From an uncultured Verrucomicrobiota bacterium (lineage in GTDB: Bacteria; Verrucomicrobiota; Verrucomicrobiia; Limisphaerales; UBA9464): DNA of 58,700 bases. Positions 1-58,700 of the stretch are shown here, one piece after another. The DNA is taken from positions 1 through 58,700 of the forward strand of contig CAIVQB010000126.1 of the NCBI GenBank assembly GCA_903907925.1, read 5' to 3'. The position numbers and the translations under genes were made by a program. The notes below the pieces were generated by a model. That model was not told where the DNA came from. It searched no databases and worked only from the letters and a program-made list of their open reading frames with translations. Positions within the stretch are counted from its first letter, which is position 1; each line of letters opens with the position of its first letter.

Positions 1-150
1 CAGGCTTTCGCGTCAGCCTCCAGCCGAAAAGCACCATCTGGCCGCCGGGGAATTCAAATCGAAAAAACACCGAAACCTACTTCTCGCCAATGTTTGCAGC
101 GGTCTTCTACGTTTCCCCAGAAATCCAACCGGACAGTACTGCCCCAGCCT
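1..150. other. Left edge, no gene recognised
   Basis: I see no convincing reading frame or RNA gene in this stretch before the glutathione peroxidase. It probably holds that gene's promoter, but I cannot place -35 and -10 boxes with confidence. Confidence 0.4.
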
Positions 151-705
151 ATGAAATCACTCGCCACCCTCTCCCTCGGCCTCGCCGCTGCTGCCATGAC
201 CGCCCTCGCCGCCTCCGCCCCCACCGTCCAGTCGATTCCGCTCAAGGACATCGATGGCAAGTCGACCTCGCTAAAAGCCTACAAGGGCAAGGTGGTCCTC
301 GTCGTCAATGTCGCCTCGAAGTGCGGATTGACCCCGCAGTATGACGCGTTGGAAGCGGTTCACACCAAGTACAGTGCCAAGGGATTCACGGTGGTCGGAT
401 TCCCCTGCAATGACTTCGGCAGTCAGGAACCCGGCACCGCCGACGAGATCAAGACCTTCTGTTCCACCAAGTACAACGTCACCTTCCCGCTGATGGAAAA
501 GCTGCACGTGAAGGGAGCCGAACAGCATCCGTTGTACACCGCCCTGACCGGACCCGGATCCGCCTTCCCCGGCGACATCGAATGGAACTTCGGCAAGTTC
601 CTGGTCGGCCGTGACGGCACCGTCCTGAAGCGCTTCAAGCCCCAGACCAAGCCCGACGCCCCCGAAGTGGTCGAAGCGATTGAGGCCGCGCTCAAGGCCA
701 AATAA
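151..705 (+). CDS. Secreted glutathione peroxidase
   Basis: Thiol peroxidase of the glutathione peroxidase family, 184 residues. It reduces hydrogen or lipid peroxides using thioredoxin or glutathione. The ATG at 151 is chosen over an in-frame ATG at 94 because it gives a clean signal peptide (MKSLATLSLG followed by an Ala-rich core, cleavage near residue 22), so the enzyme should act outside the cytoplasm. The peroxidatic residue is Cys58 in NVASKCGLTPQY. The second family Cys is Cys86 in FPCNDFG, and Gln92 (GSQEPG) and Trp145-Asn146 (WNFGKF) complete the catalytic set. It is a Cys, not a Sec, enzyme. The gene stands alone and is closed by a terminator at 751-775. Family assignment is secure; the reductant is not determined. 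Confidence 0.95.
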   Translation: MKSLATLSLGLAAAAMTALAASAPTVQSIPLKDIDGKSTSLKAYKGKVVLVVNVASKCGLTPQYDALEAVHTKYSAKGFTVVGFPCNDFGSQEPGTADEIKTFCSTKYNVTFPLMEKLHVKGAEQHPLYTALTGPGSAFPGDIEWNFGKFLVGRDGTVLKRFKPQTKPDAPEVVEAIEAALKAK

Positions 706-750
706 TCGGTCGATTCCCTCCACAGGGCCATCGGTCCACTCGCATACCAA

Positions 751-775
751 CCTCGGGCACCGCCCGAGGTTTTTT
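751..775 (+). terminator. Rho-independent terminator after glutathione peroxidase
   Basis: An 8-bp perfect GC-rich stem (CCTCGGGC / GCCCGAGG) with a 3-nt loop is followed directly by a run of T residues. It lies 46 bases past the stop codon. Confidence 0.85.
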
Positions 776-808
776 ATGCACTTCCGCGACCAAAACCCTG
801 AAGGGCGT

Positions 809-926
809 GGTTCCACCCGCGCCCCAATCCATCGCGAACCGGGCGTAAGAATCAAACCGTGTTGCAACCTACGAGTTGCGGCCGGCTCGCGCGCAACAAG
901 GACGTAGTTGAGGCTCGGATGGAACC
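809..926 (+). repeat. Dispersed intergenic repeat, copy A
   Basis: About 118 bp, clearly related to 3317-3434 and, inverted, to about 25432-25540. Shared blocks are the GATCCATCG(C/T)GAACCGG-like segment, the GTTGCA segment, and CTCGCGCGCAACAAGGACGTAG. The ends GGTTCCA and TGGAACC are short inverted repeats. It sits between genes and has no convincing coding capacity. Confidence 0.8.
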
Positions 927-1010
927 AAGCCCTCCATGCAATGCAACTTGTGCAGCGACGGTGAATTGTACCGGATGAGTCCTTCCACCCGTCTGGCCGC
1001 CCCTGAAAAC

Positions 1011-1100
1011 AACCCAGGCGTTCACGCCTGGGTTACGGGTTCATCGGTGAATTCAAGTCCCGGCAGGGACGGCAGAATCTTCCGTCCCTGATGGGACTTG
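1011..1100. repeat. Tandem REP-like hairpins
   Basis: There are two adjacent palindromes. The first, 1011-1034, is a perfect 10-bp stem (AACCCAGGCG / CGCCTGGGTT) with a TTCA loop. The second, 1054-1100, is a two-part stem: CAAGTCCC pairs with GGGACTTG outside, and CAGGGACGG pairs with CCGTCCCTG inside, around a 9-nt loop. Neither is followed by a T tract, so they look like REP elements rather than simple terminators. Confidence 0.65.
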
Positions 1101-1176
1101 CGCCGTTTTTTCCACCCCACCTCGGCCTGAAGTCCGGGGCTATTCTCCTATCGATCGGCACCGTATCAAGAATGAC

Positions 1177-1213
1177 TACGAAGTTTTTCGTTGATTCTAC
1201 GAATATCCTCGTA
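1177..1213. promoter_or_regulatory. Probable BlaI-type operators
   Basis: Two palindromic sites of TACGA/TCGTA type lie just before the BlaI-family gene. One is TACGAA-N4-TTCGTT at 1177-1192 (one mismatch); the other is TACGA-N6-TCGTA at 1198-1213 (perfect arms). BlaI/MecI repressors bind dyads of this general kind and autoregulate. TACATA at 1212-1217 could be a -10 box, but its spacing from TTGATT (1191-1196) is only 15 bp. Their presence argues that translation starts downstream of them. Confidence 0.5.
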
Positions 1214-1225
1214 CATAAAACGCTT

Positions 1226-1609
1226 GTGCCCCGACCAACGCTGCCCGACCCCACACCCGCCGAACTGGAAATCCTCCGGGTTCTCTGGAAGAAGGGACCG
1301 TCCACCGTTCGACACGTGGTCGAGGAGTTCGGTGACGGAACCGGATACACCACGGTGCTCAAACTCCTGCAGATCATGAAGGAAAAGGGTCTCGTAACAC
1401 GGAACGACAGTGAACGAACCCACGTCTTTACCCCCGCCCTTCCCCAGCACGAAACACAACGGCGACTGGTGATGGGTCTTCTGGAGCGGGCCTTTGAGGG
1501 ATCGGCCCAGGCATTGGTGATGCAGGCCCTCGCCGGACGGCCTCCGTCGCGCACCGAAACCACCGAGCTTCGCCGACTCCTGGATTCCCTGGAAAAGAAA
1601 CGCCCATGA
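1226..1609 (+). CDS. BlaI/MecI/CopY family transcriptional repressor
   Basis: Winged-helix repressor of the penicillinase-repressor family, 127 residues from the GTG at 1226. The preferred start gives PRPTLPDPTPAELEILRVLW at the N terminus, which matches the usual beginning and length (about 120-130 residues) of the family. An in-frame ATG at 1172 would place two operator-like dyads inside the gene, so it is less likely. The DNA-binding wing spans about residues 8-75 (AELEILRVLWKKGPSTVRHV through GYTTVLKLLQIMKEKGLV); the C-terminal part should dimerise. The stop overlaps the next ATG (ATGA at 1606-1609), so it is translationally coupled to the M56 protease that would be its sensor partner. 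It probably represses its own operon. Confidence 0.9.
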   Translation: MPRPTLPDPTPAELEILRVLWKKGPSTVRHVVEEFGDGTGYTTVLKLLQIMKEKGLVTRNDSERTHVFTPALPQHETQRRLVMGLLERAFEGSAQALVMQALAGRPPSRTETTELRRLLDSLEKKRP

Positions 1610-3312
1610 ACCCACTCCCCGCATTCACCCGTTCCCACCTGGCGATGAGTCTGGGCTGGACGCTGATTCATTTCCTCTGGCAGGGCACCGCCATCGCAGG
1701 GTTGACCGGTGCGGTGCTGTTGGCGCTGCGCTCGGCATCGCCACGGCTCAGGTACGCCGTCGCCTGTCTCGCGCTGGCAGCCCTCGCATTCGCGCCAGTG
1801 ATCACCTTCCTTGAGGCACCCATTTCGTGGACGATCGCGTCGCACCAGAACTGGTCTGAATCGGTCTCTCCCGTCACCCCAACGCTTCCATCGACGGCTG
1901 CGGACACTCACACGACCGACCGACCCCAACTTCGCTCGGTGATCCCGTGGGTCACCGTCGCGTGGCTTGTCGGCGTCGGCATCCTGGCGATCCGTCTTGC
2001 CGGCGGTTGGGTCCAAACCCAGCGCCTCCGCTTTGTCGGTGTCCACCCAGTCGAGGAACCATGGCCATCTCGGCTTCGTCACCTTCAGGAACGCCTGGGC
2101 CTCCGACGCCTCATCCCATTGCTCGAATCCACCCGGGTTCATTCGCCCATCGTCATCGGCTGGATCAAGCCGGTGATCCTCTTCCCACCGGGAATTATCT
2201 GCGGGCTGCCCCCGGCCCAGGTGGAAGCGCTGCTGGCGCATGAACTCGCCCACATCGTCCGACACGACGTGCTCGTCAACCTCTTGCAGCGCGTGGTGGA
2301 GACCGTGTTGTTCTATCATCCCGCCGTGTGGTGGCTGTCCGGCGTGATCCGCAATGAGCGCGAAGTGTGCTGTGACGAGTTGGCGGCGGAGGTCCTGTCC
2401 GACCGCACCGAACTTGCGCACGCTCTCGTCTCGCTCGCCGAACAGCAACTCACCGTCCCTGGACTCGCCGTCGCCGCGGATGGGGGACAGTTGGGTCAGC
2501 GTGTCCGCCGATTGCTTGGAAATTCGGCCGGTTCAGCCGCTTCGTCCTGGCCTTGGCGAACGCTGTATTTGAGTTTCGTCGTCGCGCTCATCGCGACTGG
2601 GGTCTGGCTCTGGCCGCAGGTGACAGCGCCCACGCTGTATCAATCCACCGCGAGGATTCAGCTCCCGCGGGACGTGGATCCGTTGAATCCCTCGACACCC
2701 AGCAGCTACTATCCGTACTGGCTCCAGACCCAGTTGGAACTCTTTCGCGGCAATGCGCTTTTGACCCACGTCGTGGCCAGTCTCGAACTCACCAAGAAAT
2801 GGGCCAGTCCGGGCGGCAATGTGATCAGCCAAAGTGAGGCCCTGCAACACCTGCGACGCCACGTCAAGGTTCGGCAAATCGCCAACACCTGGATCGCTGA
2901 AGTCTGTTTTGCGGATTCGAATCCACAGATTGCCGAGGAAGTCGCCAATAGGATCGCAGATGCCTTTCTCGAAATACGCCTTAGCTGGATTAACCGGCGG
3001 GCATTCGATCAATTGAACTTCTTCAGTAGAGAAGCACGGTCCGCGGAGGTCGAGATGGCGAACAAGATGAGGGATCTCGAAACCTTTGAGAAAGAAAGGC
3101 AGGCGGGAAAGACCTTCGAACCGGGAGCTCGAGAAACGTTGCAGTTGAAATATGATCTGGCCAAGAGCGCACTGGAGTCCGTCCTTTCGAAGGCACGGAA
3201 GGCCGACCTGAGTTCGAAGATCGGTGACCGGGATGCCCCGGGTGGGCCGCTCATCCTGGATCGTGCCATTCGCGCAGATCGACCCACGCGATGGGTCTAT
3301 CCGTCCGAGTAG
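1606..3312 (+). CDS. BlaR1-like M56 metallopeptidase fused to a Wzz-like domain
   Basis: Membrane sensor protease, 568 residues. TM helices lie near residues 15-41, 50-70, 112-132 and 319-338. The zinc motif is HELAH at 212-216, with the downstream NEREVCCDEL segment supplying the third ligand, as in BlaR1/MecR1. The C-terminal part (about 340-568) is not a penicillin-binding domain. Instead it reads like a polysaccharide co-polymerase (Wzz/GumC) ectodomain: YQSTARIQL, a LQTQLELFRGNALLTHVV segment, a L-R-HVKVRQIANTWIAEV segment, NPQIAEEVANRIADAFLEIR, and then a helical, probably coiled-coil stretch ending before RADRPTRWVYPS. The family predicts signal-induced cleavage of the repressor encoded just upstream. 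The ligand sensed is unknown; envelope polysaccharide or cell-wall stress is an inference from the Wzz-like part. Confidence 0.82.
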   Translation: MNPLPAFTRSHLAMSLGWTLIHFLWQGTAIAGLTGAVLLALRSASPRLRYAVACLALAALAFAPVITFLEAPISWTIASHQNWSESVSPVTPTLPSTAADTHTTDRPQLRSVIPWVTVAWLVGVGILAIRLAGGWVQTQRLRFVGVHPVEEPWPSRLRHLQERLGLRRLIPLLESTRVHSPIVIGWIKPVILFPPGIICGLPPAQVEALLAHELAHIVRHDVLVNLLQRVVETVLFYHPAVWWLSGVIRNEREVCCDELAAEVLSDRTELAHALVSLAEQQLTVPGLAVAADGGQLGQRVRRLLGNSAGSAASSWPWRTLYLSFVVALIATGVWLWPQVTAPTLYQSTARIQLPRDVDPLNPSTPSSYYPYWLQTQLELFRGNALLTHVVASLELTKKWASPGGNVISQSEALQHLRRHVKVRQIANTWIAEVCFADSNPQIAEEVANRIADAFLEIRLSWINRRAFDQLNFFSREARSAEVEMANKMRDLETFEKERQAGKTFEPGARETLQLKYDLAKSALESVLSKARKADLSSKIGDRDAPGGPLILDRAIRADRPTRWVYPSE

Positions 3313-3316
3313 TTCA

Positions 3317-3434
3317 GCTTCCAACCGCGCCCCGATCCATCGTGAACCGGACGTGAAGGTCACGCCTTGTTGCAGCTTGGAAGCGGCGGCCAACTCGCGC
3401 GCAACAAGGACGTAGATGGGGCTCGCGTGGAAGC
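3317..3434 (+). repeat. Dispersed intergenic repeat, copy B
   Basis: This copy is about 118 bp, in the same orientation as 809-926. It begins GCTTCC and ends GGAAGC, so the tips are short inverted repeats. The best conserved core is CTCGCGCGCAACAAGGACG, identical in both copies. It starts five bases after the M56 stop codon. Confidence 0.8.
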
Positions 3435-3466
3435 GAGGTGCCGGCGGTCCGATTCGACCAGCACCC

Positions 3467-4327
3467 TCACAACCGGGCGTTGTCGATCAATCGGGTCTTC
3501 CCAAGGAACACGGCGAGGGCCATGTGGGTTCCCCGTTTCACCTGAACCGCGGGTTCCAGGGTTTCGCCATCGAAGAATTCCACGTAGTCCACTCGCGCGG
3601 CTGGCGCGGTCGCGATCAATCGACGGACCGCCTTTTCCAACTCCGCCACCGACACGGTCTTCTTCGCCACCGCCACTCGCGCGGCGTTCAATGCCCGCCA
3701 CAACACGGTCGCTTGTTCGCGCTCGGTGGGACTGAGGTAGGCGTTGCGGGAACTCAATGCCAGTCCGTCCGACGCCCGACCTGTTGGTGCCACGACGATC
3801 TGGATCGGGAAATTCAGGTCGACGGTCATCCGGCGAATCACCACAGCCTGTTGCCAATCCTTGGCCCCGAACACGGCGACATCGGGCAGGACGCAATGAA
3901 AGAGCTTCGCCACGATGGTGGTCACTCCGCGGAAATGCGTCGGTCGGGAGGCGCCTTCCATCCGGCGGGTCAGCGACTCTTCGGCCACGTAGGTCGAATA
4001 GGCACCGGCATCGCGCCCGGGATACATCACCGCGTCCGACGGCAGGAAGATTCCGTCCACTCCATCGGCCCGGCACAATGCGTAGTCCCGTTTCAGATCC
4101 CGCGGATAGCGCGACAAATCTTCGGTCGGGGCGAACTGTGTGGGATTGACGTAGATGCTGACGATGACGATGCCGTCGGGTCCGACCCGCCGCCGGGCGT
4201 CCCGCACCAGGCTCATGTGGCCGTCGTGGAGGAAGCCCATGGTGGGGACAAATCCAATCCGGCGCCCTTCGCGGTGCCACGACTGGGCCGCCCGCTGCAT
4301 CGCTGCCGGGGTCTTGTACGTCTTCAC
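3467..4327 (-). CDS. panC: Pantothenate synthetase
   Basis: Cytoplasmic ligase that joins pantoate and beta-alanine with ATP to make pantothenate, the last step before the coenzyme A pathway. It has 286 residues, the usual length. Motifs are PTMGFLHDGH at 28-37 (the HIGH-like nucleotide-binding site), NPTQF at 61-65, FGAKDWQQ at 153-160, where most homologues have FGEKDYQQ, and LSSRN at 191-195. The ATG at 4325-4327 begins MKTYKTPAAMQ, a normal N terminus. panB and panD are not nearby. It is transcribed alone on the minus strand, divergently from nuoA. Confidence 0.96.
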   Translation of the reverse strand: MKTYKTPAAMQRAAQSWHREGRRIGFVPTMGFLHDGHMSLVRDARRRVGPDGIVIVSIYVNPTQFAPTEDLSRYPRDLKRDYALCRADGVDGIFLPSDAVMYPGRDAGAYSTYVAEESLTRRMEGASRPTHFRGVTTIVAKLFHCVLPDVAVFGAKDWQQAVVIRRMTVDLNFPIQIVVAPTGRASDGLALSSRNAYLSPTEREQATVLWRALNAARVAVAKKTVSVAELEKAVRRLIATAPAARVDYVEFFDGETLEPAVQVKRGTHMALAVFLGKTRLIDNARL

Positions 4328-4466
4328 GAGGGAGACAATGGAGCGCCCCGGCCACCCGCCAAGGCCTTTGTTTTCGATCGGATTTCCCGCAGTCAGAACC
4401 GGCTACAGACAACATTTTGAAGTCGCGGGGGCACCGCGGAGCACCACCTCTCCCGCCCTCCGGGCA

Positions 4467-4497
4467 CCCTCCCCCCCATTCTGAATGGCGGGGAGGG
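4467..4497. repeat. REP-like GC-rich hairpin
   Basis: CCCTCCCC pairs with GGGGAGGG, and an inner CCATT / AATGG stem closes a 3-nt loop. It lies in the divergent gap between panC and nuoA with no T tract on either side. The flanking GGGACG...CGTCCC around 4495-4516 could form a second small stem. Confidence 0.55.
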
Positions 4498-4608
4498 ACG
4501 ACGTAGAGCGGCGTCCCACAGGCAAAAGCCGCTTCAACGCAAACGTTCCACCCGGGCACATCCTGACAGCTTGCCAAGCTCCGCTTCCCGACTAGGCTGG
4601 CCGTCGAT

Positions 4609-4992
4609 ATGGATTCGCAGTTGCAACAGTATCTCCCGGTTCTCCTGTTTCTCCTGGTGGCGACCGGTTTCGCGGTCAGCACCCTGGCCATCTCGGTGAT
4701 CGCCGGGAAACTGGGCCGACGAACCCGCACCAAGGACATGCCCTATGAATGCGGCATGGCCCCCGAAGGCGAAGGTTCTTCGCGTTTGTCGGTGAAGTTC
4801 TACCTCGTCGCGCTGCTGTTCGTGCTCTTCGACATCGAAGTGGTCTTCATGTATCCGTGGGCGGCGGTCTACAAGGAACTGCTGCACGAAAACGCGGCCC
4901 TCATTCTCGGCGGCATGGTTAGCTTCCTGGGCATCCTCTTCGCCGGTTACGTTTACGCCCTGAAAAAGGGCGCGTTCAACTGGACCGAATGA
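4609..4992 (+). CDS. nuoA: NADH-quinone oxidoreductase subunit A
   Basis: Small membrane subunit of respiratory complex I, 127 residues with three TM helices (about 10-31, 62-83 and 94-117). The diagnostic segments are PYECG in the first loop and VKFYLVALLFVLFDIEVVF in helix 2, with the conserved acidic FDIE. Subunits B-N are not in this window: the next gene is nadB. So this is either a detached nuoA or one of two copies. A hairpin at 5002-5036 follows the stop, supporting a single-gene transcript. Confidence 0.93.
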   Translation: MDSQLQQYLPVLLFLLVATGFAVSTLAISVIAGKLGRRTRTKDMPYECGMAPEGEGSSRLSVKFYLVALLFVLFDIEVVFMYPWAAVYKELLHENAALILGGMVSFLGILFAGYVYALKKGAFNWTE

Positions 4993-5001
4993 CGCGAACC
5001 G

Positions 5002-5042
5002 GGAAACCGGTACGATACTCTCGCGGCCCGGTTTCCTGTTTT
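5002..5042 (+). terminator. Possible terminator after nuoA
   Basis: GGAAACCGG (5002-5010) pairs perfectly with CCGGTTTCC (5028-5036) around a 17-nt loop, and is followed by TGTTTTC. The loop is long and the T tract short, so termination is plausible but not certain. Confidence 0.5.
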
Positions 5043-5098
5043 CAGCGGACGGGAACGTCTGGCCCGCGACTGCGTTCGGTGGTTGAATCGGGGATCCA

Positions 5099-6723
5099 AT
5101 GGACTCGGACTCGCAACGGCGCTCCTTTGATTTTCTGGTGTTGGGCAGCGGCATTGCCGGTCTGACCTTCGCCCTCAAGGTCGCCGACCGCGGTGGTGTG
5201 GCGATCATCACCAAGAAGAACCGCGCGGATTCCAACACCAACTGGGCGCAGGGCGGCATCGCCAGTGTGACCAGCAAGGAGGATTCCTTCGAACTCCACG
5301 TCCGCGACACGCTGGAGGCGGGCGCGGGTCTTTGCCGGGAATCGGTGGTGCGGACCATCGTTCAGGAAGGACCCGCACGAATCGCCGAATTGATCGAACT
5401 CGGCACGCGGTTCACCGAACGGGACATTCCCGATTCAGCCGGCGCCCGCGAACTCGATCTCACCCGCGAAGGCGGCCATTCCAAGCGGCGGATTCTCCAT
5501 GCCCGCGATGCCACCGGTGCGGAGATCGAACGCGCGCTGCTGTCGGCGATTGCCGCGCATCCGAACATCGAGGTTTTTGAGAACCACCACGCCATCGATC
5601 TGATCACCAGCGCGAAGCTGGGATTGCCGGGCCCGAACCGGATGGCCGGGGTGTACGTATTGAACCAACCGGACAACCGGGTCGAAGTGTTCGCGGCCCC
5701 AGTGGCGGTACTGGCGACGGGCGGAAGCGGGAAGGTTTATCTCTACACCACCAATCCCGACATCGCGACGGGTGACGGGGTGGCCATGGCGTTCCGAGCG
5801 GGTGCGGCGATCGCCAACATGGAGTTCGTCCAGTTTCATCCGACCTGCCTGTTCCATCCGAAGGCCAAGACCTACCTCATCTCCGAGGCCGTCCGCGGTG
5901 AAGGCGCATTCCTGCTCGGAGCGGATCACCGACGTTTCATGCCCGACTACGATCCACGGGCCGAAATGGCGCCGCGGGACATCGTGGCGCGAGCCATCGA
6001 TTCGGAGATGAAGCGGACTGGTGCCGACTGCGTGTTTCTCGACATCACCACAAGCCAGCGGCCTTTGTTCGCGAGCATTTCCCGAACATCTACGCCAAGT
6101 GCCTCGAACACGGGATCGACATGACCCGTGAGCCGATTCCGGTGGTGCCGGCCGCGCACTATCAATGCGGCGGCGTGGTGACCAACGTCGACGGCGAGAC
6201 CGGCATCGACGGCCTTTACGCTATCGGTGAAGTCGCCTGCATCGGACTTCATGGTGCGAACCGGCTCGCCAGCAATTCGCTGCTCGAAGCCCTGGTCTGC
6301 GCTCATCGGGCCTCGGTGAAGGCTCTGGCCTTCGTTCCCACCGGACCTGCGCCGCACCTGCCGCCGTGGCAGCCGGGTGGTGCGACTGACGCCGATGAGT
6401 TGGTGGTCGTCTCCCACAATTGGGATGAAATCCGCCGCACGCTCTGGGATTACGTGGGCATCGTTCGGACCGACAAACGTCTGCGTCGCGCCGAGAAACG
6501 GCTGGCGAGCCTGCAGGAGGAGATCCGCGAATTCTATTGGGACTTCAAGGTGACGCCGGACCTTCTGGAATTGCGGAATCTGGCGACCGTCGCGGAACTG
6601 ATCGTCGCCTGCGCCCTGCAACGACCGGAAAGCCGCGGCCTCCACTACAATCTGGACCATCCGAACGCTGACCCGGCCTGGCAACAACGCGACACTCAGA
6701 TCCAGCGACAGACCGCCTATTGA
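5099..6723 (+). pseudogene. nadB: L-aspartate oxidase, interrupted by a one-base frameshift
   Basis: FAD enzyme that oxidises L-aspartate to iminoaspartate, the first step of NAD synthesis. The first frame (5099 to about 6049, 317 codons) carries the FAD motif GSGIAGL (16-22), NTNWAQGGIASV and HSKRRILHARDATGAEIERA. The second frame (about 6050-6723) carries [35 protein letters not shown] and SNSLLEALV. Joining the frames at 6046-6050 restores [20 protein letters not shown], which fits the family and implies loss of one C in an ACC-CAC context. The joined protein would be about 541 residues, normal for NadB. A sequencing or assembly error is at least as likely as a true pseudogene, since both halves look well conserved. 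nadA and nadC are not adjacent. Confidence 0.88.
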
Positions 6724-7640
6724 AACGGGTTGTTTTTGCCGGATCGATTTCCGCGGCGCTTTGAACCTCCCGATCCATCAGCGGCGATTTTGAAGGGATT
6801 CGCCGGACCCGAAGGACGGCGTCCGCGCCTGGGCAGGCTGAGAATGCCCCAGCCCAGCCACAGCAGCACCACCGGCACTTGCAACAGAACGACGACCGCC
6901 AATCCCGGCAGCCGGATCCAAGCCGTGGCATAGAGCAATAGTCCCTGACAGAACACCACCGATCCGGTCATCCCGGCCGCCAGGGAAAGCCGCCAGGCAC
7001 CGCCGAGGGTAGACTCCCGACGCAACATCCAAGCGAGGGTCCAAGCCGGCACCGAAAGCGTGGTGGCGAGAATCCAGCCGATCGCCAGGACCGTGACTCC
7101 CGTTGCGATCCCCGCAAGCGCCAGGATAGCGGTATTCCAAGCGAACCACGCCGCCGTCGCTCCGGTTCGGTCCAACGGCACGGTGGCGTCTGGAGGATAG
7201 GGCAGTTGTTGATGCCCGAACAACCCTTCCAGCCGGATGCCGCCGGAACGGAGTTCAAGTTGAAGATCGCCGGTGCGGGCGGCTTCACCTGTTCCGGCGG
7301 GATCGACGGAAAGGCTGAATTGCGGACGTTCCGCCAGCAACCGGGGCTCGGTGTCCGGCCAGCGCAGTTGGCCCGCGCGAATCTCAGCACCCGTCGTCGG
7401 CAGTTGCGGCAGGGCGCTGACCACGGCGGGAAACCACGTGTGTCTCAAACTCCAAACCACCACCGCCGCCGTAACCACAGCAAAGAGCAACTGCAACGCG
7501 AGCGTCCGGGTCACCGAAGCGGTCGCGAACGCCGAAACACCCCGGCCGGTGAACGGCTGCCAGGCACCCCAGCGAAAGATCGATCTCCATCCCGATGGCC
7601 TATCGGAACGGGGATCAGTCGAACTGTTGTCAGCCACCAC
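6717..7640 (-). CDS. Uncharacterised membrane protein
   Basis: No family recognised. From the GTG at 7638-7640 it has 307 residues. Longer in-frame starts (ATG at 7743-7745 or 7692-7694) would run through the terminator of the upstream gene, so the GTG is preferred. There are four hydrophobic segments: an N-terminal one ([17 protein letters not shown]), then after a soluble region of about 100 residues three more ([56 protein letters not shown]). This suggests an extracytoplasmic domain between TM1 and TM2. The tail is Arg/Gly/Asn-rich. The layout resembles DUF1189-like inner-membrane proteins, but I cannot confirm that. Its last bases overlap the end of nadB convergently. Confidence 0.65.
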
Positions 7641-7663
7641 GGATTGGAACTCTAAATGAAAAC

Positions 7664-7695
7664 GGCCAGCGGAGGGAAGAATCCCACCGCTGGCC
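7664..7695 (-). terminator. Terminator of the DUF6941-like gene
   Basis: Read on the minus strand, a 9-bp stem (GGCCAGCGG / CCGCTGGCC) extends by four more pairs past one A-A mismatch, with a 4-nt loop, and is followed by GTTTTCATTT. It lies 19 bases beyond the stop at 7714. Confidence 0.75.
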
Positions 7696-7713
7696 ATGGA
7701 AAACAGTTCGCGA

Positions 7714-8154
7714 TCAGCCTTCGGTCGCCGCGACCGCCGGGGCACCGGCCTGACCGGGCTGCGGAACGACCACCACGGGCACCGGATAGCGGAGCTTCAT
7801 GACATCATCGACGAGCACCTCGACGTAGTAAACGCCGCCGGCGGGGAATTCGAGCTGACCGAACACGCTGACGTTGGTGACGTTCTGGACCGGATCCGGC
7901 AGGGCCAGCTTCGCCTGGCTCTTGCGCAGGACAGTGGAACCATCGGGTCCGATGATCCGGACCTGTTCGGTGAACTGGCCAACGCCGGCCGTCCAGCGGT
8001 TGATGATGCACAGTTTCGGGGCGACGATGGGAACGCCGGGAACCCGGATCATGCCGATCACGCCGAGGAGGATGAGGTTGCCACTGGCTTCCTGGCGGAC
8101 GTCGTCACAGATCAGGGAGCACTGAAGGTCAGGTAGAATTCGATTCGGAGTCAT
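7714..8154 (-). CDS. DUF6941-like protein
   Basis: Small soluble protein of 146 residues; function unknown. The start ATG at 8152-8154 gives MTPNRILPDLQCSLICDDVR, and longer in-frame ATGs give unlikely N termini. The segment CSLICDDVRQEASGNLILLG near the N terminus and the beta-rich remainder (TVLRKSQAKLALPD, GGVYYVEVLVDD) resemble the DUF6941 family, from memory. No signal peptide or TM helix is visible, and the C-terminal 20 residues are Pro/Ala/Val-rich. It is followed by its own terminator, so it seems monocistronic, downstream of the response regulator on the same strand. Confidence 0.75.
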   Translation of the reverse strand: MTPNRILPDLQCSLICDDVRQEASGNLILLGVIGMIRVPGVPIVAPKLCIINRWTAGVGQFTEQVRIIGPDGSTVLRKSQAKLALPDPVQNVTNVSVFGQLEFPAGGVYYVEVLVDDVMKLRYPVPVVVVPQPGQAGAPAVAATEG

Positions 8155-8267
8155 GAGCGACGTGAAGGTTCCAGCCGGAAGGGCGCAGGTCAAAACTTTC
8201 CCGGAAGCATTCCGCGCGGGCTCCAGCGAGCCACACGGGCCCCCAATTTCCACTTCTAGACGTGCTC

Positions 8268-9020
8268 TTACTCGCGGGAACTGATCCAGGGCCGGTCCCA
8301 ATCCGGATACAGCCGGGGATCAAACTGGCCGAGTTGGATGAGGTCGCGGATGTCGCGAATGATCGTCCGGCGGGAGACGCCGAATTCCCGGGCGAGGCTG
8401 GAGACGTTTGGACGGACGGTAATCCCTCGAAGGCGTTCCTGCACCCGCTGAACCCGTTTGAGACGATCAATGTAGCGGCTGGAGGGTTCGCGCGCATTGC
8501 GGGCGCTGGCGGCCTCGACAGACTGCAACAGATGAATGGCGGCGGCCAATCCACACTCGGTGCGGGCGCGCTCCACGACGACGGCAAGGGCATCAAGGTC
8601 CACCGGCTTTTCGACAATGAAATCCGCCGACAAACCGCCCTGCATCACCTGCAGTTGTTCCCGGAGACCCAACGTTCCCGAAACGATGATCACCGGCACC
8701 TGGGGCGCCGCTTGCTTCAGCCGGTGAACATGGTCGGCGCCGCGGTCCTCGCCGACCAGCACATGATCGAGGATCACCACGTCCGGCGATTGCCGGCGCA
8801 ATACCGACACCGCCTCGCCCACGGTGGGCACGGAAATCAGCCGATACTGAGGCAGAGCATCCACGTAGAGCTGCACCTGAACCGGATCATCTTCGACAAC
8901 GAGAATGCACCCTTGCAAAACCGACGCGGGAAACTCCGCAGGAACCGAGGGCAAATTGAAATCCACCGATTGAGAATCGTGCAATTGTTGCACGGGCGGC
9001 GGCGAGTGATGAGCGTTCAC
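8268..9020 (-). CDS. Response regulator with C-terminal helix-turn-helix
   Basis: Cytoplasmic receiver protein, 250 residues. The REC domain spans about 38-152: acidic pocket VVEDDP (42-46), phosphoacceptor Asp85 in VVILDHVL, and Lys138 in VEKPVD. A helical linker (about 155-195) leads to a compact helix-turn-helix at about 199-230 (SSLAREFGVSRRTIIRDIRD) that looks like the HTH_11/DeoR type rather than the usual OmpR, NarL or Fis outputs. The start overlaps the end of the histidine kinase gene by 4 bases (9017-9020), so the two are a cognate pair. Targets cannot be told from the sequence. Confidence 0.88.
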   Translation of the reverse strand: MNAHHSPPPVQQLHDSQSVDFNLPSVPAEFPASVLQGCILVVEDDPVQVQLYVDALPQYRLISVPTVGEAVSVLRRQSPDVVILDHVLVGEDRGADHVHRLKQAAPQVPVIIVSGTLGLREQLQVMQGGLSADFIVEKPVDLDALAVVVERARTECGLAAAIHLLQSVEAASARNAREPSSRYIDRLKRVQRVQERLRGITVRPNVSSLAREFGVSRRTIIRDIRDLIQLGQFDPRLYPDWDRPWISSRE

Positions 9021-10096
9021 GAAGGGTCGGGGTCAGCGGCTGGTGGAAGAAACAGTTCGAAGGTCGTACCCACGCCGGGTTCGGATGATACCTTCAACCC
9101 CATGCCTTCCTCCGCGGCAAGGGTTTGAACTATGTACAGTCCAAGCCCGGATCCCTTACGGTTTTCCCGATGTTTGGTGGTGAAAAAGGGTTGAAAGAGC
9201 CGCGCCAGATGCTCCGAAGCGATGCCCGGTCCGGTGTCAATAATCCGAAGCCGGATCCAGGGCGGAGCGGTCTTGGGGGTCAGAACCGCCGATCCGAACG
9301 CCATCGTCGCGGCGAAATCCACCTGGATCAACAAACGTCCCTGTTTTTCCATGGCCTCGCAGGCGTTGATGAGCAGGTTCAACAGGATCCGACGGAACGA
9401 AGCGTTGTGAACCGCGGCCATCGGGGCCGATTCCGGAACGGCGACTGAAACCCGGAGTCCGGGAAGAAACTCATCGCGCAGGAGTTGCAGGATGCCGGAG
9501 ATCTCGGCGGCCACATCGGTCTGGCGCGGCACCTCCTCCCGACGTTGTCCGAAGCCCAAAAAGGATTCGACCATCCCCCGAACCTGTTGAATTGAGCTTT
9601 CGATGACCTGAACCCGGCTTTGAACCTCCGGATGTCCCGGCACTGCACGCGAGATCAGCTTGTTCGACATCCGGATGTTCGACAGGTGATTGTTGAGGTC
9701 GTGCAGCAGGCTGGCGGTGAGCAGGCCGAGCGCGTTCAGCCGTTGAGTCTCGGCCAATTCCTCGCGCGCCTGCACGAGTTCCTCCGCCTGCCGTGTCACG
9801 AGGCTCCGCAGCGCCTGAATCTCCCCGCCGAGACGTTGGGTCGCCACCCTTGCGCGAAAGGCCAGCGCCGAGGTGACCGTGATTCCCGCCAGGAGGATCC
9901 CCAGACTGATGCGTTCGGACGGGGGTTGCGATGCGGGTGAAACAGAAGCGCACGCGGGAAGCGCGGCACACATGAGGAAGAGGACCCAACACCAGTCGGG
10001 AACCGATTTCCGGGAAGATCGGTACCAAAGCCGTTTCAGTACTGCAGCATCGACCCGATCCCCCAATGCCGCCGGCCCTCCTTGAAGCCCAAGCAT
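9017..10096 (-). CDS. Membrane histidine kinase
   Basis: Sensor kinase of 359 residues from the ATG at 10094-10096; an in-frame ATG at 10204 is possible but gives an implausible N terminus. Hydrophobic segments lie at about 34-50 and 63-80, then a coiled-coil linker (85-120, [19 protein letters not shown]). The phosphorylated His132 sits in LLHDLNNHL, an NtrB-like dimerisation box. The ATPase domain shows [10 protein letters not shown] (N box), DTGPGI (G1), FQPFFTTK (F box) and GSGLGLYI (G2). There is no recognisable periplasmic ligand domain, so the signal may be sensed in the membrane. It lies upstream of the response regulator in the same operon, and divergent from superoxide dismutase. 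Confidence 0.9.
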
Positions 10097-10256
10097 GCCG
10101 AAATCTCTACCCGACCTGTTTCCGTCTGCCCAGCCCGATTGTTGTCGGTCCAACGAGCGGCCGCCCGCTCCGCATCGAACCCACCCTTGCGGGCGAGCCT
10201 CCACCCGTTACCTTCCCGGCCGTCCGCTCAACGCAACCACACTCTTTCATTCCATT

Positions 10257-10880
10257 ATGGCCTTCGAACTCGCCCCCCTTCCGTACGCTCAGGATGCCCT
10301 TGAACCGCACATCGACGCGGCCACCATGGGCATTCACCACGGTAAACATCACGCCGCCTACGTCACCAACCTGAACAAGGCCATCGCCGGCACCGCGCTG
10401 GAATCGAAATCCCTTGAGGCCATCCTCACCGATCTCGCCGCGGCTCCCGACGCGATCCGCGGACCGGTCCGCAACAACGGCGGCGGTCATTGGAACCACA
10501 CCTTCTTCTGGAACATTCTCGCCCCGCACGCCGGTGGTGCCCCGACGGGCGACCTCGCCGCGGCGATCACCGCCAGCTTCGGCAGCTTCGATGCCTTCAA
10601 GGAGAAGTTTGAAGCCGCCGGTGTTGGTCGTTTCGGTTCCGGTTGGGCCTGGCTCGTTGTGAACGGCGGGAAATTGGAGATCGTCTCCACCGCCAATCAG
10701 GACAATCCGCTCATGGGCAAAGCCATCTCTGGTGTCGAAGGAAAAGCGATCCTCGGCGTCGATGTCTGGGAACACGCCTATTATCTCAAATACCAGAACC
10801 TGCGCGCCGCCTATCTCAAGGCCGTCTGGAACGTGGTCAACTGGAACGCCGTTGCCACCCACTTCGCCGCCGCCAAGTAA
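10257..10880 (+). CDS. Superoxide dismutase, Fe/Mn type
   Basis: Converts superoxide to hydrogen peroxide and oxygen; 207 residues. The four metal ligands are visible: His27 (GIHHGKHH), His81 ([11 protein letters not shown]), and Asp169 and His173 ([10 protein letters not shown]). GGGHWNH and the GSGWAWLVV region are more typical of the Mn or cambialistic form, but metal choice is an inference. The ATG at 10257 gives the canonical [10 protein letters not shown] start, and no signal peptide is present, so it is cytoplasmic. Followed by a strong terminator at 10906-10938. Confidence 0.95.
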
Positions 10881-10905
10881 CGGCGTCGCCGCTGTTCGTT
10901 CTCTG

Positions 10906-10938
10906 ACGCCGCCCACATCCGGGCGGCGTTTTTGTTTT
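10906..10938 (+). terminator. Terminator after superoxide dismutase
   Basis: A 9-bp perfect stem (ACGCCGCCC / GGGCGGCGT) with a 6-nt loop is followed by TTTTGTTTT. Confidence 0.9.
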
Positions 10939-11063
10939 CCCTTGTCAATTCCCGGTCACGGCCCTTGATGTTTCACACCGTGGCTGACGTGTTCGTTCGA
11001 CGCGAAACCCAACTCCCCTGCCCGCCGGCACCCGCGCCGGCTCGGCGGCACTCTAGTCGGGCA

Positions 11064-12560
11064 ATGGGCATTTTCCGAGCCCTTCCGGTCTGCCTTCTGT
11101 TGATCAGCATGTGGGTAATGCCCGTCGTCGGCCGCGCGGCACCCGATCTTTGGGCCGAACTGCAATCCCGCGGCGTGCTCCGCTGGGGCAACGACGCCGA
11201 GGGCGGTGCCCCCTACATCTATCATGATCCCGCCCACCCGGAGATCCTGACCGGATTCGAAGTCGATCTCGCCGCCGCACTCGCTGCTCAACTCCACCTG
11301 CAGTCCCAATTCGTCCAGAACAACTGGGACATGCTGATTCCCGCCCTCCGCCAGGGCGGATCGATCGATATCATCCTCGCCGGCCTCGAACGCAGTCCGG
11401 AGAATCTCGCCAAGGTGGCGATGAGCCGGCCTTATTTTTTCTTCGCCCAACAATTGGTGGTGCGCACCGGCACCCCGGTGGTTCACGAACTCGACGGCCT
11501 TCAGGGAAAACGCATCGGCGTGTTGTCGGGAACCGCTTCCCAACATCTCGCCGAGGCCCAGGGCGGGCTCCAAGTGAAGGTCTATCAGGACAACGTGAAC
11601 TACTTCCGGGATCTTGAAGTCGGCCGACTCGACGCAGTCCTGACCGACACCCCCATCGCCCACGCCTATCTCGCCGGGAATACCAAGCTCATGCCCGCAG
11701 GACCGCCGTTTGCACGCGGCACTTATGCGATCGCGGTACGCCATCAGGACGCAGCCCTCCTCGAAGTCCTCAACACCGCACTCGGCTCGTTGATCGCCGA
11801 CGGGACCCTGGAACGGATCTACACCCGCTACGGCCTGTGGAACGGTGATCAAACCGCGCTCGTCGATTGGAAGGAAACCGGGCAGGTCGGGGAACAACAC
11901 CGGTCAACGCTTCGCGAATGGACCACCTACCTGCCACTGCTGCTGAACGGCGCCATCACCACCGTCTGGGTCACCTGCTGTGGGATGGCCCTCGCCGTGG
12001 CGTGGGGATTGGTCCTGGCGCTGACCCGGCTGGAAGCACCCGCTCCGTTTCGATGGGCAGCGATCGCCTACATCGAAGTCTTCCGCGGCACCCCGTTGCT
12101 GCTGCAGATCTATTTCCTCTATTTCGGACTCGCCCAGCAATTCGGTCTGCGATTGCCCGCGGGCGCCGCGGCGGTGATTTCTCTCGGACTGAACTACGCG
12201 GCGAATGAAGCGGAGAATTATCGGGCCGGACTGCAGGCCGTCCCCCGCGGTCAGAGTGAAGCCGCAGCCGCGCTGGGCATGAGTCGCTGGCTCGCGCTGC
12301 GCCGGGTGCTCCTGCCCCAGGCCTTTCGCATCAGCCTGCCCAGCATCACCAACGACTTCATCGCCATGTTCAAGGACTCGTCGATCGTCTCGGTGATCGC
12401 GCTGGTGGAACTCACCAAGCAATACCAGATCCGCGCCATCGACACCGGTGACTATGTGGGATTGGGGCTGATGACGGCGGGCATCTATTTCGCCATGAGT
12501 TATACCGCATCGCTCGGAGCGCGGTGGCTGGAAAGGAGGCTGCATCATGATCCACGTTGA
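11064..12560 (+). CDS. Amino-acid ABC transporter, substrate-binding protein fused to permease
   Basis: A single 498-residue chain joins two transporter parts. A signal sequence (MGIFRALPVCLLLISMWV) leads to a type-3 solute-binding domain (about 28-265: LRWGNDAEGGAPYIYHDP, LTGFEVDLAAALAAQL, FVQNNWDMLIPALRQG, GKRIGVLSGTASQHL). A polar-amino-acid permease domain follows (about 285-490: LLNGAITTVWVTCCGMALA, YIEVFRGTPLLLQIYFLY, and the EAA loop EAAAALGMSRWLALRRVLLP). This is the GlnP-like architecture in which the receptor is tethered to the pore. The ATG at 11064 is chosen because it starts the signal peptide. It overlaps the ATPase gene by 14 bases. The substrate is probably a polar amino acid such as glutamine or glutamate, but this is not shown. 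Confidence 0.92.
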   Translation: MGIFRALPVCLLLISMWVMPVVGRAAPDLWAELQSRGVLRWGNDAEGGAPYIYHDPAHPEILTGFEVDLAAALAAQLHLQSQFVQNNWDMLIPALRQGGSIDIILAGLERSPENLAKVAMSRPYFFFAQQLVVRTGTPVVHELDGLQGKRIGVLSGTASQHLAEAQGGLQVKVYQDNVNYFRDLEVGRLDAVLTDTPIAHAYLAGNTKLMPAGPPFARGTYAIAVRHQDAALLEVLNTALGSLIADGTLERIYTRYGLWNGDQTALVDWKETGQVGEQHRSTLREWTTYLPLLLNGAITTVWVTCCGMALAVAWGLVLALTRLEAPAPFRWAAIAYIEVFRGTPLLLQIYFLYFGLAQQFGLRLPAGAAAVISLGLNYAANEAENYRAGLQAVPRGQSEAAAALGMSRWLALRRVLLPQAFRISLPSITNDFIAMFKDSSIVSVIALVELTKQYQIRAIDTGDYVGLGLMTAGIYFAMSYTASLGARWLERRLHHDPR

Positions 12561-13287
12561 AGGCCTCACCAAGCGGTTCGGGTCGGTGAATGTTCTCGAC
12601 GGCATCGACCATCTTCAGGCGTCGGCCGAGGCGGTGGTGTTGATCGGCCCCAGCGGCTGCGGCAAAAGCACCTTTCTCCGCTGCCTCAACCAGCTCGAAC
12701 GGCCGGACGCCGGACGGATCACCATCGACGGGCTGACCCTCGAGGCCGGCGCGACGGTCGACCGCGAGCGCCAGCGCCAGTTGCGGCTCCGGTCGGGCAT
12801 GGTCTTCCAGCAGTTCCATCTTTTCCCGCACCGGACCGCATTGGAAAACATCATGGAAGGCCCGCTCCACGTGTTGAAGGAATCTCGAACCGCGGCGGAA
12901 TCGCGGGCGCGGGCTCTGCTGCAGAAGGTTGGTCTCTCGGACCGGGCCGACCACCTCCCGTCTCAGCTCTCCGGCGGTCAGCAACAACGGGTGGCGATCG
13001 CCCGCGCACTCGCGATGCGGCCCCGGGTGATGCTGTTCGATGAACCCACCAGCGCACTCGATCCCGAGCTGCGCGGGGAGGTCCTGTCCGTGCTCCGCGA
13101 ACTCCGCCAGGAAGGCATGACCATGCTGGTGATCACTCACGAAATGGAATTCGCCCGTGAGATCGCCGATCGCGTCCTGTTCTTCAACGGCGGACGCGTT
13201 CTCGAATCCGGCCCGCCCGAGCAGGTGTTGCTGGATCCTGTCCAGGAACGAACCCGGGAATTCCTTCGCAAGGTTCGGACGGCTTGA
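12547..13287 (+). CDS. Amino-acid ABC transporter ATP-binding protein
   Basis: ATPase of the polar amino-acid uptake family (GlnQ/ArtP type), 246 residues. Walker A is GPSGCGKST (34-42), the Q-loop is in MVFQQFHLFPH, the signature is LSGGQQQR (141-148), Walker B is VMLFDEP with its Glu, the D-loop follows as SALD, and the switch His is in VITHEM (198). The start ATG is inside the end of the permease gene and follows a strong AAAGGAGG ribosome-binding site, so the two are made together. A 6-7 bp hairpin at 13288-13303, right after the stop, could be a weak terminator. Confidence 0.95.
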   Translation: MIHVEGLTKRFGSVNVLDGIDHLQASAEAVVLIGPSGCGKSTFLRCLNQLERPDAGRITIDGLTLEAGATVDRERQRQLRLRSGMVFQQFHLFPHRTALENIMEGPLHVLKESRTAAESRARALLQKVGLSDRADHLPSQLSGGQQQRVAIARALAMRPRVMLFDEPTSALDPELRGEVLSVLRELRQEGMTMLVITHEMEFAREIADRVLFFNGGRVLESGPPEQVLLDPVQERTREFLRKVRTA

Positions 13288-13394
13288 GAGCCCGCTCGGG
13301 CTCAGTTGCTTTGAATCCGGACAGTTGCAGAGGCCGTCCCAGAACGGTGGACCGCGATTGCCAATCGTTCGACGATTCGGGCAGGCTGACGGCA

Positions 13395-16238
13395 ATGTTC
13401 CTCCGCGGCTGGCTCCTGATCTGCATGCTGCTGGGTGCGTCCGGACGGCCCGCTTGGGGACAATCCCCGCCACCCGCCGCCGGATACGCGCTCGCGTTCA
13501 ATGGCAGCAACACCACGGTCCGACTGCCCCGGACCCGTTTCAACGGGCTTCAGGACGTCACGGTGGAGGGCTGGATCCGTTTCGACCAGTTCACCAGCTA
13601 CTCCCGGTTTTTCGACGTCGGATCAGCGTTCAATTCCGTCAACGTCACCCATTTCCACACCTCGCCGAACCTCATGGCCGAGGTATGGAAGGATCGAACC
13701 AATCGTGCCGCGCTCCATGTCACCGGCCTGCTCCAGACCAACGAATGGTTTCACCTCGCTCTCGTCTCCGGAAGCCAGGGGATGCATCTCTTCTTCAACG
13801 GACGCGAGATCGCCAGCAATCCCTCGCCGCTGGGATTCGGTGTCCTGAACACCAACGGGCAGGCTCTTCTCGGGAGAAGCACCTGGGACGATGCGAACGT
13901 GTTTCTGGCGGGCGCGGTCACCGAACTCCGCGTGTGGAATTCCGCCCGAACTGCGGACCAAATCGCTGGGAACTACCTTCACCGCATCGAAAGCCCCGCC
14001 CCCGGGTTGCTCGCCCGTTGGTCGCTCGATGACACTTCGAAAGGGCTTGTCCCGGCTGACCGGGCGCAGATCGACGGAGGTCACACCTTCATCCCCTTCG
14101 CAGCGCCCGAACCGGCGGCGTTGAGTCATCCGGCGATCGTCTCCGGCCTCGTGCTCGACGCCGACGGACACCCGATCAACCTCGCCCAAATCCGGCTGCG
14201 CGATGCCAGTGGTCGCGTTCTCGCCGCCGGTCGAACCGGAACGCTCGGCCGATCCGCGCTCATCCTGCGCGACGAATCGGAGGATCCCGATCCCAACAAC
14301 CATCACCGCCCGACGCCTCAACGGGAAACCAACGCCCTGCCGCAGTTCGGCAGCGAGATTGCAGGCAATGGACGGTTCCTGCTTGCGATTCGCCAGACCA
14401 ATCAACCGCTCACGCTCGACGTGTTGGATCCACGGGGACGAACGACGTTCGAAGACCTGCGGTTCGTCGCCGACGAACGACGGCAGTTGACGATTCGCAT
14501 CGCCACCGCCCAGGCGAGCAAACAGACCACCAACATCTTTGCCACCGCGCTGGTGGCCGATCTGCACGACCCGGAGCCCTGGGTCCGGGAGATGACCGCC
14601 ATCGACCTCGCCACCATCGGCCAGATCCCGCACGTCGCCTCGGCGCTGGCGAGCGTGTTTGCATTTGATCCGAATCCACGCGTGCGGGAAACGGCGGGCG
14701 CCCAGTTGGACCTGCTGGCCCACCAATCGCCGGTCGCCGCCGCAGCGCTGCTGGAAGATTCCAAGGTGTTCCGGAATCCGGTTTATCTGAGGAGATTTCA
14801 ACGGTCGTTGCGCAATCAGCCGGTTCCCGAGGGGCTCGCGGCGATCTACAGCCGTCGTTCGCTGGCCGTTTCATTGCTGTTCGCCGGCATCCTCGGATCG
14901 TTCTCGATGCTGCATTTGTTCCTCTTCCTCTGCGACCGCCGGAAGCATGCGGACGGATACACCGCTCTGTTCACCGGATTCGGCGTCCTGCAAGTGCTCA
15001 TCTCTGAATGGAATCGCGATGACTCCACGGTGTTTGGATGGGTGAGCCTTCCACTGCTTTCGATCACCTACATGATCGGCCTGCGGCTCGTGTACAACCT
15101 CTTCTCCGAACGGGTGGCACGGCGCTACTACGTGCTGTGGGCGGTCTGCATCGTGTTCGTCTTCGGTATGTGGCGGGGAACCCAAGGCGGCGGCTGGATC
15201 ATGCTGGCGGCGTTCAGTTTCTTCAGCCTGGTGTTCGTGATCCTCGTGGCGAGCGAGATGCTCCGCATTGCGCATCGCGCCTACCGGGCCCGCCGTCCGG
15301 GATCGGTGCTCATCGGTTGCGGCCTTTTGGTGTTTTACGTCTGCCAGTTCGTCGGTCCGTTTTCTGCAGCGCTGTTCGATGAACTGTGGGGCGTGTGGCT
15401 GTTTCCTGCCGGCATGACGGCCTTCGTCGTCGCCGCGTCGCTACACCTGGCGCGAGAATTTGTCGGAACGAATCGCGCGCTGCGACAGGCCCACGAAAAC
15501 ATCAGCGCCAGCCAGAAGCGCCTCGCCAACGACATTCAGGAAGCCGCCGACTATGTCCGATCCCTCCTCCCGGCGCCGCTGACCACCGGACCGGTCCGCA
15601 CGGAATGGGTGTTCCAGCCGTCCTCGGAATTGGGTGGCGACGCCTTCGGATACCACTGGCTGGATGCGGACCGCCTGGTGATGTACCTGCTCGACGTCTG
15701 CGGTCACGGCGTCGGCAGCGCGCTGTTGTCGGTCAGCGTGATGAACGCGCTGCGGACGCGGACCCTGGCCGGCGTGGATTTCGGTGATCCAGCGGCGGTG
15801 TTGTCCGGACTGAACCAGTCCTTTCCGATGGATGCCAATCGCGACCAATATTTTACCCTGTGGTATGGCGTCTACGACTGCCGGTCACGCTCGCTTCGAT
15901 ACGCCAGCGGGGGGCATCCGCCGGCGTTCCTGTTGGCACCGGGCGTGCCGGCTCTTTCGCTACGGACCCACGGACCCCCGATCGGATTCCTGCCCGACGC
16001 CACTTTCAAGACGGCTCAAATCACCGTCGCACCGTCCGCGGTCCTGCATGTCATCAGCGACGGCGTCTATGAACTGCTGCGGCGCGACGGACGGGTGGCA
16101 ACGCTCACCGATCTTGAGCGTGAACTCCAAACGCACCGTTGGAGTCGCGCTTCCGATCTGCTCGTCCGCGCCACCGATCGCAGCCGCTTTGGCCCCTTGG
16201 ACGACGACCTGTCGGCGCTGACGATCACCCTGGATTGA
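13395..16238 (+). CDS. LamG-HEAT-transmembrane-SpoIIE phosphatase chimera
   Basis: Membrane protein phosphatase, 947 residues from the ATG at 13395, which begins a signal peptide. In order: a LamG/concanavalin-like jelly roll (about 27-212, ending LRVWNSARTADQIAGNYLH and LLARWSLDD); a segment resembling a carboxypeptidase-regulatory Ig-like fold (SGLVLDADGHPINLAQIRLR); HEAT-like repeats (about 388-458, PEPWVREMTAIDLATIG and NPRVRETAGAQLDLLA); about seven TM helices (490-689), like a 7TMR sensor; a short coiled coil (ALRQAHENISASQKRLAND); and a SpoIIE/RsbU-type PP2C phosphatase (about 708-945, SELGGDAFGYHWLD, LLDVCGHGVGSALLS, YASGGHPPAFLL). The family usually dephosphorylates anti-sigma-factor antagonists. 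The order suggests an outside sensor driving an inside phosphatase. No partner kinase or antagonist is adjacent. Confidence 0.87.
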   Translation: MFLRGWLLICMLLGASGRPAWGQSPPPAAGYALAFNGSNTTVRLPRTRFNGLQDVTVEGWIRFDQFTSYSRFFDVGSAFNSVNVTHFHTSPNLMAEVWKDRTNRAALHVTGLLQTNEWFHLALVSGSQGMHLFFNGREIASNPSPLGFGVLNTNGQALLGRSTWDDANVFLAGAVTELRVWNSARTADQIAGNYLHRIESPAPGLLARWSLDDTSKGLVPADRAQIDGGHTFIPFAAPEPAALSHPAIVSGLVLDADGHPINLAQIRLRDASGRVLAAGRTGTLGRSALILRDESEDPDPNNHHRPTPQRETNALPQFGSEIAGNGRFLLAIRQTNQPLTLDVLDPRGRTTFEDLRFVADERRQLTIRIATAQASKQTTNIFATALVADLHDPEPWVREMTAIDLATIGQIPHVASALASVFAFDPNPRVRETAGAQLDLLAHQSPVAAAALLEDSKVFRNPVYLRRFQRSLRNQPVPEGLAAIYSRRSLAVSLLFAGILGSFSMLHLFLFLCDRRKHADGYTALFTGFGVLQVLISEWNRDDSTVFGWVSLPLLSITYMIGLRLVYNLFSERVARRYYVLWAVCIVFVFGMWRGTQGGGWIMLAAFSFFSLVFVILVASEMLRIAHRAYRARRPGSVLIGCGLLVFYVCQFVGPFSAALFDELWGVWLFPAGMTAFVVAASLHLAREFVGTNRALRQAHENISASQKRLANDIQEAADYVRSLLPAPLTTGPVRTEWVFQPSSELGGDAFGYHWLDADRLVMYLLDVCGHGVGSALLSVSVMNALRTRTLAGVDFGDPAAVLSGLNQSFPMDANRDQYFTLWYGVYDCRSRSLRYASGGHPPAFLLAPGVPALSLRTHGPPIGFLPDATFKTAQITVAPSAVLHVISDGVYELLRRDGRVATLTDLERELQTHRWSRASDLLVRATDRSRFGPLDDDLSALTITLD

Positions 16239-16363
16239 GGGGTTCAGCTGGGGCGACCAGGCCGGCCGCTTGTCCATTGCCCGCACCGGTTCCCTCCGAT
16301 TAGAATGCGCTCTTCCGTCACACACACGACGATCGTCCGTATCAATCCATAGCTCCTGATCCC

Positions 16364-17254
16364 ATGCCCAACCCCTGGACCGGCAAAGGTAATCCCTACA
16401 CCCGCAAGGAAGTCCGCGACCGCCTGATGAGCACCATCAAGAAGGGCGACGCCATAATCGCGGGCGGCGCGGGCACGGGCATCAGCGCCAAGTTCATCGA
16501 GAAGGGCGGCGCCGACCTCATCATTATCTACAATTCCGGCCGGTTCCGCATGATGGGCCACGGCTCGACCGCCGGCATGATGGCGTATGGCGATGCCAAT
16601 GCGATCGCGATGGAGATCGGCGAATACGAGGTGCTGCCCGTGGTCGAGGAATGCCCGGTGATCTGCGGCGTGCATGCCACCGATCCCCGCCGCCGCATGT
16701 GGCACTGGCTCGGCAAGGTAAAGGAGATGGGCTTCAGCGGTGTGAACAATTTCCCCACTCACACCATCATCGACGGCCATTTCCGCGGCGTGCTGGAAGA
16801 GACCGGCATGAGCGTGAAGAAGGAATACGAAATGGTCGCGCTCGCGCGGCGCATGGATCTGTTCTCGGTGGTCTCTGTCGGTTCGCCGGAGGAAGCCATC
16901 GAGATGGCGAAGGCCGGCGCGGACTCGATCATCGCGCACGTCGGCACCACGGTCGGCGGCAGCATCGGCGTGAAGAGCGCGGTGAAGAGCTGGGATTTCA
17001 CGATCAAACGGACGCAGGAGATCATCGATGCCGCGTCGAGCGTGCGGAAGGACATCTTCTTCCTCTGCCACGGCGGCCCGATCAACACCCCCGCCGACGC
17101 CGACCGCGTGATGAAGGCCACCGACGCCGTCGGTTTCGTCGGCGCCACCAGCCTCGAACGCATGGGCATCGAAGCCTCCCTCACCAACCTGACCCGCGAG
17201 TTCAAGGCCCTGAAGGCCCCTGGCGCAAAAGCCTTCACCAAGCGGAATAAGTAG
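16364..17254 (+). CDS. Phosphoenolpyruvate-hydrolase-like TIM-barrel protein
   Basis: TIM-barrel protein of the PEP-hydrolase/IGPS-like family (Pfam PEP_hydrolase, from memory), 296 residues. Recognisable segments are KGDAIIAGGAGTGISAKFIE near the N terminus, DLIIIYNSGRFRMMGHGSTA, FSGVNNFPTHTIIDGHFR, SIIAHVGTTVGGSIGV and FFLCHGGPINTPADADRVM. In many bacteria this domain is fused to, or next to, a Tm-1-like ATP-binding UPF0261 protein; here it is alone. Its true reaction is poorly known. The ATG at 16364 has no obvious ribosome-binding site but gives a natural N terminus. Confidence 0.85.
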   Translation: MPNPWTGKGNPYTRKEVRDRLMSTIKKGDAIIAGGAGTGISAKFIEKGGADLIIIYNSGRFRMMGHGSTAGMMAYGDANAIAMEIGEYEVLPVVEECPVICGVHATDPRRRMWHWLGKVKEMGFSGVNNFPTHTIIDGHFRGVLEETGMSVKKEYEMVALARRMDLFSVVSVGSPEEAIEMAKAGADSIIAHVGTTVGGSIGVKSAVKSWDFTIKRTQEIIDAASSVRKDIFFLCHGGPINTPADADRVMKATDAVGFVGATSLERMGIEASLTNLTREFKALKAPGAKAFTKRNK

Positions 17255-17372
17255 ACGAAACGTGGTGCCGCATGGTCCACACACATGCCTTGAAGCCATG
17301 TTCCGCGGGGTGTTTCAGGGCGGGTTTCGTCCCCAAATGCCATCGGTGGCAACCTGTCTTAGCTTGCCGTTA

Positions 17373-17433
17373 GGATAGATAATCTAGCCTGAGAAGCTAG
17401 ATTATCTACCTTTATAGGCTGGACAATCTATCC
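17373..17433. promoter_or_regulatory. Palindrome cluster before the DUF4143 ATPase
   Basis: A locally AT-rich pocket. A perfect 13-bp inverted repeat (TAGATAATCTAGC at 17376-17388, GCTAGATTATCTA at 17396-17408) has a 7-nt loop. AATCTATCC at 17425-17433 repeats the AATCTAGCC found at 17381-17389, and is also the reverse complement of GGATAGAT at 17373-17380 plus one base. It ends 27 bases before the ATPase start and has no T tract, so an operator is more likely than a terminator. Confidence 0.55.
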
Positions 17434-17459
17434 CATACCGGTACACCTTCCCGCCATAG

Positions 17460-18653
17460 ATGTGGTTTGATCGCGACATTGGGGCGCGGATCCGCCGTGT
17501 GGCCCAGCAATTTCCTGCGCTCGTGCTGACCGGCGCCCGGCAGACGGGCAAGACGGCGCTGCTGCGAAACCTGTTCCCGGCGGCCACGTTCGTCTCGCTC
17601 GACCTCCCCTCGATGGCACACCAGGCCGACACCGCGGGCGACGAATTCATCCGTGACCAGCCGGAGCCACTGATCGTGGACGAGATCCAGTACGCGCCGG
17701 GTTTGTTCCGGCATCTGAAACGACTGATTGACACCGATCGCCACCGAATGGGGCGATTCCTGATGACCGGCTCGCAGAAATTCCAGCTCATGCAGTCCGT
17801 CTCGGAGAGCCTGGCCGGCCGTTGTGCCGTTCTGGAATTGGACACGCTCTCGGTGGCAGAGGTCCGCGCCGCACTGGGTGAAAACACACCGCCGCCGGCC
17901 GAAATGCTGTGGCGGGGTGGCTACCCGGAATTGCATCGATCACCCAGCCTGGATCCCCGCGATTTTTTCACCGGCTACGTGGCGACCTATCTGGAGCGGG
18001 ATGTCCGGCAATTGATGAGGGTGGCCAGTCTGCGGGACTTCGAGCGGTTCATCCGTGCCTGCGCACTGCGCGGGGGGCAGTTGCTCAATCTCGCCGAACT
18101 GGCCCGTGACGTCGCCATTGCCGGCTCGACGGCGCGGGACTGGCTTTCGGTATTGGAGGCGTCCGGCCAGGTGGTACTGCTGGAACCGTGGTTCAACAAC
18201 GCGGGCAAACGGATGATCAAGACGCCCAAGCTCTACTTTCGCGACACCGGCCTGATGTGCTTTCTTCTCGGCCTTGATTCTGCCGCCGCGTTGGAGCGAT
18301 CGCCGTTCCTGGGTCACGTCTGGGAGACGTTCATTCTCGGCCAGATGTTGCGCGCAAAACAAGCCACCGGAACCGCGGCGAACGTCTTCTTCTGGCGCGA
18401 CGCGCAAGGAACCGAAGTGGACTTCGTGATCGAACACGAAGGCCGTTTGCGGCTGGTCGAGGCCAAGTGGGCGGCCCAAATTGAGGACACTCGGGTCGCG
18501 ACACCGCTATTGAAGGTTCGGAATCAACTCGGCAAGAAAGCGGCGGACGAACATTGGATCCTCTGTCGCACCGCCCGTTCGCACCGGTGGCCTCGGGAAC
18601 CAGGCGTCCGGATCTTGAACGGCTACGAATTCACTGGTTGGTTTCCCACCTGA
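17460..18653 (+). CDS. AAA ATPase with DUF4143 domain
   Basis: Cytoplasmic P-loop ATPase of the AAA_14/DUF4143 family, 397 residues, a full-length example. Walker A is GARQTGKT (25-32), Walker B is LIVDEIQ (71-77), and the sensor motif is MTGSQKF (102-108). The DUF4143 part (about 165-340) contains a winged-helix-like segment (LLNLAELARDVAIAGSTARDW) and ends with a PD-(D/E)XK-like signature: EVDFVIEHEG at about 318, then LVEAKWA. The biological role of this widespread, frequently transferred family is not established. It is a single gene behind a palindrome cluster, and base composition of the upstream pocket differs from the surroundings, which fits acquisition by transfer. Confidence 0.92.
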   Translation: MWFDRDIGARIRRVAQQFPALVLTGARQTGKTALLRNLFPAATFVSLDLPSMAHQADTAGDEFIRDQPEPLIVDEIQYAPGLFRHLKRLIDTDRHRMGRFLMTGSQKFQLMQSVSESLAGRCAVLELDTLSVAEVRAALGENTPPPAEMLWRGGYPELHRSPSLDPRDFFTGYVATYLERDVRQLMRVASLRDFERFIRACALRGGQLLNLAELARDVAIAGSTARDWLSVLEASGQVVLLEPWFNNAGKRMIKTPKLYFRDTGLMCFLLGLDSAAALERSPFLGHVWETFILGQMLRAKQATGTAANVFFWRDAQGTEVDFVIEHEGRLRLVEAKWAAQIEDTRVATPLLKVRNQLGKKAADEHWILCRTARSHRWPREPGVRILNGYEFTGWFPT

Positions 18654-18667
18654 ATCCCATTTCAACC

Positions 18668-19078
18668 ATGAGCACCCCACACCGCTTTATCACCACCGCC
18701 GAGGCCCTGAAGGAGGACTTCAAGGGGCGCACCAATTACTGGCTCTGCCACAGCGAGGTCTGTGATGCGAAGGATCTCCAGATCTGCCGCGCGGTCCTGC
18801 CGGCGGGCGAGGGCCACAATTTCCACACCCATCCCGAGCTGGAGGAGGCGATCTACGTTCTCGAAGGCCAGGTGGAGCAATGGGTCGAGCGGGAGAAACG
18901 AATGTTGAATCCGGGTGAGGTGGCCTTCATCCCCAAGGGTGTGGTGCACGCCACCTTCAATCCGACCGCCCACGACGCAGTGATCCTGGCGATTCTTTCC
19001 CCGGCTATTTACAAAGGACCGTTCGCCGTCGATGTCAGCGCCGAGGAACCGTGGGCGTCGCTGCGGAAGGGCATTTGA
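18668..19078 (+). CDS. Cupin protein, first of a tandem pair
   Basis: Single-domain cupin, 136 residues from the ATG at 18668; an earlier in-frame ATG at 18554 lies inside the ATPase gene. The metal-binding motif is GHNFHTHPELEEAIYVLEG (His53, His55 and a Glu), with the second motif's His94 in PKGVVHATF. It ends EEPWASLRKGI, nearly the same ending as the cupin at 19738-20166 (TEPWASLRQG), so the two are paralogues flanking a nucleotidyltransferase-like gene. Substrate unknown; small cupins of this kind may be sugar-binding, oxygenase or isomerase proteins. Confidence 0.88.
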   Translation: MSTPHRFITTAEALKEDFKGRTNYWLCHSEVCDAKDLQICRAVLPAGEGHNFHTHPELEEAIYVLEGQVEQWVEREKRMLNPGEVAFIPKGVVHATFNPTAHDAVILAILSPAIYKGPFAVDVSAEEPWASLRKGI

Positions 19079-19113
19079 CGCTGCCAGCGGCCCGGGACTA
19101 GTTTGTTTCCGAG

Positions 19114-19314
19114 ATGCAACCGCCCGTCGATCCCATGCAGCAGCCGATCATCCGGCGGGTCGGCAGGCCAGCCTCGCCCGGAAAGGCGTTGTGGCAATTG
19201 CAGGAGATGCGGCGCTTCGTGGAGAAACACACCTATGGAAAGCCCGTCATCACCGAAGGAGATGTTTTCCCAGTTCGAAAAACTGTTGGCCGACCTCGTC
19301 CGGGCGGGAATTGA
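19114..19314 (+). CDS. Possible small basic protein before the nucleotidyltransferase
   Basis: Frame of 66 codons with a basic RRVGRPASP (AT-hook-like) segment and a helix KALWQLQEMRRFVEKH. It overlaps the next gene in another frame. No ribosome-binding site is clear. It could be a small partner (antitoxin-like) of the nucleotidyltransferase, or chance. Weak call. Confidence 0.3.
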   Translation: MQPPVDPMQQPIIRRVGRPASPGKALWQLQEMRRFVEKHTYGKPVITEGDVFPVRKTVGRPRPGGN

Positions 19315-19741
19315 TTTCGCGGTCGTTGGCGGCGTGGCAATGGGTCTCAACGGCTATCAACTTTACACTGCGGAAACCGGCCTATTGGTCCACACCGACC
19401 GGGAAAACACCCGACGGATGCTGGCCCATCTCACGACATGGGGAGAGGGCTCGGCGAGGGAACTTCAGGCGACGGAATTTGTTCCTCAGGAAGGTTCGAT
19501 TCGTGTCATGGAGGATTTCGCGCTCGATATCTTCACTCAGATGCGCGGCCATTCTCTGGACGAATTCCGTCCGAAATTGCGCTACGTGGCGTCAGGCGAT
19601 GTCCGAATCGCCTACCTTCATCCCGATCAGCTCATCGAACTCAAAAAGGACTCATGGCGCGACAAGGACCGCCTCGATGTGCTGGCTCTCCGGGAGATCC
19701 TGCGCCGTGAAGCCGCGGGAGAAACCGCCCCGAATTCATGA
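19235..19741 (+). CDS. Nucleotidyltransferase-fold protein with degenerate active site
   Basis: Protein of 168 residues from the ATG at 19235 (GGAG 10 bases upstream); an ATG at 19262 is an alternative. The fold is signalled by FAVVGGVAMGLNGYQ followed by a strand, and by the later LDIFTQMRGHSLDEF, IAYLHPDQLIELKK and DRLDVLALREIL segments, as in AbiEii/DUF6036-type proteins. Where active members have T-x-D-x-D, this one reads TAETGLLV: the first Asp is Glu and the second is Gly. It may therefore be inactive or have changed function. Its stop overlaps the next cupin's start (ATGA at 19738-19741), so they are co-translated. Confidence 0.75.
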   Translation: MESPSSPKEMFSQFEKLLADLVRAGIDFAVVGGVAMGLNGYQLYTAETGLLVHTDRENTRRMLAHLTTWGEGSARELQATEFVPQEGSIRVMEDFALDIFTQMRGHSLDEFRPKLRYVASGDVRIAYLHPDQLIELKKDSWRDKDRLDVLALREILRREAAGETAPNS

Positions 19742-20166
19742 CGGATCTTCCCCAACGCCGCTTCGTGACTGCCGCCGAGGCGGTCGCCGAGTCCACCACC
19801 TACACGCTCAACACCTGGCTTTCGCGGCCGGACCTCCTGCCCTGCGAGGAACTGTTGCTCGTCCGGGCCACCATGGATCCCGGCAAATGCCACCCGTTTC
19901 ATCATCACCCGACCCGCGAGGAGATCATCTACATCCTCTCCGGGCAGGCCGAGCAATGGTGCGGAAACCAGCGACGGATCCTGCATGCCGGGGAGATGGT
20001 GCTCATTCCGAAGGGTGAGATCCATGGCACCTACAATCCGTTCCAGGAGCCGGTGATTTTCCTCGCCATCCTGTCTCCGGCGAACGCCGCCGAACCGTCC
20101 ACGGTCGATGTTTCGGAGACCGAACCCTGGGCGTCACTCCGACAGGGATTGCCCACCTGCCGCTGA
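19738..20166 (+). CDS. Cupin protein, second of a tandem pair
   Basis: Single-domain cupin, 142 residues. Metal ligands lie in CHPFHHHPTREEIIYILSGQ and in PKGEIHGTYNP. It shares overall layout and the C-terminal EPWASLR motif with the 18668-19078 cupin, which points to a duplication. It overlaps the nucleotidyltransferase-like gene by 4 bases. The substrate is unknown. A short gap then leads to the PfkB kinase, but 207 bases separate them, so membership in one operon is uncertain. Confidence 0.88.
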   Translation: MTDLPQRRFVTAAEAVAESTTYTLNTWLSRPDLLPCEELLLVRATMDPGKCHPFHHHPTREEIIYILSGQAEQWCGNQRRILHAGEMVLIPKGEIHGTYNPFQEPVIFLAILSPANAAEPSTVDVSETEPWASLRQGLPTCR

Positions 20167-20373
20167 GCATCGGGCGTCGGTGACACCCTGTCCGGGAACG
20201 GGTTGAACGGACCGCACACCCGCTTGAATTGGCGCGTGTTTCGCGGTCGAGACGCCGTTTCGACGCGGTGCAGGGCGCACTTCGTTAGAGACATCTTGCC
20301 CGGAATGCTCTAGCCTCCGACCAACCACGAACGTCTCGGGTTGACCCGACGTGGCTTACCCGTCCCTACACGA

Positions 20374-21426
20374 ATGAAAGCAAGCGCAGCATCCAAACGT
20401 TCCGGCATCCTCGCCGCGGGCAATTGGATCATCGACCAGGTCAAGCTCATCGACACCTACCCGGCGCCGGAGCAATTGGCCAACATCAAGTCCCAGCATC
20501 AGGGTACGGGAGGGTCTCCCTACAACGTCCTGCTCGACCTCGCCAAGTTGGGGGTGGAATTCCCGCTGAGCGGCGCCGGACTGGTCGGCAAGGATTCCCT
20601 CGGGGAACAGATCCTCGCCGATTGCGCCAAGCACAAGATCGACACCCGATGGATCAAGACGACCGGCGAGACCACGACGAGCTACACCGACGTCATGACC
20701 GTGCAGGCCACTGGCAAGCGCACCTTCTTTCATTCGCGCGGCGCCAACGCCCTCTGGGACGCCAAGGAAATTGATTTCGCCAAGACCAAGGCCCGGATCT
20801 TCCACCTCGGCTACCTTCTGCTGCTCGACAAGCTCGACGTGGTGAACAAGGAAGGCATCACCGCCGCCGCCAAACTGCTCGCCGCCGCCCAGGCCGTTGG
20901 CATCAAGACCAGCATCGACGTGGTCAGCGAGGCCAGCGACCGGTTCAAGGCTGTCGTGGTCCCCGCCCTCAAACACTGCGATTACGCCATCATCAACGAA
21001 TACGAAGCCGGTCAGGTCACCGGGTTCCGCATCCGCAAGGAAGGCATCCTCGACACGGTTTCCCTCCGTCACGCTTCCGGCGCCATCCTGCAGCACGGCG
21101 TGAAGGAACTGGTGGTCATCCATTTCCCCGAGGGCTGCTTTGCCCGGACCCGCGACGGCAAGGATCACTGGCAACCCTCGCTCAAGGTCCCGGACAAGCA
21201 CATCGCCGGAACCGCCGGTGCCGGTGACGCGTTCTGCGCCGGTGTCCTTCTCGGTCTTCACGAAGGCTGGGAACTCCAGAAGTGCCTGCTCACCGGCGTC
21301 ATGGCCGCCGCGGCTTCCCTCAGCGACCCGACGTGCACCGGTGGCATGAAGCCCCTGGCCCAGGTCGAGGCGCTCAAAAAGAAGTACGGTGTTCGCCCGC
21401 CCCTCGAACCGGACAGCGATTACTGA
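20374..21426 (+). CDS. PfkB-family carbohydrate kinase
   Basis: Ribokinase-fold sugar or nucleoside kinase, 350 residues from the ATG at 20374. The N-terminal GILAAGNWIIDQVKLIDTYP replaces the usual short start. GGSPYNVLLDLAKLG is the substrate-binding Gly pair, and GTAGAGDAFCAGVLLG (about 278-293) is the PfkB signature with the catalytic Asp. The substrate cannot be told; the family phosphorylates ribose, fructose, adenosine, ketodeoxygluconate and others. The gene ends in a strong terminator at 21455-21485. Confidence 0.92.
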   Translation: MKASAASKRSGILAAGNWIIDQVKLIDTYPAPEQLANIKSQHQGTGGSPYNVLLDLAKLGVEFPLSGAGLVGKDSLGEQILADCAKHKIDTRWIKTTGETTTSYTDVMTVQATGKRTFFHSRGANALWDAKEIDFAKTKARIFHLGYLLLLDKLDVVNKEGITAAAKLLAAAQAVGIKTSIDVVSEASDRFKAVVVPALKHCDYAIINEYEAGQVTGFRIRKEGILDTVSLRHASGAILQHGVKELVVIHFPEGCFARTRDGKDHWQPSLKVPDKHIAGTAGAGDAFCAGVLLGLHEGWELQKCLLTGVMAAAASLSDPTCTGGMKPLAQVEALKKKYGVRPPLEPDSDY

Positions 21427-21454
21427 GCGCCCGTTCGGTCCTCTTCATTTTGCG

Positions 21455-21485
21455 AAAACCCCGGCATTCCCGCCGGGGTTTTTCT
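21455..21485 (+). terminator. Terminator after the PfkB kinase
   Basis: An 11-bp stem (AAAACCCCGGC / GCCGGGGTTTT) with a 6-nt loop runs into a T tract and TTTCTTT. Confidence 0.9.
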
Positions 21486-21529
21486 TTCAAAAACGCTCTC
21501 AGCCGAATCAATTCAAAAGAAATACAGAT

Positions 21530-21632
21530 GACACTGATTTCACGGATTCACACGAATTTCTGATAAGCCGATCGGATCCGGTTCATTCGGTGCATTCTTT
21601 CTCAATTCGTGTGAATCCGTGAAATCAGTGTC
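21530..21632. repeat. Element with 29-bp perfect terminal inverted repeats
   Basis: The arms at 21530-21558 and 21604-21632 are exact reverse complements (GACACTGATTTCACGGATTC is the first part of the left arm). The 45-bp centre has no coding capacity. A single related arm occurs at 34756-34784 with 27 of 29 matching bases. It is intergenic, between convergent genes. Confidence 0.85.
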
Positions 21633-21692
21633 CCGCCTTCGAGCTAGCAGAGGAGGCAGCCACAAGTTCGGGCCATTCGACAACCTCGTGAT

Positions 21693-22172
21693 TCACTCCT
21701 CCCCGTGGAAATAATCGTATTGGTCTGAACCCAGAATCGGTCCCTCCGGGACGACGATCGCCCACTTCTTACTGTCGGGATAGTGGCAGGCTTCGCCCAC
21801 CGGATTGTCGGCGATGATGTAAACGACCAGATCGCCAGCACTGTCGTTGATCAATTGGTGCGGTTCGAGGGGCTTGAAGAGGAACGCATCGCCGGGCTCA
21901 ATCCGGGTGGTCCCCTCGGAGTGCCGGATTGAACCGGTCCCGGAAATCACGTGGAAGAACTCCCATTGCGCGGTATGCAGATGATACGGACACCGACTTT
22001 TCCCCGCGGGAATTCGACAGATCTGAACATCGAATGGATGCCGCTCCATCGCGTCACTCGACCCGGGTTTTCGGCCCAGCGCGATCGAGACATCGCGGTT
22101 TGCCCGGCCGTATTTTCCCTTCGGCGACGATGCCACCGATTCGGGAATCTCATTGGTGTTGACCTTGATCAT
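21693..22172 (-). CDS. Cupin-domain protein
   Basis: Cupin of 159 residues. The metal motif spans YHLHTAQWEFFHVISGTG, with the second motif in PGDAFLFKPLEPHQLIN. The start ATG at 22170-22172 has a strong GGAGG 6 bases upstream on the minus strand. The C-terminal segment DNPVGEACHYPDSKKWAI is like cupins that bind sugars or act on small organic acids. It does not share the EPWASLR ending of the pair near 19 kb, so it is a separate type. It lies 28 bases beyond the PVC cytochrome gene in the opposite sense of flow only by position: both are on the minus strand, and the cytochrome is upstream. Confidence 0.88.
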   Translation of the reverse strand: MIKVNTNEIPESVASSPKGKYGRANRDVSIALGRKPGSSDAMERHPFDVQICRIPAGKSRCPYHLHTAQWEFFHVISGTGSIRHSEGTTRIEPGDAFLFKPLEPHQLINDSAGDLVVYIIADNPVGEACHYPDSKKWAIVVPEGPILGSDQYDYFHGEE

Positions 22173-22200
22173 GTCGATTCCTCCAGAAGCCTGAGCCAGT

Positions 22201-25155
22201 TTACCGCCACCGGACGGTCTTTACGAAGTGCAGCAAATCCGCCAGTTCCTGCCGGTTCAATTGCTCGTCCAATCCCGCCGGCATCACGCTGATGGTTCCC
22301 GGCCGGGTCTCGACCACGTCGCCCTTCCGAACGTGCTGCTCCGCTGCCGGACCAACCACCATCACATATTCCTCGGCCGATTCGCGACGGACGATGCCGT
22401 TCACCTGTTCGCCGTCCTTGAGGATCAGCGTGGTGGGTTCGTAACTGCGAACGAAACTCGCGCTCGGAAAAACGATGCTCTCCAGAAGATCCCGTTCGGT
22501 CCGCGCCTCGCCGATCTTGGTCAGCTCGGGTCCGATGTCGCCGCCGAGGTAGCCGATCCGGTGACAGGCGGAACAGGACGCCTTGGTGCCATTGAAGACT
22601 GCCTGACCCCGGCGGACATCCGCGGTGAGGCCGTTGAGCTCACCCAACAGGCCCTCCAATCGCGCAGCCTGCTTGGCAGTGTCGGCATTCAGGGTCGCGA
22701 GGAATTCGCCGACCGCCTTCAAGGTCGTCTCCGGGAACTTGGCGAAGTGCGGCTGGATCTGAGTTGGATGCAGGGCGTGGGCGCTCTTGGAGTCCCGCAG
22801 TGCCGCCAAAGCCAGTGCGCCCAATGCCTCGTCCCCGCCGCCATCGAACGCACCCAGTAGCCGGCTCAATTCCAGCGGCCCGGCGGTCTTTAGGACAGCC
22901 ACCAACCGCTCCCGCTGCGCCGACTCGAGTCGGGCTCGTCCCAGAACCGAGGCGGCGGCAGACCGTGTGGCCGGAGCCTTGGTCGGATCCAGCAATCCAA
23001 CGAGAAACTCCACTTCCGAAGCCCCCAGTGCTCGCCCGGCAGGAAGCGCCGAGAAGGCTTGGAGGCGGACATCATCCGGAAGCCCGGATTGCCCCGCCAG
23101 CACCGCCAGCGCCGCGGATACCGCCACATCGCCGTTGATCGATTGCGCCGCCTGAATCGCCGCCGCGAGCAACACTGGAGGTTTTCCACTCGTACCGGAA
23201 TTGCCACTCACCATGGACACGCCCTTGTTCAGGGTCAGTCGAACCGCGTTCGTCCACGCGACGGGCACCTCTTTGAGTCCGGCATTCGCCATCACCTGGA
23301 ACGCGGCGATGCGCGTGGCCGGAGCAAATCCCGGCTCGACGGTGGTTTCGGCCAACAAAGTCCGGCCGGCCGCCGAACCGGTCAGCACCGGGAACTGCGC
23401 TTGAACGGTCTCCAATTCGGCCGCAGCCGCGCCGGGTCGCCGCAGTTGTTCGCGGAACCATCCGGCCAGGTCGCCACCCCATTCCTTGTGCCGGCCCACG
23501 ATCCATTGCGCCGCCGACTTCAACGAGGAATCTGCAGCGGTTAGGTACGGCACTACTTCGGCGGGCTTGAGATCCGATCCATCCATTTGATCGAGTGCGA
23601 TCAGCGCGGCCCGATGGGTCCGGTCGTTGCCGTTCGCGAGCCCGAGGCGGGTCATCGATGGATCAGCGATTTCAATCAGGGCGTAAATCAAACTGTGGGT
23701 GAACACGGCGTCGGTCGTCTGGCCGGCCGCGGCCAATATCTGCGGAATCGACTCCTTTTTCCGCGCCACGCCGGCCGCCGTTGCCACCCGCCGGGCACCA
23801 TGAAGCGCCTCGGAGTTTGCCGAAATCCTCTTCATTTCGGCCACCAGCTCCGGTTTCAACCAGTTGGCCGGATCGGTCTGGGCCGCCCAGATTTCGTTGT
23901 CATAAACTCCCTGAAGATCGGGCAGCACGCGAACCGGCGGCGCGGTGAGCTTCGCGTAGTCGAGATTGGCCCGCGCGATCTTCGGCACGCCGTCGCGACG
24001 CACCCGATAAATCCCGCCCAACACATCCGGCTTGGCCAACTGCGAACTCGGACAGCAAAGGCGATACCAGCCGCCGGTATCCACCACCAACAGACTGCCA
24101 TCGGCATCCGGCAGGACATCGGTCGGATGAAAATCGACATCGTCACACACCAGAAAATCGCTGTCCGTACTCGCAAAAGTCGCGCCTTCCTTCCGCAGGA
24201 CATGCCGGGTGACCTTGTGCAGGTTGAAGGTGGTGGCGAAGAAATTGTCCTGATAGCCGGGCCCGAACGCCTCGCCTTCGTAGTGGGTCAATCCGCATTC
24301 CGCTGCCGGACCCGCTTCATAAAACGGATGAAACAGGTCCGGTCCGGTTCGCTTCACGCGGCCATCGTCGAGGACGTCGTTGACCTTGCCAAACACCCCG
24401 CCGTAGACCGCGTGCCCGATGCCATCGCGGAATCCCGGCTGGGTGAAATCAATGAACGTGCTGCTGAACAGGGTCTCCCCGTCGCGGGTGAAGGCGATCT
24501 CCACCGGATTGTCCATGCCGCCCGACATAACCACGTCGAGGCCCGATCCATCCGGTTTCATGCGGAAGATATGGGCGGCCTTGTCCTTGAGAATCCGACC
24601 GTTGCCCAGCGGGTGGGTCTGCTCGGCAAAGGCGCCCTTGGTCCAGTAAATGAAGCCTTCCGGCCCCAGATAGGGTCCGTGAATGTCGTTGGCGCAACCG
24701 GTGAGCGTTCCGCCTTTGAACCATTCCTCGCGACGATCGGCCTTGCCGTCGCCATCGGTGTCGGTGAACCGCCAGATGCTCGGCGGTCCCGCGACATACA
24801 CCGCGCCGTCATGCCAGAGACAGCCTTGGGGAAACATCACCTTGTCGACAAAGACCGACGCCTTTTTGAAGACGCCATCGGCGTCGGCGGATTCCAAACG
24901 CATCACCCGCGCCTGGGGATCCTTGAGTTGTTCGTCGGGCTTGGCGTTGGAACCGGAGGAATCGGTGACGTAAAGCCGGCCGTGGTCATCGAAGCTGGCG
25001 CTGACCGGATGCGGCACCAACTCGGACGTGGCGACACATTCCACGATAAAGCCGTCGGGGACGGTGAAGCGTTTGCCGTTGATCTTGAACTCAGCCGCCG
25101 AGGCGACGGCGGCGGACATCAGCAAGGAAGACAACAACGCCCGGGAAACGGTCAT
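22201..25155 (-). CDS. PVC-type beta-propeller, HEAT and cytochrome c protein
   Basis: Secreted redox or binding protein of 984 residues. A signal peptide (MTVSRALLSSLLMSAAVASA) precedes a beta-propeller like those in PVC membrane-bound dehydrogenases (about 30-400: YVTDSSGSN, TDTDGDGKADRREEW, GMDNPVEIAFTRDG, HPTDVLPDADGSLLVVDTGG). A long alpha-solenoid of HEAT-like repeats (about 430-830) follows. A C-terminal cytochrome c domain holds one heme site, CSACHRIG at about residue 860, then GGDIGPELTKIG and VNGIVRRESAEEYVMV. The family is abundant in Verrucomicrobiota and Planctomycetota; substrates are mostly unknown, with sugar oxidation one suggestion. The cupin at 21693-22172 is downstream on the same strand, so the two may be co-transcribed. 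Confidence 0.92.
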   Translation of the reverse strand: MTVSRALLSSLLMSAAVASAAEFKINGKRFTVPDGFIVECVATSELVPHPVSASFDDHGRLYVTDSSGSNAKPDEQLKDPQARVMRLESADADGVFKKASVFVDKVMFPQGCLWHDGAVYVAGPPSIWRFTDTDGDGKADRREEWFKGGTLTGCANDIHGPYLGPEGFIYWTKGAFAEQTHPLGNGRILKDKAAHIFRMKPDGSGLDVVMSGGMDNPVEIAFTRDGETLFSSTFIDFTQPGFRDGIGHAVYGGVFGKVNDVLDDGRVKRTGPDLFHPFYEAGPAAECGLTHYEGEAFGPGYQDNFFATTFNLHKVTRHVLRKEGATFASTDSDFLVCDDVDFHPTDVLPDADGSLLVVDTGGWYRLCCPSSQLAKPDVLGGIYRVRRDGVPKIARANLDYAKLTAPPVRVLPDLQGVYDNEIWAAQTDPANWLKPELVAEMKRISANSEALHGARRVATAAGVARKKESIPQILAAAGQTTDAVFTHSLIYALIEIADPSMTRLGLANGNDRTHRAALIALDQMDGSDLKPAEVVPYLTAADSSLKSAAQWIVGRHKEWGGDLAGWFREQLRRPGAAAAELETVQAQFPVLTGSAAGRTLLAETTVEPGFAPATRIAAFQVMANAGLKEVPVAWTNAVRLTLNKGVSMVSGNSGTSGKPPVLLAAAIQAAQSINGDVAVSAALAVLAGQSGLPDDVRLQAFSALPAGRALGASEVEFLVGLLDPTKAPATRSAAASVLGRARLESAQRERLVAVLKTAGPLELSRLLGAFDGGGDEALGALALAALRDSKSAHALHPTQIQPHFAKFPETTLKAVGEFLATLNADTAKQAARLEGLLGELNGLTADVRRGQAVFNGTKASCSACHRIGYLGGDIGPELTKIGEARTERDLLESIVFPSASFVRSYEPTTLILKDGEQVNGIVRRESAEEYVMVVGPAAEQHVRKGDVVETRPGTISVMPAGLDEQLNRQELADLLHFVKTVRWR

Positions 25156-25245
25156 GCAGATAGAGCCGCAAAATCCAGCGCCCGGGGCAAAGAAAAAATC
25201 CAGGGAAAGCGGATGGAAGAGAGCCTCCGAGACATCGGCCGAGAA

Positions 25246-25390
25246 CCCCTCACCCCGGCCCTCTCCCCGAGGAGAGGGGGAAGCAAAACCCGTCCAGGGC
25301 AGTGGGGGACTCGGAACCAGCGGTTAAAACATTCAATCGGGCGGAGCGAACGTCTCTTTCTCCCTGGGGAGAAGCGGGGGATGAGGGCGG
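25246..25390. repeat. MITE-like element with GC-rich terminal inverted repeats
   Basis: The left end (CCCCTCACCCCGGCCCTCTC, 25246-25265) is imperfectly inverted at the right end (about 25360-25390, GGGGAGAAGCGGGGGATGAG). Each end also folds locally: CCCTCTCC-CCGA-GGAGAGGG at 25259-25278, and TTCTCCC-TG-GGGAGAA near 25360. About 80 bp lie between. There is no coding capacity. This type is common as a dispersed repeat in many bacterial genomes, from memory. Confidence 0.65.
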
Positions 25391-25431
25391 GTCCGAAAAA
25401 AACAGCCGGTCCAACCGACCATCGACGATTC

Positions 25432-25540
25432 GCTTCCACGCGAGCCCCATCTACGTCTTTGCTGCGCGCGAGACGGCAGCAGCTCGCGACTTGCAACGCG
25501 GCTTGATCGGCACGCGCGGTTCGCGATGGATGGAGTTCCC
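25432..25540 (-). repeat. Dispersed intergenic repeat, copy C
   Basis: This is an inverted copy of the repeat at 809-926 and 3317-3434. The conserved blocks, read on the minus strand, are CCATCCATCGCGAACCG, CGCGTTGCAA, CTCGCGCGCAGCAAAGACG and GATGGGGCTCGCGTGGAAGC. The last block is nearly identical to the end of copy B. The opposite tip has diverged and lost the inverted-repeat end. Confidence 0.75.
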
Positions 25541-25678
25541 CTGGCGGTGCCCGAGGCTGGTATGTCGCCGGGCCTTTGGACCTTCGGGCGTGAGATCAAT
25601 TCTCAATTTTCCAATTCGAAATTCTCAATCCCAGGATCCCAGATGCAAGACCCCAGACCTCGCTTCTGGTCCCGCCCC

Positions 25679-26443
25679 TTACTGCCCGTTATTGCTGTCC
25701 GGCACGCACCACAGCAGGCCGGGTTTGTTGAAGTTTTGTTCCCGCTGGAAATCCTCGAATCGGATGAAATGAACCTGGCCGCTGAACCCGGTGATGACGG
25801 CGCCCTTTTTGTGGCGGCGGCCGATGCCTTCCTGATCGTTGGGATACTGGCTGGCATCGTGGCCCTGGTTTGCGTCCCAAACGCTGCCGAATTGTTTGAT
25901 GTCCGGTTCCCAATGCACGTAGGCCATGGGATTGAACATGCCGAGTTTGTACTTGGGCTTGTCGAGCTGACCGAAATGGCAGACCGCCCCGTTCATGATG
26001 TAGCTGGAAACACGCTGACCGCGTTTGACAAATGACACGGCGTTCGTTCGATCCAGAGGACAATAATAAACTCTCCGATCGCCCAGATACTTGAAGTACA
26101 GCCCCTGTTGAACGAAGGGCAGTTCATTGGTTTTGAAAGGATCCGGCGCATGACTGCCCGTCGGCTGGTAGAGCCATCCGGGACCGTAGATATTATCCCA
26201 ATTGGGCCACGGCATGCCGTCGTTGTTGTCACCGACATACAATTGGAGCGCCAGGCCCAACTGCCGGTTGTTGCTCACGCACTGGGTCCGGTAGGCCTTT
26301 TCCTTGGCCGCGGCCAGGTGCGGCAGGAGCATGCCGGCCAGAATCGCAATGATGGCAATGACCACCAGCAGTTCGATCAGGGTGAAGGCGCGACAGCGGA
26401 CCGGTGGACGATCAACAGGTGCGGGTGCGAAGGACGTTTGCAT
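25679..26443 (-). CDS. Prepilin-type N-methylation domain protein (pseudopilin-like)
   Basis: Membrane-anchored, probably exported, 254 residues from the ATG at 26441-26443. The type IV prepilin cleavage and methylation motif is [16 protein letters not shown] after a basic leader (AFTLIEL, cut before F), followed by [20 protein letters not shown], the standard Verrucomicrobia/Planctomycetes DUF1559-like helix. The rest is a globular domain ([40 protein letters not shown]). Verrucomicrobia carry many paralogues of this type; role unknown, possibly in a pseudopilus or as secreted surface proteins. It is solitary, without pilus assembly genes nearby. Confidence 0.9.
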
Positions 26444-26627
26444 GCAGCGCAGATCGGGGTTTCCCGCAGCCTCCACCCGGCTGCCGAAGGATGCAAGTAC
26501 CGGGTCCCCACGTCGCCGGGTTGTCACCGAACGCCCGGGCTTTCGTGACCGGCCCCCCATCCTCACTGAAAAATCACTCGCCTGACCTGCGTTTGCTGGG
26601 ATAACTGCCGCCCACCAAACTCTTTCG

Positions 26628-27695
26628 ATGCGCCCGCCCGTCCTGATCCTCCTGCTGCCGCCGCTGTTCGCACTGGCGTTCACCGCCTGTCACAAGTCGC
26701 CCGGACCCACCGCCGCTGCCGGTGCCTTCGCCGTCCGCGTCGTCGCCCTGCCCGCCCGGGAGGAGCCGGTCATCGACACCGTTTCCCTGGTCGGATCCGT
26801 TACCCCGAACGAAATGATCGAGGTCAAATCGGAGACCGACGGCATGGTGAAAGAGATCGGTTTCGACGAGGGCCAGCGGGTGGAAAAAGGTCAATTGCTG
26901 GTGCTGCTGGAAGAAACCAAGCTGGCGGCTTCACTGGCCGAAGCGGATGCCAATCTTCGTCTGGCGAAAACCTCCTTCGACCGGATCGCCGATCTTCACC
27001 GGAACAAGCTGATTTCCCAACAAGAGTACGATCAGGCGGCGGCGACCTTTTCCGCCAACGAAGCCGGGGTGAATCTCAAGCGCCGCCTGTTGAGCGACGC
27101 CCGGATGACCGCCCCATTCGGCGGTATCGCCGGGTCGCGCCAGATCAGTCCCGGCCAGGTGATCTCCCGCAACACGCTTCTCACCACGCTGGTGGATCTC
27201 GACGTGGTGAAGGTCGAGGTCAGCGTGCCCGAGCGTTATCTCAGCCAGGTCCACGTCGGCCTCGGCGTCGGGTTCAAGGTGGCCGCGTTCCCCGGCGAAA
27301 CGTTTCAGGGCGAGGTTTATTTCATCTCGCCGCAACTCGACACCGGCACCCGGACGGCGTTGGTGAAGGCCCGCATTGCCAATCCGGGCGGCCGTTTGAA
27401 GGGCGGCATGTTTGCCAATCTCGATCTCACCCTGCAGTTGCGAAAATCCGCCCTGGTGATTCCGGAACCCGCGGTGATCAACAACGGGGACGTCACGATG
27501 GTCTTCGTCGTCACCACGAATCACACGGCGGAGTTGATGCCGGTCAAGGTCGGGTTGCGGCTGGCCGGACGCGCCGAGATTCTTTCCGGCCTCAAACCCG
27601 GCGACATCGTGGTGGTGGAAGGCGTCCAGAAACTGCGTCCAGGCGCGCCGGTCGAACTCTCCGGACCCGAATCGTCCGCACCCTATCTTCGCTGA
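26628..27695 (+). CDS. RND efflux periplasmic adaptor (membrane fusion protein)
   Basis: Lipoprotein adaptor of the HlyD/AcrA family, 355 residues. The N terminus [21 protein letters not shown] has a lipobox-like FTAC. A barrel-sandwich half-motif is [20 protein letters not shown], with [10 protein letters not shown]; a helical hairpin (about 100-150) follows, then [20 protein letters not shown], the second half of the lipoyl-like fold, and a beta-barrel ([18 protein letters not shown]). It precedes the RND pump by 12 bases, so they are one operon. No TolC-type outer-membrane channel is adjacent. Confidence 0.95.
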
Positions 27696-27707
27696 AAGAC
27701 CGGCCGC

Positions 27708-30700
27708 ATGTTCCTCTCCCGAATTTCCATCCAACGCCCGATCCTCGCCACGATGATGAATCTGGCGCTGGTCCTGTTCGGGATCATCGGCCTCTCACGC
27801 CTGCCCGTCCGCGAACTGCCGGACATCGATCCCCCGATCGTCAGCGTCGTCACCGTCTATCCGGGCGCCAACGCGCAGGTCGTGGAAACCGAGGTCAGCG
27901 AACGGTTGGAGGAAGCCGTCAACAACATCTCCGGCATCAAGACCCTCCGCTCCGAAAGCCGTGAAGGCGTGAGCAGCATCTCGATCGAATTCGATCTCAC
28001 CCGCGACATCGACATCGCCGCGCAGGATGTCCGCGACCGGGTCTCACGGGTCCGGGGTGCGCTGCCGATCGACATTCGCGAGCCGATCGTGTCGAAGCAG
28101 GATTCCGATGCCCAACCGGTGATCTGGGTGGCGATGAACAGCGCCCGCTATTCCCCGCTGGAACTGACCACGCTGGCCGAGCGGCAGATCAAGCCGCGGT
28201 TCCAGGGCATTCCCGGCGTCTCGTCGATCACCATCGGCGGCGAGAAGCGATTCGCGATGCGGCTCTGGCTGGATTCGGAACGCATGGCGGCGCGGCGGGT
28301 GACGGTTCTGGACGTTCAACGCGCCTTGCAGCAGCAGAACGTGGAGATGCCCAGCGGACGCGTCGAAAATCTCGACCGGGAGATGACCATCCTCACCCGC
28401 GGTGAGTTGAAGACGGCGGAGGAATTCAACGCGCTGGTGGTGCGAACCGAAGGCAACACACTGGTACGACTCCGCGACATCGGCCGGGCCGAAGCCGGCG
28501 TGGAGGACTACCGCACCATCGCCCGCTCGGCCGGCAAGCCCTGCGTCTTCCTCGGCATCGTCAAGCAGGCCAAGGCCAACACGGTGAGCGTCGCCCAGTT
28601 GGTCCGCGCGGAAACCGAGGCCCTGAGACCATCGCTTCCCGAAGGCTGCGACATCAACGTGGCCTATGACGCCAGCGTCTATGTGGAAAAGGCGATCAGC
28701 GAGGTCTGGGAAACACTGGCCGTCGCCTTCGGCCTGGTGGTGTTGATCATCTTCGTCTTCCTGAGAAACTTCCGTTCCACGCTCATCCCGGCCATCGCCA
28801 TCCCGGTGTCACTCGTCGGCACCTTCGCCATCCTGCACGCCTTCGGCTATTCGGTGAACATCCTCACCATGCTCGCCCTGGTCCTCAGCATCGGCGTGGT
28901 GGTGGATGACGCGATCGTCGTCCTCGAAGCCATTTACCGACACGTCGAGGAGGGCATGCCGCCGATGCAGGCGGCTCTGCGGGCGATGGACGAGATCAGC
29001 TTCGCGGTCATCGCCATCACGCTGTCGCTGATCGCGGTGTTCGCCCCGCTCGCCTTCCTCAAGGGCACGACCGGACGGTTGTTCATTGAATTCGCGATGG
29101 CGGTGGCCGGCTCGGTCGCCATTTCAGCGTTCGTCGCGCTCACTCTGTCTCCGGCACTCGCCGCGCGATGGCTGCGTCCGGTGCACGGAAAGGAAACCCG
29201 CGGCGTCTTCCGGATCTTCGAACGGGTGCTCGACGGTTTCACCGCGCGCTATCTGACACTGCTCCGCTGGTCCCTACGCCACCGGTCGGTCATCGTCCTC
29301 ATCACCCTCGGCACCCTGGTGCTGATGGCCGTTTCCTATCGGGCACTGGAACAGGATTTTCTCCCGCAGGAAGACAAGGGCCGGATGTTCGCCATGGTGC
29401 TGACTCCGAACGGTTCGACCTCGGAGTTCACCGATCGCCAGTTGAAGAAGGCCGAGGCGATCATCGGTTCGATCCCCGAGGTGAAGAGTTTCGGGGCAAT
29501 CGTTGCGCCCGGATTCAACGGCCCGGGTCAGGCGAGCTTCGGAATCGTGTTTGTCAGCTTCAAGGATCAGTCGGAACGCAAGCGCTCCACGCAGGAGATC
29601 GTCAATGGACCCGGCGGCATCGCCCAACGGTTCTTCGCCGAGGTCGAGGGCGGCATCGCCATCGCCAATCTGCCCAAGGCGATCGAGACCAGCTTCAATA
29701 GTTCGCCCTTTGAACTGGTGTTGCAGAATCAGGATCTCGACACGTTGAACACCACCGCTACTACGATGGCCAACCGGCTCCGCGGCCTGACCAACACCGT
29801 CGGCAAGCCGCTGCTCACCAATGTCCGCGTGAGTTACGAGGTCAACAAACCGGAACTCCGCATCGGCATCGACCGCAGCCGGGCGGCGGCGCTCGGCGTC
29901 ACCATCGAGGATATTTCGCGGACGCTCCAGATCCTGTTCGGCGGACTCGACCTCAGCCGCATCAAGGTGGAGGGCAAGGAATACCTGGTGATGGCCCAGT
30001 TGGAACGAGCTTCCCGCCTGACACCGGGCGATCTCGATCGGGTGTTCGTCCGCAACACCCGCGGCGAATTGATCCAGCTCTCCAGTCTGGTGACCCGGTC
30101 GGAGGGTGCCGCTCCGAATTCGATCAACCACTACGCCCGTCTGCGCAGCGCCAGCATTACCGCCTCACCCGGCGCGGTGCCGATCGGCACGGTGGTGAAG
30201 CAGGTGGAACCCCTCCTCGCCCAGGAATTACCACCGGGCTTCCTGCATGCCTGGGAAGGCGACGCGCGGAATTTGTCCGACGCCTCGAACGAGTTCTGGT
30301 GGGTGCTCATCCTCGCCGGTGCCATCGTTTACATGACCCTCGCCGCCCAGTTCGAGAGCCTCATCCATCCCATGACCGTCATGCTCGCCCTGCCCCTCGC
30401 GGCGGTCGGTGCATTTGGTGCATTGTGGCTGCTGGATTTCGGCGGAAAATCGGGGCTCTACCCGCCGATTCCCGCGATGAACATCAATCTGTTCAGCCAG
30501 ATCGGATTGGTGTTGCTGATCGGTCTGGTGACCAAGAATTCAATTCTCCTCGTCGACTTTGCCAACCAGCAGGTGGCCAAGGGTGCCACTGCGTTGGCGG
30601 CCATGGAAGAATCCGGACGGGTCCGTCTTCGCCCAATCTTGATGACGGCGTTCTCCACCATCGCCGGCATTCTTCCGATCGCGATTGGATTCGGAGCGGG

Positions 30701-30896
30701 CGCAGAAAGCCGGCGCCCGATGGGCATAGCCGTCGTGGGCGGGATGCTGACCAGCACCTTCCTCACCCTGGTGGTGATCCCGGTCGTCTACACCCTGTTC
30801 AGCGACCTGGCCCAACGGTTGCACCGCGCGCCGTCGACGCCCTCGGGAGCGACCGGGTTGGAGGCCGCGGGCGGTCACGTGGTGCCGGCGAAGTGA
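27708..30896 (+). CDS. RND multidrug efflux permease (AcrB/MexB type)
   Basis: Inner-membrane proton-driven pump, 1062 residues, the normal length. The N terminus FLSRISIQRPILATMMNL is standard. Other diagnostic features are LPDIDPPIVSVVTVYPGA, the TM4 proton relay in SIGVVVDDAIVVLEAIYRH (Asp-Asp), the loop KGTTGRLFIEFAMAVAGS, and the second-half TM block LVTKNSILLVDFANQ with Lys, followed by RPILMTAFSTIAGILPIAIG. The docking domains lie between. Substrates are not predictable from the sequence; heavy-metal pumps usually differ in the TM4 region, so a drug or solvent exporter is more likely. Confidence 0.95.
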   Translation: MFLSRISIQRPILATMMNLALVLFGIIGLSRLPVRELPDIDPPIVSVVTVYPGANAQVVETEVSERLEEAVNNISGIKTLRSESREGVSSISIEFDLTRDIDIAAQDVRDRVSRVRGALPIDIREPIVSKQDSDAQPVIWVAMNSARYSPLELTTLAERQIKPRFQGIPGVSSITIGGEKRFAMRLWLDSERMAARRVTVLDVQRALQQQNVEMPSGRVENLDREMTILTRGELKTAEEFNALVVRTEGNTLVRLRDIGRAEAGVEDYRTIARSAGKPCVFLGIVKQAKANTVSVAQLVRAETEALRPSLPEGCDINVAYDASVYVEKAISEVWETLAVAFGLVVLIIFVFLRNFRSTLIPAIAIPVSLVGTFAILHAFGYSVNILTMLALVLSIGVVVDDAIVVLEAIYRHVEEGMPPMQAALRAMDEISFAVIAITLSLIAVFAPLAFLKGTTGRLFIEFAMAVAGSVAISAFVALTLSPALAARWLRPVHGKETRGVFRIFERVLDGFTARYLTLLRWSLRHRSVIVLITLGTLVLMAVSYRALEQDFLPQEDKGRMFAMVLTPNGSTSEFTDRQLKKAEAIIGSIPEVKSFGAIVAPGFNGPGQASFGIVFVSFKDQSERKRSTQEIVNGPGGIAQRFFAEVEGGIAIANLPKAIETSFNSSPFELVLQNQDLDTLNTTATTMANRLRGLTNTVGKPLLTNVRVSYEVNKPELRIGIDRSRAAALGVTIEDISRTLQILFGGLDLSRIKVEGKEYLVMAQLERASRLTPGDLDRVFVRNTRGELIQLSSLVTRSEGAAPNSINHYARLRSASITASPGAVPIGTVVKQVEPLLAQELPPGFLHAWEGDARNLSDASNEFWWVLILAGAIVYMTLAAQFESLIHPMTVMLALPLAAVGAFGALWLLDFGGKSGLYPPIPAMNINLFSQIGLVLLIGLVTKNSILLVDFANQQVAKGATALAAMEESGRVRLRPILMTAFSTIAGILPIAIGFGAGAESRRPMGIAVVGGMLTSTFLTLVVIPVVYTLFSDLAQRLHRAPSTPSGATGLEAAGGHVVPAK

Positions 30897-30993
30897 TTTC
30901 TGACCCGGTTTCCGGCGTGAATCGGAGAACGAAAAACACTATATCCGACCCAACGACCGTCCCCGCACGCGGCAGCGTCCGGAAGGCGATCGA

Positions 30994-31641
30994 CTAAGCC
31001 GCGACGAAGTTTCCGTGGCGCACCGCCCAGCCGGAATTCCGACGGAATTCGGTGGCGGTGGCCAGTTCGGTGGCGAAGACATCCACCCGGGCGGGCGGAA
31101 GGTTCAGCCAAACGACCGATCGACCACACCAGTGCATCCGGTGGGCGTTTTCCGTGCCGCTGCGAACCGAATAGGTGTATTGGATGAACAGGCCCCGTTC
31201 ACCGAGAACACTGCCCACCGCTGCCAGAATCTGGCGCACATCGGCGGCCGGAAGGGAACGAAGCGGCAGGCTGGAAACGATGTGCGACACCGGTCCATCG
31301 CCCGAACTCGAAAGTTCCGTGGCCAGGGCTCGAAGCTCACAGGCGTCGCGATGCTGAACGCTGACATCTGGAAAACGGCGGCGAAGATGGGCGGCGAGCC
31401 GTTCACTGCGCTCCACCGGGATCAACCGGCTGGCAGGAACACCCGCCTCCAGAAGCGCATGGGTGATGGCTCCCGTGCCGGCTCCCAATTCGATCACATA
31501 GCCACCCGGCTGGCGCCCGACGAGCGCTGCAATGCGGGCGGCGAGCACGGGTGAGCTGGGACACGCCGCACCGACCTGACGGGGGTTGGCGACCAGCTCG
31601 CGTCCGAAGACGTGCAGGGTTGAGATCCAGCGTTTCAGCAT
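30994..31641 (-). CDS. PmtA-like phospholipid N-methyltransferase
   Basis: SAM-dependent methyltransferase, 215 residues. Motif I is VIELGAGTGAITHALLEAG, followed by IPVERSERLAAHLRRRFPD and IVSSLPLRSLPAADVRQIL. The last motif, GPVSHIVSSLPL with FIQYTYS, is similar to bacterial phosphatidylethanolamine N-methyltransferases (PmtA) that share a fold with KsgA rRNA methyltransferases. No TM helix is visible. Converting PE to PC or a methylated PE is the likely reaction, but a related rRNA or protein methyltransferase cannot be excluded. It is convergent with the RND operon. Confidence 0.78.
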   Translation of the reverse strand: MLKRWISTLHVFGRELVANPRQVGAACPSSPVLAARIAALVGRQPGGYVIELGAGTGAITHALLEAGVPASRLIPVERSERLAAHLRRRFPDVSVQHRDACELRALATELSSSGDGPVSHIVSSLPLRSLPAADVRQILAAVGSVLGERGLFIQYTYSVRSGTENAHRMHWCGRSVVWLNLPPARVDVFATELATATEFRRNSGWAVRHGNFVAA

Positions 31642-31721
31642 GGTGCCATGCGGATAAGGTAAAAGTGACTGGAAATCGGTGGGACGGGAAGGATCAAAGC
31701 CGTAAAAACGCCGGAAGTTTT

Positions 31722-34514
31722 CTACCGGGGCGGGAAGTCGAATTCGACTTTGCCCTTGTCTCCCAGAACAAGATGCGCCGGAAACGGGCGCCCCGATTTG
31801 CTGACAAATTGCTCCAACAGATCCGTCCGGCCCGCGGCCAGCAATTTAGTCGCCTGTTCGCGATCCACCGGCTGGCTCAGGATGATCTTGCCGATCTTGA
31901 AGGTGCATCGGCGCGCCTCCACCTGGCTGCGCTCGCAGAGATAGCTCTCCGGACCTTCGAACACCTTCCCCTTACACTTGGGACAGATCCCAATCGGCGT
32001 CTGGCCGGTGAAATCCACCTTCTCCGCCGGCGCGGCCGCCGCCCTCGAGCCCGGACCTTTTTTTGCCCGCGGCGCAAACTCGAATCCCACCTTCCCCGCG
32101 TCGAGCCTCAGGAAGGCCTCGAATTTCCGACCAGTCTTCTTCGATACAAAGCCCTTCAACAGGTCGGTCTTGCCCTCGGTCAACAACTTCGCCACCTGGG
32201 TCCGGTCGATCGCCTGCTGGAGGATGATGGCCCCGGTCTTGAAATCGCAGGTCCGCTCGGCGCTGACCGATTTCTCACAGACGTAGTTCATCCCGTTCTC
32301 AAAGACCCGCGACTTGCATTTCGGGCAGATGCCGACCGGTTCCTTGCCGGTGAAATCGACCACCGTCGCGGCGCCATCCTCCTTGCGGTCCTCGCCAAAA
32401 TCAAATTTCGCCTCGAAGGCATCGTTCAGCTTGATCACCGCCGCAAACGGGAAGCCCTGCTTGCTGCGGAATCCCTGGAGCGGCCCGACCTGGCGATCAC
32501 GGATCAAGGTCTCGATCTCGGCCGGTTCAAACTGCCGGCCCGCGGTGATCTTCCACAGTGAGAAATCGCACTTCTGGCACTGGAACTTTTTGTAGTTCTC
32601 GTGGATCGGACCCCCGCATTTCGGACACGGCACCGTCAGCACCCCGAAGTCGCCGGGAATGGTATCGTGCTCGAACTGCTTGGCCTTGCCGACGATCTCC
32701 TGGGTCAGCGCCCGGATCTCGTCCATGAACTGCTCGCGCTTCAACTGGCCGCGCTCCATCTGCTTGAGCTGGTACTCCCAGTTGCCGGTCATCTCCGGCT
32801 TGGTCAGCGTCTCCACACCCAGCCCATTCAACAGGGTGATGAGTGAAAACGCCTTTGCCGTGGGCACCAGCTCGCGCTGCTGCCGCAGCAGGTATTGCTC
32901 ATTGATCAGGCCTTCAATGATGGCGGCACGGGTGGCCGGCGTTCCCAGGCCCCGCTCGCTCATCGCCTCGCGCAATTCCTCGTCGTCCACCAGCTTCCCC
33001 GCGCCTTCCATCGCGGACAACAGGGTGGCTTCAGTATAGCGGGCGGGCGGCTTGGTGACGTTGTGCTTCACCTCGACCTCGGCGGTCCGGACGGTCTCAC
33101 CCTGATCCACCGGCGCCAGCGTCGGCGTGTCATCGGTGTCCGCTTCCTTGCCATACACTTCGAGCCATCCGGTGCGGACCAGCACCTTGCCGACGCTCTT
33201 GAAGGGCTCGTTCTCCACCCGGGTGATCCGGACAGTTTCCAGGAATTCAGCCGCCGGGAAGAATACGGCCAGGAACCGCTTGGTCACCAGGTCGTACAGC
33301 TTGTGTTCCGGTTCGCTGAGACCGCGCGGCACCACACCGGTCGGAATGATGGCAAAGTGATCGCTGACCTTGGCGTTGTTGAAAATCCGCTTGTTGGGAC
33401 GCACCCAGCCCCCAGTGAGAATCCGCGCGGCGAGCGGCGCGTAAGCCGTGTCGGACAGGGACTCCAGGGTCTCCCGGACGGTCGGCACATAATCCTCCGG
33501 CAGAGCCCGAGAATCGGTTCGCGGATAGGTCAGTGCCTTGTGCTTTTCGTACAAGGCCTGGGCCAGTCCGAGCGTGTTTTTCGCGCTGAAACCAAACCGG
33601 CTGTTCGCCTCGCGTTGGAGCGTGGTGAGGTCGTACAGCAGCGGGGACAGCGAAGTGGTCGGCTTGCTCTCCTCGGTGACGATGCCCGGCTTGCCGAGGC
33701 AACGGTCACGGAGACTCTCCGCACGGGCTTTGTCGCGCAGCCGCTCGGGCTTGAGGTCGGGATCCTTGTCGTCGCCGCGACTAAACTTCTCGTCGAACCA
33801 GCGCCCGGCATACGTCCCCTTGGCCGCCTCAAAGCTGGCATGAATCTCCCAATAATCCTTGGAAACGAACCGGCGGATCTTCGCCTCCCGCTCCACCACG
33901 ATCGCCAGCGTCGGGGTCTGGACCCGGCCCACCGTGGTGAGGTGGAATCCGCCCGTCTTGGAATTAAAGGCGGTCATCGACCGCGTGCCGTTGATTCCCA
34001 CCAGCCAGTCGGCTTCCGAACGGCAGACCGAGGCATCGGCCAGCGGCCGCATCTGTTCATCGGTCCGGAGATGCTGGAAGCCCTCACGGATGGCCCCGGC
34101 GGTCATCGACTGCAACCAGAGGCGTTCCACCGGTTGACGCGCCCCGGTGTGGGTCACGATGTTCCGGAAGATCAATTCGCCCTCCCGGCCGGCGTCGCAG
34201 GCGTTGATCAACCGGTCGACATCCTTTCGCTTGATCAATTTCGCCAGTGTTTTCAGGCGATTCGCCGATTTTTCGATCGGTTTCAGCCCGAACCGCGGCG
34301 GCATGTGGGGCAATTTGTCGAAGGACCATTTGCCGCGGGTGATCTCAAATTCCTCGGGAACGGTCAGTTCCAGGAGGTGTCCCACCGCCGAGGAAACGAT
34401 CTGCCCGTCGCTCTCGAAATACTCACCGCCATCCTTCCGTTCGAACCCGCCCAGGGCTTTGGCAATGTCGGCGGCCACCGACGGTTTTTCTGCGATGATG
34501 AGGGATTTTCCCAT
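31722..34514 (-). CDS. topB: DNA topoisomerase III with three zinc-ribbon C-terminal repeats
   Basis: Type IA topoisomerase, 930 residues from the ATG at 34512-34514, giving MGKSLIIAEKPSVAADIAKA. The Toprim domain carries AEKPS and CDAGREGELIF near 106. The catalytic Tyr is in TYPRTDSRALP (about 330). The core continues to about 620. Three copies of a C-terminal repeat follow near 631, 728 and 843. Each starts with CPKC (CPKCGGP, CPKCKSRVFE, CPKCKGKVFE), with further Cys in the latter two (VCEKS, LCERS), and each contains a GF-SK-G-F-A core. These are typical DNA-binding ribbons of this family, but three is more than the E. coli enzyme has. The enzyme resolves catenanes and replication or recombination intermediates. 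Confidence 0.95.
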   Translation of the reverse strand: MGKSLIIAEKPSVAADIAKALGGFERKDGGEYFESDGQIVSSAVGHLLELTVPEEFEITRGKWSFDKLPHMPPRFGLKPIEKSANRLKTLAKLIKRKDVDRLINACDAGREGELIFRNIVTHTGARQPVERLWLQSMTAGAIREGFQHLRTDEQMRPLADASVCRSEADWLVGINGTRSMTAFNSKTGGFHLTTVGRVQTPTLAIVVEREAKIRRFVSKDYWEIHASFEAAKGTYAGRWFDEKFSRGDDKDPDLKPERLRDKARAESLRDRCLGKPGIVTEESKPTTSLSPLLYDLTTLQREANSRFGFSAKNTLGLAQALYEKHKALTYPRTDSRALPEDYVPTVRETLESLSDTAYAPLAARILTGGWVRPNKRIFNNAKVSDHFAIIPTGVVPRGLSEPEHKLYDLVTKRFLAVFFPAAEFLETVRITRVENEPFKSVGKVLVRTGWLEVYGKEADTDDTPTLAPVDQGETVRTAEVEVKHNVTKPPARYTEATLLSAMEGAGKLVDDEELREAMSERGLGTPATRAAIIEGLINEQYLLRQQRELVPTAKAFSLITLLNGLGVETLTKPEMTGNWEYQLKQMERGQLKREQFMDEIRALTQEIVGKAKQFEHDTIPGDFGVLTVPCPKCGGPIHENYKKFQCQKCDFSLWKITAGRQFEPAEIETLIRDRQVGPLQGFRSKQGFPFAAVIKLNDAFEAKFDFGEDRKEDGAATVVDFTGKEPVGICPKCKSRVFENGMNYVCEKSVSAERTCDFKTGAIILQQAIDRTQVAKLLTEGKTDLLKGFVSKKTGRKFEAFLRLDAGKVGFEFAPRAKKGPGSRAAAAPAEKVDFTGQTPIGICPKCKGKVFEGPESYLCERSQVEARRCTFKIGKIILSQPVDREQATKLLAAGRTDLLEQFVSKSGRPFPAHLVLGDKGKVEFDFPPR

Positions 34515-34842
34515 GGACGAATGGGCGGACGTGTAGCTCCGCAACTCCGGTCACGGCAAGTGTTAGTTTTCGGACGGGAGCAGATTTCGTCTCCGTTTCG
34601 CCGCCGTTTGACCGCCTCAAACCGGACTGGTTCCGCCTGGATCGGCGTAGAAAACCGGCATCGAATTCTCACCGCGAATGACTCCGGGACGCCCCGGGGA
34701 GGACACGAAGTCACGGATCGAGACAGGATGGACTGAACCCGACTGTTTCATCGGGAATCCGTGTGAATCTGTGAAATCAGTGTCTTCATTCCTCGCTCCG
34801 GGACCGCGTGAACGCGGACCTCCCGGCCCAACGAACCGCGCT
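34515..34842. other. Intergenic stretch with one repeat arm
   Basis: There is no believable gene. It contains a single 29-bp arm at 34756-34784 (separate entry). The topB promoter should lie at the left end, but I see no clear boxes. The rest has no feature I can support. Confidence 0.5.
34756..34784. repeat. Solitary arm of the 29-bp inverted repeat
   Basis: This matches the right arm at 21604-21632 at 27 of 29 positions (differences at positions 4 and 15). The inverted partner is not found nearby, so this copy is partial or fragmentary. Confidence 0.75.
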
Positions 34843-35535
34843 TCAACCGGGCTTGCGACCGACGAACCGCAGCTTGCCCCAGGTGGTGGCGCAGCGTTCC
34901 ACCTCGAACGGGCGTCGGATCCGTTCCAAGAGCAATTCCGGCTGACCCAGCCATTGTTCGTAGGTGACCCGTTCGAGTTCGGTCATCGTCGCCAGTGCAT
35001 CGAGTTTGTCCCACGACTTGCGTGCCGGCGGGAAAAACGCGGCCCAGTGGACAAATCGGAGGAAGGGCGTGAGCCAGGGTTCGATCACCATGAATCGTCC
35101 GCCGGGCACCAGCACCCGGACCACTTCGGCGAGCACCCGGTCGAGATCCTCCGGCAATTGCGGCAGATGATGCATGCCCCCCTGGACGATCAGGATGTCC
35201 CGCGAGGCATCGGGAAACGGCAGCGCCCGACAATCTGCCACCGTGCACGCCGCCGGACCGGAGTACCGGTGCAACAATGCGGGCGAATAGTCCACGCCTT
35301 CCAATCGGGTGAACCCGAGGCGGGTGAGGGCGTGAAGGCCATTGCCGCGGCCGCAAAAGATCTCGACCACCCGGGCGTCACGAGGCCAGGCCGCCTGGCC
35401 CATCTCGTTCAGCCGGGAGATGAACTTTCGGATCTCCTGCTCCGGCGTTTCGAAGCGTTGATAGGCGGCCTCCCAGGCGCTTTGGACGGCGTCGGGTGAG
35501 GCGGGGGGTTCGGGAGTTGCGGGAGTGGAGTTCAT
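34843..35535 (-). CDS. Class I SAM-dependent methyltransferase
   Basis: Protein of 230 residues from the ATG at 35533-35535. Motif I is VVEIFCGRGNGLHALTRLG, then LEGVDYSPALLHRYSGPA, a Cys-containing ADCRALPFPDASRDILIVQG segment (motif II/III), and PGGRFMVIEPWLTPFLRF. It belongs to the Methyltransf_11 type. It is the last gene of a three-gene minus-strand operon, overlapping the glycosyltransferase gene by 4 bases (ATGA at 35532-35535). A role in modifying a surface glycan or its lipid carrier is suggested by that context only. Confidence 0.85.
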   Translation of the reverse strand: MNSTPATPEPPASPDAVQSAWEAAYQRFETPEQEIRKFISRLNEMGQAAWPRDARVVEIFCGRGNGLHALTRLGFTRLEGVDYSPALLHRYSGPAACTVADCRALPFPDASRDILIVQGGMHHLPQLPEDLDRVLAEVVRVLVPGGRFMVIEPWLTPFLRFVHWAAFFPPARKSWDKLDALATMTELERVTYEQWLGQPELLLERIRRPFEVERCATTWGKLRFVGRKPG

Positions 35536-36719
35536 CGTCGGGCGAGACCCAGCATGCTGACAAAAACACCGCCCAATGCGGTTTGAAATCCCAGGGCAAA
35601 CAGGGTCGCTCCGGGAATGACCAGGCGCATGGTGCTGGGATAGTCCAGCCGCCCGTACCCGCTGGTATGCCAGCGCAGGACCGCCAATGCCAGCAACACC
35701 GTTCCAGCGATCAAAGCGACGGCGGCCACCATCAAACCGCGCTCCAGCGTCGCGATCTTCACATAGCGTTCCATGCGGTAGTCCGGAGGCAGCACGCCCT
35801 CGGAAACGGCGAAGGTCTTGATGATCACCGAAAACATCACCGACTGGAATCCGCAAAGGATGAAGAGGCTGGCGAACAACAGCGTGTGAACGTCGAAGGT
35901 CATTCGGCCCAGCGTCACCCCGGGTAGCGCCACGGCGTATCCGATCAGTCCGATGACCAACGCCACCAGGCCCGGCTGCAACAACAGCCAGCGTGGACTG
36001 CACAACAGAAAGAAACGGAGCGTACGCCAGCCATCCCGGAACGTCTTGAGATGCGGGGCGTGGGCGCGTCGGCCGTCCGGATGCAGGGTGATCGGCACTT
36101 CGACAATGCGCGCGCCGGTCAGACTGCCCTTGATCAGCATTTCTGTGGCGAATTCCATGCCGGTGCAACGCTGCCCCAGCTCGTGCTGCCAGTCGCGGCG
36201 GAATCCGCAGTAAATATCGCGCACCGGCGAATGAAACATCCACCGGGCCAGCAGGGTGAACATGGGATTGCCCCACCAGCGATGCAGGAACGGCATCGCC
36301 CCGGGCATCACCCGACCGCCGCCCCAGGGCAGACGGCAGCCTTGAACCAAATCCGCCCCCTCGCGCAACCGTGCCACGAACGGAGCCAGATCGGTCAGGT
36401 CATAACTGTCGTCCGCATCCGCCATGATGACATAGCGCCCGCGGGCCGCCGCGATGCCTCCGATCAGAGCCGCGCCATAGCCGCGCGCTTCCACGGCAAC
36501 CACCCGCGCCCCGGCCGACGTCGCCAATGCCTGCGATCCATCCACGCTGCCGTTGTCCGCCACGATGACTTCACCCGCGATACCGTGCTCGCGCAGGCAA
36601 CCGACCGCTTTGGCCACGCAACCCGAGACCGTGTCCGCTTCGTTCAAACACGGCAGAACCACGGACACCTCGATCCCGGGGTCCTCCGTCGTTGGACGGG
36701 CTGGAATCGCATCGTTCAT
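35532..36719 (-). CDS. GT2 family glycosyltransferase with C-terminal TM helices
   Basis: Membrane-linked transferase of 395 residues. The GT-A domain begins SVVLPCLNEADTVSGCV, the metal site is DADDSYD (101-107), and FRRDWQHELGQRCTGMEFATEM carries the acceptor-side Glu-rich segment. Two or more TM helices (about 240-380: LLLQPGLVALVIGLIGYAVAL, LLFASLFILCGFQSVMF, VIPGATLFALGFQTA) follow, as in DPM1-like polyprenyl-phosphate sugar transferases with C-terminal membrane parts. It may make an undecaprenyl-phosphate sugar for the GT39-like protein upstream. It overlaps both neighbours by 4 bases. Confidence 0.9.
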   Translation of the reverse strand: MNDAIPARPTTEDPGIEVSVVLPCLNEADTVSGCVAKAVGCLREHGIAGEVIVADNGSVDGSQALATSAGARVVAVEARGYGAALIGGIAAARGRYVIMADADDSYDLTDLAPFVARLREGADLVQGCRLPWGGGRVMPGAMPFLHRWWGNPMFTLLARWMFHSPVRDIYCGFRRDWQHELGQRCTGMEFATEMLIKGSLTGARIVEVPITLHPDGRRAHAPHLKTFRDGWRTLRFFLLCSPRWLLLQPGLVALVIGLIGYAVALPGVTLGRMTFDVHTLLFASLFILCGFQSVMFSVIIKTFAVSEGVLPPDYRMERYVKIATLERGLMVAAVALIAGTVLLALAVLRWHTSGYGRLDYPSTMRLVIPGATLFALGFQTALGGVFVSMLGLARR

Positions 36720-38152
36720 CGAACACTTTCCGTGATGGGAATGGCCGTCGCCGCGCGATGCGGACGGTGGCGATCCCGCAATTCAACCGCCACATGGGCC
36801 CACCACACATCAGGCACCTGGAAGGCGGGATGAACGGCGTACGGTGTCTCGCGGGCTTCCGCCGGCAGCGGTGCCTGCGGCCAGCCGAGGACCCGTCCCA
36901 CTTCACCGGCATACAATCGGATCGTCGAATGAGTCTGGGTGTCGACGTAGCGATTCCGCCAGGCGACAGCCAGGGGATCCACGGCGATTCCGGCGAATTG
37001 CACGATCACACCGAGTACGACGATCCCGCCGAGGACCGCCCGCAGCGTGGGCGTCAGCGGCGGCAACTGGGGTAGGGCCAGCGCCAGGAACGGAATCATG
37101 AACACCAGATAACGGGAACCGAAGCACAGGCCGCCATTCCAAAATGAATACCGGCTGAGAAAAGCAGCCGAGGCCAGCAGCAACACCAGGCTCAACACCA
37201 CGCCGACCGGATCCCTCCGCACCCAGCCCCGCAGGCTCAGGAACGCGATCAACAGAACGAAGAGGTTGAACGGAATGAACCCGTTTTGCGTGTCGACAAA
37301 AACACGGACAAAATTCGGAAGAATCCTGGACACTTCAAACAACGGCACGGGATCCACGCCGAAATAGATCTCGACCAGGGGATTTCCGAAGCGCCCGAAA
37401 TTGTAGAGCCCCTGAAGCGCAACGAACGGCAGTGCCCCCGCCGCGACGCGCAGGAAATCCCGCCATCCGCCGCGGCGCACCTCCCAGGCAAAGGCCAGGC
37501 CCACCAGCGGAATCAGCATCTGCGCCTGTTTGCGCGCCAGCAACGCCACCCCCAGCCAGGCACCTGCCAGCAGCGGATGGAAGGTTGCCTCCGATCGGCG
37601 CCGCCAATGACAGAAGGCCGCGAAGACCCCGAGCGCCATCCAGGGATCGCTGAACGGCATCTTGGCATAGGCCCACAGCAGCGACGAAAGACCGACGCCG
37701 ATCATCCCGAGCCGCATCAGGGACGACGGCACGCCTTGCCGACGCCAGGCCTGAACCAGATAGGCGAGGATACCCAACGAAGCCGGCACGTTGATGAAGC
37801 TAGCGGCAAATTCCTCCATCATCTTGAGCGGAAAACCGGGAAGAAAACCGGCGACGGCGCGGATGATCAGCGTGGAAGGCACCCAGAGCGCCGGCAACAA
37901 CGGGCCGTATTGGGAATAGTGCAGGCCGCCAACACCTGCCGGCGTATAGTGATCAAAACCGGCTCCGGAGATCGAAACTCGTCCCTCGAGAAACGCCCGT
38001 GTCTGACTGAACATGATGCCCTGGTCGACCACTCCCAGCCGGCCGGAGACCGACAGGAGATAGATCAGCGCGACCGCAAGGAACCCCTTCCACGGAAACG
38101 GAGCCGTCGTCGAAACTTCGACACCCGCGGGCTCGGTTGGCGGTTTCGACAT
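36716..38152 (-). CDS. Multi-TM mannosyltransferase/GT39-like membrane protein
   Basis: Polytopic membrane protein, 478 residues, with about 10-11 TM helices. It resembles GT-C sugar transferases (ArnT/GT39, DUF2029) that use a polyprenyl-phosphate sugar donor. Visible segments are FAVALIYLLSVSGRLGVVDQG-like TM1, DHYTPAGVGGLHYSQYGPLL with an acidic Asp in the first periplasmic loop as in GT-C folds, and PWMALGVFAAFCHWRRRSE. The donor and acceptor are not known. It is the first gene of the operon with the GT2 enzyme and the methyltransferase, each joined by ATGA overlaps. Confidence 0.8.
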   Translation of the reverse strand: MSKPPTEPAGVEVSTTAPFPWKGFLAVALIYLLSVSGRLGVVDQGIMFSQTRAFLEGRVSISGAGFDHYTPAGVGGLHYSQYGPLLPALWVPSTLIIRAVAGFLPGFPLKMMEEFAASFINVPASLGILAYLVQAWRRQGVPSSLMRLGMIGVGLSSLLWAYAKMPFSDPWMALGVFAAFCHWRRRSEATFHPLLAGAWLGVALLARKQAQMLIPLVGLAFAWEVRRGGWRDFLRVAAGALPFVALQGLYNFGRFGNPLVEIYFGVDPVPLFEVSRILPNFVRVFVDTQNGFIPFNLFVLLIAFLSLRGWVRRDPVGVVLSLVLLLASAAFLSRYSFWNGGLCFGSRYLVFMIPFLALALPQLPPLTPTLRAVLGGIVVLGVIVQFAGIAVDPLAVAWRNRYVDTQTHSTIRLYAGEVGRVLGWPQAPLPAEARETPYAVHPAFQVPDVWWAHVAVELRDRHRPHRAATAIPITESVR

Positions 38153-38244
38153 GCGCTCGCGAACCCTAGGGGCTCTCCGCCGGAGTGACCAGACCAGAAG
38201 TCACCGTCACCTTCACCGCACCGGCCGCGCGATGAACATCCAAC

Positions 38245-39348
38245 TCACACGTTGAACTTGAACAACAGCACGTCGCCGTCTTTCACGACGTACTCCTTGC
38301 CTTCCATCCGGTACAATCCCTTTTCCCGGGCACCGGCCACCGAACCGCACCGCACCAGATCCTCGTAGGCGACCGTCTCCGCCTTGATGAACCCACGTTC
38401 AAAATCACTATGAATCACTCCCGCGGCTTGTGGCGCGGTGTCACCGGCATGAATCGTCCAGGCGCGCACCTCTTTTTCACCGGCGGTGAAATAGGTGCGA
38501 AGTCCGAGCAGATGATACGTTCCACGGATCAGGCTTCCGACGCCGGATTCGCTGACGCCCAATTCCTTCAGGAATTCCGCGGCCTCCTCGGGCGAGAGAT
38601 CCACCAGATCGCTTTCGATCTGCGCCGAAATCACCACCGCCTCGCAGGCAAAATGGTTCTGCGCATACTCCCGGACCTGGCGGACGAACACGTTGGACTC
38701 CGCGGTGGCGAGATCGGATTCCTTCACATTGCAGGCGAAGATCGTCGGCTTGTCGGTCATCAACCAGAACAAGCGCGACACCGCCTTGTCCTCTGGTGAC
38801 AACTCCAGCGTAAGGGCCGGCTTGCCCGCGTCGAGATGCGGTTCCAGTTTCTTCAGGACGGTTTCCTCGATCAGCGCCTGCTTGTCGCCGCGCTTGGCGT
38901 CCTTGGCGACGCTCTGAAGCCGCTTCTTGACCGATTCCATGTCGGCCAGGACCAGTTCGGTGGTGATGGTCTCGATGTCGCGGATCGGATCCACCGTCCC
39001 GGCGACGTGATGGATGTCGGCGTCTTCGAAGCAGCGGACCACCTGCACGATGGCGTCCACTTCGCGGATGTGGGTGAGGAACTTGTTGCCGAGGCCTTCA
39101 CCGGCGCTGGCGCCCTTGACCAAGCCCGCGATGTCGACGAATTCGATCGCCGCCGGGATCACGACGTTGGTCTTTGCGATCTTCTGCAGGACGTACATCC
39201 GTTCGTCCGGGACCGTCACGATCCCAACGTTGGGATCGATGGTGCAGAAGGGGTAATTGGCGGCCTGCGCCTTGCGGGTGCGGGTGACGGCGTTGAAGAG
39301 GGTGGACTTGCCCACGTTGGGCAAGCCGACGATTCCGGCTTTGAGCAT
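38245..39348 (-). CDS. ychF: Redox-regulated ATPase YchF (OLA1 family)
   Basis: Universally conserved P-loop protein, 367 residues from the ATG at 39346-39348. G1 is GLPNVGKST (8-16), [12 protein letters not shown] follows, and G3 is [17 protein letters not shown]. The coiled-coil insert and C-terminal TGS domain ([33 protein letters not shown]) are complete. YchF hydrolyses ATP rather than GTP and binds ribosomes and proteasome-like partners. It is divergent from the DUF2231/cytochrome gene. Confidence 0.96.
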
Positions 39349-39506
39349 AATGCGGCGCGGAGCATGGCGGCGTGGATCCGGATGACAAGGGTCAAGGTCG
39401 CCCGACGCCTCCCGCTGTTCCACTCACGGCCGATGGCATTTCCATTGATAAATCCTTGCGAATTCGACGTCTTACCCCCGGTACAGAACCTGTAAATCCG
39501 CGTCCT

Positions 39507-40436
39507 TTGATTCCGAAACCCCATCTCCAGCCCCGTTCGCCGTGGGCGCTCGCATTCGTCACGATCTCCCTCCTGGCCACTGTCGGAGCCCAAGCGGCAC
39601 CGGCGATTCCCACCGCGGACACCTTCAGTTGGGCGGCCTTTCTCGGGCCGTTCCACATGGTGGTCCTTCACTATCCCATCGGCTTCCTCACCCTGACCGC
39701 CCTGCTCGAGGTCTGGGCGAGCTGGCAGCGGAGCGATTGGGCTCGAAAGGCCGTCCGTTTCGTGCTGCCGATCACCGCCGCTTCGGCCGTCCTGGCCGCC
39801 ATGCTGGGGTGGATGCGTGCCGGCGCGGGTGAGTTCGATCCCAGTCTGCTCAACTGGCATCGGGCGACCGGGCTTGGCATCGCCGCCTGTACGGTGGCGG
39901 CCGCCGGACTTCAATTCTCGCGCCCCTCGCGAGCCCGGGCCGATCTGGTCCGGCTGTTGTATCGCGGGTCGTTGGGACTCGGATTCCTGCTCCTGATTGC
40001 GGCAGGACATTTCGGTGGCAGCCTCACTCACGGATCCGGTTTCCTGACCCGCAACGCCCCACCCGCCCTTCGCCGCGCCCTCGGTGAAACCGGGCCAGCC
40101 GCCACGTCGATCGCAACGACCACCGGTTCCGGCAATCAAAGCCTCTATCTCTCGCTGGTGAAACCGGCATTGGAGAAACGCTGCTACGCGTGCCACGGAC
40201 CCGACAAACAAAAGGGCAAGCTCCGGCTCGATCGGCGGGAGAACGCGCTCGCCGGGGGCGAGAGCGGTGAACCCGCCATCCAGCCGGGTGACATCCGCAA
40301 GAGCCGCATCCTGTATCATCTGCTGGTTCCGCGCGAACACGACGACGCCATGCCTCCCGACGGCAAGGAGCCGATGACCGCCGAACAGATCGTCGGGATC
40401 GGCCGCTGGATCCAGCAGGGCGCGCCGTTCGAGTGA
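39507..40436 (+). CDS. DUF2231-like membrane domain fused to planctomycete-type cytochrome c
   Basis: Protein of 309 residues using a TTG start at 39507, which gives LIPKPHLQPRSPWALAF and a signal or anchor segment. An ATG at 39372 is also in frame but gives a long disordered tail. Several hydrophobic stretches (FHMVVLHYPIGFLTLTALLE, FVLPITAASAVLAAMLG, GLGIAACTVAAAG, GSLGLGFLLLIAAG) make a DUF2231-like membrane domain. The C terminus carries one heme site, CYACHGPDKQKGKLRLD (about residue 226), then AIQPGDIRKSRILYHL and DDAMPPDG, the planctomycete cytochrome c (PSCyt1-like) motif found in sulfatase and DUF1549 clusters. The electron partner is unknown. Confidence 0.8.
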   Translation: MIPKPHLQPRSPWALAFVTISLLATVGAQAAPAIPTADTFSWAAFLGPFHMVVLHYPIGFLTLTALLEVWASWQRSDWARKAVRFVLPITAASAVLAAMLGWMRAGAGEFDPSLLNWHRATGLGIAACTVAAAGLQFSRPSRARADLVRLLYRGSLGLGFLLLIAAGHFGGSLTHGSGFLTRNAPPALRRALGETGPAATSIATTTGSGNQSLYLSLVKPALEKRCYACHGPDKQKGKLRLDRRENALAGGESGEPAIQPGDIRKSRILYHLLVPREHDDAMPPDGKEPMTAEQIVGIGRWIQQGAPFE

Positions 40437-40471
40437 ACGCATTGACAGCGGTCCGCGGGGTTCCGCTGGAA

Positions 40472-40489
40472 TTGTAACCCATTTGTGAC
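40472..40489 (+). promoter_or_regulatory. Pho-box-like direct repeat
   Basis: TTGTAAC-CCAT-TTGTGAC: two 7-bp direct repeats separated by 4 bp, the geometry of a PhoB-binding Pho box (consensus CTGTCAT-N4-CTGTCAT), ending 42 bases upstream of the polyphosphate kinase start. Six of seven bases agree between the repeats. Phosphate regulation of ppk would make sense biologically. No Pho regulator is in the window. Confidence 0.5.
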
Positions 40490-40531
40490 TCGCCTAAGAC
40501 TGGACCCGCGGGGAGCCTCCCCGGTCCCGAC

Positions 40532-42679
40532 ATGCCGAAACCCACGTCAGCCAACTCGCCGGGAGCCTCGCACCTTTTCAACCGCGAACTAAGCTGGCTC
40601 GAATTCAACCAGCGCGTCCTCGACGAGGCGCTCGATCCCGAGACGCCGCTGTTGGAACGGGTTAAATTCTTTTGCATCGCCTCCTCCAACCTCGACGAGT
40701 TTTTCGAGGTGCGGGTCGCGACGCTCAAACAGGAAATCGAGGAAGGTTCCGGCAGACGCGGTCCGGATGGACGCACGCCAGCGGAAACACTCCGCGATGT
40801 CACCCGCCGGGTCCGTCGGTTTATCCACGACGCCTACGCCTGCTGGCGGCAGACGCTCGTCCCCGCCCTGGCGCGCGCAGGGATCCGCTTCCATGACATG
40901 GACCGGCTGAACGCGGAGGATCGCTCCTTTCTCGGCCACTACTTCAACGCCGAAGTTCTTCCGGTGCTGACCCCGCTGGCCGTCGATCCGTCCCATCCGT
41001 TCCCACAACTGCTCAACAAATCGCTCAACCTCATTGTCCGGCTCACCGCGACCCACACCGGTGAAGTGCGACGCCGCGTGGCCGTGGTCCAGGTGCCGCG
41101 CGTCCTGCCACGATTGGTCCGGCTGAATCGAAAGGGGAAGACGACCCAGGACTATGTCTTCCTGGCCGACCTGATCGGGGCGCATCTTTCTCAACTCTTT
41201 CCCGGAACCCAAATCGAGGGCTGGTGGGCGTTTCGCGTCACGCGCAACAGCGAGTTGTATCTCGACGAGGAGGAAGTGCCCAACCTGCTCAAGGCTGTGG
41301 AGCTCGAGGTCCACAATCGCCGCAAGGGCGATGGCGTCCGCCTCGAGGTGGCGTCCGATTGTCCGCCGGAAATCCGCGGCGAACTGCTCGAAAAAACCCA
41401 CCTCACCGAGGACGATCTGTACGTCATCGACGGGCCGCTGAATCCGACGCGCCTGATGGCCATTGTCGACGAGGGCTCCTCACCGGAGCTCCGGGATCCG
41501 CGGTTCGTCGCCCCAACGGCCGCCAGCCTTCTCGGCGTCACCGACCTGTTCGAGGCCATCCGGAAGCGGGATCACCTCCTGCATCATCCGTATGAAAGCT
41601 TCAATTCGGTGGTCGAATTCCTCGAACAGGCCGCGGCCGATCCGAAGGTCCTTGCCATCAAACAGACACTCTACCGCACCGGCGGCGATCAACGGATCAT
41701 CGGAGCCCTGATGGAGGCGGTGAAAAACGGCAAACAGGTCACGGCCGTCGTTGAACTCAAGGCGCGCTTCGACGAGGCGAACAACATCCGCTGGGCACGG
41801 GCGTTGGAAGAGGCCGGCGTCCACGTGGTCTATGGCCTCGTCGGATACAAGATCCATTGCAAGATGGCCCTGGTGGTGCGCGCCGATGAGGATGGCATCC
41901 GGCGGTATCTCCACATCGGAACCGGCAATTACAATCCGACCACCGCGCGGTTCTACACCGATCTCAGCCTGCTCACCTGCCGTCCGCAATTCGGTGAGGA
42001 TGCGACCAATCTGTTCAATCTCCTCACCGGCATCTGCCAGTTCCAGGGCACGCAAAAGTTCGTGGTCGCCCATTTCCAGATGCACGACCGGGTGCTCGAA
42101 CTCATCCATCGCGAAGCCACCCACGCGCGGGCCGGACTACCGGCGCGCATCATTGCCAAGATGAATGCGCTGGTGGACGAGCAGATCATCGAGGCGCTTT
42201 ACCGTGCCTCCGAAGCGGGCGTGCGCATCGACCTCATCATCCGCGGCGTCTGCTGCCTGCGACCGGGCGTGCCGGGACTCAGCGAGAACATTTCCGTCCG
42301 CAGCATCGTCGACCGGTTCCTGGAACACGCCCGGGTGTGGTCGTTCGAAAACGCCGGCCAGCCGGAGGTGTTCATTGGCAGCGCGGACTGGATGCCGCGG
42401 AATCTGTTCCGCCGGATCGAAGTGGCGGTGCCGATCGAAGATGGCATCCTCCGCGACCGCATCCTGAAGGACATCCTCGCCGTCCAACTTAACGACACCG
42501 TCAAGGCCCGCGTCCTTCAACCGGACGGCACGTCAACGCGACCGGGGCCGGCCAAGGGAGCCAGCGCCCACCGCAGCCAGACCGAATTCATAGCCCAGGT
42601 CGAAGCCGCGGCGAATCCGGTCAGCCACGGTGGACGACGACGCGACATCGCGACACTCCGCGTTCGGAAACAACCCTAG
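40532..42679 (+). CDS. ppk1: Polyphosphate kinase 1
   Basis: Makes inorganic polyphosphate from ATP through a phosphohistidine intermediate; 715 residues. N-terminal FNRELSWLEFNQRVLDEA and SSNLDEFFEVRVATLKQ are standard. The autophosphorylated His461 sits in HIGTGNYNPTTARFYTD, and the second catalytic region has LPARIIAKMNALVDEQI and SVRSIVDRFLEHARVW. The ATG at 40532 gives a short N-terminal extension of 13 residues before HLFNREL. A Pho-box-like repeat lies upstream. ppx is not adjacent. Confidence 0.96.
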   Translation: MPKPTSANSPGASHLFNRELSWLEFNQRVLDEALDPETPLLERVKFFCIASSNLDEFFEVRVATLKQEIEEGSGRRGPDGRTPAETLRDVTRRVRRFIHDAYACWRQTLVPALARAGIRFHDMDRLNAEDRSFLGHYFNAEVLPVLTPLAVDPSHPFPQLLNKSLNLIVRLTATHTGEVRRRVAVVQVPRVLPRLVRLNRKGKTTQDYVFLADLIGAHLSQLFPGTQIEGWWAFRVTRNSELYLDEEEVPNLLKAVELEVHNRRKGDGVRLEVASDCPPEIRGELLEKTHLTEDDLYVIDGPLNPTRLMAIVDEGSSPELRDPRFVAPTAASLLGVTDLFEAIRKRDHLLHHPYESFNSVVEFLEQAAADPKVLAIKQTLYRTGGDQRIIGALMEAVKNGKQVTAVVELKARFDEANNIRWARALEEAGVHVVYGLVGYKIHCKMALVVRADEDGIRRYLHIGTGNYNPTTARFYTDLSLLTCRPQFGEDATNLFNLLTGICQFQGTQKFVVAHFQMHDRVLELIHREATHARAGLPARIIAKMNALVDEQIIEALYRASEAGVRIDLIIRGVCCLRPGVPGLSENISVRSIVDRFLEHARVWSFENAGQPEVFIGSADWMPRNLFRRIEVAVPIEDGILRDRILKDILAVQLNDTVKARVLQPDGTSTRPGPAKGASAHRSQTEFIAQVEAAANPVSHGGRRRDIATLRVRKQP

Positions 42680-42796
42680 CGGACTGGTAGGGCGCGGCTC
42701 CTGCCACGCCGGGAAGATCGGCTCCGTGATGTGGATTGAATCTGGAAGGCAGGAAAGCAGGAGACGAAGTGAGTGAGTCGGGGAGGACCGCGTGGT

Positions 42797-44269
42797 TCAC
42801 ACCGTCACGCGTTGGTCGCGGTAAACGCCGGCGACGACGGTGCCGGTTCCCTCGGATTCACGGCTGAATTCCACTGAGCCCACACAGGTCACGCCCGGTT
42901 CAAACCGCACCCGGCCGCGAACCTTCAACCCGTCACATCCGATCAACGACGGCGCGCCACCGGGAAACAACGCTTCAAAGTCCGGCAGGAATTTATAGTG
43001 CACGGAATCGAGATCCACCACCGGAGGCCGGCCGTCACGCGACTCCACCAACACCAACCGGTGATCCCCGGTCACCCGGTAGGCATCCGATCGCAGCGCG
43101 AGCAGATCGACCGTCGCCTTCACCGGCGCAAACCGTGAACGCGGGACCACCACCGCCGCCGAGCGATCGAATTCACCAATCGCCGCGCCCATCGCGGACT
43201 CCAATTGCAGAACCTTCGGTGAGGCCGGATCCCGCGGATCGACCGTCTTCACGTTGGTGATCAACGGCAGCGAAAGCGTACCGCCCTGACACCGAAGCAG
43301 GTCCCGAATCGCGTCCAGCCGGATCCAGAGGTTGTTGGTGTTGAAAAACCGGTGCCGTGAAATGTCCTGAAACGACGCCTCGTCGGCCGCCGGGCATTGG
43401 GCCGATTCGCGCAACAGCAACCGCCCGTCGGCGAGCGAGCGCGCCAGGTGACCGCCCTTGCGATCCGCCGCCGTCCGTTCAGCCACTTCCATCACGAACG
43501 GCAGATCCTGATCCGCAAAATACCGCAGCAGGTCGAGGTCGACGGTCGCGCCCAGATTGTCGGAATTGGACACAAAGGCGTACCGGATGCCTCGCTCCAG
43601 GAATCGATCCAGCAATCCACAGGCGAGCAACGAAGGATAAAAATCACCGTGCCCCGGCGGGCACCATTCCATCTCCGGATCCGCCGGCCACACCGCGGGT
43701 TCCAGCGTTGCCGGATCCAGTTTGGGCACCGTGCTCTGGATGAAATCCATTTCCGCGGGATCACCCAATCCGGAAAACCGGGAGAGAGCGTCCAACGTCT
43801 GTCGTCGTGTCGCCGTGCTGTTCATCAGGCAGAACGCGGGAACCTCTCCACCGGTCCGCTGCCGCAGGTGAAGAATCTGGCGGACGATGAAATCGAGGAA
43901 GGTCGCACCGGAGCGAACCGGCACCAGCGACTTCGGGCCATCCAGCCCCATGCCCGTTCCCAGTCCGCCGTTCAGTTTGAAAACCACCAACTGCCGGAGC
44001 AGTGCGTCATCGCCCGGGACGTCGGGTTCAGTGGGATTGCGGGATTGGAAGTCTGCCAACCGCGGCAGGGAAGCGACCGGTTCGATCGAAGCTTCGGGAA
44101 GAAAACCACGGGCACCACGCCGGACGCGATCGACGGCTCCCAGGAAACCCAAAATCGCGGCCTCACTCTGCCCCGCCGCCCGCATGCAGGCGGCAATTCG
44201 CGCGTCACCCGCCGACGGAATGACCGGCGAAGTCGTGGCGGAAAGTTCGGGTGAATCGTGAGCAGGCAC
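42797..44269 (-). CDS. UTP-glucose-1-phosphate uridylyltransferase, UDPGP family
   Basis: Eukaryotic-type UDP-glucose pyrophosphorylase, 490 residues; it makes UDP-glucose from UTP and glucose 1-phosphate. The nucleotide-binding loop is LNGGLGTGMG (99-108), with GPKSLVPV just after. Further motifs are LMNSTATRRQTLDAL, WCPPGHGDFYPSLL, FVSNSDNLGATVDLDLL, and the catalytic region RHRFFNTNNLWIRL with ITNVKTVDP. The C terminus (VTCVGSVEFSRESEGTGTVV) forms a left-handed beta-helix. The length and motifs fit the UDPGP family rather than the GalU type. UDP-N-acetylhexosamine pyrophosphorylase is an alternative within the same superfamily. Confidence 0.9.
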   Translation of the reverse strand: MPAHDSPELSATTSPVIPSAGDARIAACMRAAGQSEAAILGFLGAVDRVRRGARGFLPEASIEPVASLPRLADFQSRNPTEPDVPGDDALLRQLVVFKLNGGLGTGMGLDGPKSLVPVRSGATFLDFIVRQILHLRQRTGGEVPAFCLMNSTATRRQTLDALSRFSGLGDPAEMDFIQSTVPKLDPATLEPAVWPADPEMEWCPPGHGDFYPSLLACGLLDRFLERGIRYAFVSNSDNLGATVDLDLLRYFADQDLPFVMEVAERTAADRKGGHLARSLADGRLLLRESAQCPAADEASFQDISRHRFFNTNNLWIRLDAIRDLLRCQGGTLSLPLITNVKTVDPRDPASPKVLQLESAMGAAIGEFDRSAAVVVPRSRFAPVKATVDLLALRSDAYRVTGDHRLVLVESRDGRPPVVDLDSVHYKFLPDFEALFPGGAPSLIGCDGLKVRGRVRFEPGVTCVGSVEFSRESEGTGTVVAGVYRDQRVTV

Positions 44270-44379
44270 TCGCCGAATCCTTAGCGGAACCGGTGCCCGG
44301 TGTCAGCCCGGATCCCCAACTTGGAATCCGTCGGGAATCCGCCAATCCACACGCCCGGCAGGATACCGGCGCTCCCGGA

Positions 44380-45252
44380 TCACACGTCGCAGATGCTCAC
44401 GCCCTGCTTGAGCGAGGCGATGACGTCCGGACGTTTGGGTTTGAATTCCTGGGCCACGTGGCCCTTGAACCCGGTGGCGACGATGGCCTGCATGATCGCC
44501 GGATAGTAGAGCTCCTGCGATTCATCGATTTCGTTCCGTCCCGGGACACCGCCGGTGTGGTAATGCGCAAACCACTTGTGCTGCTTGCGAATGGTGGCGA
44601 TCACGTCGCCCTCCATGATTTGCATGTGGTAGATGTCATAGAGGAGCTTGAACCGTTCGCTGCCGACCGCCTCGCAGAGCGCCACGCCCCACTTCGACAA
44701 ATCGCATTGGTAGTCCGCGTGGTCCACCTTGGAGTTCAGCAACTCCATCACCAGCGTGACCTTGTTCTTCTCGGCGATCGGCAACAGGCGCTGAATCCCG
44801 ATGGCACAATTCTTGATCCCCTGCTCATCGGGCAGACCGGCGCGGTTGCCGGATAAACAGATTATGTTCTCGCATCCGAGGTTCATGACCTTCGGCGCCG
44901 CATCTTCGAACCAGGCGAGAATGGCGTCGTGATTCTCCAGACGATTCAACCCCTTGGTGATGCCTCCGGGAATCCCGCTGACCATGGCGCAGGTGAGTCC
45001 GTGCTTCTGGACGGTCGGGATGTCCTTCACCTCCAGGAGCTCGATGGAATGGAGGCCGAATTGTTTCCCGGCGACTGCGAGATCCTCGAGTTTCACCGTT
45101 GGATAGCACCATTTGCAGACCGAATGATTGACGCGGCCCTTGGTGCCAATGGCGGCCTCGGCCGCACCGAGACGTTGTCCAAGGGAAGCAGCCGCGGTCG
45201 CGGCAACGGCGGAGGCGGCGGAGGTCAAAGCAGAACGACGGGAGAGTTTCAT
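44380..45252 (-). CDS. Tat-exported sugar isomerase/epimerase TIM-barrel protein
   Basis: Protein of 290 residues from the ATG at 45250-45252. The N terminus MKLSRRSALTSAASAV has a twin-arginine (SRRSAL) signal, so it is exported folded. The rest is a xylose-isomerase-like TIM barrel (AP endonuclease family 2), similar to hydroxypyruvate isomerases: LHSIELLEVKDIPTVQKHGL, NHDAILAWFEDAAPKVMNLG, VTLVMELLNSKVDHADYQCD (metal Glu and Asp), LLYDIYHMQIMEGDV, WFAHYHTGGVPGRNEID (His) and HVAQEFKPKRPD (Glu). Such Tat-exported barrels are common in Verrucomicrobiota; substrate unknown. Confidence 0.88.
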   Translation of the reverse strand: MKLSRRSALTSAASAVAATAAASLGQRLGAAEAAIGTKGRVNHSVCKWCYPTVKLEDLAVAGKQFGLHSIELLEVKDIPTVQKHGLTCAMVSGIPGGITKGLNRLENHDAILAWFEDAAPKVMNLGCENIICLSGNRAGLPDEQGIKNCAIGIQRLLPIAEKNKVTLVMELLNSKVDHADYQCDLSKWGVALCEAVGSERFKLLYDIYHMQIMEGDVIATIRKQHKWFAHYHTGGVPGRNEIDESQELYYPAIMQAIVATGFKGHVAQEFKPKRPDVIASLKQGVSICDV

Positions 45253-45348
45253 GGGAAGGCGGGTACGCCCCAAGAACAGCCGTCACCCGCCCGCCCCGCA
45301 AGCCGATTTTGAACAGAGGACGGTTCGACGGCCCGACACGCCCTTCAA

Positions 45349-48300
45349 CTACGGCCGGACGAACCGATAGAAGCCGGCCGGGCGGCTGATCGCATCCGGA
45401 TCATCCAGGTGAACTCCGGCGGGCCCCATTTGAACGGAGCGCCATTCGGTCCATTCCCCCAATTGATCTGCGCGCTGCAAACGGCCGACGGTTCCTGGCG
45501 GACCACGCAGGTCAACTCCGATGGGCGACATTCGACCGGCCCGAGAAAGCTTCAAATCGACGCCGCCGGCAGAGTCGTCCACTGGATTGAACAGCACCAA
45601 TGAACGGTCGCTGTCGTCCTGAAACAAAATCTGACCGTGGTATTTCCAAAGGGATGTTCCATAAACCGACGTATTGCGGGCCACGATCTGTGGATGCCGC
45701 GGATCGCTGACGTCCACCGCCGTCAATCCGCCCGAGCGTTCGGCGACATAGGCGTGGTGTCCGAGGATCACCACGTTGGTCGCAAAGCCGTAACTCGGCA
45801 CGGAGCCGACCAAAACAGGATGCGCCGCATCGGAAACATCGACCCCCAACAGTCCGCGCGCCCCGGCCGCCACCCACAGAACCGGATCGGCAAAATCCAG
45901 TCCGCCACAAGCGATGCCGTGCAATGCGGTCCCCACAAGAGGCAACTGCGCACCCTTAACCAAATCGTAGATGCGAAGACCTGGTTCTTCCGGACTTAAG
46001 TGGCCCGGCAAATCATAGCGTGTGATAAAGAGCCGCCTTCCAACCGCCAGCGCCCGACCCATCGGTACCGTCGGTACGACTTGGATCAACTTACCCGGCA
46101 CAGAGACATCCAAGACAACCGCCTGCTGGTCGTAATAAGTCGTCGCGACAATCCAATTACCGACGGCAGCGAACCAGTAGAAATACTCACCAAACTCCGG
46201 AAAGGCCCGCCACAGGATTGGACTTCCATCAGGAGCGTTGGTGTAGGAGGAGATGTAGCCTGAAGGACCCACTCGATAGTGAACTTCGGCGACGGACACC
46301 TCGTGGAGCGCGGCCACTTCCAACTCCGGTGGAAGATTGGTGACACCTCCCAGCGACCCCGCACGAAGAAGTCCCGCCGGATGATCCACCTTCACCACGG
46401 TCACCCCTTCGGCATTGGCCGCATACAGGAAGGGCTCTGCAACTTCGATGGCGGGTCCAGTCTGAAGTCCTTCGCGAAACGTGTAGGCACCGATTCGGCG
46501 AACGGGTCCCTTCTCCGGATTGGACAGAATTTCCAGGCAATGCTGACGACGACTGTTATCGTATTCGTAAGCGACCCCCTGCTGGCCCGCCAGATAAACA
46601 GCGGCATCCGTAACCTGGATGGCGTTGAGCGACTCGATCATCGGGAGGTAATTGGAAACGACGGAACCCAGGGGAGCGTCGGGCCCCACCCGAATCTGAA
46701 GAGAATTACCACCCAGGGAATTCGCACCAATCACAGATGTTTCGCCATGAACCGCCATCCGTTGGACATACCGAATCCCAACGTTGATCGCACCCATCTC
46801 GGCCGGGTGCCCCGGAACAGAAAAATCGAACTCGACGATCTGTCCCGTGTTGTCAAACAGATAGCCCGTCGATCCCCGTCCTTCGGCGTATTGCCCGAGT
46901 CCACTGAGTTGGGCTGCGAAAGATGAAACGGTCTCGTTTCCCGGTTGAGCCGGATTTCGCCAGTCGAAAACTCCCCAACCACCGCTCCCGCCGGAATACA
47001 GGTAGCCGGACCGATATACGAGCGACGCGGCCAGGCCCAGATTGCCCAAATGCCCGACCAAATGGGGCTTGGACGGATCCGTTACGTCCAATCGTTCTAT
47101 TGTCCCCGACGAGTCACGGACAAACACCGTTCCATCCTCGGCAGGAATTACCTGGAGGATTTGATTCCCGTTGAAATACTGCCCCAGAAACAGTGGCTTT
47201 GCGGGATCGCTTACGTCCAGGAGTTGCAGGCCCGCCCATCCGTCCGCCACGTAAAGACGATTCCCCTCCAAGGCCACGCCCAAGCCCTCGCCCAGCAGTC
47301 GCAACTCAGAAAGCAGAACGGGCTGGGTGGGATCAGTGAGGTCCATCGTTCGCAATCCACCGGTTTCATCGATCAAGCACAACAACGAGCCGGTTCGAGC
47401 CATGCCGGTCACGCGGCTGGGAACTGAAACACGGTTGGGAGCCTGCAAGCCTCGGATCCCCTTCAATTCCATGTCCTGATAGAGCTCCAGTGTGAATCCA
47501 CCGGCACTTCCGATTCCCGCGCGGAAGAGCAGTTGATCGAACGAAGCGAACTGCGCCGGCGATTCGGTCGAAGAATACGGGAAGGCCCGCCCGGAGATTC
47601 GCATGGGGTGAAACACGTCGGACACATCCAGAACCTCGCCATAGGTCCCGCCGAATTGACTCAATCCCACGACCACCAGATCGCTCCCGAGGAAGTTCAT
47701 CCAGTACGCGGACTTCGTCTGTTGAATTCCCAGTGTGGATCGCAGCACCGGGTGTTCGGGGGACGACAGGTCGAAGAGTTCCAATCCGGCAGCGCTGTCG
47801 CTCACGTAGGCGATTCCTTCGTGAATGAGCACCCGCACCGCCGCCCCCCCGGTCGCGGTGGCGGCAACTTTCACTGGATGATCCAGATCCGCAAAATCCA
47901 CCGTCTCGAGTCCATTGGTCCCATTTGCCACCAGTGCAAAGCCGGGCCCGAGGGCCAGGTCCGAACATGCAGTGGCGTCGTAGAATCCGCGCAACACCGG
48001 GTGATCGGGATCGCGCACGTCGAACACCTGGATCCCACGATTCGTAACCCCCGCATAGGCGACTCCGCCAGCCAGTTGAATCCAAGTGTTCGTCAGTCCC
48101 GTTCCCGCCACGCCCGAGCGTCGAACCGGATTCCGCGGATCGGTGAGGTCGATGACGTGAAGATCCCCAGGCCCGGCCGCGACCACCGCGAGGTTTCCCT
48201 CGCAGGCAACGGCGGTCGGGACAGGACGGCTGTAACCCGGCCAACGGGCCCATATCATCGGACTCAAATCCGGCGACGGCGCGGGTTCGGCGATCAAGCC

Positions 48301-48405
48301 AAGGACTGTCGAAAATCCCAGCAACAACATCCGAAACGTCCGCCCCATCGCACCACCCGCGTTGCGAGTGAGGGGGGCGTCGTCGTTGCAATGTTGGATC
48401 GGCAT
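45349..48405 (-). CDS. Secreted LVIVD-repeat protein
   Basis: Extracellular or periplasmic protein, 1018 residues. The ATG at 48403-48405 has a strong AGGAGG 5 bases upstream on the minus strand, so it is preferred over the next in-frame ATG (48348). A signal segment follows a basic run (RTFRMLLLGFSTVLGLIAEP). The body is a beta-propeller-like array of LVIVD repeats of the form DVSDPRHPQIVAR, DLTDPRNPVRRSGVAG, DLSSPEHPVLRSTL, DVSDPAKPLFLGQY; at least ten are visible. The C terminus (about 950-1018) has a different sequence and ends YRFVRP. Family function is unknown; such proteins are thought to bind or present surface ligands. Confidence 0.85.
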   Translation of the reverse strand: MPIQHCNDDAPLTRNAGGAMGRTFRMLLLGFSTVLGLIAEPAPSPDLSPMIWARWPGYSRPVPTAVACEGNLAVVAAGPGDLHVIDLTDPRNPVRRSGVAGTGLTNTWIQLAGGVAYAGVTNRGIQVFDVRDPDHPVLRGFYDATACSDLALGPGFALVANGTNGLETVDFADLDHPVKVAATATGGAAVRVLIHEGIAYVSDSAAGLELFDLSSPEHPVLRSTLGIQQTKSAYWMNFLGSDLVVVGLSQFGGTYGEVLDVSDVFHPMRISGRAFPYSSTESPAQFASFDQLLFRAGIGSAGGFTLELYQDMELKGIRGLQAPNRVSVPSRVTGMARTGSLLCLIDETGGLRTMDLTDPTQPVLLSELRLLGEGLGVALEGNRLYVADGWAGLQLLDVSDPAKPLFLGQYFNGNQILQVIPAEDGTVFVRDSSGTIERLDVTDPSKPHLVGHLGNLGLAASLVYRSGYLYSGGSGGWGVFDWRNPAQPGNETVSSFAAQLSGLGQYAEGRGSTGYLFDNTGQIVEFDFSVPGHPAEMGAINVGIRYVQRMAVHGETSVIGANSLGGNSLQIRVGPDAPLGSVVSNYLPMIESLNAIQVTDAAVYLAGQQGVAYEYDNSRRQHCLEILSNPEKGPVRRIGAYTFREGLQTGPAIEVAEPFLYAANAEGVTVVKVDHPAGLLRAGSLGGVTNLPPELEVAALHEVSVAEVHYRVGPSGYISSYTNAPDGSPILWRAFPEFGEYFYWFAAVGNWIVATTYYDQQAVVLDVSVPGKLIQVVPTVPMGRALAVGRRLFITRYDLPGHLSPEEPGLRIYDLVKGAQLPLVGTALHGIACGGLDFADPVLWVAAGARGLLGVDVSDAAHPVLVGSVPSYGFATNVVILGHHAYVAERSGGLTAVDVSDPRHPQIVARNTSVYGTSLWKYHGQILFQDDSDRSLVLFNPVDDSAGGVDLKLSRAGRMSPIGVDLRGPPGTVGRLQRADQLGEWTEWRSVQMGPAGVHLDDPDAISRPAGFYRFVRP

Positions 48406-48502
48406 TTCAACCTCCTATGAGTCCAACCCACCACGGCACATTGAAGCTGTGGTGGTGGACGTTGGAGCTAAGCAGATCCAATGCCGGAACCCGCGCGGTC
48501 GC

Positions 48503-49420
48503 CTACTTCGTCATCGCGGGGCGCGGGCGGGGTTTATGGAGGGCGAAGATGTCGGTCTGGTGACGGTGACCGGATTTCTGGGTGCCGGCACCGGTGGAAC
48601 CGTAGACCGGGCTGTTCAGTCGATCGGAGGCGCGGCCGGTTTTGATTTCCTCGGTCAGGTCGGCGACGGACTGCAGGACACGGGTGGGTTGATAGACGTA
48701 GTCGCCGATGCCCTCGAGCTGGGTGGAACCGCTGAGAACAAGGAACGATTGCATGCCGGCTTCCATCGCGCCGCGGATGTCCGTCTCCATGGTGTCACCG
48801 ATCATCACCACCTGTTCCGGTTCACTCAGGGAAATCTCGGCGAGTTTGCGGCGAGCCCGGTGAAACATGTAGCCATTGGGCTTGCCGAGAAAATAGGCGT
48901 GCCGCCCGGTGCTGGCTTCGAGGAACGCGGCGGTTGATCCCGCTCCCGGGCGCGTTTTCTCGCTGGAAACCGGGCACCAATTATCGGGGTTGGTGGCCAG
49001 CAACCGCGCGCCGCGCTCGATGCACTCGTGAGCCTTGACCAGCTTCTCCATGGTGGTCATGCCTTCGCCGACCACGACATATCGGGGCCGGATGCCGTCG
49101 TTGGCGATCTTGCGCTCGTGCAGCGCCGTCAGAAGCCCGCCTTCGCCGATCACGAACACCGTACAGTCCGGATCGGTCTCGCTGAGAAAATCCGCGGTGT
49201 TGAGCGCGGACGTGTAAAAATGGCGCGCGGAGAGCCCGTGGATTCCCAGATGCTTGAGCCGCACCGCGAGGTCTTCCGGCGTGGGAGCCGAATTGTTGGT
49301 GAGAAACAGGAAGGGCGTGCCCGTACTGATCAATGCCTGAACGAATTCAACGGCGCCCGGGATCAGTTGGTTCTCGCGATAGATCACGCCATCCATGTCG
49401 ATGAGATAACCGGTTTTCAT
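48503..49420 (-). CDS. HAD-IIA family hydrolase (NagD-like)
   Basis: Cytoplasmic phosphatase, 305 residues. Motif I is IDMDGVIYRENQ (nucleophile Asp8), motif II is FLFLTNNSAP, motif III is FLGKPNGYMF (Lys), and motif IV is VVMIGDTMETDIRGA. The cap sequence and the position of GVIY fit the NagD/AraL/phosphoglycolate-type subfamily (class IIA). The C-terminal 40 residues are basic and low-complexity (HRHQTDIFALHKPRPRPAM) beyond the HAD fold. Substrate is likely a nucleotide or sugar phosphate. Confidence 0.93.
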   Translation of the reverse strand: MKTGYLIDMDGVIYRENQLIPGAVEFVQALISTGTPFLFLTNNSAPTPEDLAVRLKHLGIHGLSARHFYTSALNTADFLSETDPDCTVFVIGEGGLLTALHERKIANDGIRPRYVVVGEGMTTMEKLVKAHECIERGARLLATNPDNWCPVSSEKTRPGAGSTAAFLEASTGRHAYFLGKPNGYMFHRARRKLAEISLSEPEQVVMIGDTMETDIRGAMEAGMQSFLVLSGSTQLEGIGDYVYQPTRVLQSVADLTEEIKTGRASDRLNSPVYGSTGAGTQKSGHRHQTDIFALHKPRPRPAMTK

Positions 49421-49541
49421 AATCGTCCGTTGAACGTCAAAAAGGAGCCCTCGCGACGACTCCAGGCGGAATGTTCAGCCTGCCTAGAAAGCGCCAACCG
49501 GTGGGCAAATCGCAGGCGAGCCGCCGCACCCAGAAAAACCA

Positions 49542-49575
49542 AAAGCCCTCACCCCGGAATCGGAGTGAGGGCTTT
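49542..49575 (-). terminator. Terminator of the Gly/Tyr-rich protein gene
   Basis: An 11-bp stem (AAAGCCCTCAC / GTGAGGGCTTT) lies just beyond the minus-strand stop at 49591, and is followed on the minus strand by TTTTGGTTTTTCT. Confidence 0.85.
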
Positions 49576-49590
49576 GAATCAGGAAGAGTT

Positions 49591-50298
49591 TCAGCGGTGA
49601 TGAAAACCACCCCGGAACACCGGGCCGCCATGGTAGTAACCCCCACCGCGGTAGCCGCCGCCAAAGCCGAGGCTCACCGAGATGCCCGGACGCGGATAGC
49701 CCCAGCCGTAGCTGCCGTAATAACCGTAGTAGCCGTAAGGCGCGCCGTAATAGTAACTGCCGACCACCGGCGGGGCATAAACCACGGTCGGGGACGATTC
49801 AACATACGTCACGGCCGGAGGCGATTGAACGTAGGTCACCGTCGGTTGAGCCGTGGCTCCGCCGGGATACGCCGTCTGGCCGGGAGCCGGCGAACTCGCC
49901 GACGTGGTGATGGCGGTGGGAGCGGGAGCCGAAGCGATTTCGGCCGTCGATCCGCCGACCGGCTTTGCCGTGAGCATCGCACTCAACACGCGATCGGTGA
50001 TGCCTTCACCGCGGAGGTACACGATATCTTCGGCGGTCAGACTGTAAGCGGAGGTCGATTGCTTGACGAAGGCGACGATCGTGTCGTCGTTGACCTTGGC
50101 ATGCGCGAGCTTGAGGACCTCGGACGCCGCGAAACTGATGCGGGCCGGTTGCGGAGCAGCCGCGACCGACGCGGGCGCGGGGGCGGGAGTGGCTGCAGGG
50201 GCCGTGGTGTCAGCGGCGGTCAACACCGCCAGGGAGAACAGCCCGCCCATTCCCATTGAAGCCAACCGAACCGTCATCACCGAAAATTGAGTTTTCAT
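49591..50298 (-). CDS. Secreted protein with Gly/Tyr-rich C terminus
   Basis: Protein of 235 residues with a signal peptide (VRLASMGMGGLFSLAVLTA). A short globular part (about 50-115: ISFAASEVLKLAHAKVNDDT, DDTIVAFVKQSTSAYSLT, LTAEDIVYLRGEGITDRVL) resembles a small helical repeat domain. A Pro/Ser/Thr/Val linker follows (TAYPGGATAQPTVTYVQSPP), then a C terminus dense in Gly, Tyr, Trp and Arg (YYYGAPYGYYGYYGSYGWGY, GGGYRGGGYYHGGPVFRGG). Such ends are found in cell-surface or adhesive proteins. No homologue recognised. The ATG at 50296-50298 has AAAGG upstream on the minus strand. Confidence 0.82.
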   Translation of the reverse strand: MKTQFSVMTVRLASMGMGGLFSLAVLTAADTTAPAATPAPAPASVAAAPQPARISFAASEVLKLAHAKVNDDTIVAFVKQSTSAYSLTAEDIVYLRGEGITDRVLSAMLTAKPVGGSTAEIASAPAPTAITTSASSPAPGQTAYPGGATAQPTVTYVQSPPAVTYVESSPTVVYAPPVVGSYYYGAPYGYYGYYGSYGWGYPRPGISVSLGFGGGYRGGGYYHGGPVFRGGFHHR

Positions 50299-50707
50299 CG
50301 TATCTGCCTTTCGTTTGAACCCCGGCGATCAACTTCGCAACTGCGTGCCGCCGGTCAAGTGGCGAGTGGACGCCATCCGGATCCGGAACATTCATGAGCG
50401 GTTCGAGCGGTTGGGAGGCACACACCCACGTCCCCAGCATCCCCAATCCCGGATTCGATCGCACCCCAACATTCTCATTCACAATGCGTTGCATCATAAT
50501 AAAGCCCGAACAACGACCTCGTGTTAGACACCTCCAAACGGTCGAATTCAGGGTCTGTGGAAACAGCCGCCAGGTTTTCCAACCGTTGCCCTTCAGAACC
50601 ATTGTTCCCCTTCAACTCTCCAACATTTCATCTCTTCAACCGCCCCCCGCGAACCTGCGATGGACGGCGTTACGCGGAGTGCTGACCGCTCAAGCAGGCA
50701 TTGGAGT
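50299..50707. other. Intergenic gap, no gene seen
   Basis: This 409-base stretch separates the Gly/Tyr-rich gene from the tRNA. It contains a short AT-rich patch (about 50484-50510, minus strand GGGCTTTATTATGATG) that could belong to the promoter of the gene at 49591, but no clear -35 partner. I see nothing else. Confidence 0.4.
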
Positions 50708-50783
50708 TGGTGGGCGAGGAGGGATTCGAACCCCCGACCAACTGCGTGTAAAGCAGCTGCGCTAACCACTGCGCCACTCGCCC
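50708..50783 (-). tRNA. tRNA-Val (anticodon TAC)
   Basis: Reading on the minus strand, a complete cloverleaf: acceptor arm GGGCGAG / CTCGCCC, D arm with TGGCGCAGTGG, anticodon stem GCTGC with loop TTTACAC (anticodon TAC, which reads GTA codons), T arm with GGGTTCGAATCCC, discriminator A, and an encoded CCA at 50708-50710. Standard length, 76 nt with the CCA. Confidence 0.95.
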
Positions 50784-50930
50784 CTGCACCGGAAGTGCGG
50801 GCGGACTTTAGAGCGCGCCTGAAAATTGGGAAGAGTCCTGTTGTCGACCGGTTTTCGTCCCATCCCAGGCAAGCCGCCAACCTGCAGCACGGGGTGTTGT
50901 GTCCGGCCGCCGAACCAGTAGCCTCCCGCC

Positions 50931-53039
50931 ATGTTCCACCGCGCTCTGCCCTTCCTCGCCGCTGTGACCGTTGCGGCGGCCTTCTCGATTCCCGCAGTCG
51001 CCCAAGCGCCACGGGTGCTGCCCGCCGGACAACTCCCGAACGATCACCGCTTGGAGCCGGTGAAGGATCTCGACGGCTATTTTCCATTTACACCGCCGAC
51101 ATCGGTCGAGGCGTGGACCCGGCGCGCGGCACTGGTCCGGCGTCAGATCCAGGTCTCCCAGGGATTGTGGCCGATGCCGACCAAGACGCCGTTGAATGCG
51201 GTGATCCATGGCCGGATCGATCAGGGCGACTACACGGTCGAGAAAGTCTATTTCGAAAGCGCTCCCGGATTCTTCGTGACCGGCAATCTCTATCGACCCG
51301 CCCATCCCAAGGGCCTTGTTCCGGCGGTGTTGTTCGCCCACGGACATTGGGTGGATGCCCGGCTTGCGGAAGCGACACCCGCCGAATTGCGCGGCGAAAT
51401 CGCCGACGGCGCGGAACGGTTCGAGGGCGGCGGACGCAGCCGATTCCAATCGATGTGCGTCCAACTGGCCCGCATGGGCTGCGTGGTCTGGCAATGGGAC
51501 ATGCTCGGCGATTCCGATTCGCAACAGTTCTCCCGCGAGTTCATCCACGGCTTCGCCAAACAGCGGCCCGAGATGAACACGACGGAGAACTGGGGCCTGT
51601 TCAGTCCGCAGGCCGAGGCGCATCTCCAGAGCGCGATGGGCCTGCAAACCTGGAATGCGGAACGTTCGCTCGATTTCGTCCTCACCCTGCCCGAGGTCGA
51701 TCCCGCCCGGATCGCCATGACCGGTGCCAGCGGCGGCGGCACCCAGACGATGCTGCTGTCGGCGATTGATCCGCGGATCGCGCTCTCCTTCCCCGCCGTG
51801 ATGGTGAGCACCGCCATGCAGGGGGGTTGCACCTGCGAGAATTCCAGCCTGCTTCGCGTGGGAACCGGCAATGTCGAATTCGCCGCACTCTTCGCCCCGA
51901 AGCCGCTCGGCATGACCTGCGCCAATGACTGGACCAAGGAAATGGCGTCCAAGGGATTCCCCGAGTTGAAACAGCTCTACACGCTGCTCGGCGCGCCGGA
52001 CAACGTCATGCTCAAGCGCGGCGAACATTTCCCCCACAACTACAACGCCGTCTCCCGTTCCGCGTTTTACACCTGGCTCAATCACCATTTCAAACTCGGC
52101 CAGACCGAACCGGTCATCGAACAGGACTACCCGTTTCTCAAACGCGAGCAGTTGACGGTCTGGGATACGGCCCATCCCGCCCCGAAATCCGCTGATCCCG
52201 ACTTCGAGCGCGGACTGCTCAAGGCCTGGAATCAGGACAGCGAAAAGCAACTGGCCACACTCGCGTCCAATGCACCCGAGGACTACCGCAAGGTGCTGCG
52301 CGGCGGATGGGACATCGTCCTTGACGGAACACTTGAGACCGCGGGCGACGCATCTTGGGAGTTGAAGAAGAAAACCGACAAAGGCACGTGGATCGAAATG
52401 GCCGGATTGATTCACAACACCAGTTATCACGAGGAACTGCCGGCCGTGTTCTGCTATCCGAAGCAATGGAACGGTCACACGGTGATCTGGCTCACCGGCG
52501 AGGGAAAGTCGGGCCTGTACGCCGCGGATGGATCGCTTCAGTCCGGCGTGCAAAAACTGGTCGACTCGGGAGCCACCGTGGTCGGCATGGACCTTTTGTT
52601 CCAAGGCGAATTCCTCGCGGACGGTGCACCGCTCAAAACCACACCGCGGGTGAAGAATCCCCGCGAGGCCGCGGCGTTCACCTTCGGCTACAATTCGGCC
52701 GTGTTCGTTCACCGCATGCAAGATGTCCTCACCGCGATCCGATTGGTGCGGACCCACGAACGCCCCTCAAAGAAGCTGAGCTTGGTTGCCCTCGACGGCA
52801 CCGGTCCGATCGCCGCCGCGGCCCGCGCCCAATCCGGCGATGCGATTGATCGCGCCGCGATTCACATCGGAGAGTTCCGCTTCGGCAAGGTGCTGGATCT
52901 GCAATCGCCCGACTTCCTTCCCGGCGGCGCGAAGTACGGCGATGTTCCGGCATTGCTGGCCCTCGGTGCGGGAGCCCTCAAGGAATTGCCCACCGCCAAC
53001 GACAGCGCCACCGCCGCAGCCTGGCTGACAGCCCCTTGA
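50931..53039 (+). CDS. Secreted alpha/beta hydrolase, acetylxylan-esterase-like
   Basis: Exported hydrolase of 702 residues. The signal peptide is MFHRALPFLAAVTVAAAFSIP. An esterase fold starts near 100 (FFVTGNLYRPAHPKGLVPAV, FAHGHWVDARLAEATPAEL), and the nucleophile is Ser267 in GASGGG. A catalytic His candidate is in HFPHNYNAVSRSAF (about 370). Members of the PVC group use such proteins near acetylated polysaccharides, but no glycosidase is adjacent. The C-terminal half (about 430-702) also reads as a second alpha/beta-like domain (VIWLTGEGKSGLYAADGS, LVALDGTGPIAAAARA, with no GxSxG Ser), which may be a degenerate second hydrolase. Confidence 0.85.
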   Translation: MFHRALPFLAAVTVAAAFSIPAVAQAPRVLPAGQLPNDHRLEPVKDLDGYFPFTPPTSVEAWTRRAALVRRQIQVSQGLWPMPTKTPLNAVIHGRIDQGDYTVEKVYFESAPGFFVTGNLYRPAHPKGLVPAVLFAHGHWVDARLAEATPAELRGEIADGAERFEGGGRSRFQSMCVQLARMGCVVWQWDMLGDSDSQQFSREFIHGFAKQRPEMNTTENWGLFSPQAEAHLQSAMGLQTWNAERSLDFVLTLPEVDPARIAMTGASGGGTQTMLLSAIDPRIALSFPAVMVSTAMQGGCTCENSSLLRVGTGNVEFAALFAPKPLGMTCANDWTKEMASKGFPELKQLYTLLGAPDNVMLKRGEHFPHNYNAVSRSAFYTWLNHHFKLGQTEPVIEQDYPFLKREQLTVWDTAHPAPKSADPDFERGLLKAWNQDSEKQLATLASNAPEDYRKVLRGGWDIVLDGTLETAGDASWELKKKTDKGTWIEMAGLIHNTSYHEELPAVFCYPKQWNGHTVIWLTGEGKSGLYAADGSLQSGVQKLVDSGATVVGMDLLFQGEFLADGAPLKTTPRVKNPREAAAFTFGYNSAVFVHRMQDVLTAIRLVRTHERPSKKLSLVALDGTGPIAAAARAQSGDAIDRAAIHIGEFRFGKVLDLQSPDFLPGGAKYGDVPALLALGAGALKELPTANDSATAAAWLTAP

Positions 53040-53070
53040 GAGCGTAGGAGCCTGATTTTTCGAGCCGTTT

Positions 53071-53093
53071 CGAGCCGGATTATTTCCGGCTCG
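53071..53093 (+). terminator. Hairpin after the alpha/beta hydrolase
   Basis: CGAGCCGGA pairs perfectly with TCCGGCTCG around a 5-nt TTATT loop, and is followed by TCTTTCG. It overlaps the stop codon (53080-53082) of the convergent dehydrogenase gene, so it may serve both directions; the T tract on the plus strand is short. Confidence 0.55.
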
Positions 53094-54009
53094 TCTTTCG
53101 AACGGCCTTCACCCGCCGCGGTCCCCGGCCTTTGAACGTCAGTTCCGCAATGCCGGACTTGTCGAGTTCACCCAGCCCCAGCTTCACCATCTTGCGGTAT
53201 TGGGCCAACGCGGCTTTGGCGAGGGGCAGGTCCAATTTCGCCCGCTGCCCGAGCGCGTAGGCGATACCGCTGTCCTTGGCGGCGTGCGCGGCGCTGAAGA
53301 AGCAGGAGTGCTCTCGCTGCACCATGTCGTCGCCGTCGGTCGCCAGCACCCGGCTGTTCGCACCGGTTTGCGAAAATACCTCCATCAACACCTTCAAATC
53401 CAATCCCAAGGCGGAACCCAGACCCAATCCTTCGGCGAGGCCGGCGGTGTTGATGTTCATCACCATGTTGACCAGGGCCTTCACCTGCGCGGCCTGACCG
53501 GACCGGCCAATGTAGCGCAGCAGCTTGCCGCCATCGGACAGTGCGGACAAAACGGGTTTGGCGGCTTCGAAAGCTTTGGGATCGCCACCCACCATCAAAT
53601 AGAGGGTTCCGGCGCGCGCCTGATTGATGCTCGAAGCCATGCACGCTTCCAGCGATGCCGCGCCAACGCGGCGCGCCCGCTTTTCCATCTCCACATGGAT
53701 CGCCGGCGATACCGTCGCGCAGTTGATGAAGGTCCTCCCGCGCGCGCCGGCCAGCAGACTGTCCCCCTTGACCTTGAAAATCGCCTCCATCGCCCGGTCA
53801 TCAGTCACAACGGTGATCACCACGTCCGCCAGCGCGGTCACGTCCGCTAGCTTCAACGGATGCGCGCAGCCGAGTTCCTTCGCCACCGCTTCGGCAACGG
53901 CAGGGCGGGCGTCGTAAACCGCCGTGAGATTGTAGCCGGCTTCCTGAAGTCGTCGGGCCATGTTGGCACCCATCCGGCCGATGCCCACCACTGCAATGCG
54001 TTCGCTCAT
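53080..54009 (-). CDS. NAD(P)-dependent beta-hydroxyacid dehydrogenase
   Basis: Member of the 3-hydroxyisobutyrate/tartronate semialdehyde reductase family, 309 residues from the ATG at 54007-54009. The Rossmann motif is GIGRMGANMARR (9-20). The catalytic Lys177 is in GRSGQAAQVKALVNMV. The helical C-terminal domain (SALGLDLKVLMEVFSQTGA) is complete. The usual substrate-loop motif DAPVSGG is replaced here by EACMASS before the conserved ARAGTLYLMVGG, so the substrate may differ from the classic ones. No pathway genes are adjacent. Confidence 0.88.
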   Translation of the reverse strand: MSERIAVVGIGRMGANMARRLQEAGYNLTAVYDARPAVAEAVAKELGCAHPLKLADVTALADVVITVVTDDRAMEAIFKVKGDSLLAGARGRTFINCATVSPAIHVEMEKRARRVGAASLEACMASSINQARAGTLYLMVGGDPKAFEAAKPVLSALSDGGKLLRYIGRSGQAAQVKALVNMVMNINTAGLAEGLGLGSALGLDLKVLMEVFSQTGANSRVLATDGDDMVQREHSCFFSAAHAAKDSGIAYALGQRAKLDLPLAKAALAQYRKMVKLGLGELDKSGIAELTFKGRGPRRVKAVRKTSRK

Positions 54010-54323
54010 GTTCAAAAAGGGTTGAAAGTTGAGGGCTAGAAATAGCCAACCCACTGCCAAGGTGCACGCCACGAATGAGAGCCGAAGGCGGTTTTTGAAC
54101 CCCGCCGCGACCGGGGCGATTCCAACCGTGAATTGCGCCACAACGTCGGACAGGTGTGCCATCCAGTGGCGCATTGGCGCAGATTCGGCAGGATGCACTG
54201 CCCGCGGAATCGCACCGGAAATGCAAGAAACAGGCACAAATGCGCGTGTTTGATCGGATTTTAACACTGTCCGCCCGGTCGGCATCGCTCATGCAGGAAG
54301 CCAATGACAATTTTTTGACGATT
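54010..54323. other. Divergent gap between dehydrogenase and dnaK
   Basis: This gap holds the promoters of both divergent genes. I looked for a CIRCE element (TTAGCACTC-N9-GAGTGCTAA) before dnaK and saw none. TTTTTTGACG lies at 54310-54320 just before the ATG, without a clear ribosome-binding site. No gene seen. Confidence 0.4.
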
Positions 54324-56264
<1,941 letters not shown>

Positions 56265-56311
56265 GCCGCGTGGACGACCCGATGGATTTCATTTCAAGAC
56301 GGACTCCGGTT

Positions 56312-56347
56312 GACGGGCGAACTGCCCGTCGCCCGGTGGCCGTTTTT
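56312..56347 (+). terminator. Possible terminator after dnaK
   Basis: GACGGGC pairs with GCCCGTC (56312-56330) around a 5-nt loop, with TTTTTT 12 bases further on. The spacer between stem and T tract makes it a weak candidate. Confidence 0.4.
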
Positions 56348-56381
56348 TCACACACTTTGCCCAGCCGCGGGTGCGGGGGGC

Positions 56382-56398
56382 TTTGATTAAGCATCAAA
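56382..56398. promoter_or_regulatory. Small inverted repeat before groS
   Basis: TTTGAT-TAAGC-ATCAAA is a 6-bp inverted repeat ending 30 bases before the groS ATG. It is not a CIRCE element. It could be an operator or chance; there is no direct evidence of a role. Confidence 0.3.
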
Positions 56399-56427
56399 CC
56401 AGCAGCAAACACAGAGACACATACCAT

Positions 56428-56721
56428 ATGGCACTCAATGTGAAACCTCTCGGCGACCGCGTTCTCGTGGAGCTCGCCGAAGAGAAGGAAACCAAAAAGG
56501 GCGGCATCATCATTCCTGATTCCGCAAAGGAAAAGCCCACCGAAGGCATCATCCGGGCCCTCGGAACCGGCAAGACCTCCGACGAAGGCAAGAAAATCGC
56601 CTTCGAAGTCAAGGTCGGCGACCGCGTGCTCGTCTCCAAGTACGGCGGCACCGAGATCAAGGTCGACGGCAATGAATACAAGATCTTCAACGCTGACGAT
56701 CTGATCGCTGTCGTTGGCTGA
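56428..56721 (+). CDS. groS: Co-chaperonin GroES
   Basis: The 97-residue lid of the GroEL chaperonin; ATG at 56428 gives [20 protein letters not shown]. The mobile-loop region ([20 protein letters not shown]) and C-terminal [20 protein letters not shown] are intact. It is co-transcribed with groL 40 bases downstream. Confidence 0.97.
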
Positions 56722-56761
56722 TACCGCACACACTCCAACCTCCAATCTCACTCTAGAATCT

Positions 56762-58396
56762 ATGGCTGCAAAACAACTCGTATTTGATGAGAGCGCGCGT
56801 CAGCGCCTGCTCAAGGGCGTCGAAATGCTGTCGAAGGCCGTCAAGGCCACGCTCGGTCCCAAGGGCCGCAACGTCGTCATCGACAAGAAATTCGGTTCCC
56901 CCACGGTCACCAAGGACGGCGTCACCGTCGCCAAGGAAATCGAACTGGCCGACCCCTATGAAAACATGGGCGCCCAGATGGTCCGCGAAGTCGCCAGCAA
57001 GACCAGCGACATCGCCGGCGACGGCACCACCACCGCGACCGTGCTCGCCGAGGCGAGTTATCGCGAAGGCCTGAAGCACGTCACCGCCGGTGCCAACCCG
57101 GTCAGCCTCCAGCGCGGCATCCAGAAGGCCGTTGAAGCCGCGACCGATCACCTCGCCAAGATCGCCAAGAAGGTCAAGGACAAGGAAGAGATCAAGCAGG
57201 TCGCCACCGTGTCCGCCAACTGGGACACCACCATCGGCGAGATCATCGCCGACGCGATGGACAAGGTCGGCAAGGACGGCACCATCACGGTCGAAGAGGC
57301 CCAGTCGATCGAAACCACCCTCGACGTCGTCGAAGGCATGCAGTTCGACAAGGGCTATCTCTCCCCCTACTTCGTGACCAACGCGGAGTCGATGGAAGCC
57401 AAGCTCGATGACGGCTACATCCTGATCTACGAAAAGAAGATCAGCTCCCTCAAGGACCTCCTCCCGGTCCTCGAGAAGGTCGCCAAGACCGGCAAGCCCC
57501 TCCTGATCATCGCCGAGGAAGTCGAAGGCGAAGCCCTCGCGACCCTCGTCGTCAACAAGCTCCGCGGCACCATCAACGTCGCCGCCGTCAAGGCGCCCGG
57601 CTTCGGTGACCGCCGCAAGGCCATGCTCGAAGACATCGCCATCCTCACCGGTGGCAAATGCATCACCGAGGACCTCGGCATCAAGCTCGAGAATCTCGAC
57701 CTGTCCGACCTCGGCCGCGCCAAGAACATCGTCGTCGAAAAGGAAAACACGACGATCGTCGAAGGCAACGGCAAGAGCTCCGAGATCCAGGGCCGCGTGA
57801 ACCAGATCCGCCGCCAGATCGAGGAAACCACCAGCGATTACGATCGCGAAAAACTCCAGGAACGCCTCGCAAAGCTGGCCGGCGGTGTTGCCGTCATCCA
57901 TGTCGGTGCCGCCACCGAGACGGAAATGAAGGAGAAGAAGGCCCGTGTTGAGGACGCGCTGCACGCGACCCGTGCCGCCGTGGAAGAAGGCATCGTCGCC
58001 GGTGGCGGCGTGGCCCTCCTCCGCACCCTCCCCGCGATCGAAGCCCTCAAGCTCCCGATCCATGACGAGCAGACCGGTGTGGACATCGTCCGCCGCGCCG
58101 TCGAGGCCCCGCTCCGCGAACTGGCTTACAACGCCGGTGTCGAGGGCAGCCTCATCGTCCAGGAGGTCAAGCGCCGCAAGGGCAACGAAGGCTACAACGT
58201 CGCCACCGGCGAATACGAAGACCTCGTGAAGGCCGGTGTCGTTGATCCGAAGAAGGTGACCCGTTCCGCCCTGCAGAACGCCGCCTCCATCGCCGGATTG
58301 ATGCTCACCACCGAGTGCCTCATCACCGAGATCCCGGAGAAGAAGGAAAAACCCGCCGGTGATCCCCACCACGGCGGCGGCGGAATGGACTACTGA
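56762..58396 (+). CDS. groL: Chaperonin GroEL (Hsp60)
   Basis: Full-length group I chaperonin, 544 residues from the ATG at 56762, giving [23 protein letters not shown]-binding signatures are [16 protein letters not shown] and [32 protein letters not shown] and the acidic-Gly end (GGGGMDY) are typical. No second groEL is seen in the window. It ends in a strong terminator at 58434-58469. Confidence 0.97.
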
Positions 58397-58433
58397 GTCC
58401 ACTGCCTTCCCTCGAAGGTTTCAAATCAACAAA

Positions 58434-58469
58434 GCGCGGCCGTTTCGACGGCTGCGCCTTTTTTGTTTT
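58434..58469 (+). terminator. Terminator after groL
   Basis: A 10-bp stem (GCGCGGCCGT / ACGGCTGCGC, one G-T pair) with a TTCG loop is followed by CTTTTTTGTTTT. Strong rho-independent signal closing the groS-groL operon. Confidence 0.9.
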
Positions 58470-58520
58470 GAGGAGGTTGAAGAGTTGAAGAGGAATGGCA
58501 GCGCTCCTCCCGGAGGCCAC

Positions 58521-58574
58521 TCTCATTCTTACTCATAATCTTAATCTTACTCTCAATCTCCATCCCTTCTTCCA
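58521..58574. repeat. Low-complexity pyrimidine tract
   Basis: TCTTACTCATAATCTTAATC-type pyrimidine-rich sequence, built from repeated TCTTA/TCTCA units. It lies between the groL terminator and the C-terminal gene fragment. Such tracts recur in intergenic regions of some bacteria, from memory. Confidence 0.5.
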
Positions 58575-58587
58575 TCAGTTTTGAGCC

Positions 58588-58700
58588 TCAATATGACTTT
58601 GTGTGGGTAGTTGGTAGCGGGTCTGGGAGGTTGAACTTCAGATGAGAGGCTACGAGGTAGATCATGGCGGTGAAGTACTCGACGGTACGAAAGCCACGGG
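58588..58700 (-). CDS. C-terminal fragment of a gene at the right edge, possibly a transposase
   Basis: Only the last 37 codons are present, running off the right edge on the minus strand. The frame reads RGFRTVEYFTAMIYLVASHL and ends PTTHTKSY before a TGA stop (58588-58590). An RGFR-x-x-x-x-F-x-x-MIYL C terminus resembles those of some transposases, from memory, but the family cannot be named from this little sequence. Confidence 0.4.
   Translation of the reverse strand, partial: RGFRTVEYFTAMIYLVASHLKFNLPDPLPTTHTKSY

Follow-up and report, generated by a model that had tools for sequence, protein, structure and literature searches.

The frame at positions 1606..3312 (+) of the window (the whole 58,700-nucleotide stretch analysed here, from an uncultured Verrucomicrobiota bacterium) raises the question of what a BlaR1-like membrane protease would sense when its ectodomain resembles a piece of a polysaccharide export machine. 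BlaR1 and BlaI form a textbook antibiotic sensor. The original prediction described a BlaR1-type N-terminal half with a HELAH zinc site, a Wzz/GumC-like C-terminal half and no penicillin-binding domain, and proposed that glycan assembly rather than beta-lactam is sensed. In a partial search of the literature (titles and abstract openings), no prior description was found of this fusion, of the overwriting of its ectodomain reported below, or of its operator.

The frame is intact and encodes a protein of 568 aa with Pfam and NCBIfam matches, here named the M56-PCP fusion (PCP, polysaccharide co-polymerase). Its M56 domain spans residues 54-283 (Pfam PF05569, E 7.1e-28), and this region aligns with S. 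aureus BlaR1 (E 2.6e-4). The zinc motif HELAH, at residues 212-216 (2239..2253, +), and the third-ligand motif E253-V-C-C-D257 further on (2362..2376, +) align with the BlaR1 motifs H201EXXH and E242XXXD (PMC9834060), and HELAH, E253 and D257 are invariant across 21 aligned fusions. Hydropathy peaks were found at residues 23-41, 51-69, 111-129, 182-200 and 319-337. The last of these (2560..2616, +), which is also a helix in the predicted model, is the final M56 membrane helix and stands in place of the first membrane helix of a PCP protein (TM1). Residue 285 aligns with BlaR1 273, and the self-cleavage loop of BlaR1 comprises residues 271-289 (PMC9834060), placing a candidate self-cleavage loop at residues 283-301 of the fusion (2452..2508, +), within which the pattern A.G...R.RR is conserved. 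Cleavage in this loop is an inference by analogy, its placement resting only on the BlaR1 alignment. Pfam gave no match to a penicillin-binding domain in the fusion at E <= 1. The BlaR1-type half with its zinc site and the missing penicillin-binding domain therefore held as predicted, and the architecture and zinc motifs are established by sequence. The G+C content (1606-3309) is 64.4% in the M56 half and 57.0% in the PCP half, and that of the window is 62.2%.

The four motif strings quoted in the original prediction for the C-terminal half were found in the frame, in the order given. This half, residues 340-568 (2623..3309, +), gave no Pfam family match when its 229 residues were searched alone; NCBIfam returned EpsF (4.7e-5) and pepcterm_ChnLen (0.0078). 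A profile was built from the window PCP domain and 20 relatives (alignment A1, 21 fused domains); with it, PDB chains of Wzc were matched at 2.9e-13 and the window genome's own Wzc-type protein (G000 C45) at 2.6e-74, so the PCP similarity is far above chance. Among the 21 fused domains, NCBIfam matches were found to EpsF (16/21), the XrtA chain-length family (14/21) and eps_transp_fam (13/21). Against the PCP call, Pfam matches were weak, with GNVR in 4/21 domains and Wzz in 1/21 (E 0.07). The AlphaFold model of residues 319-568 (pLDDT 86) had as top Foldseek matches KpsE (8tsh, E 3.2e-9) and then Wzc (1.8e-8), and VIA-align gave Z 17.4 for Wzc 7nhr and Z 15.2 for KpsE; WzzE, at Z 10.7, was level with unrelated coiled coils such as HlyD. 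The full-length model of a long relative (L068, 752 aa, pLDDT 81) matched both Wzc and BlaR1 8exq. Since NCBIfam, the PDB profile, Foldseek, VIA-align and the long-relative model agree, the earlier fold call was right: residues 340-568 are a PCP domain (Wzz/GumC/Wzc-type; Wzc/KpsE-type) by profile, predicted fold and family context. A profile search of these residues had been named as the test that could refute the call, and it returned a PCP placement.

The window ectodomain is composed of a base and a shortened helical arm, and ends at a Pro/Arg motif. The PCP criterion of a base with a helical arm is met, with the arm shortened, but that of two flanking membrane helices, the second following a Pro-rich motif, is failed; the protein lacks the second PCP helix (TM2) and most of the arm. 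The short forms, found in the window's family, likewise have no TM2 and little arm and end at the Pro/Arg motif, while TM2 was predicted in 7 of 12 aligned long forms.

The fusion gene is preceded by a gene for a BlaI-type repressor of 127 aa (1226..1609, +; PF03965, E 1.5e-23), whose end overlaps the fusion start via ATGA. The GTG at 1226 was inferred to be the start of blaI because a longer frame from 1091 crosses two putative operator boxes. Box 1, TACGAAGTTTTTCGT, lies at 1177..1191 (+) and abuts a -35-like TTGATT at 1191-1196; box 2, TACGAATATCCTCGTA, with one mismatch, lies at 1198..1213 (+). The resulting layout around the -35-like element, TACGAAnnnnTTCGT-TGAC-n-TACGAAnnnnTTCGT, is shared with relatives, where it is also found upstream of blaI. 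No promoter was recovered at the blaI boxes by a consensus promoter scan, and the role of 1177-1213 as BlaI operators is inferred, without binding data. Exact TACGAANNNNTTCGT is unique in 4,606,554 bases, and the sole exact copy of TACGAAnnnnTTCGT in the 4.6-Mb window genome is the one at 1177-1191, so that the blaI-fusion operon is the only detected target. The BlaI partner, the boxes and the lack of another detectable target are likewise established by sequence. The only other one-mismatch match in the window genome was considered as a trans target and rejected, as it sits inside a coding frame. Two other M56 operons of the genome, read by eye, have different palindromes.

The same arrangement was found in the relatives. 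BlaI profile matches lie upstream in 21/25 fusion loci, with the ATGA overlap in 17; the four misses are two loci that begin at contig ends (G171 and G237) and two partial genes (G274 and G241). A box was found within 700 bases upstream in 20/25 loci. When 18 fusion genomes were searched with a one-mismatch pattern, TACGAANNNNTTCGTA, a box was directly upstream of the fusion operon in 16. In G171 and G237 it sits on a different contig, in both cases at the contig end, and in G171 it precedes a BlaI-like frame (at the G237 site BlaI presence was not checked); these two boxes likely belong to fusion operons cut by contig ends. Non-self forward matches of TACGAANNNNTTCGTA numbered 26 in the 18 genomes, against 60 for a reversed control pattern. 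Fifteen of the 26 were inspected and had no gene in common; one match, in G192, is separated by 5 bases from another BlaI-like ORF. Since sites with two or more mismatches cannot be distinguished from noise, weak trans targets remain possible. A relaxed box (TACGA, six bases, TCGT; within 700 bases upstream) was found in 60/70 named M56 loci without a PCP domain, two in tandem in 33/70, over a background of 0.0098 per kb elsewhere in the same 70 loci. Within the order, 7/9 M56 loci without a PCP domain also have the double box, and it precedes M56 genes in other phyla. These relaxed-box counts, together with the single genomic site, indicate an old, widespread and apparently self-targeting module.

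For the proposed survey of the same fusion, 320 genomes of the order were searched with a whole-fusion profile at E <= 1e-75, scoring three candidates per genome; 25 had matches reaching both halves. The frames of G274, G703 and G241 are partial or interrupted, and in G182 and G171 roughly the first 80 positions of the model are missing. A sample of 387 genomes of the phylum (two candidates per genome) gave a spanning match only in the window genome, suggesting restriction to one order; this was rejected by a sample of 384 genomes of the class (E <= 1e-105), in which one of five spanning matches, G862, belongs to another order. The G862 fusion fell below the A1-profile threshold (it did not reach 1e-12), and was accepted by a single-protein profile match (7.6e-16, bias 15) and NCBIfam EpsF (2.4e-16). 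A PCP domain was also found at E <= 1e-3 in 8/80 named M56 loci (the best 80 of at least 554 candidates), with titles reading Verrucomicrobia, Verrucomicrobiales, Verrucomicrobiae or just 'bacterium'.

Beyond blaI and the fusion, no conserved neighbour was found in more than three genera among 25 neighbourhoods, many of them cut by contig ends. Upstream in six loci of one genus lie an M56-like gene and an additional, divergent BlaI-like gene. Near the window fusion, no EPS gene was seen by eye among the ORFs of the first 9 kb. In G210 (L177 9544-12201) the BlaI frame continues into M56-PCP as one open frame of 885 residues, and its BlaI reading seems frame-shifted about midway; G182 is similar by eye. 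A repeat of ~100 bases with ~80% identical copies occurs in the window at 811-924, 3319-3432 and 25430-25531. The first two copies are direct and flank the blaI-fusion operon, and the third, at 25.4 kb, is inverted. If the flanking repeats recombined, the operon could be lost, a possible factor in its patchy presence.

That patchiness makes it necessary to consider whether the window member is a decaying relic, with a shrunken ectodomain, lost tracking of the resident Wzc (see below) and a fusion that relatives lack or have in broken form. The window protein has neither TM2 nor most of the arm, the G274, G703 and G241 frames are damaged as described, and no fusion was found in seven other genomes of the window's genus at E <= 1e-75. 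However, the window frame, motifs, boxes and BlaI are all intact, and short forms are present in five genera of the family, with zinc motifs invariant in those aligned. We regard a relic as unlikely.

An unexpected pattern was found in the long forms. The PCP relatives in the same genomes are Wzc-type: Pfam Wzz, GNVR and P-loop domains were found in 5/5 tested in the order, and the TIGR01007 tyrosine autokinase cut-off was passed by all three PCP-kinases tested (G157, G000 and G862). In a tree of 60 PCP domains, the same-genome PCP-kinase was sister of the fused domain in 8/12 long forms; G192 and the pair G210/G182 share one clade with their own kinases, and G091 does not. A single clade of fused PCP domains was rejected (p-AU 3.05e-5 with 11 rows, 2.7e-4 with 12 rows). 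In a quick tree of the M56 halves, the long forms fell in a group (support 91) that also included a single non-PCP M56 (G107), and the short forms were placed elsewhere without firm support. The M56 halves of G192 and G157 are 73% identical and their PCP halves 45%, the latter being 57% (G192) and 66% (G157) identical to their own Wzc.

This resemblance is regional. Private matches to the own Wzc exceeded those to every control kinase in 9/12 long forms, tied in G097 and G182, and fell below the controls in G091. The top match was the own-genome PCP-kinase for the arm in 9/12 long forms and for the base in 3/12; the arm misses were G210 and G182 (rank 2, near ties) and G091 (no tracking). In separate trees, computed without F_G171 and without the partial kinase of G218, the own kinase was nearest in 8/10 for the arm and 2/10 for the base. 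By sequence, the long-form arm tracks the resident Wzc. A sharp tract was found in G157, with 77-100% identity to the own Wzc over windows 136-316 (best other, 43-67%). In the flanks, before 121 and after 331, identity to the own Wzc is 17-47%. Nucleotide identity to wzc is 80-97% in the tract (third positions 67-93%) and 42-66% outside it (third positions 30-63%). Since the tracts are not identical to wzc, misassembly is an unlikely source; the likely explanation, inferred from sequence, is that the resident wzc was the donor in gene conversion or in repeated recapture. Over 388 residues, the PCP half of G862 shares 61.6% identity with the same-genome protein that passes the autokinase cut-off (447 bits), against 53.5 bits and 20% for the best foreign PCP in the set, and its operon has the double box. 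This case was found after the arm-tracking pattern had been noticed, and part of the gap is plain kinship, since the set had no other kinase from that order. The fused PCP of G171 (C119, C206) matches a second-class PCP protein of its genome, not the first-class one, so the donor gene differs between lineages.

The arm similarity could instead be a neutral by-product of recombination between similar paralogues, without functional meaning. In favour of this, tract location varies among genomes (mainly base and end in G171, arm in G157 and G191), as random conversion predicts, and the clustering of private matches was significant in only 5/12 long forms (p < 0.05, uncorrected). Against it, the arm, which in E. 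coli Wzc recruits the Wza exporter and touches Wza D1 with its forearm (PMC12881504), is matched in several families, the whole PCP half of G862 resembles its own Wzc, and one FliF case, given below, behaves alike. Neutral recombination remains possible.

The window protein itself does not track: its own Wzc ranked 15th of 46 matches, beat the best other kinase in 1/14 windows, and had 2.8% private matches against a control mean of 2.8%. No arm tracking of the own Wzc was found in the other short forms tested either.

Other M56 proteins carry parts of other machines. Within the order, secretin domains were found in L021 (1.5e-18) and L025 (1.7e-26), and YscJ/FliF domains in L023 (4.3e-34) and L027 (2.5e-13). 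The window genome has a second M56 in a 1219-residue frame with a secretin domain (C60, 2.2e-22), and M56 proteins of other phyla bear SecDF P1-head, GWxTD and carboxypeptidase-regulatory domains, among them a 2072-residue protein of a Planctomycetaceae MAG with a C-terminal SecDF P1-head domain (L078 9959-16174). In G052, the FliF-like part of an M56 frame shares 67% identity with the FliF of its genome, compared with 51-56% for the FliF proteins of four others, with the caveat that own and foreign FliF are themselves 60-77% identical. The fused FliF pieces of G134 showed no own preference (37% own against 35-38%; 47% own against 36-48%). After the M56-FliF frame of G052 (L283 531-4051, -) comes a second frame, which has a further FliF-like piece.

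Our main reading, to which we give a probability of about 0.5, is that blaI and the fusion form a self-regulating sensor switch for an envelope machine; its signal, its output and the cleavage of BlaI are inferred, without expression, cleavage or binding data. In this view, BlaI dimers would occupy the two boxes in the blaI promoter region, and the fusion would be a BlaR1-like membrane protease with a cytoplasmic zinc site and a periplasmic PCP ectodomain. The ectodomain would meet or lose a partner in the resident exopolysaccharide or capsule export assembly, which may be the Wzc ring, the outer-membrane exporter or the growing chain; the protease would then be released, BlaI cut and the operon derepressed. 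Because the derepressed target is its own operon, the amount of receptor would itself be what is set. The resident export assembly is the most likely partner, since the Wza-recruiting arm is the part most often overwritten in long forms. With TM2 and most of its arm lost, the window member could read no more than the part of the machine near the membrane. The proposal that glycan assembly is sensed instead of beta-lactam is a reasonable inference whose function has not been shown, and it is sharpened here by an operator found only at the own operon and by a long-form arm that tracks the same-genome Wzc.

Two further explanations concern the role of the PCP part. It could be an output: the fusion would join the resident Wzc/Wzy machine as a working or modulating co-polymerase, with M56/BlaI setting its dose by feedback. 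No second operator target was detected, TM2 is predicted in 7/12 long forms and the arm is matched to the resident Wzc in 9/12, all consistent with this possibility. On the other hand, the window form is without TM2 and the greater part of the arm, there is no kinase part, and sibling M56 proteins bear other machines in part, which favours a sensor role over an output. Alternatively, the ectodomain could be a mere oligomerisation scaffold, the true signal being another, such as membrane stress or a small ligand. Wzc works as an octamer (PMC12881504) and BlaR1 as a domain-swapped dimer (PMC9834060), but a scaffold alone would not require an arm matched to the resident Wzc, and we regard this explanation as unlikely.

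Returning to the sensor switch, its implications extend beyond this locus. The same protease-repressor module, with boxes conserved across phyla, bears parts of export machines as ectodomains, and if the receptor reads the assembly of the exopolysaccharide exporter, this assembly would have a readout in transcription. That the resident gene overwrites the ectodomain leads to the testable claim that receptor and machine must match, and the secretin, FliF and SecD versions hint at a wider sensing design. A bolder reading, which we hold to be less likely than not, is that certain BlaR1-like receptors form a class that watches the trans-envelope machines of their own cell through a carried piece (Wzc arm, secretin, FliF part or SecD head). 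Gene conversion or recapture would keep this piece matched, so that the receptor joins or competes for the assembly, and the protease would report the assembly state to an operator controlling only the receptor.

Among known systems, other M56 ectodomain fusions (secretin, YscJ/FliF, SecDF P1, GWxTD and carboxypeptidase-regulatory) have an M56 half in the same wide clade but differ in the ectodomain; machine tracking was checked in them for FliF only, with one case for and one without preference. With KpsE the fusion shares the best Foldseek E-value (3.2e-9, 8tsh) and a Z of 15.2, yet its sequence relatives are Wzc-like, unlike KpsE and Wzz, and WzzE reached only Z 10.7. The Wzc autokinases share its fold (Z 17.4 to 7nhr), and by sequence the PCP-kinases of its order are its closest relatives. 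It differs from Wzc in having no kinase, in using the last protease helix as the first PCP membrane helix and, in the window form, in lacking TM2 and most of the arm. BlaR1-BlaI and MecR1-MecI share with the fusion system a repressor adjoining an M56 protease, the HEXXH and EXXXD motifs and a membrane plan with a C-terminal ectodomain, and the long-form model matches BlaR1 8exq. In contrast to BlaR1 and MecR1, the fusion ectodomain is a PCP domain, with no penicillin-binding domain match, and in contrast to both of their systems the boxes were detected only at the own operon.
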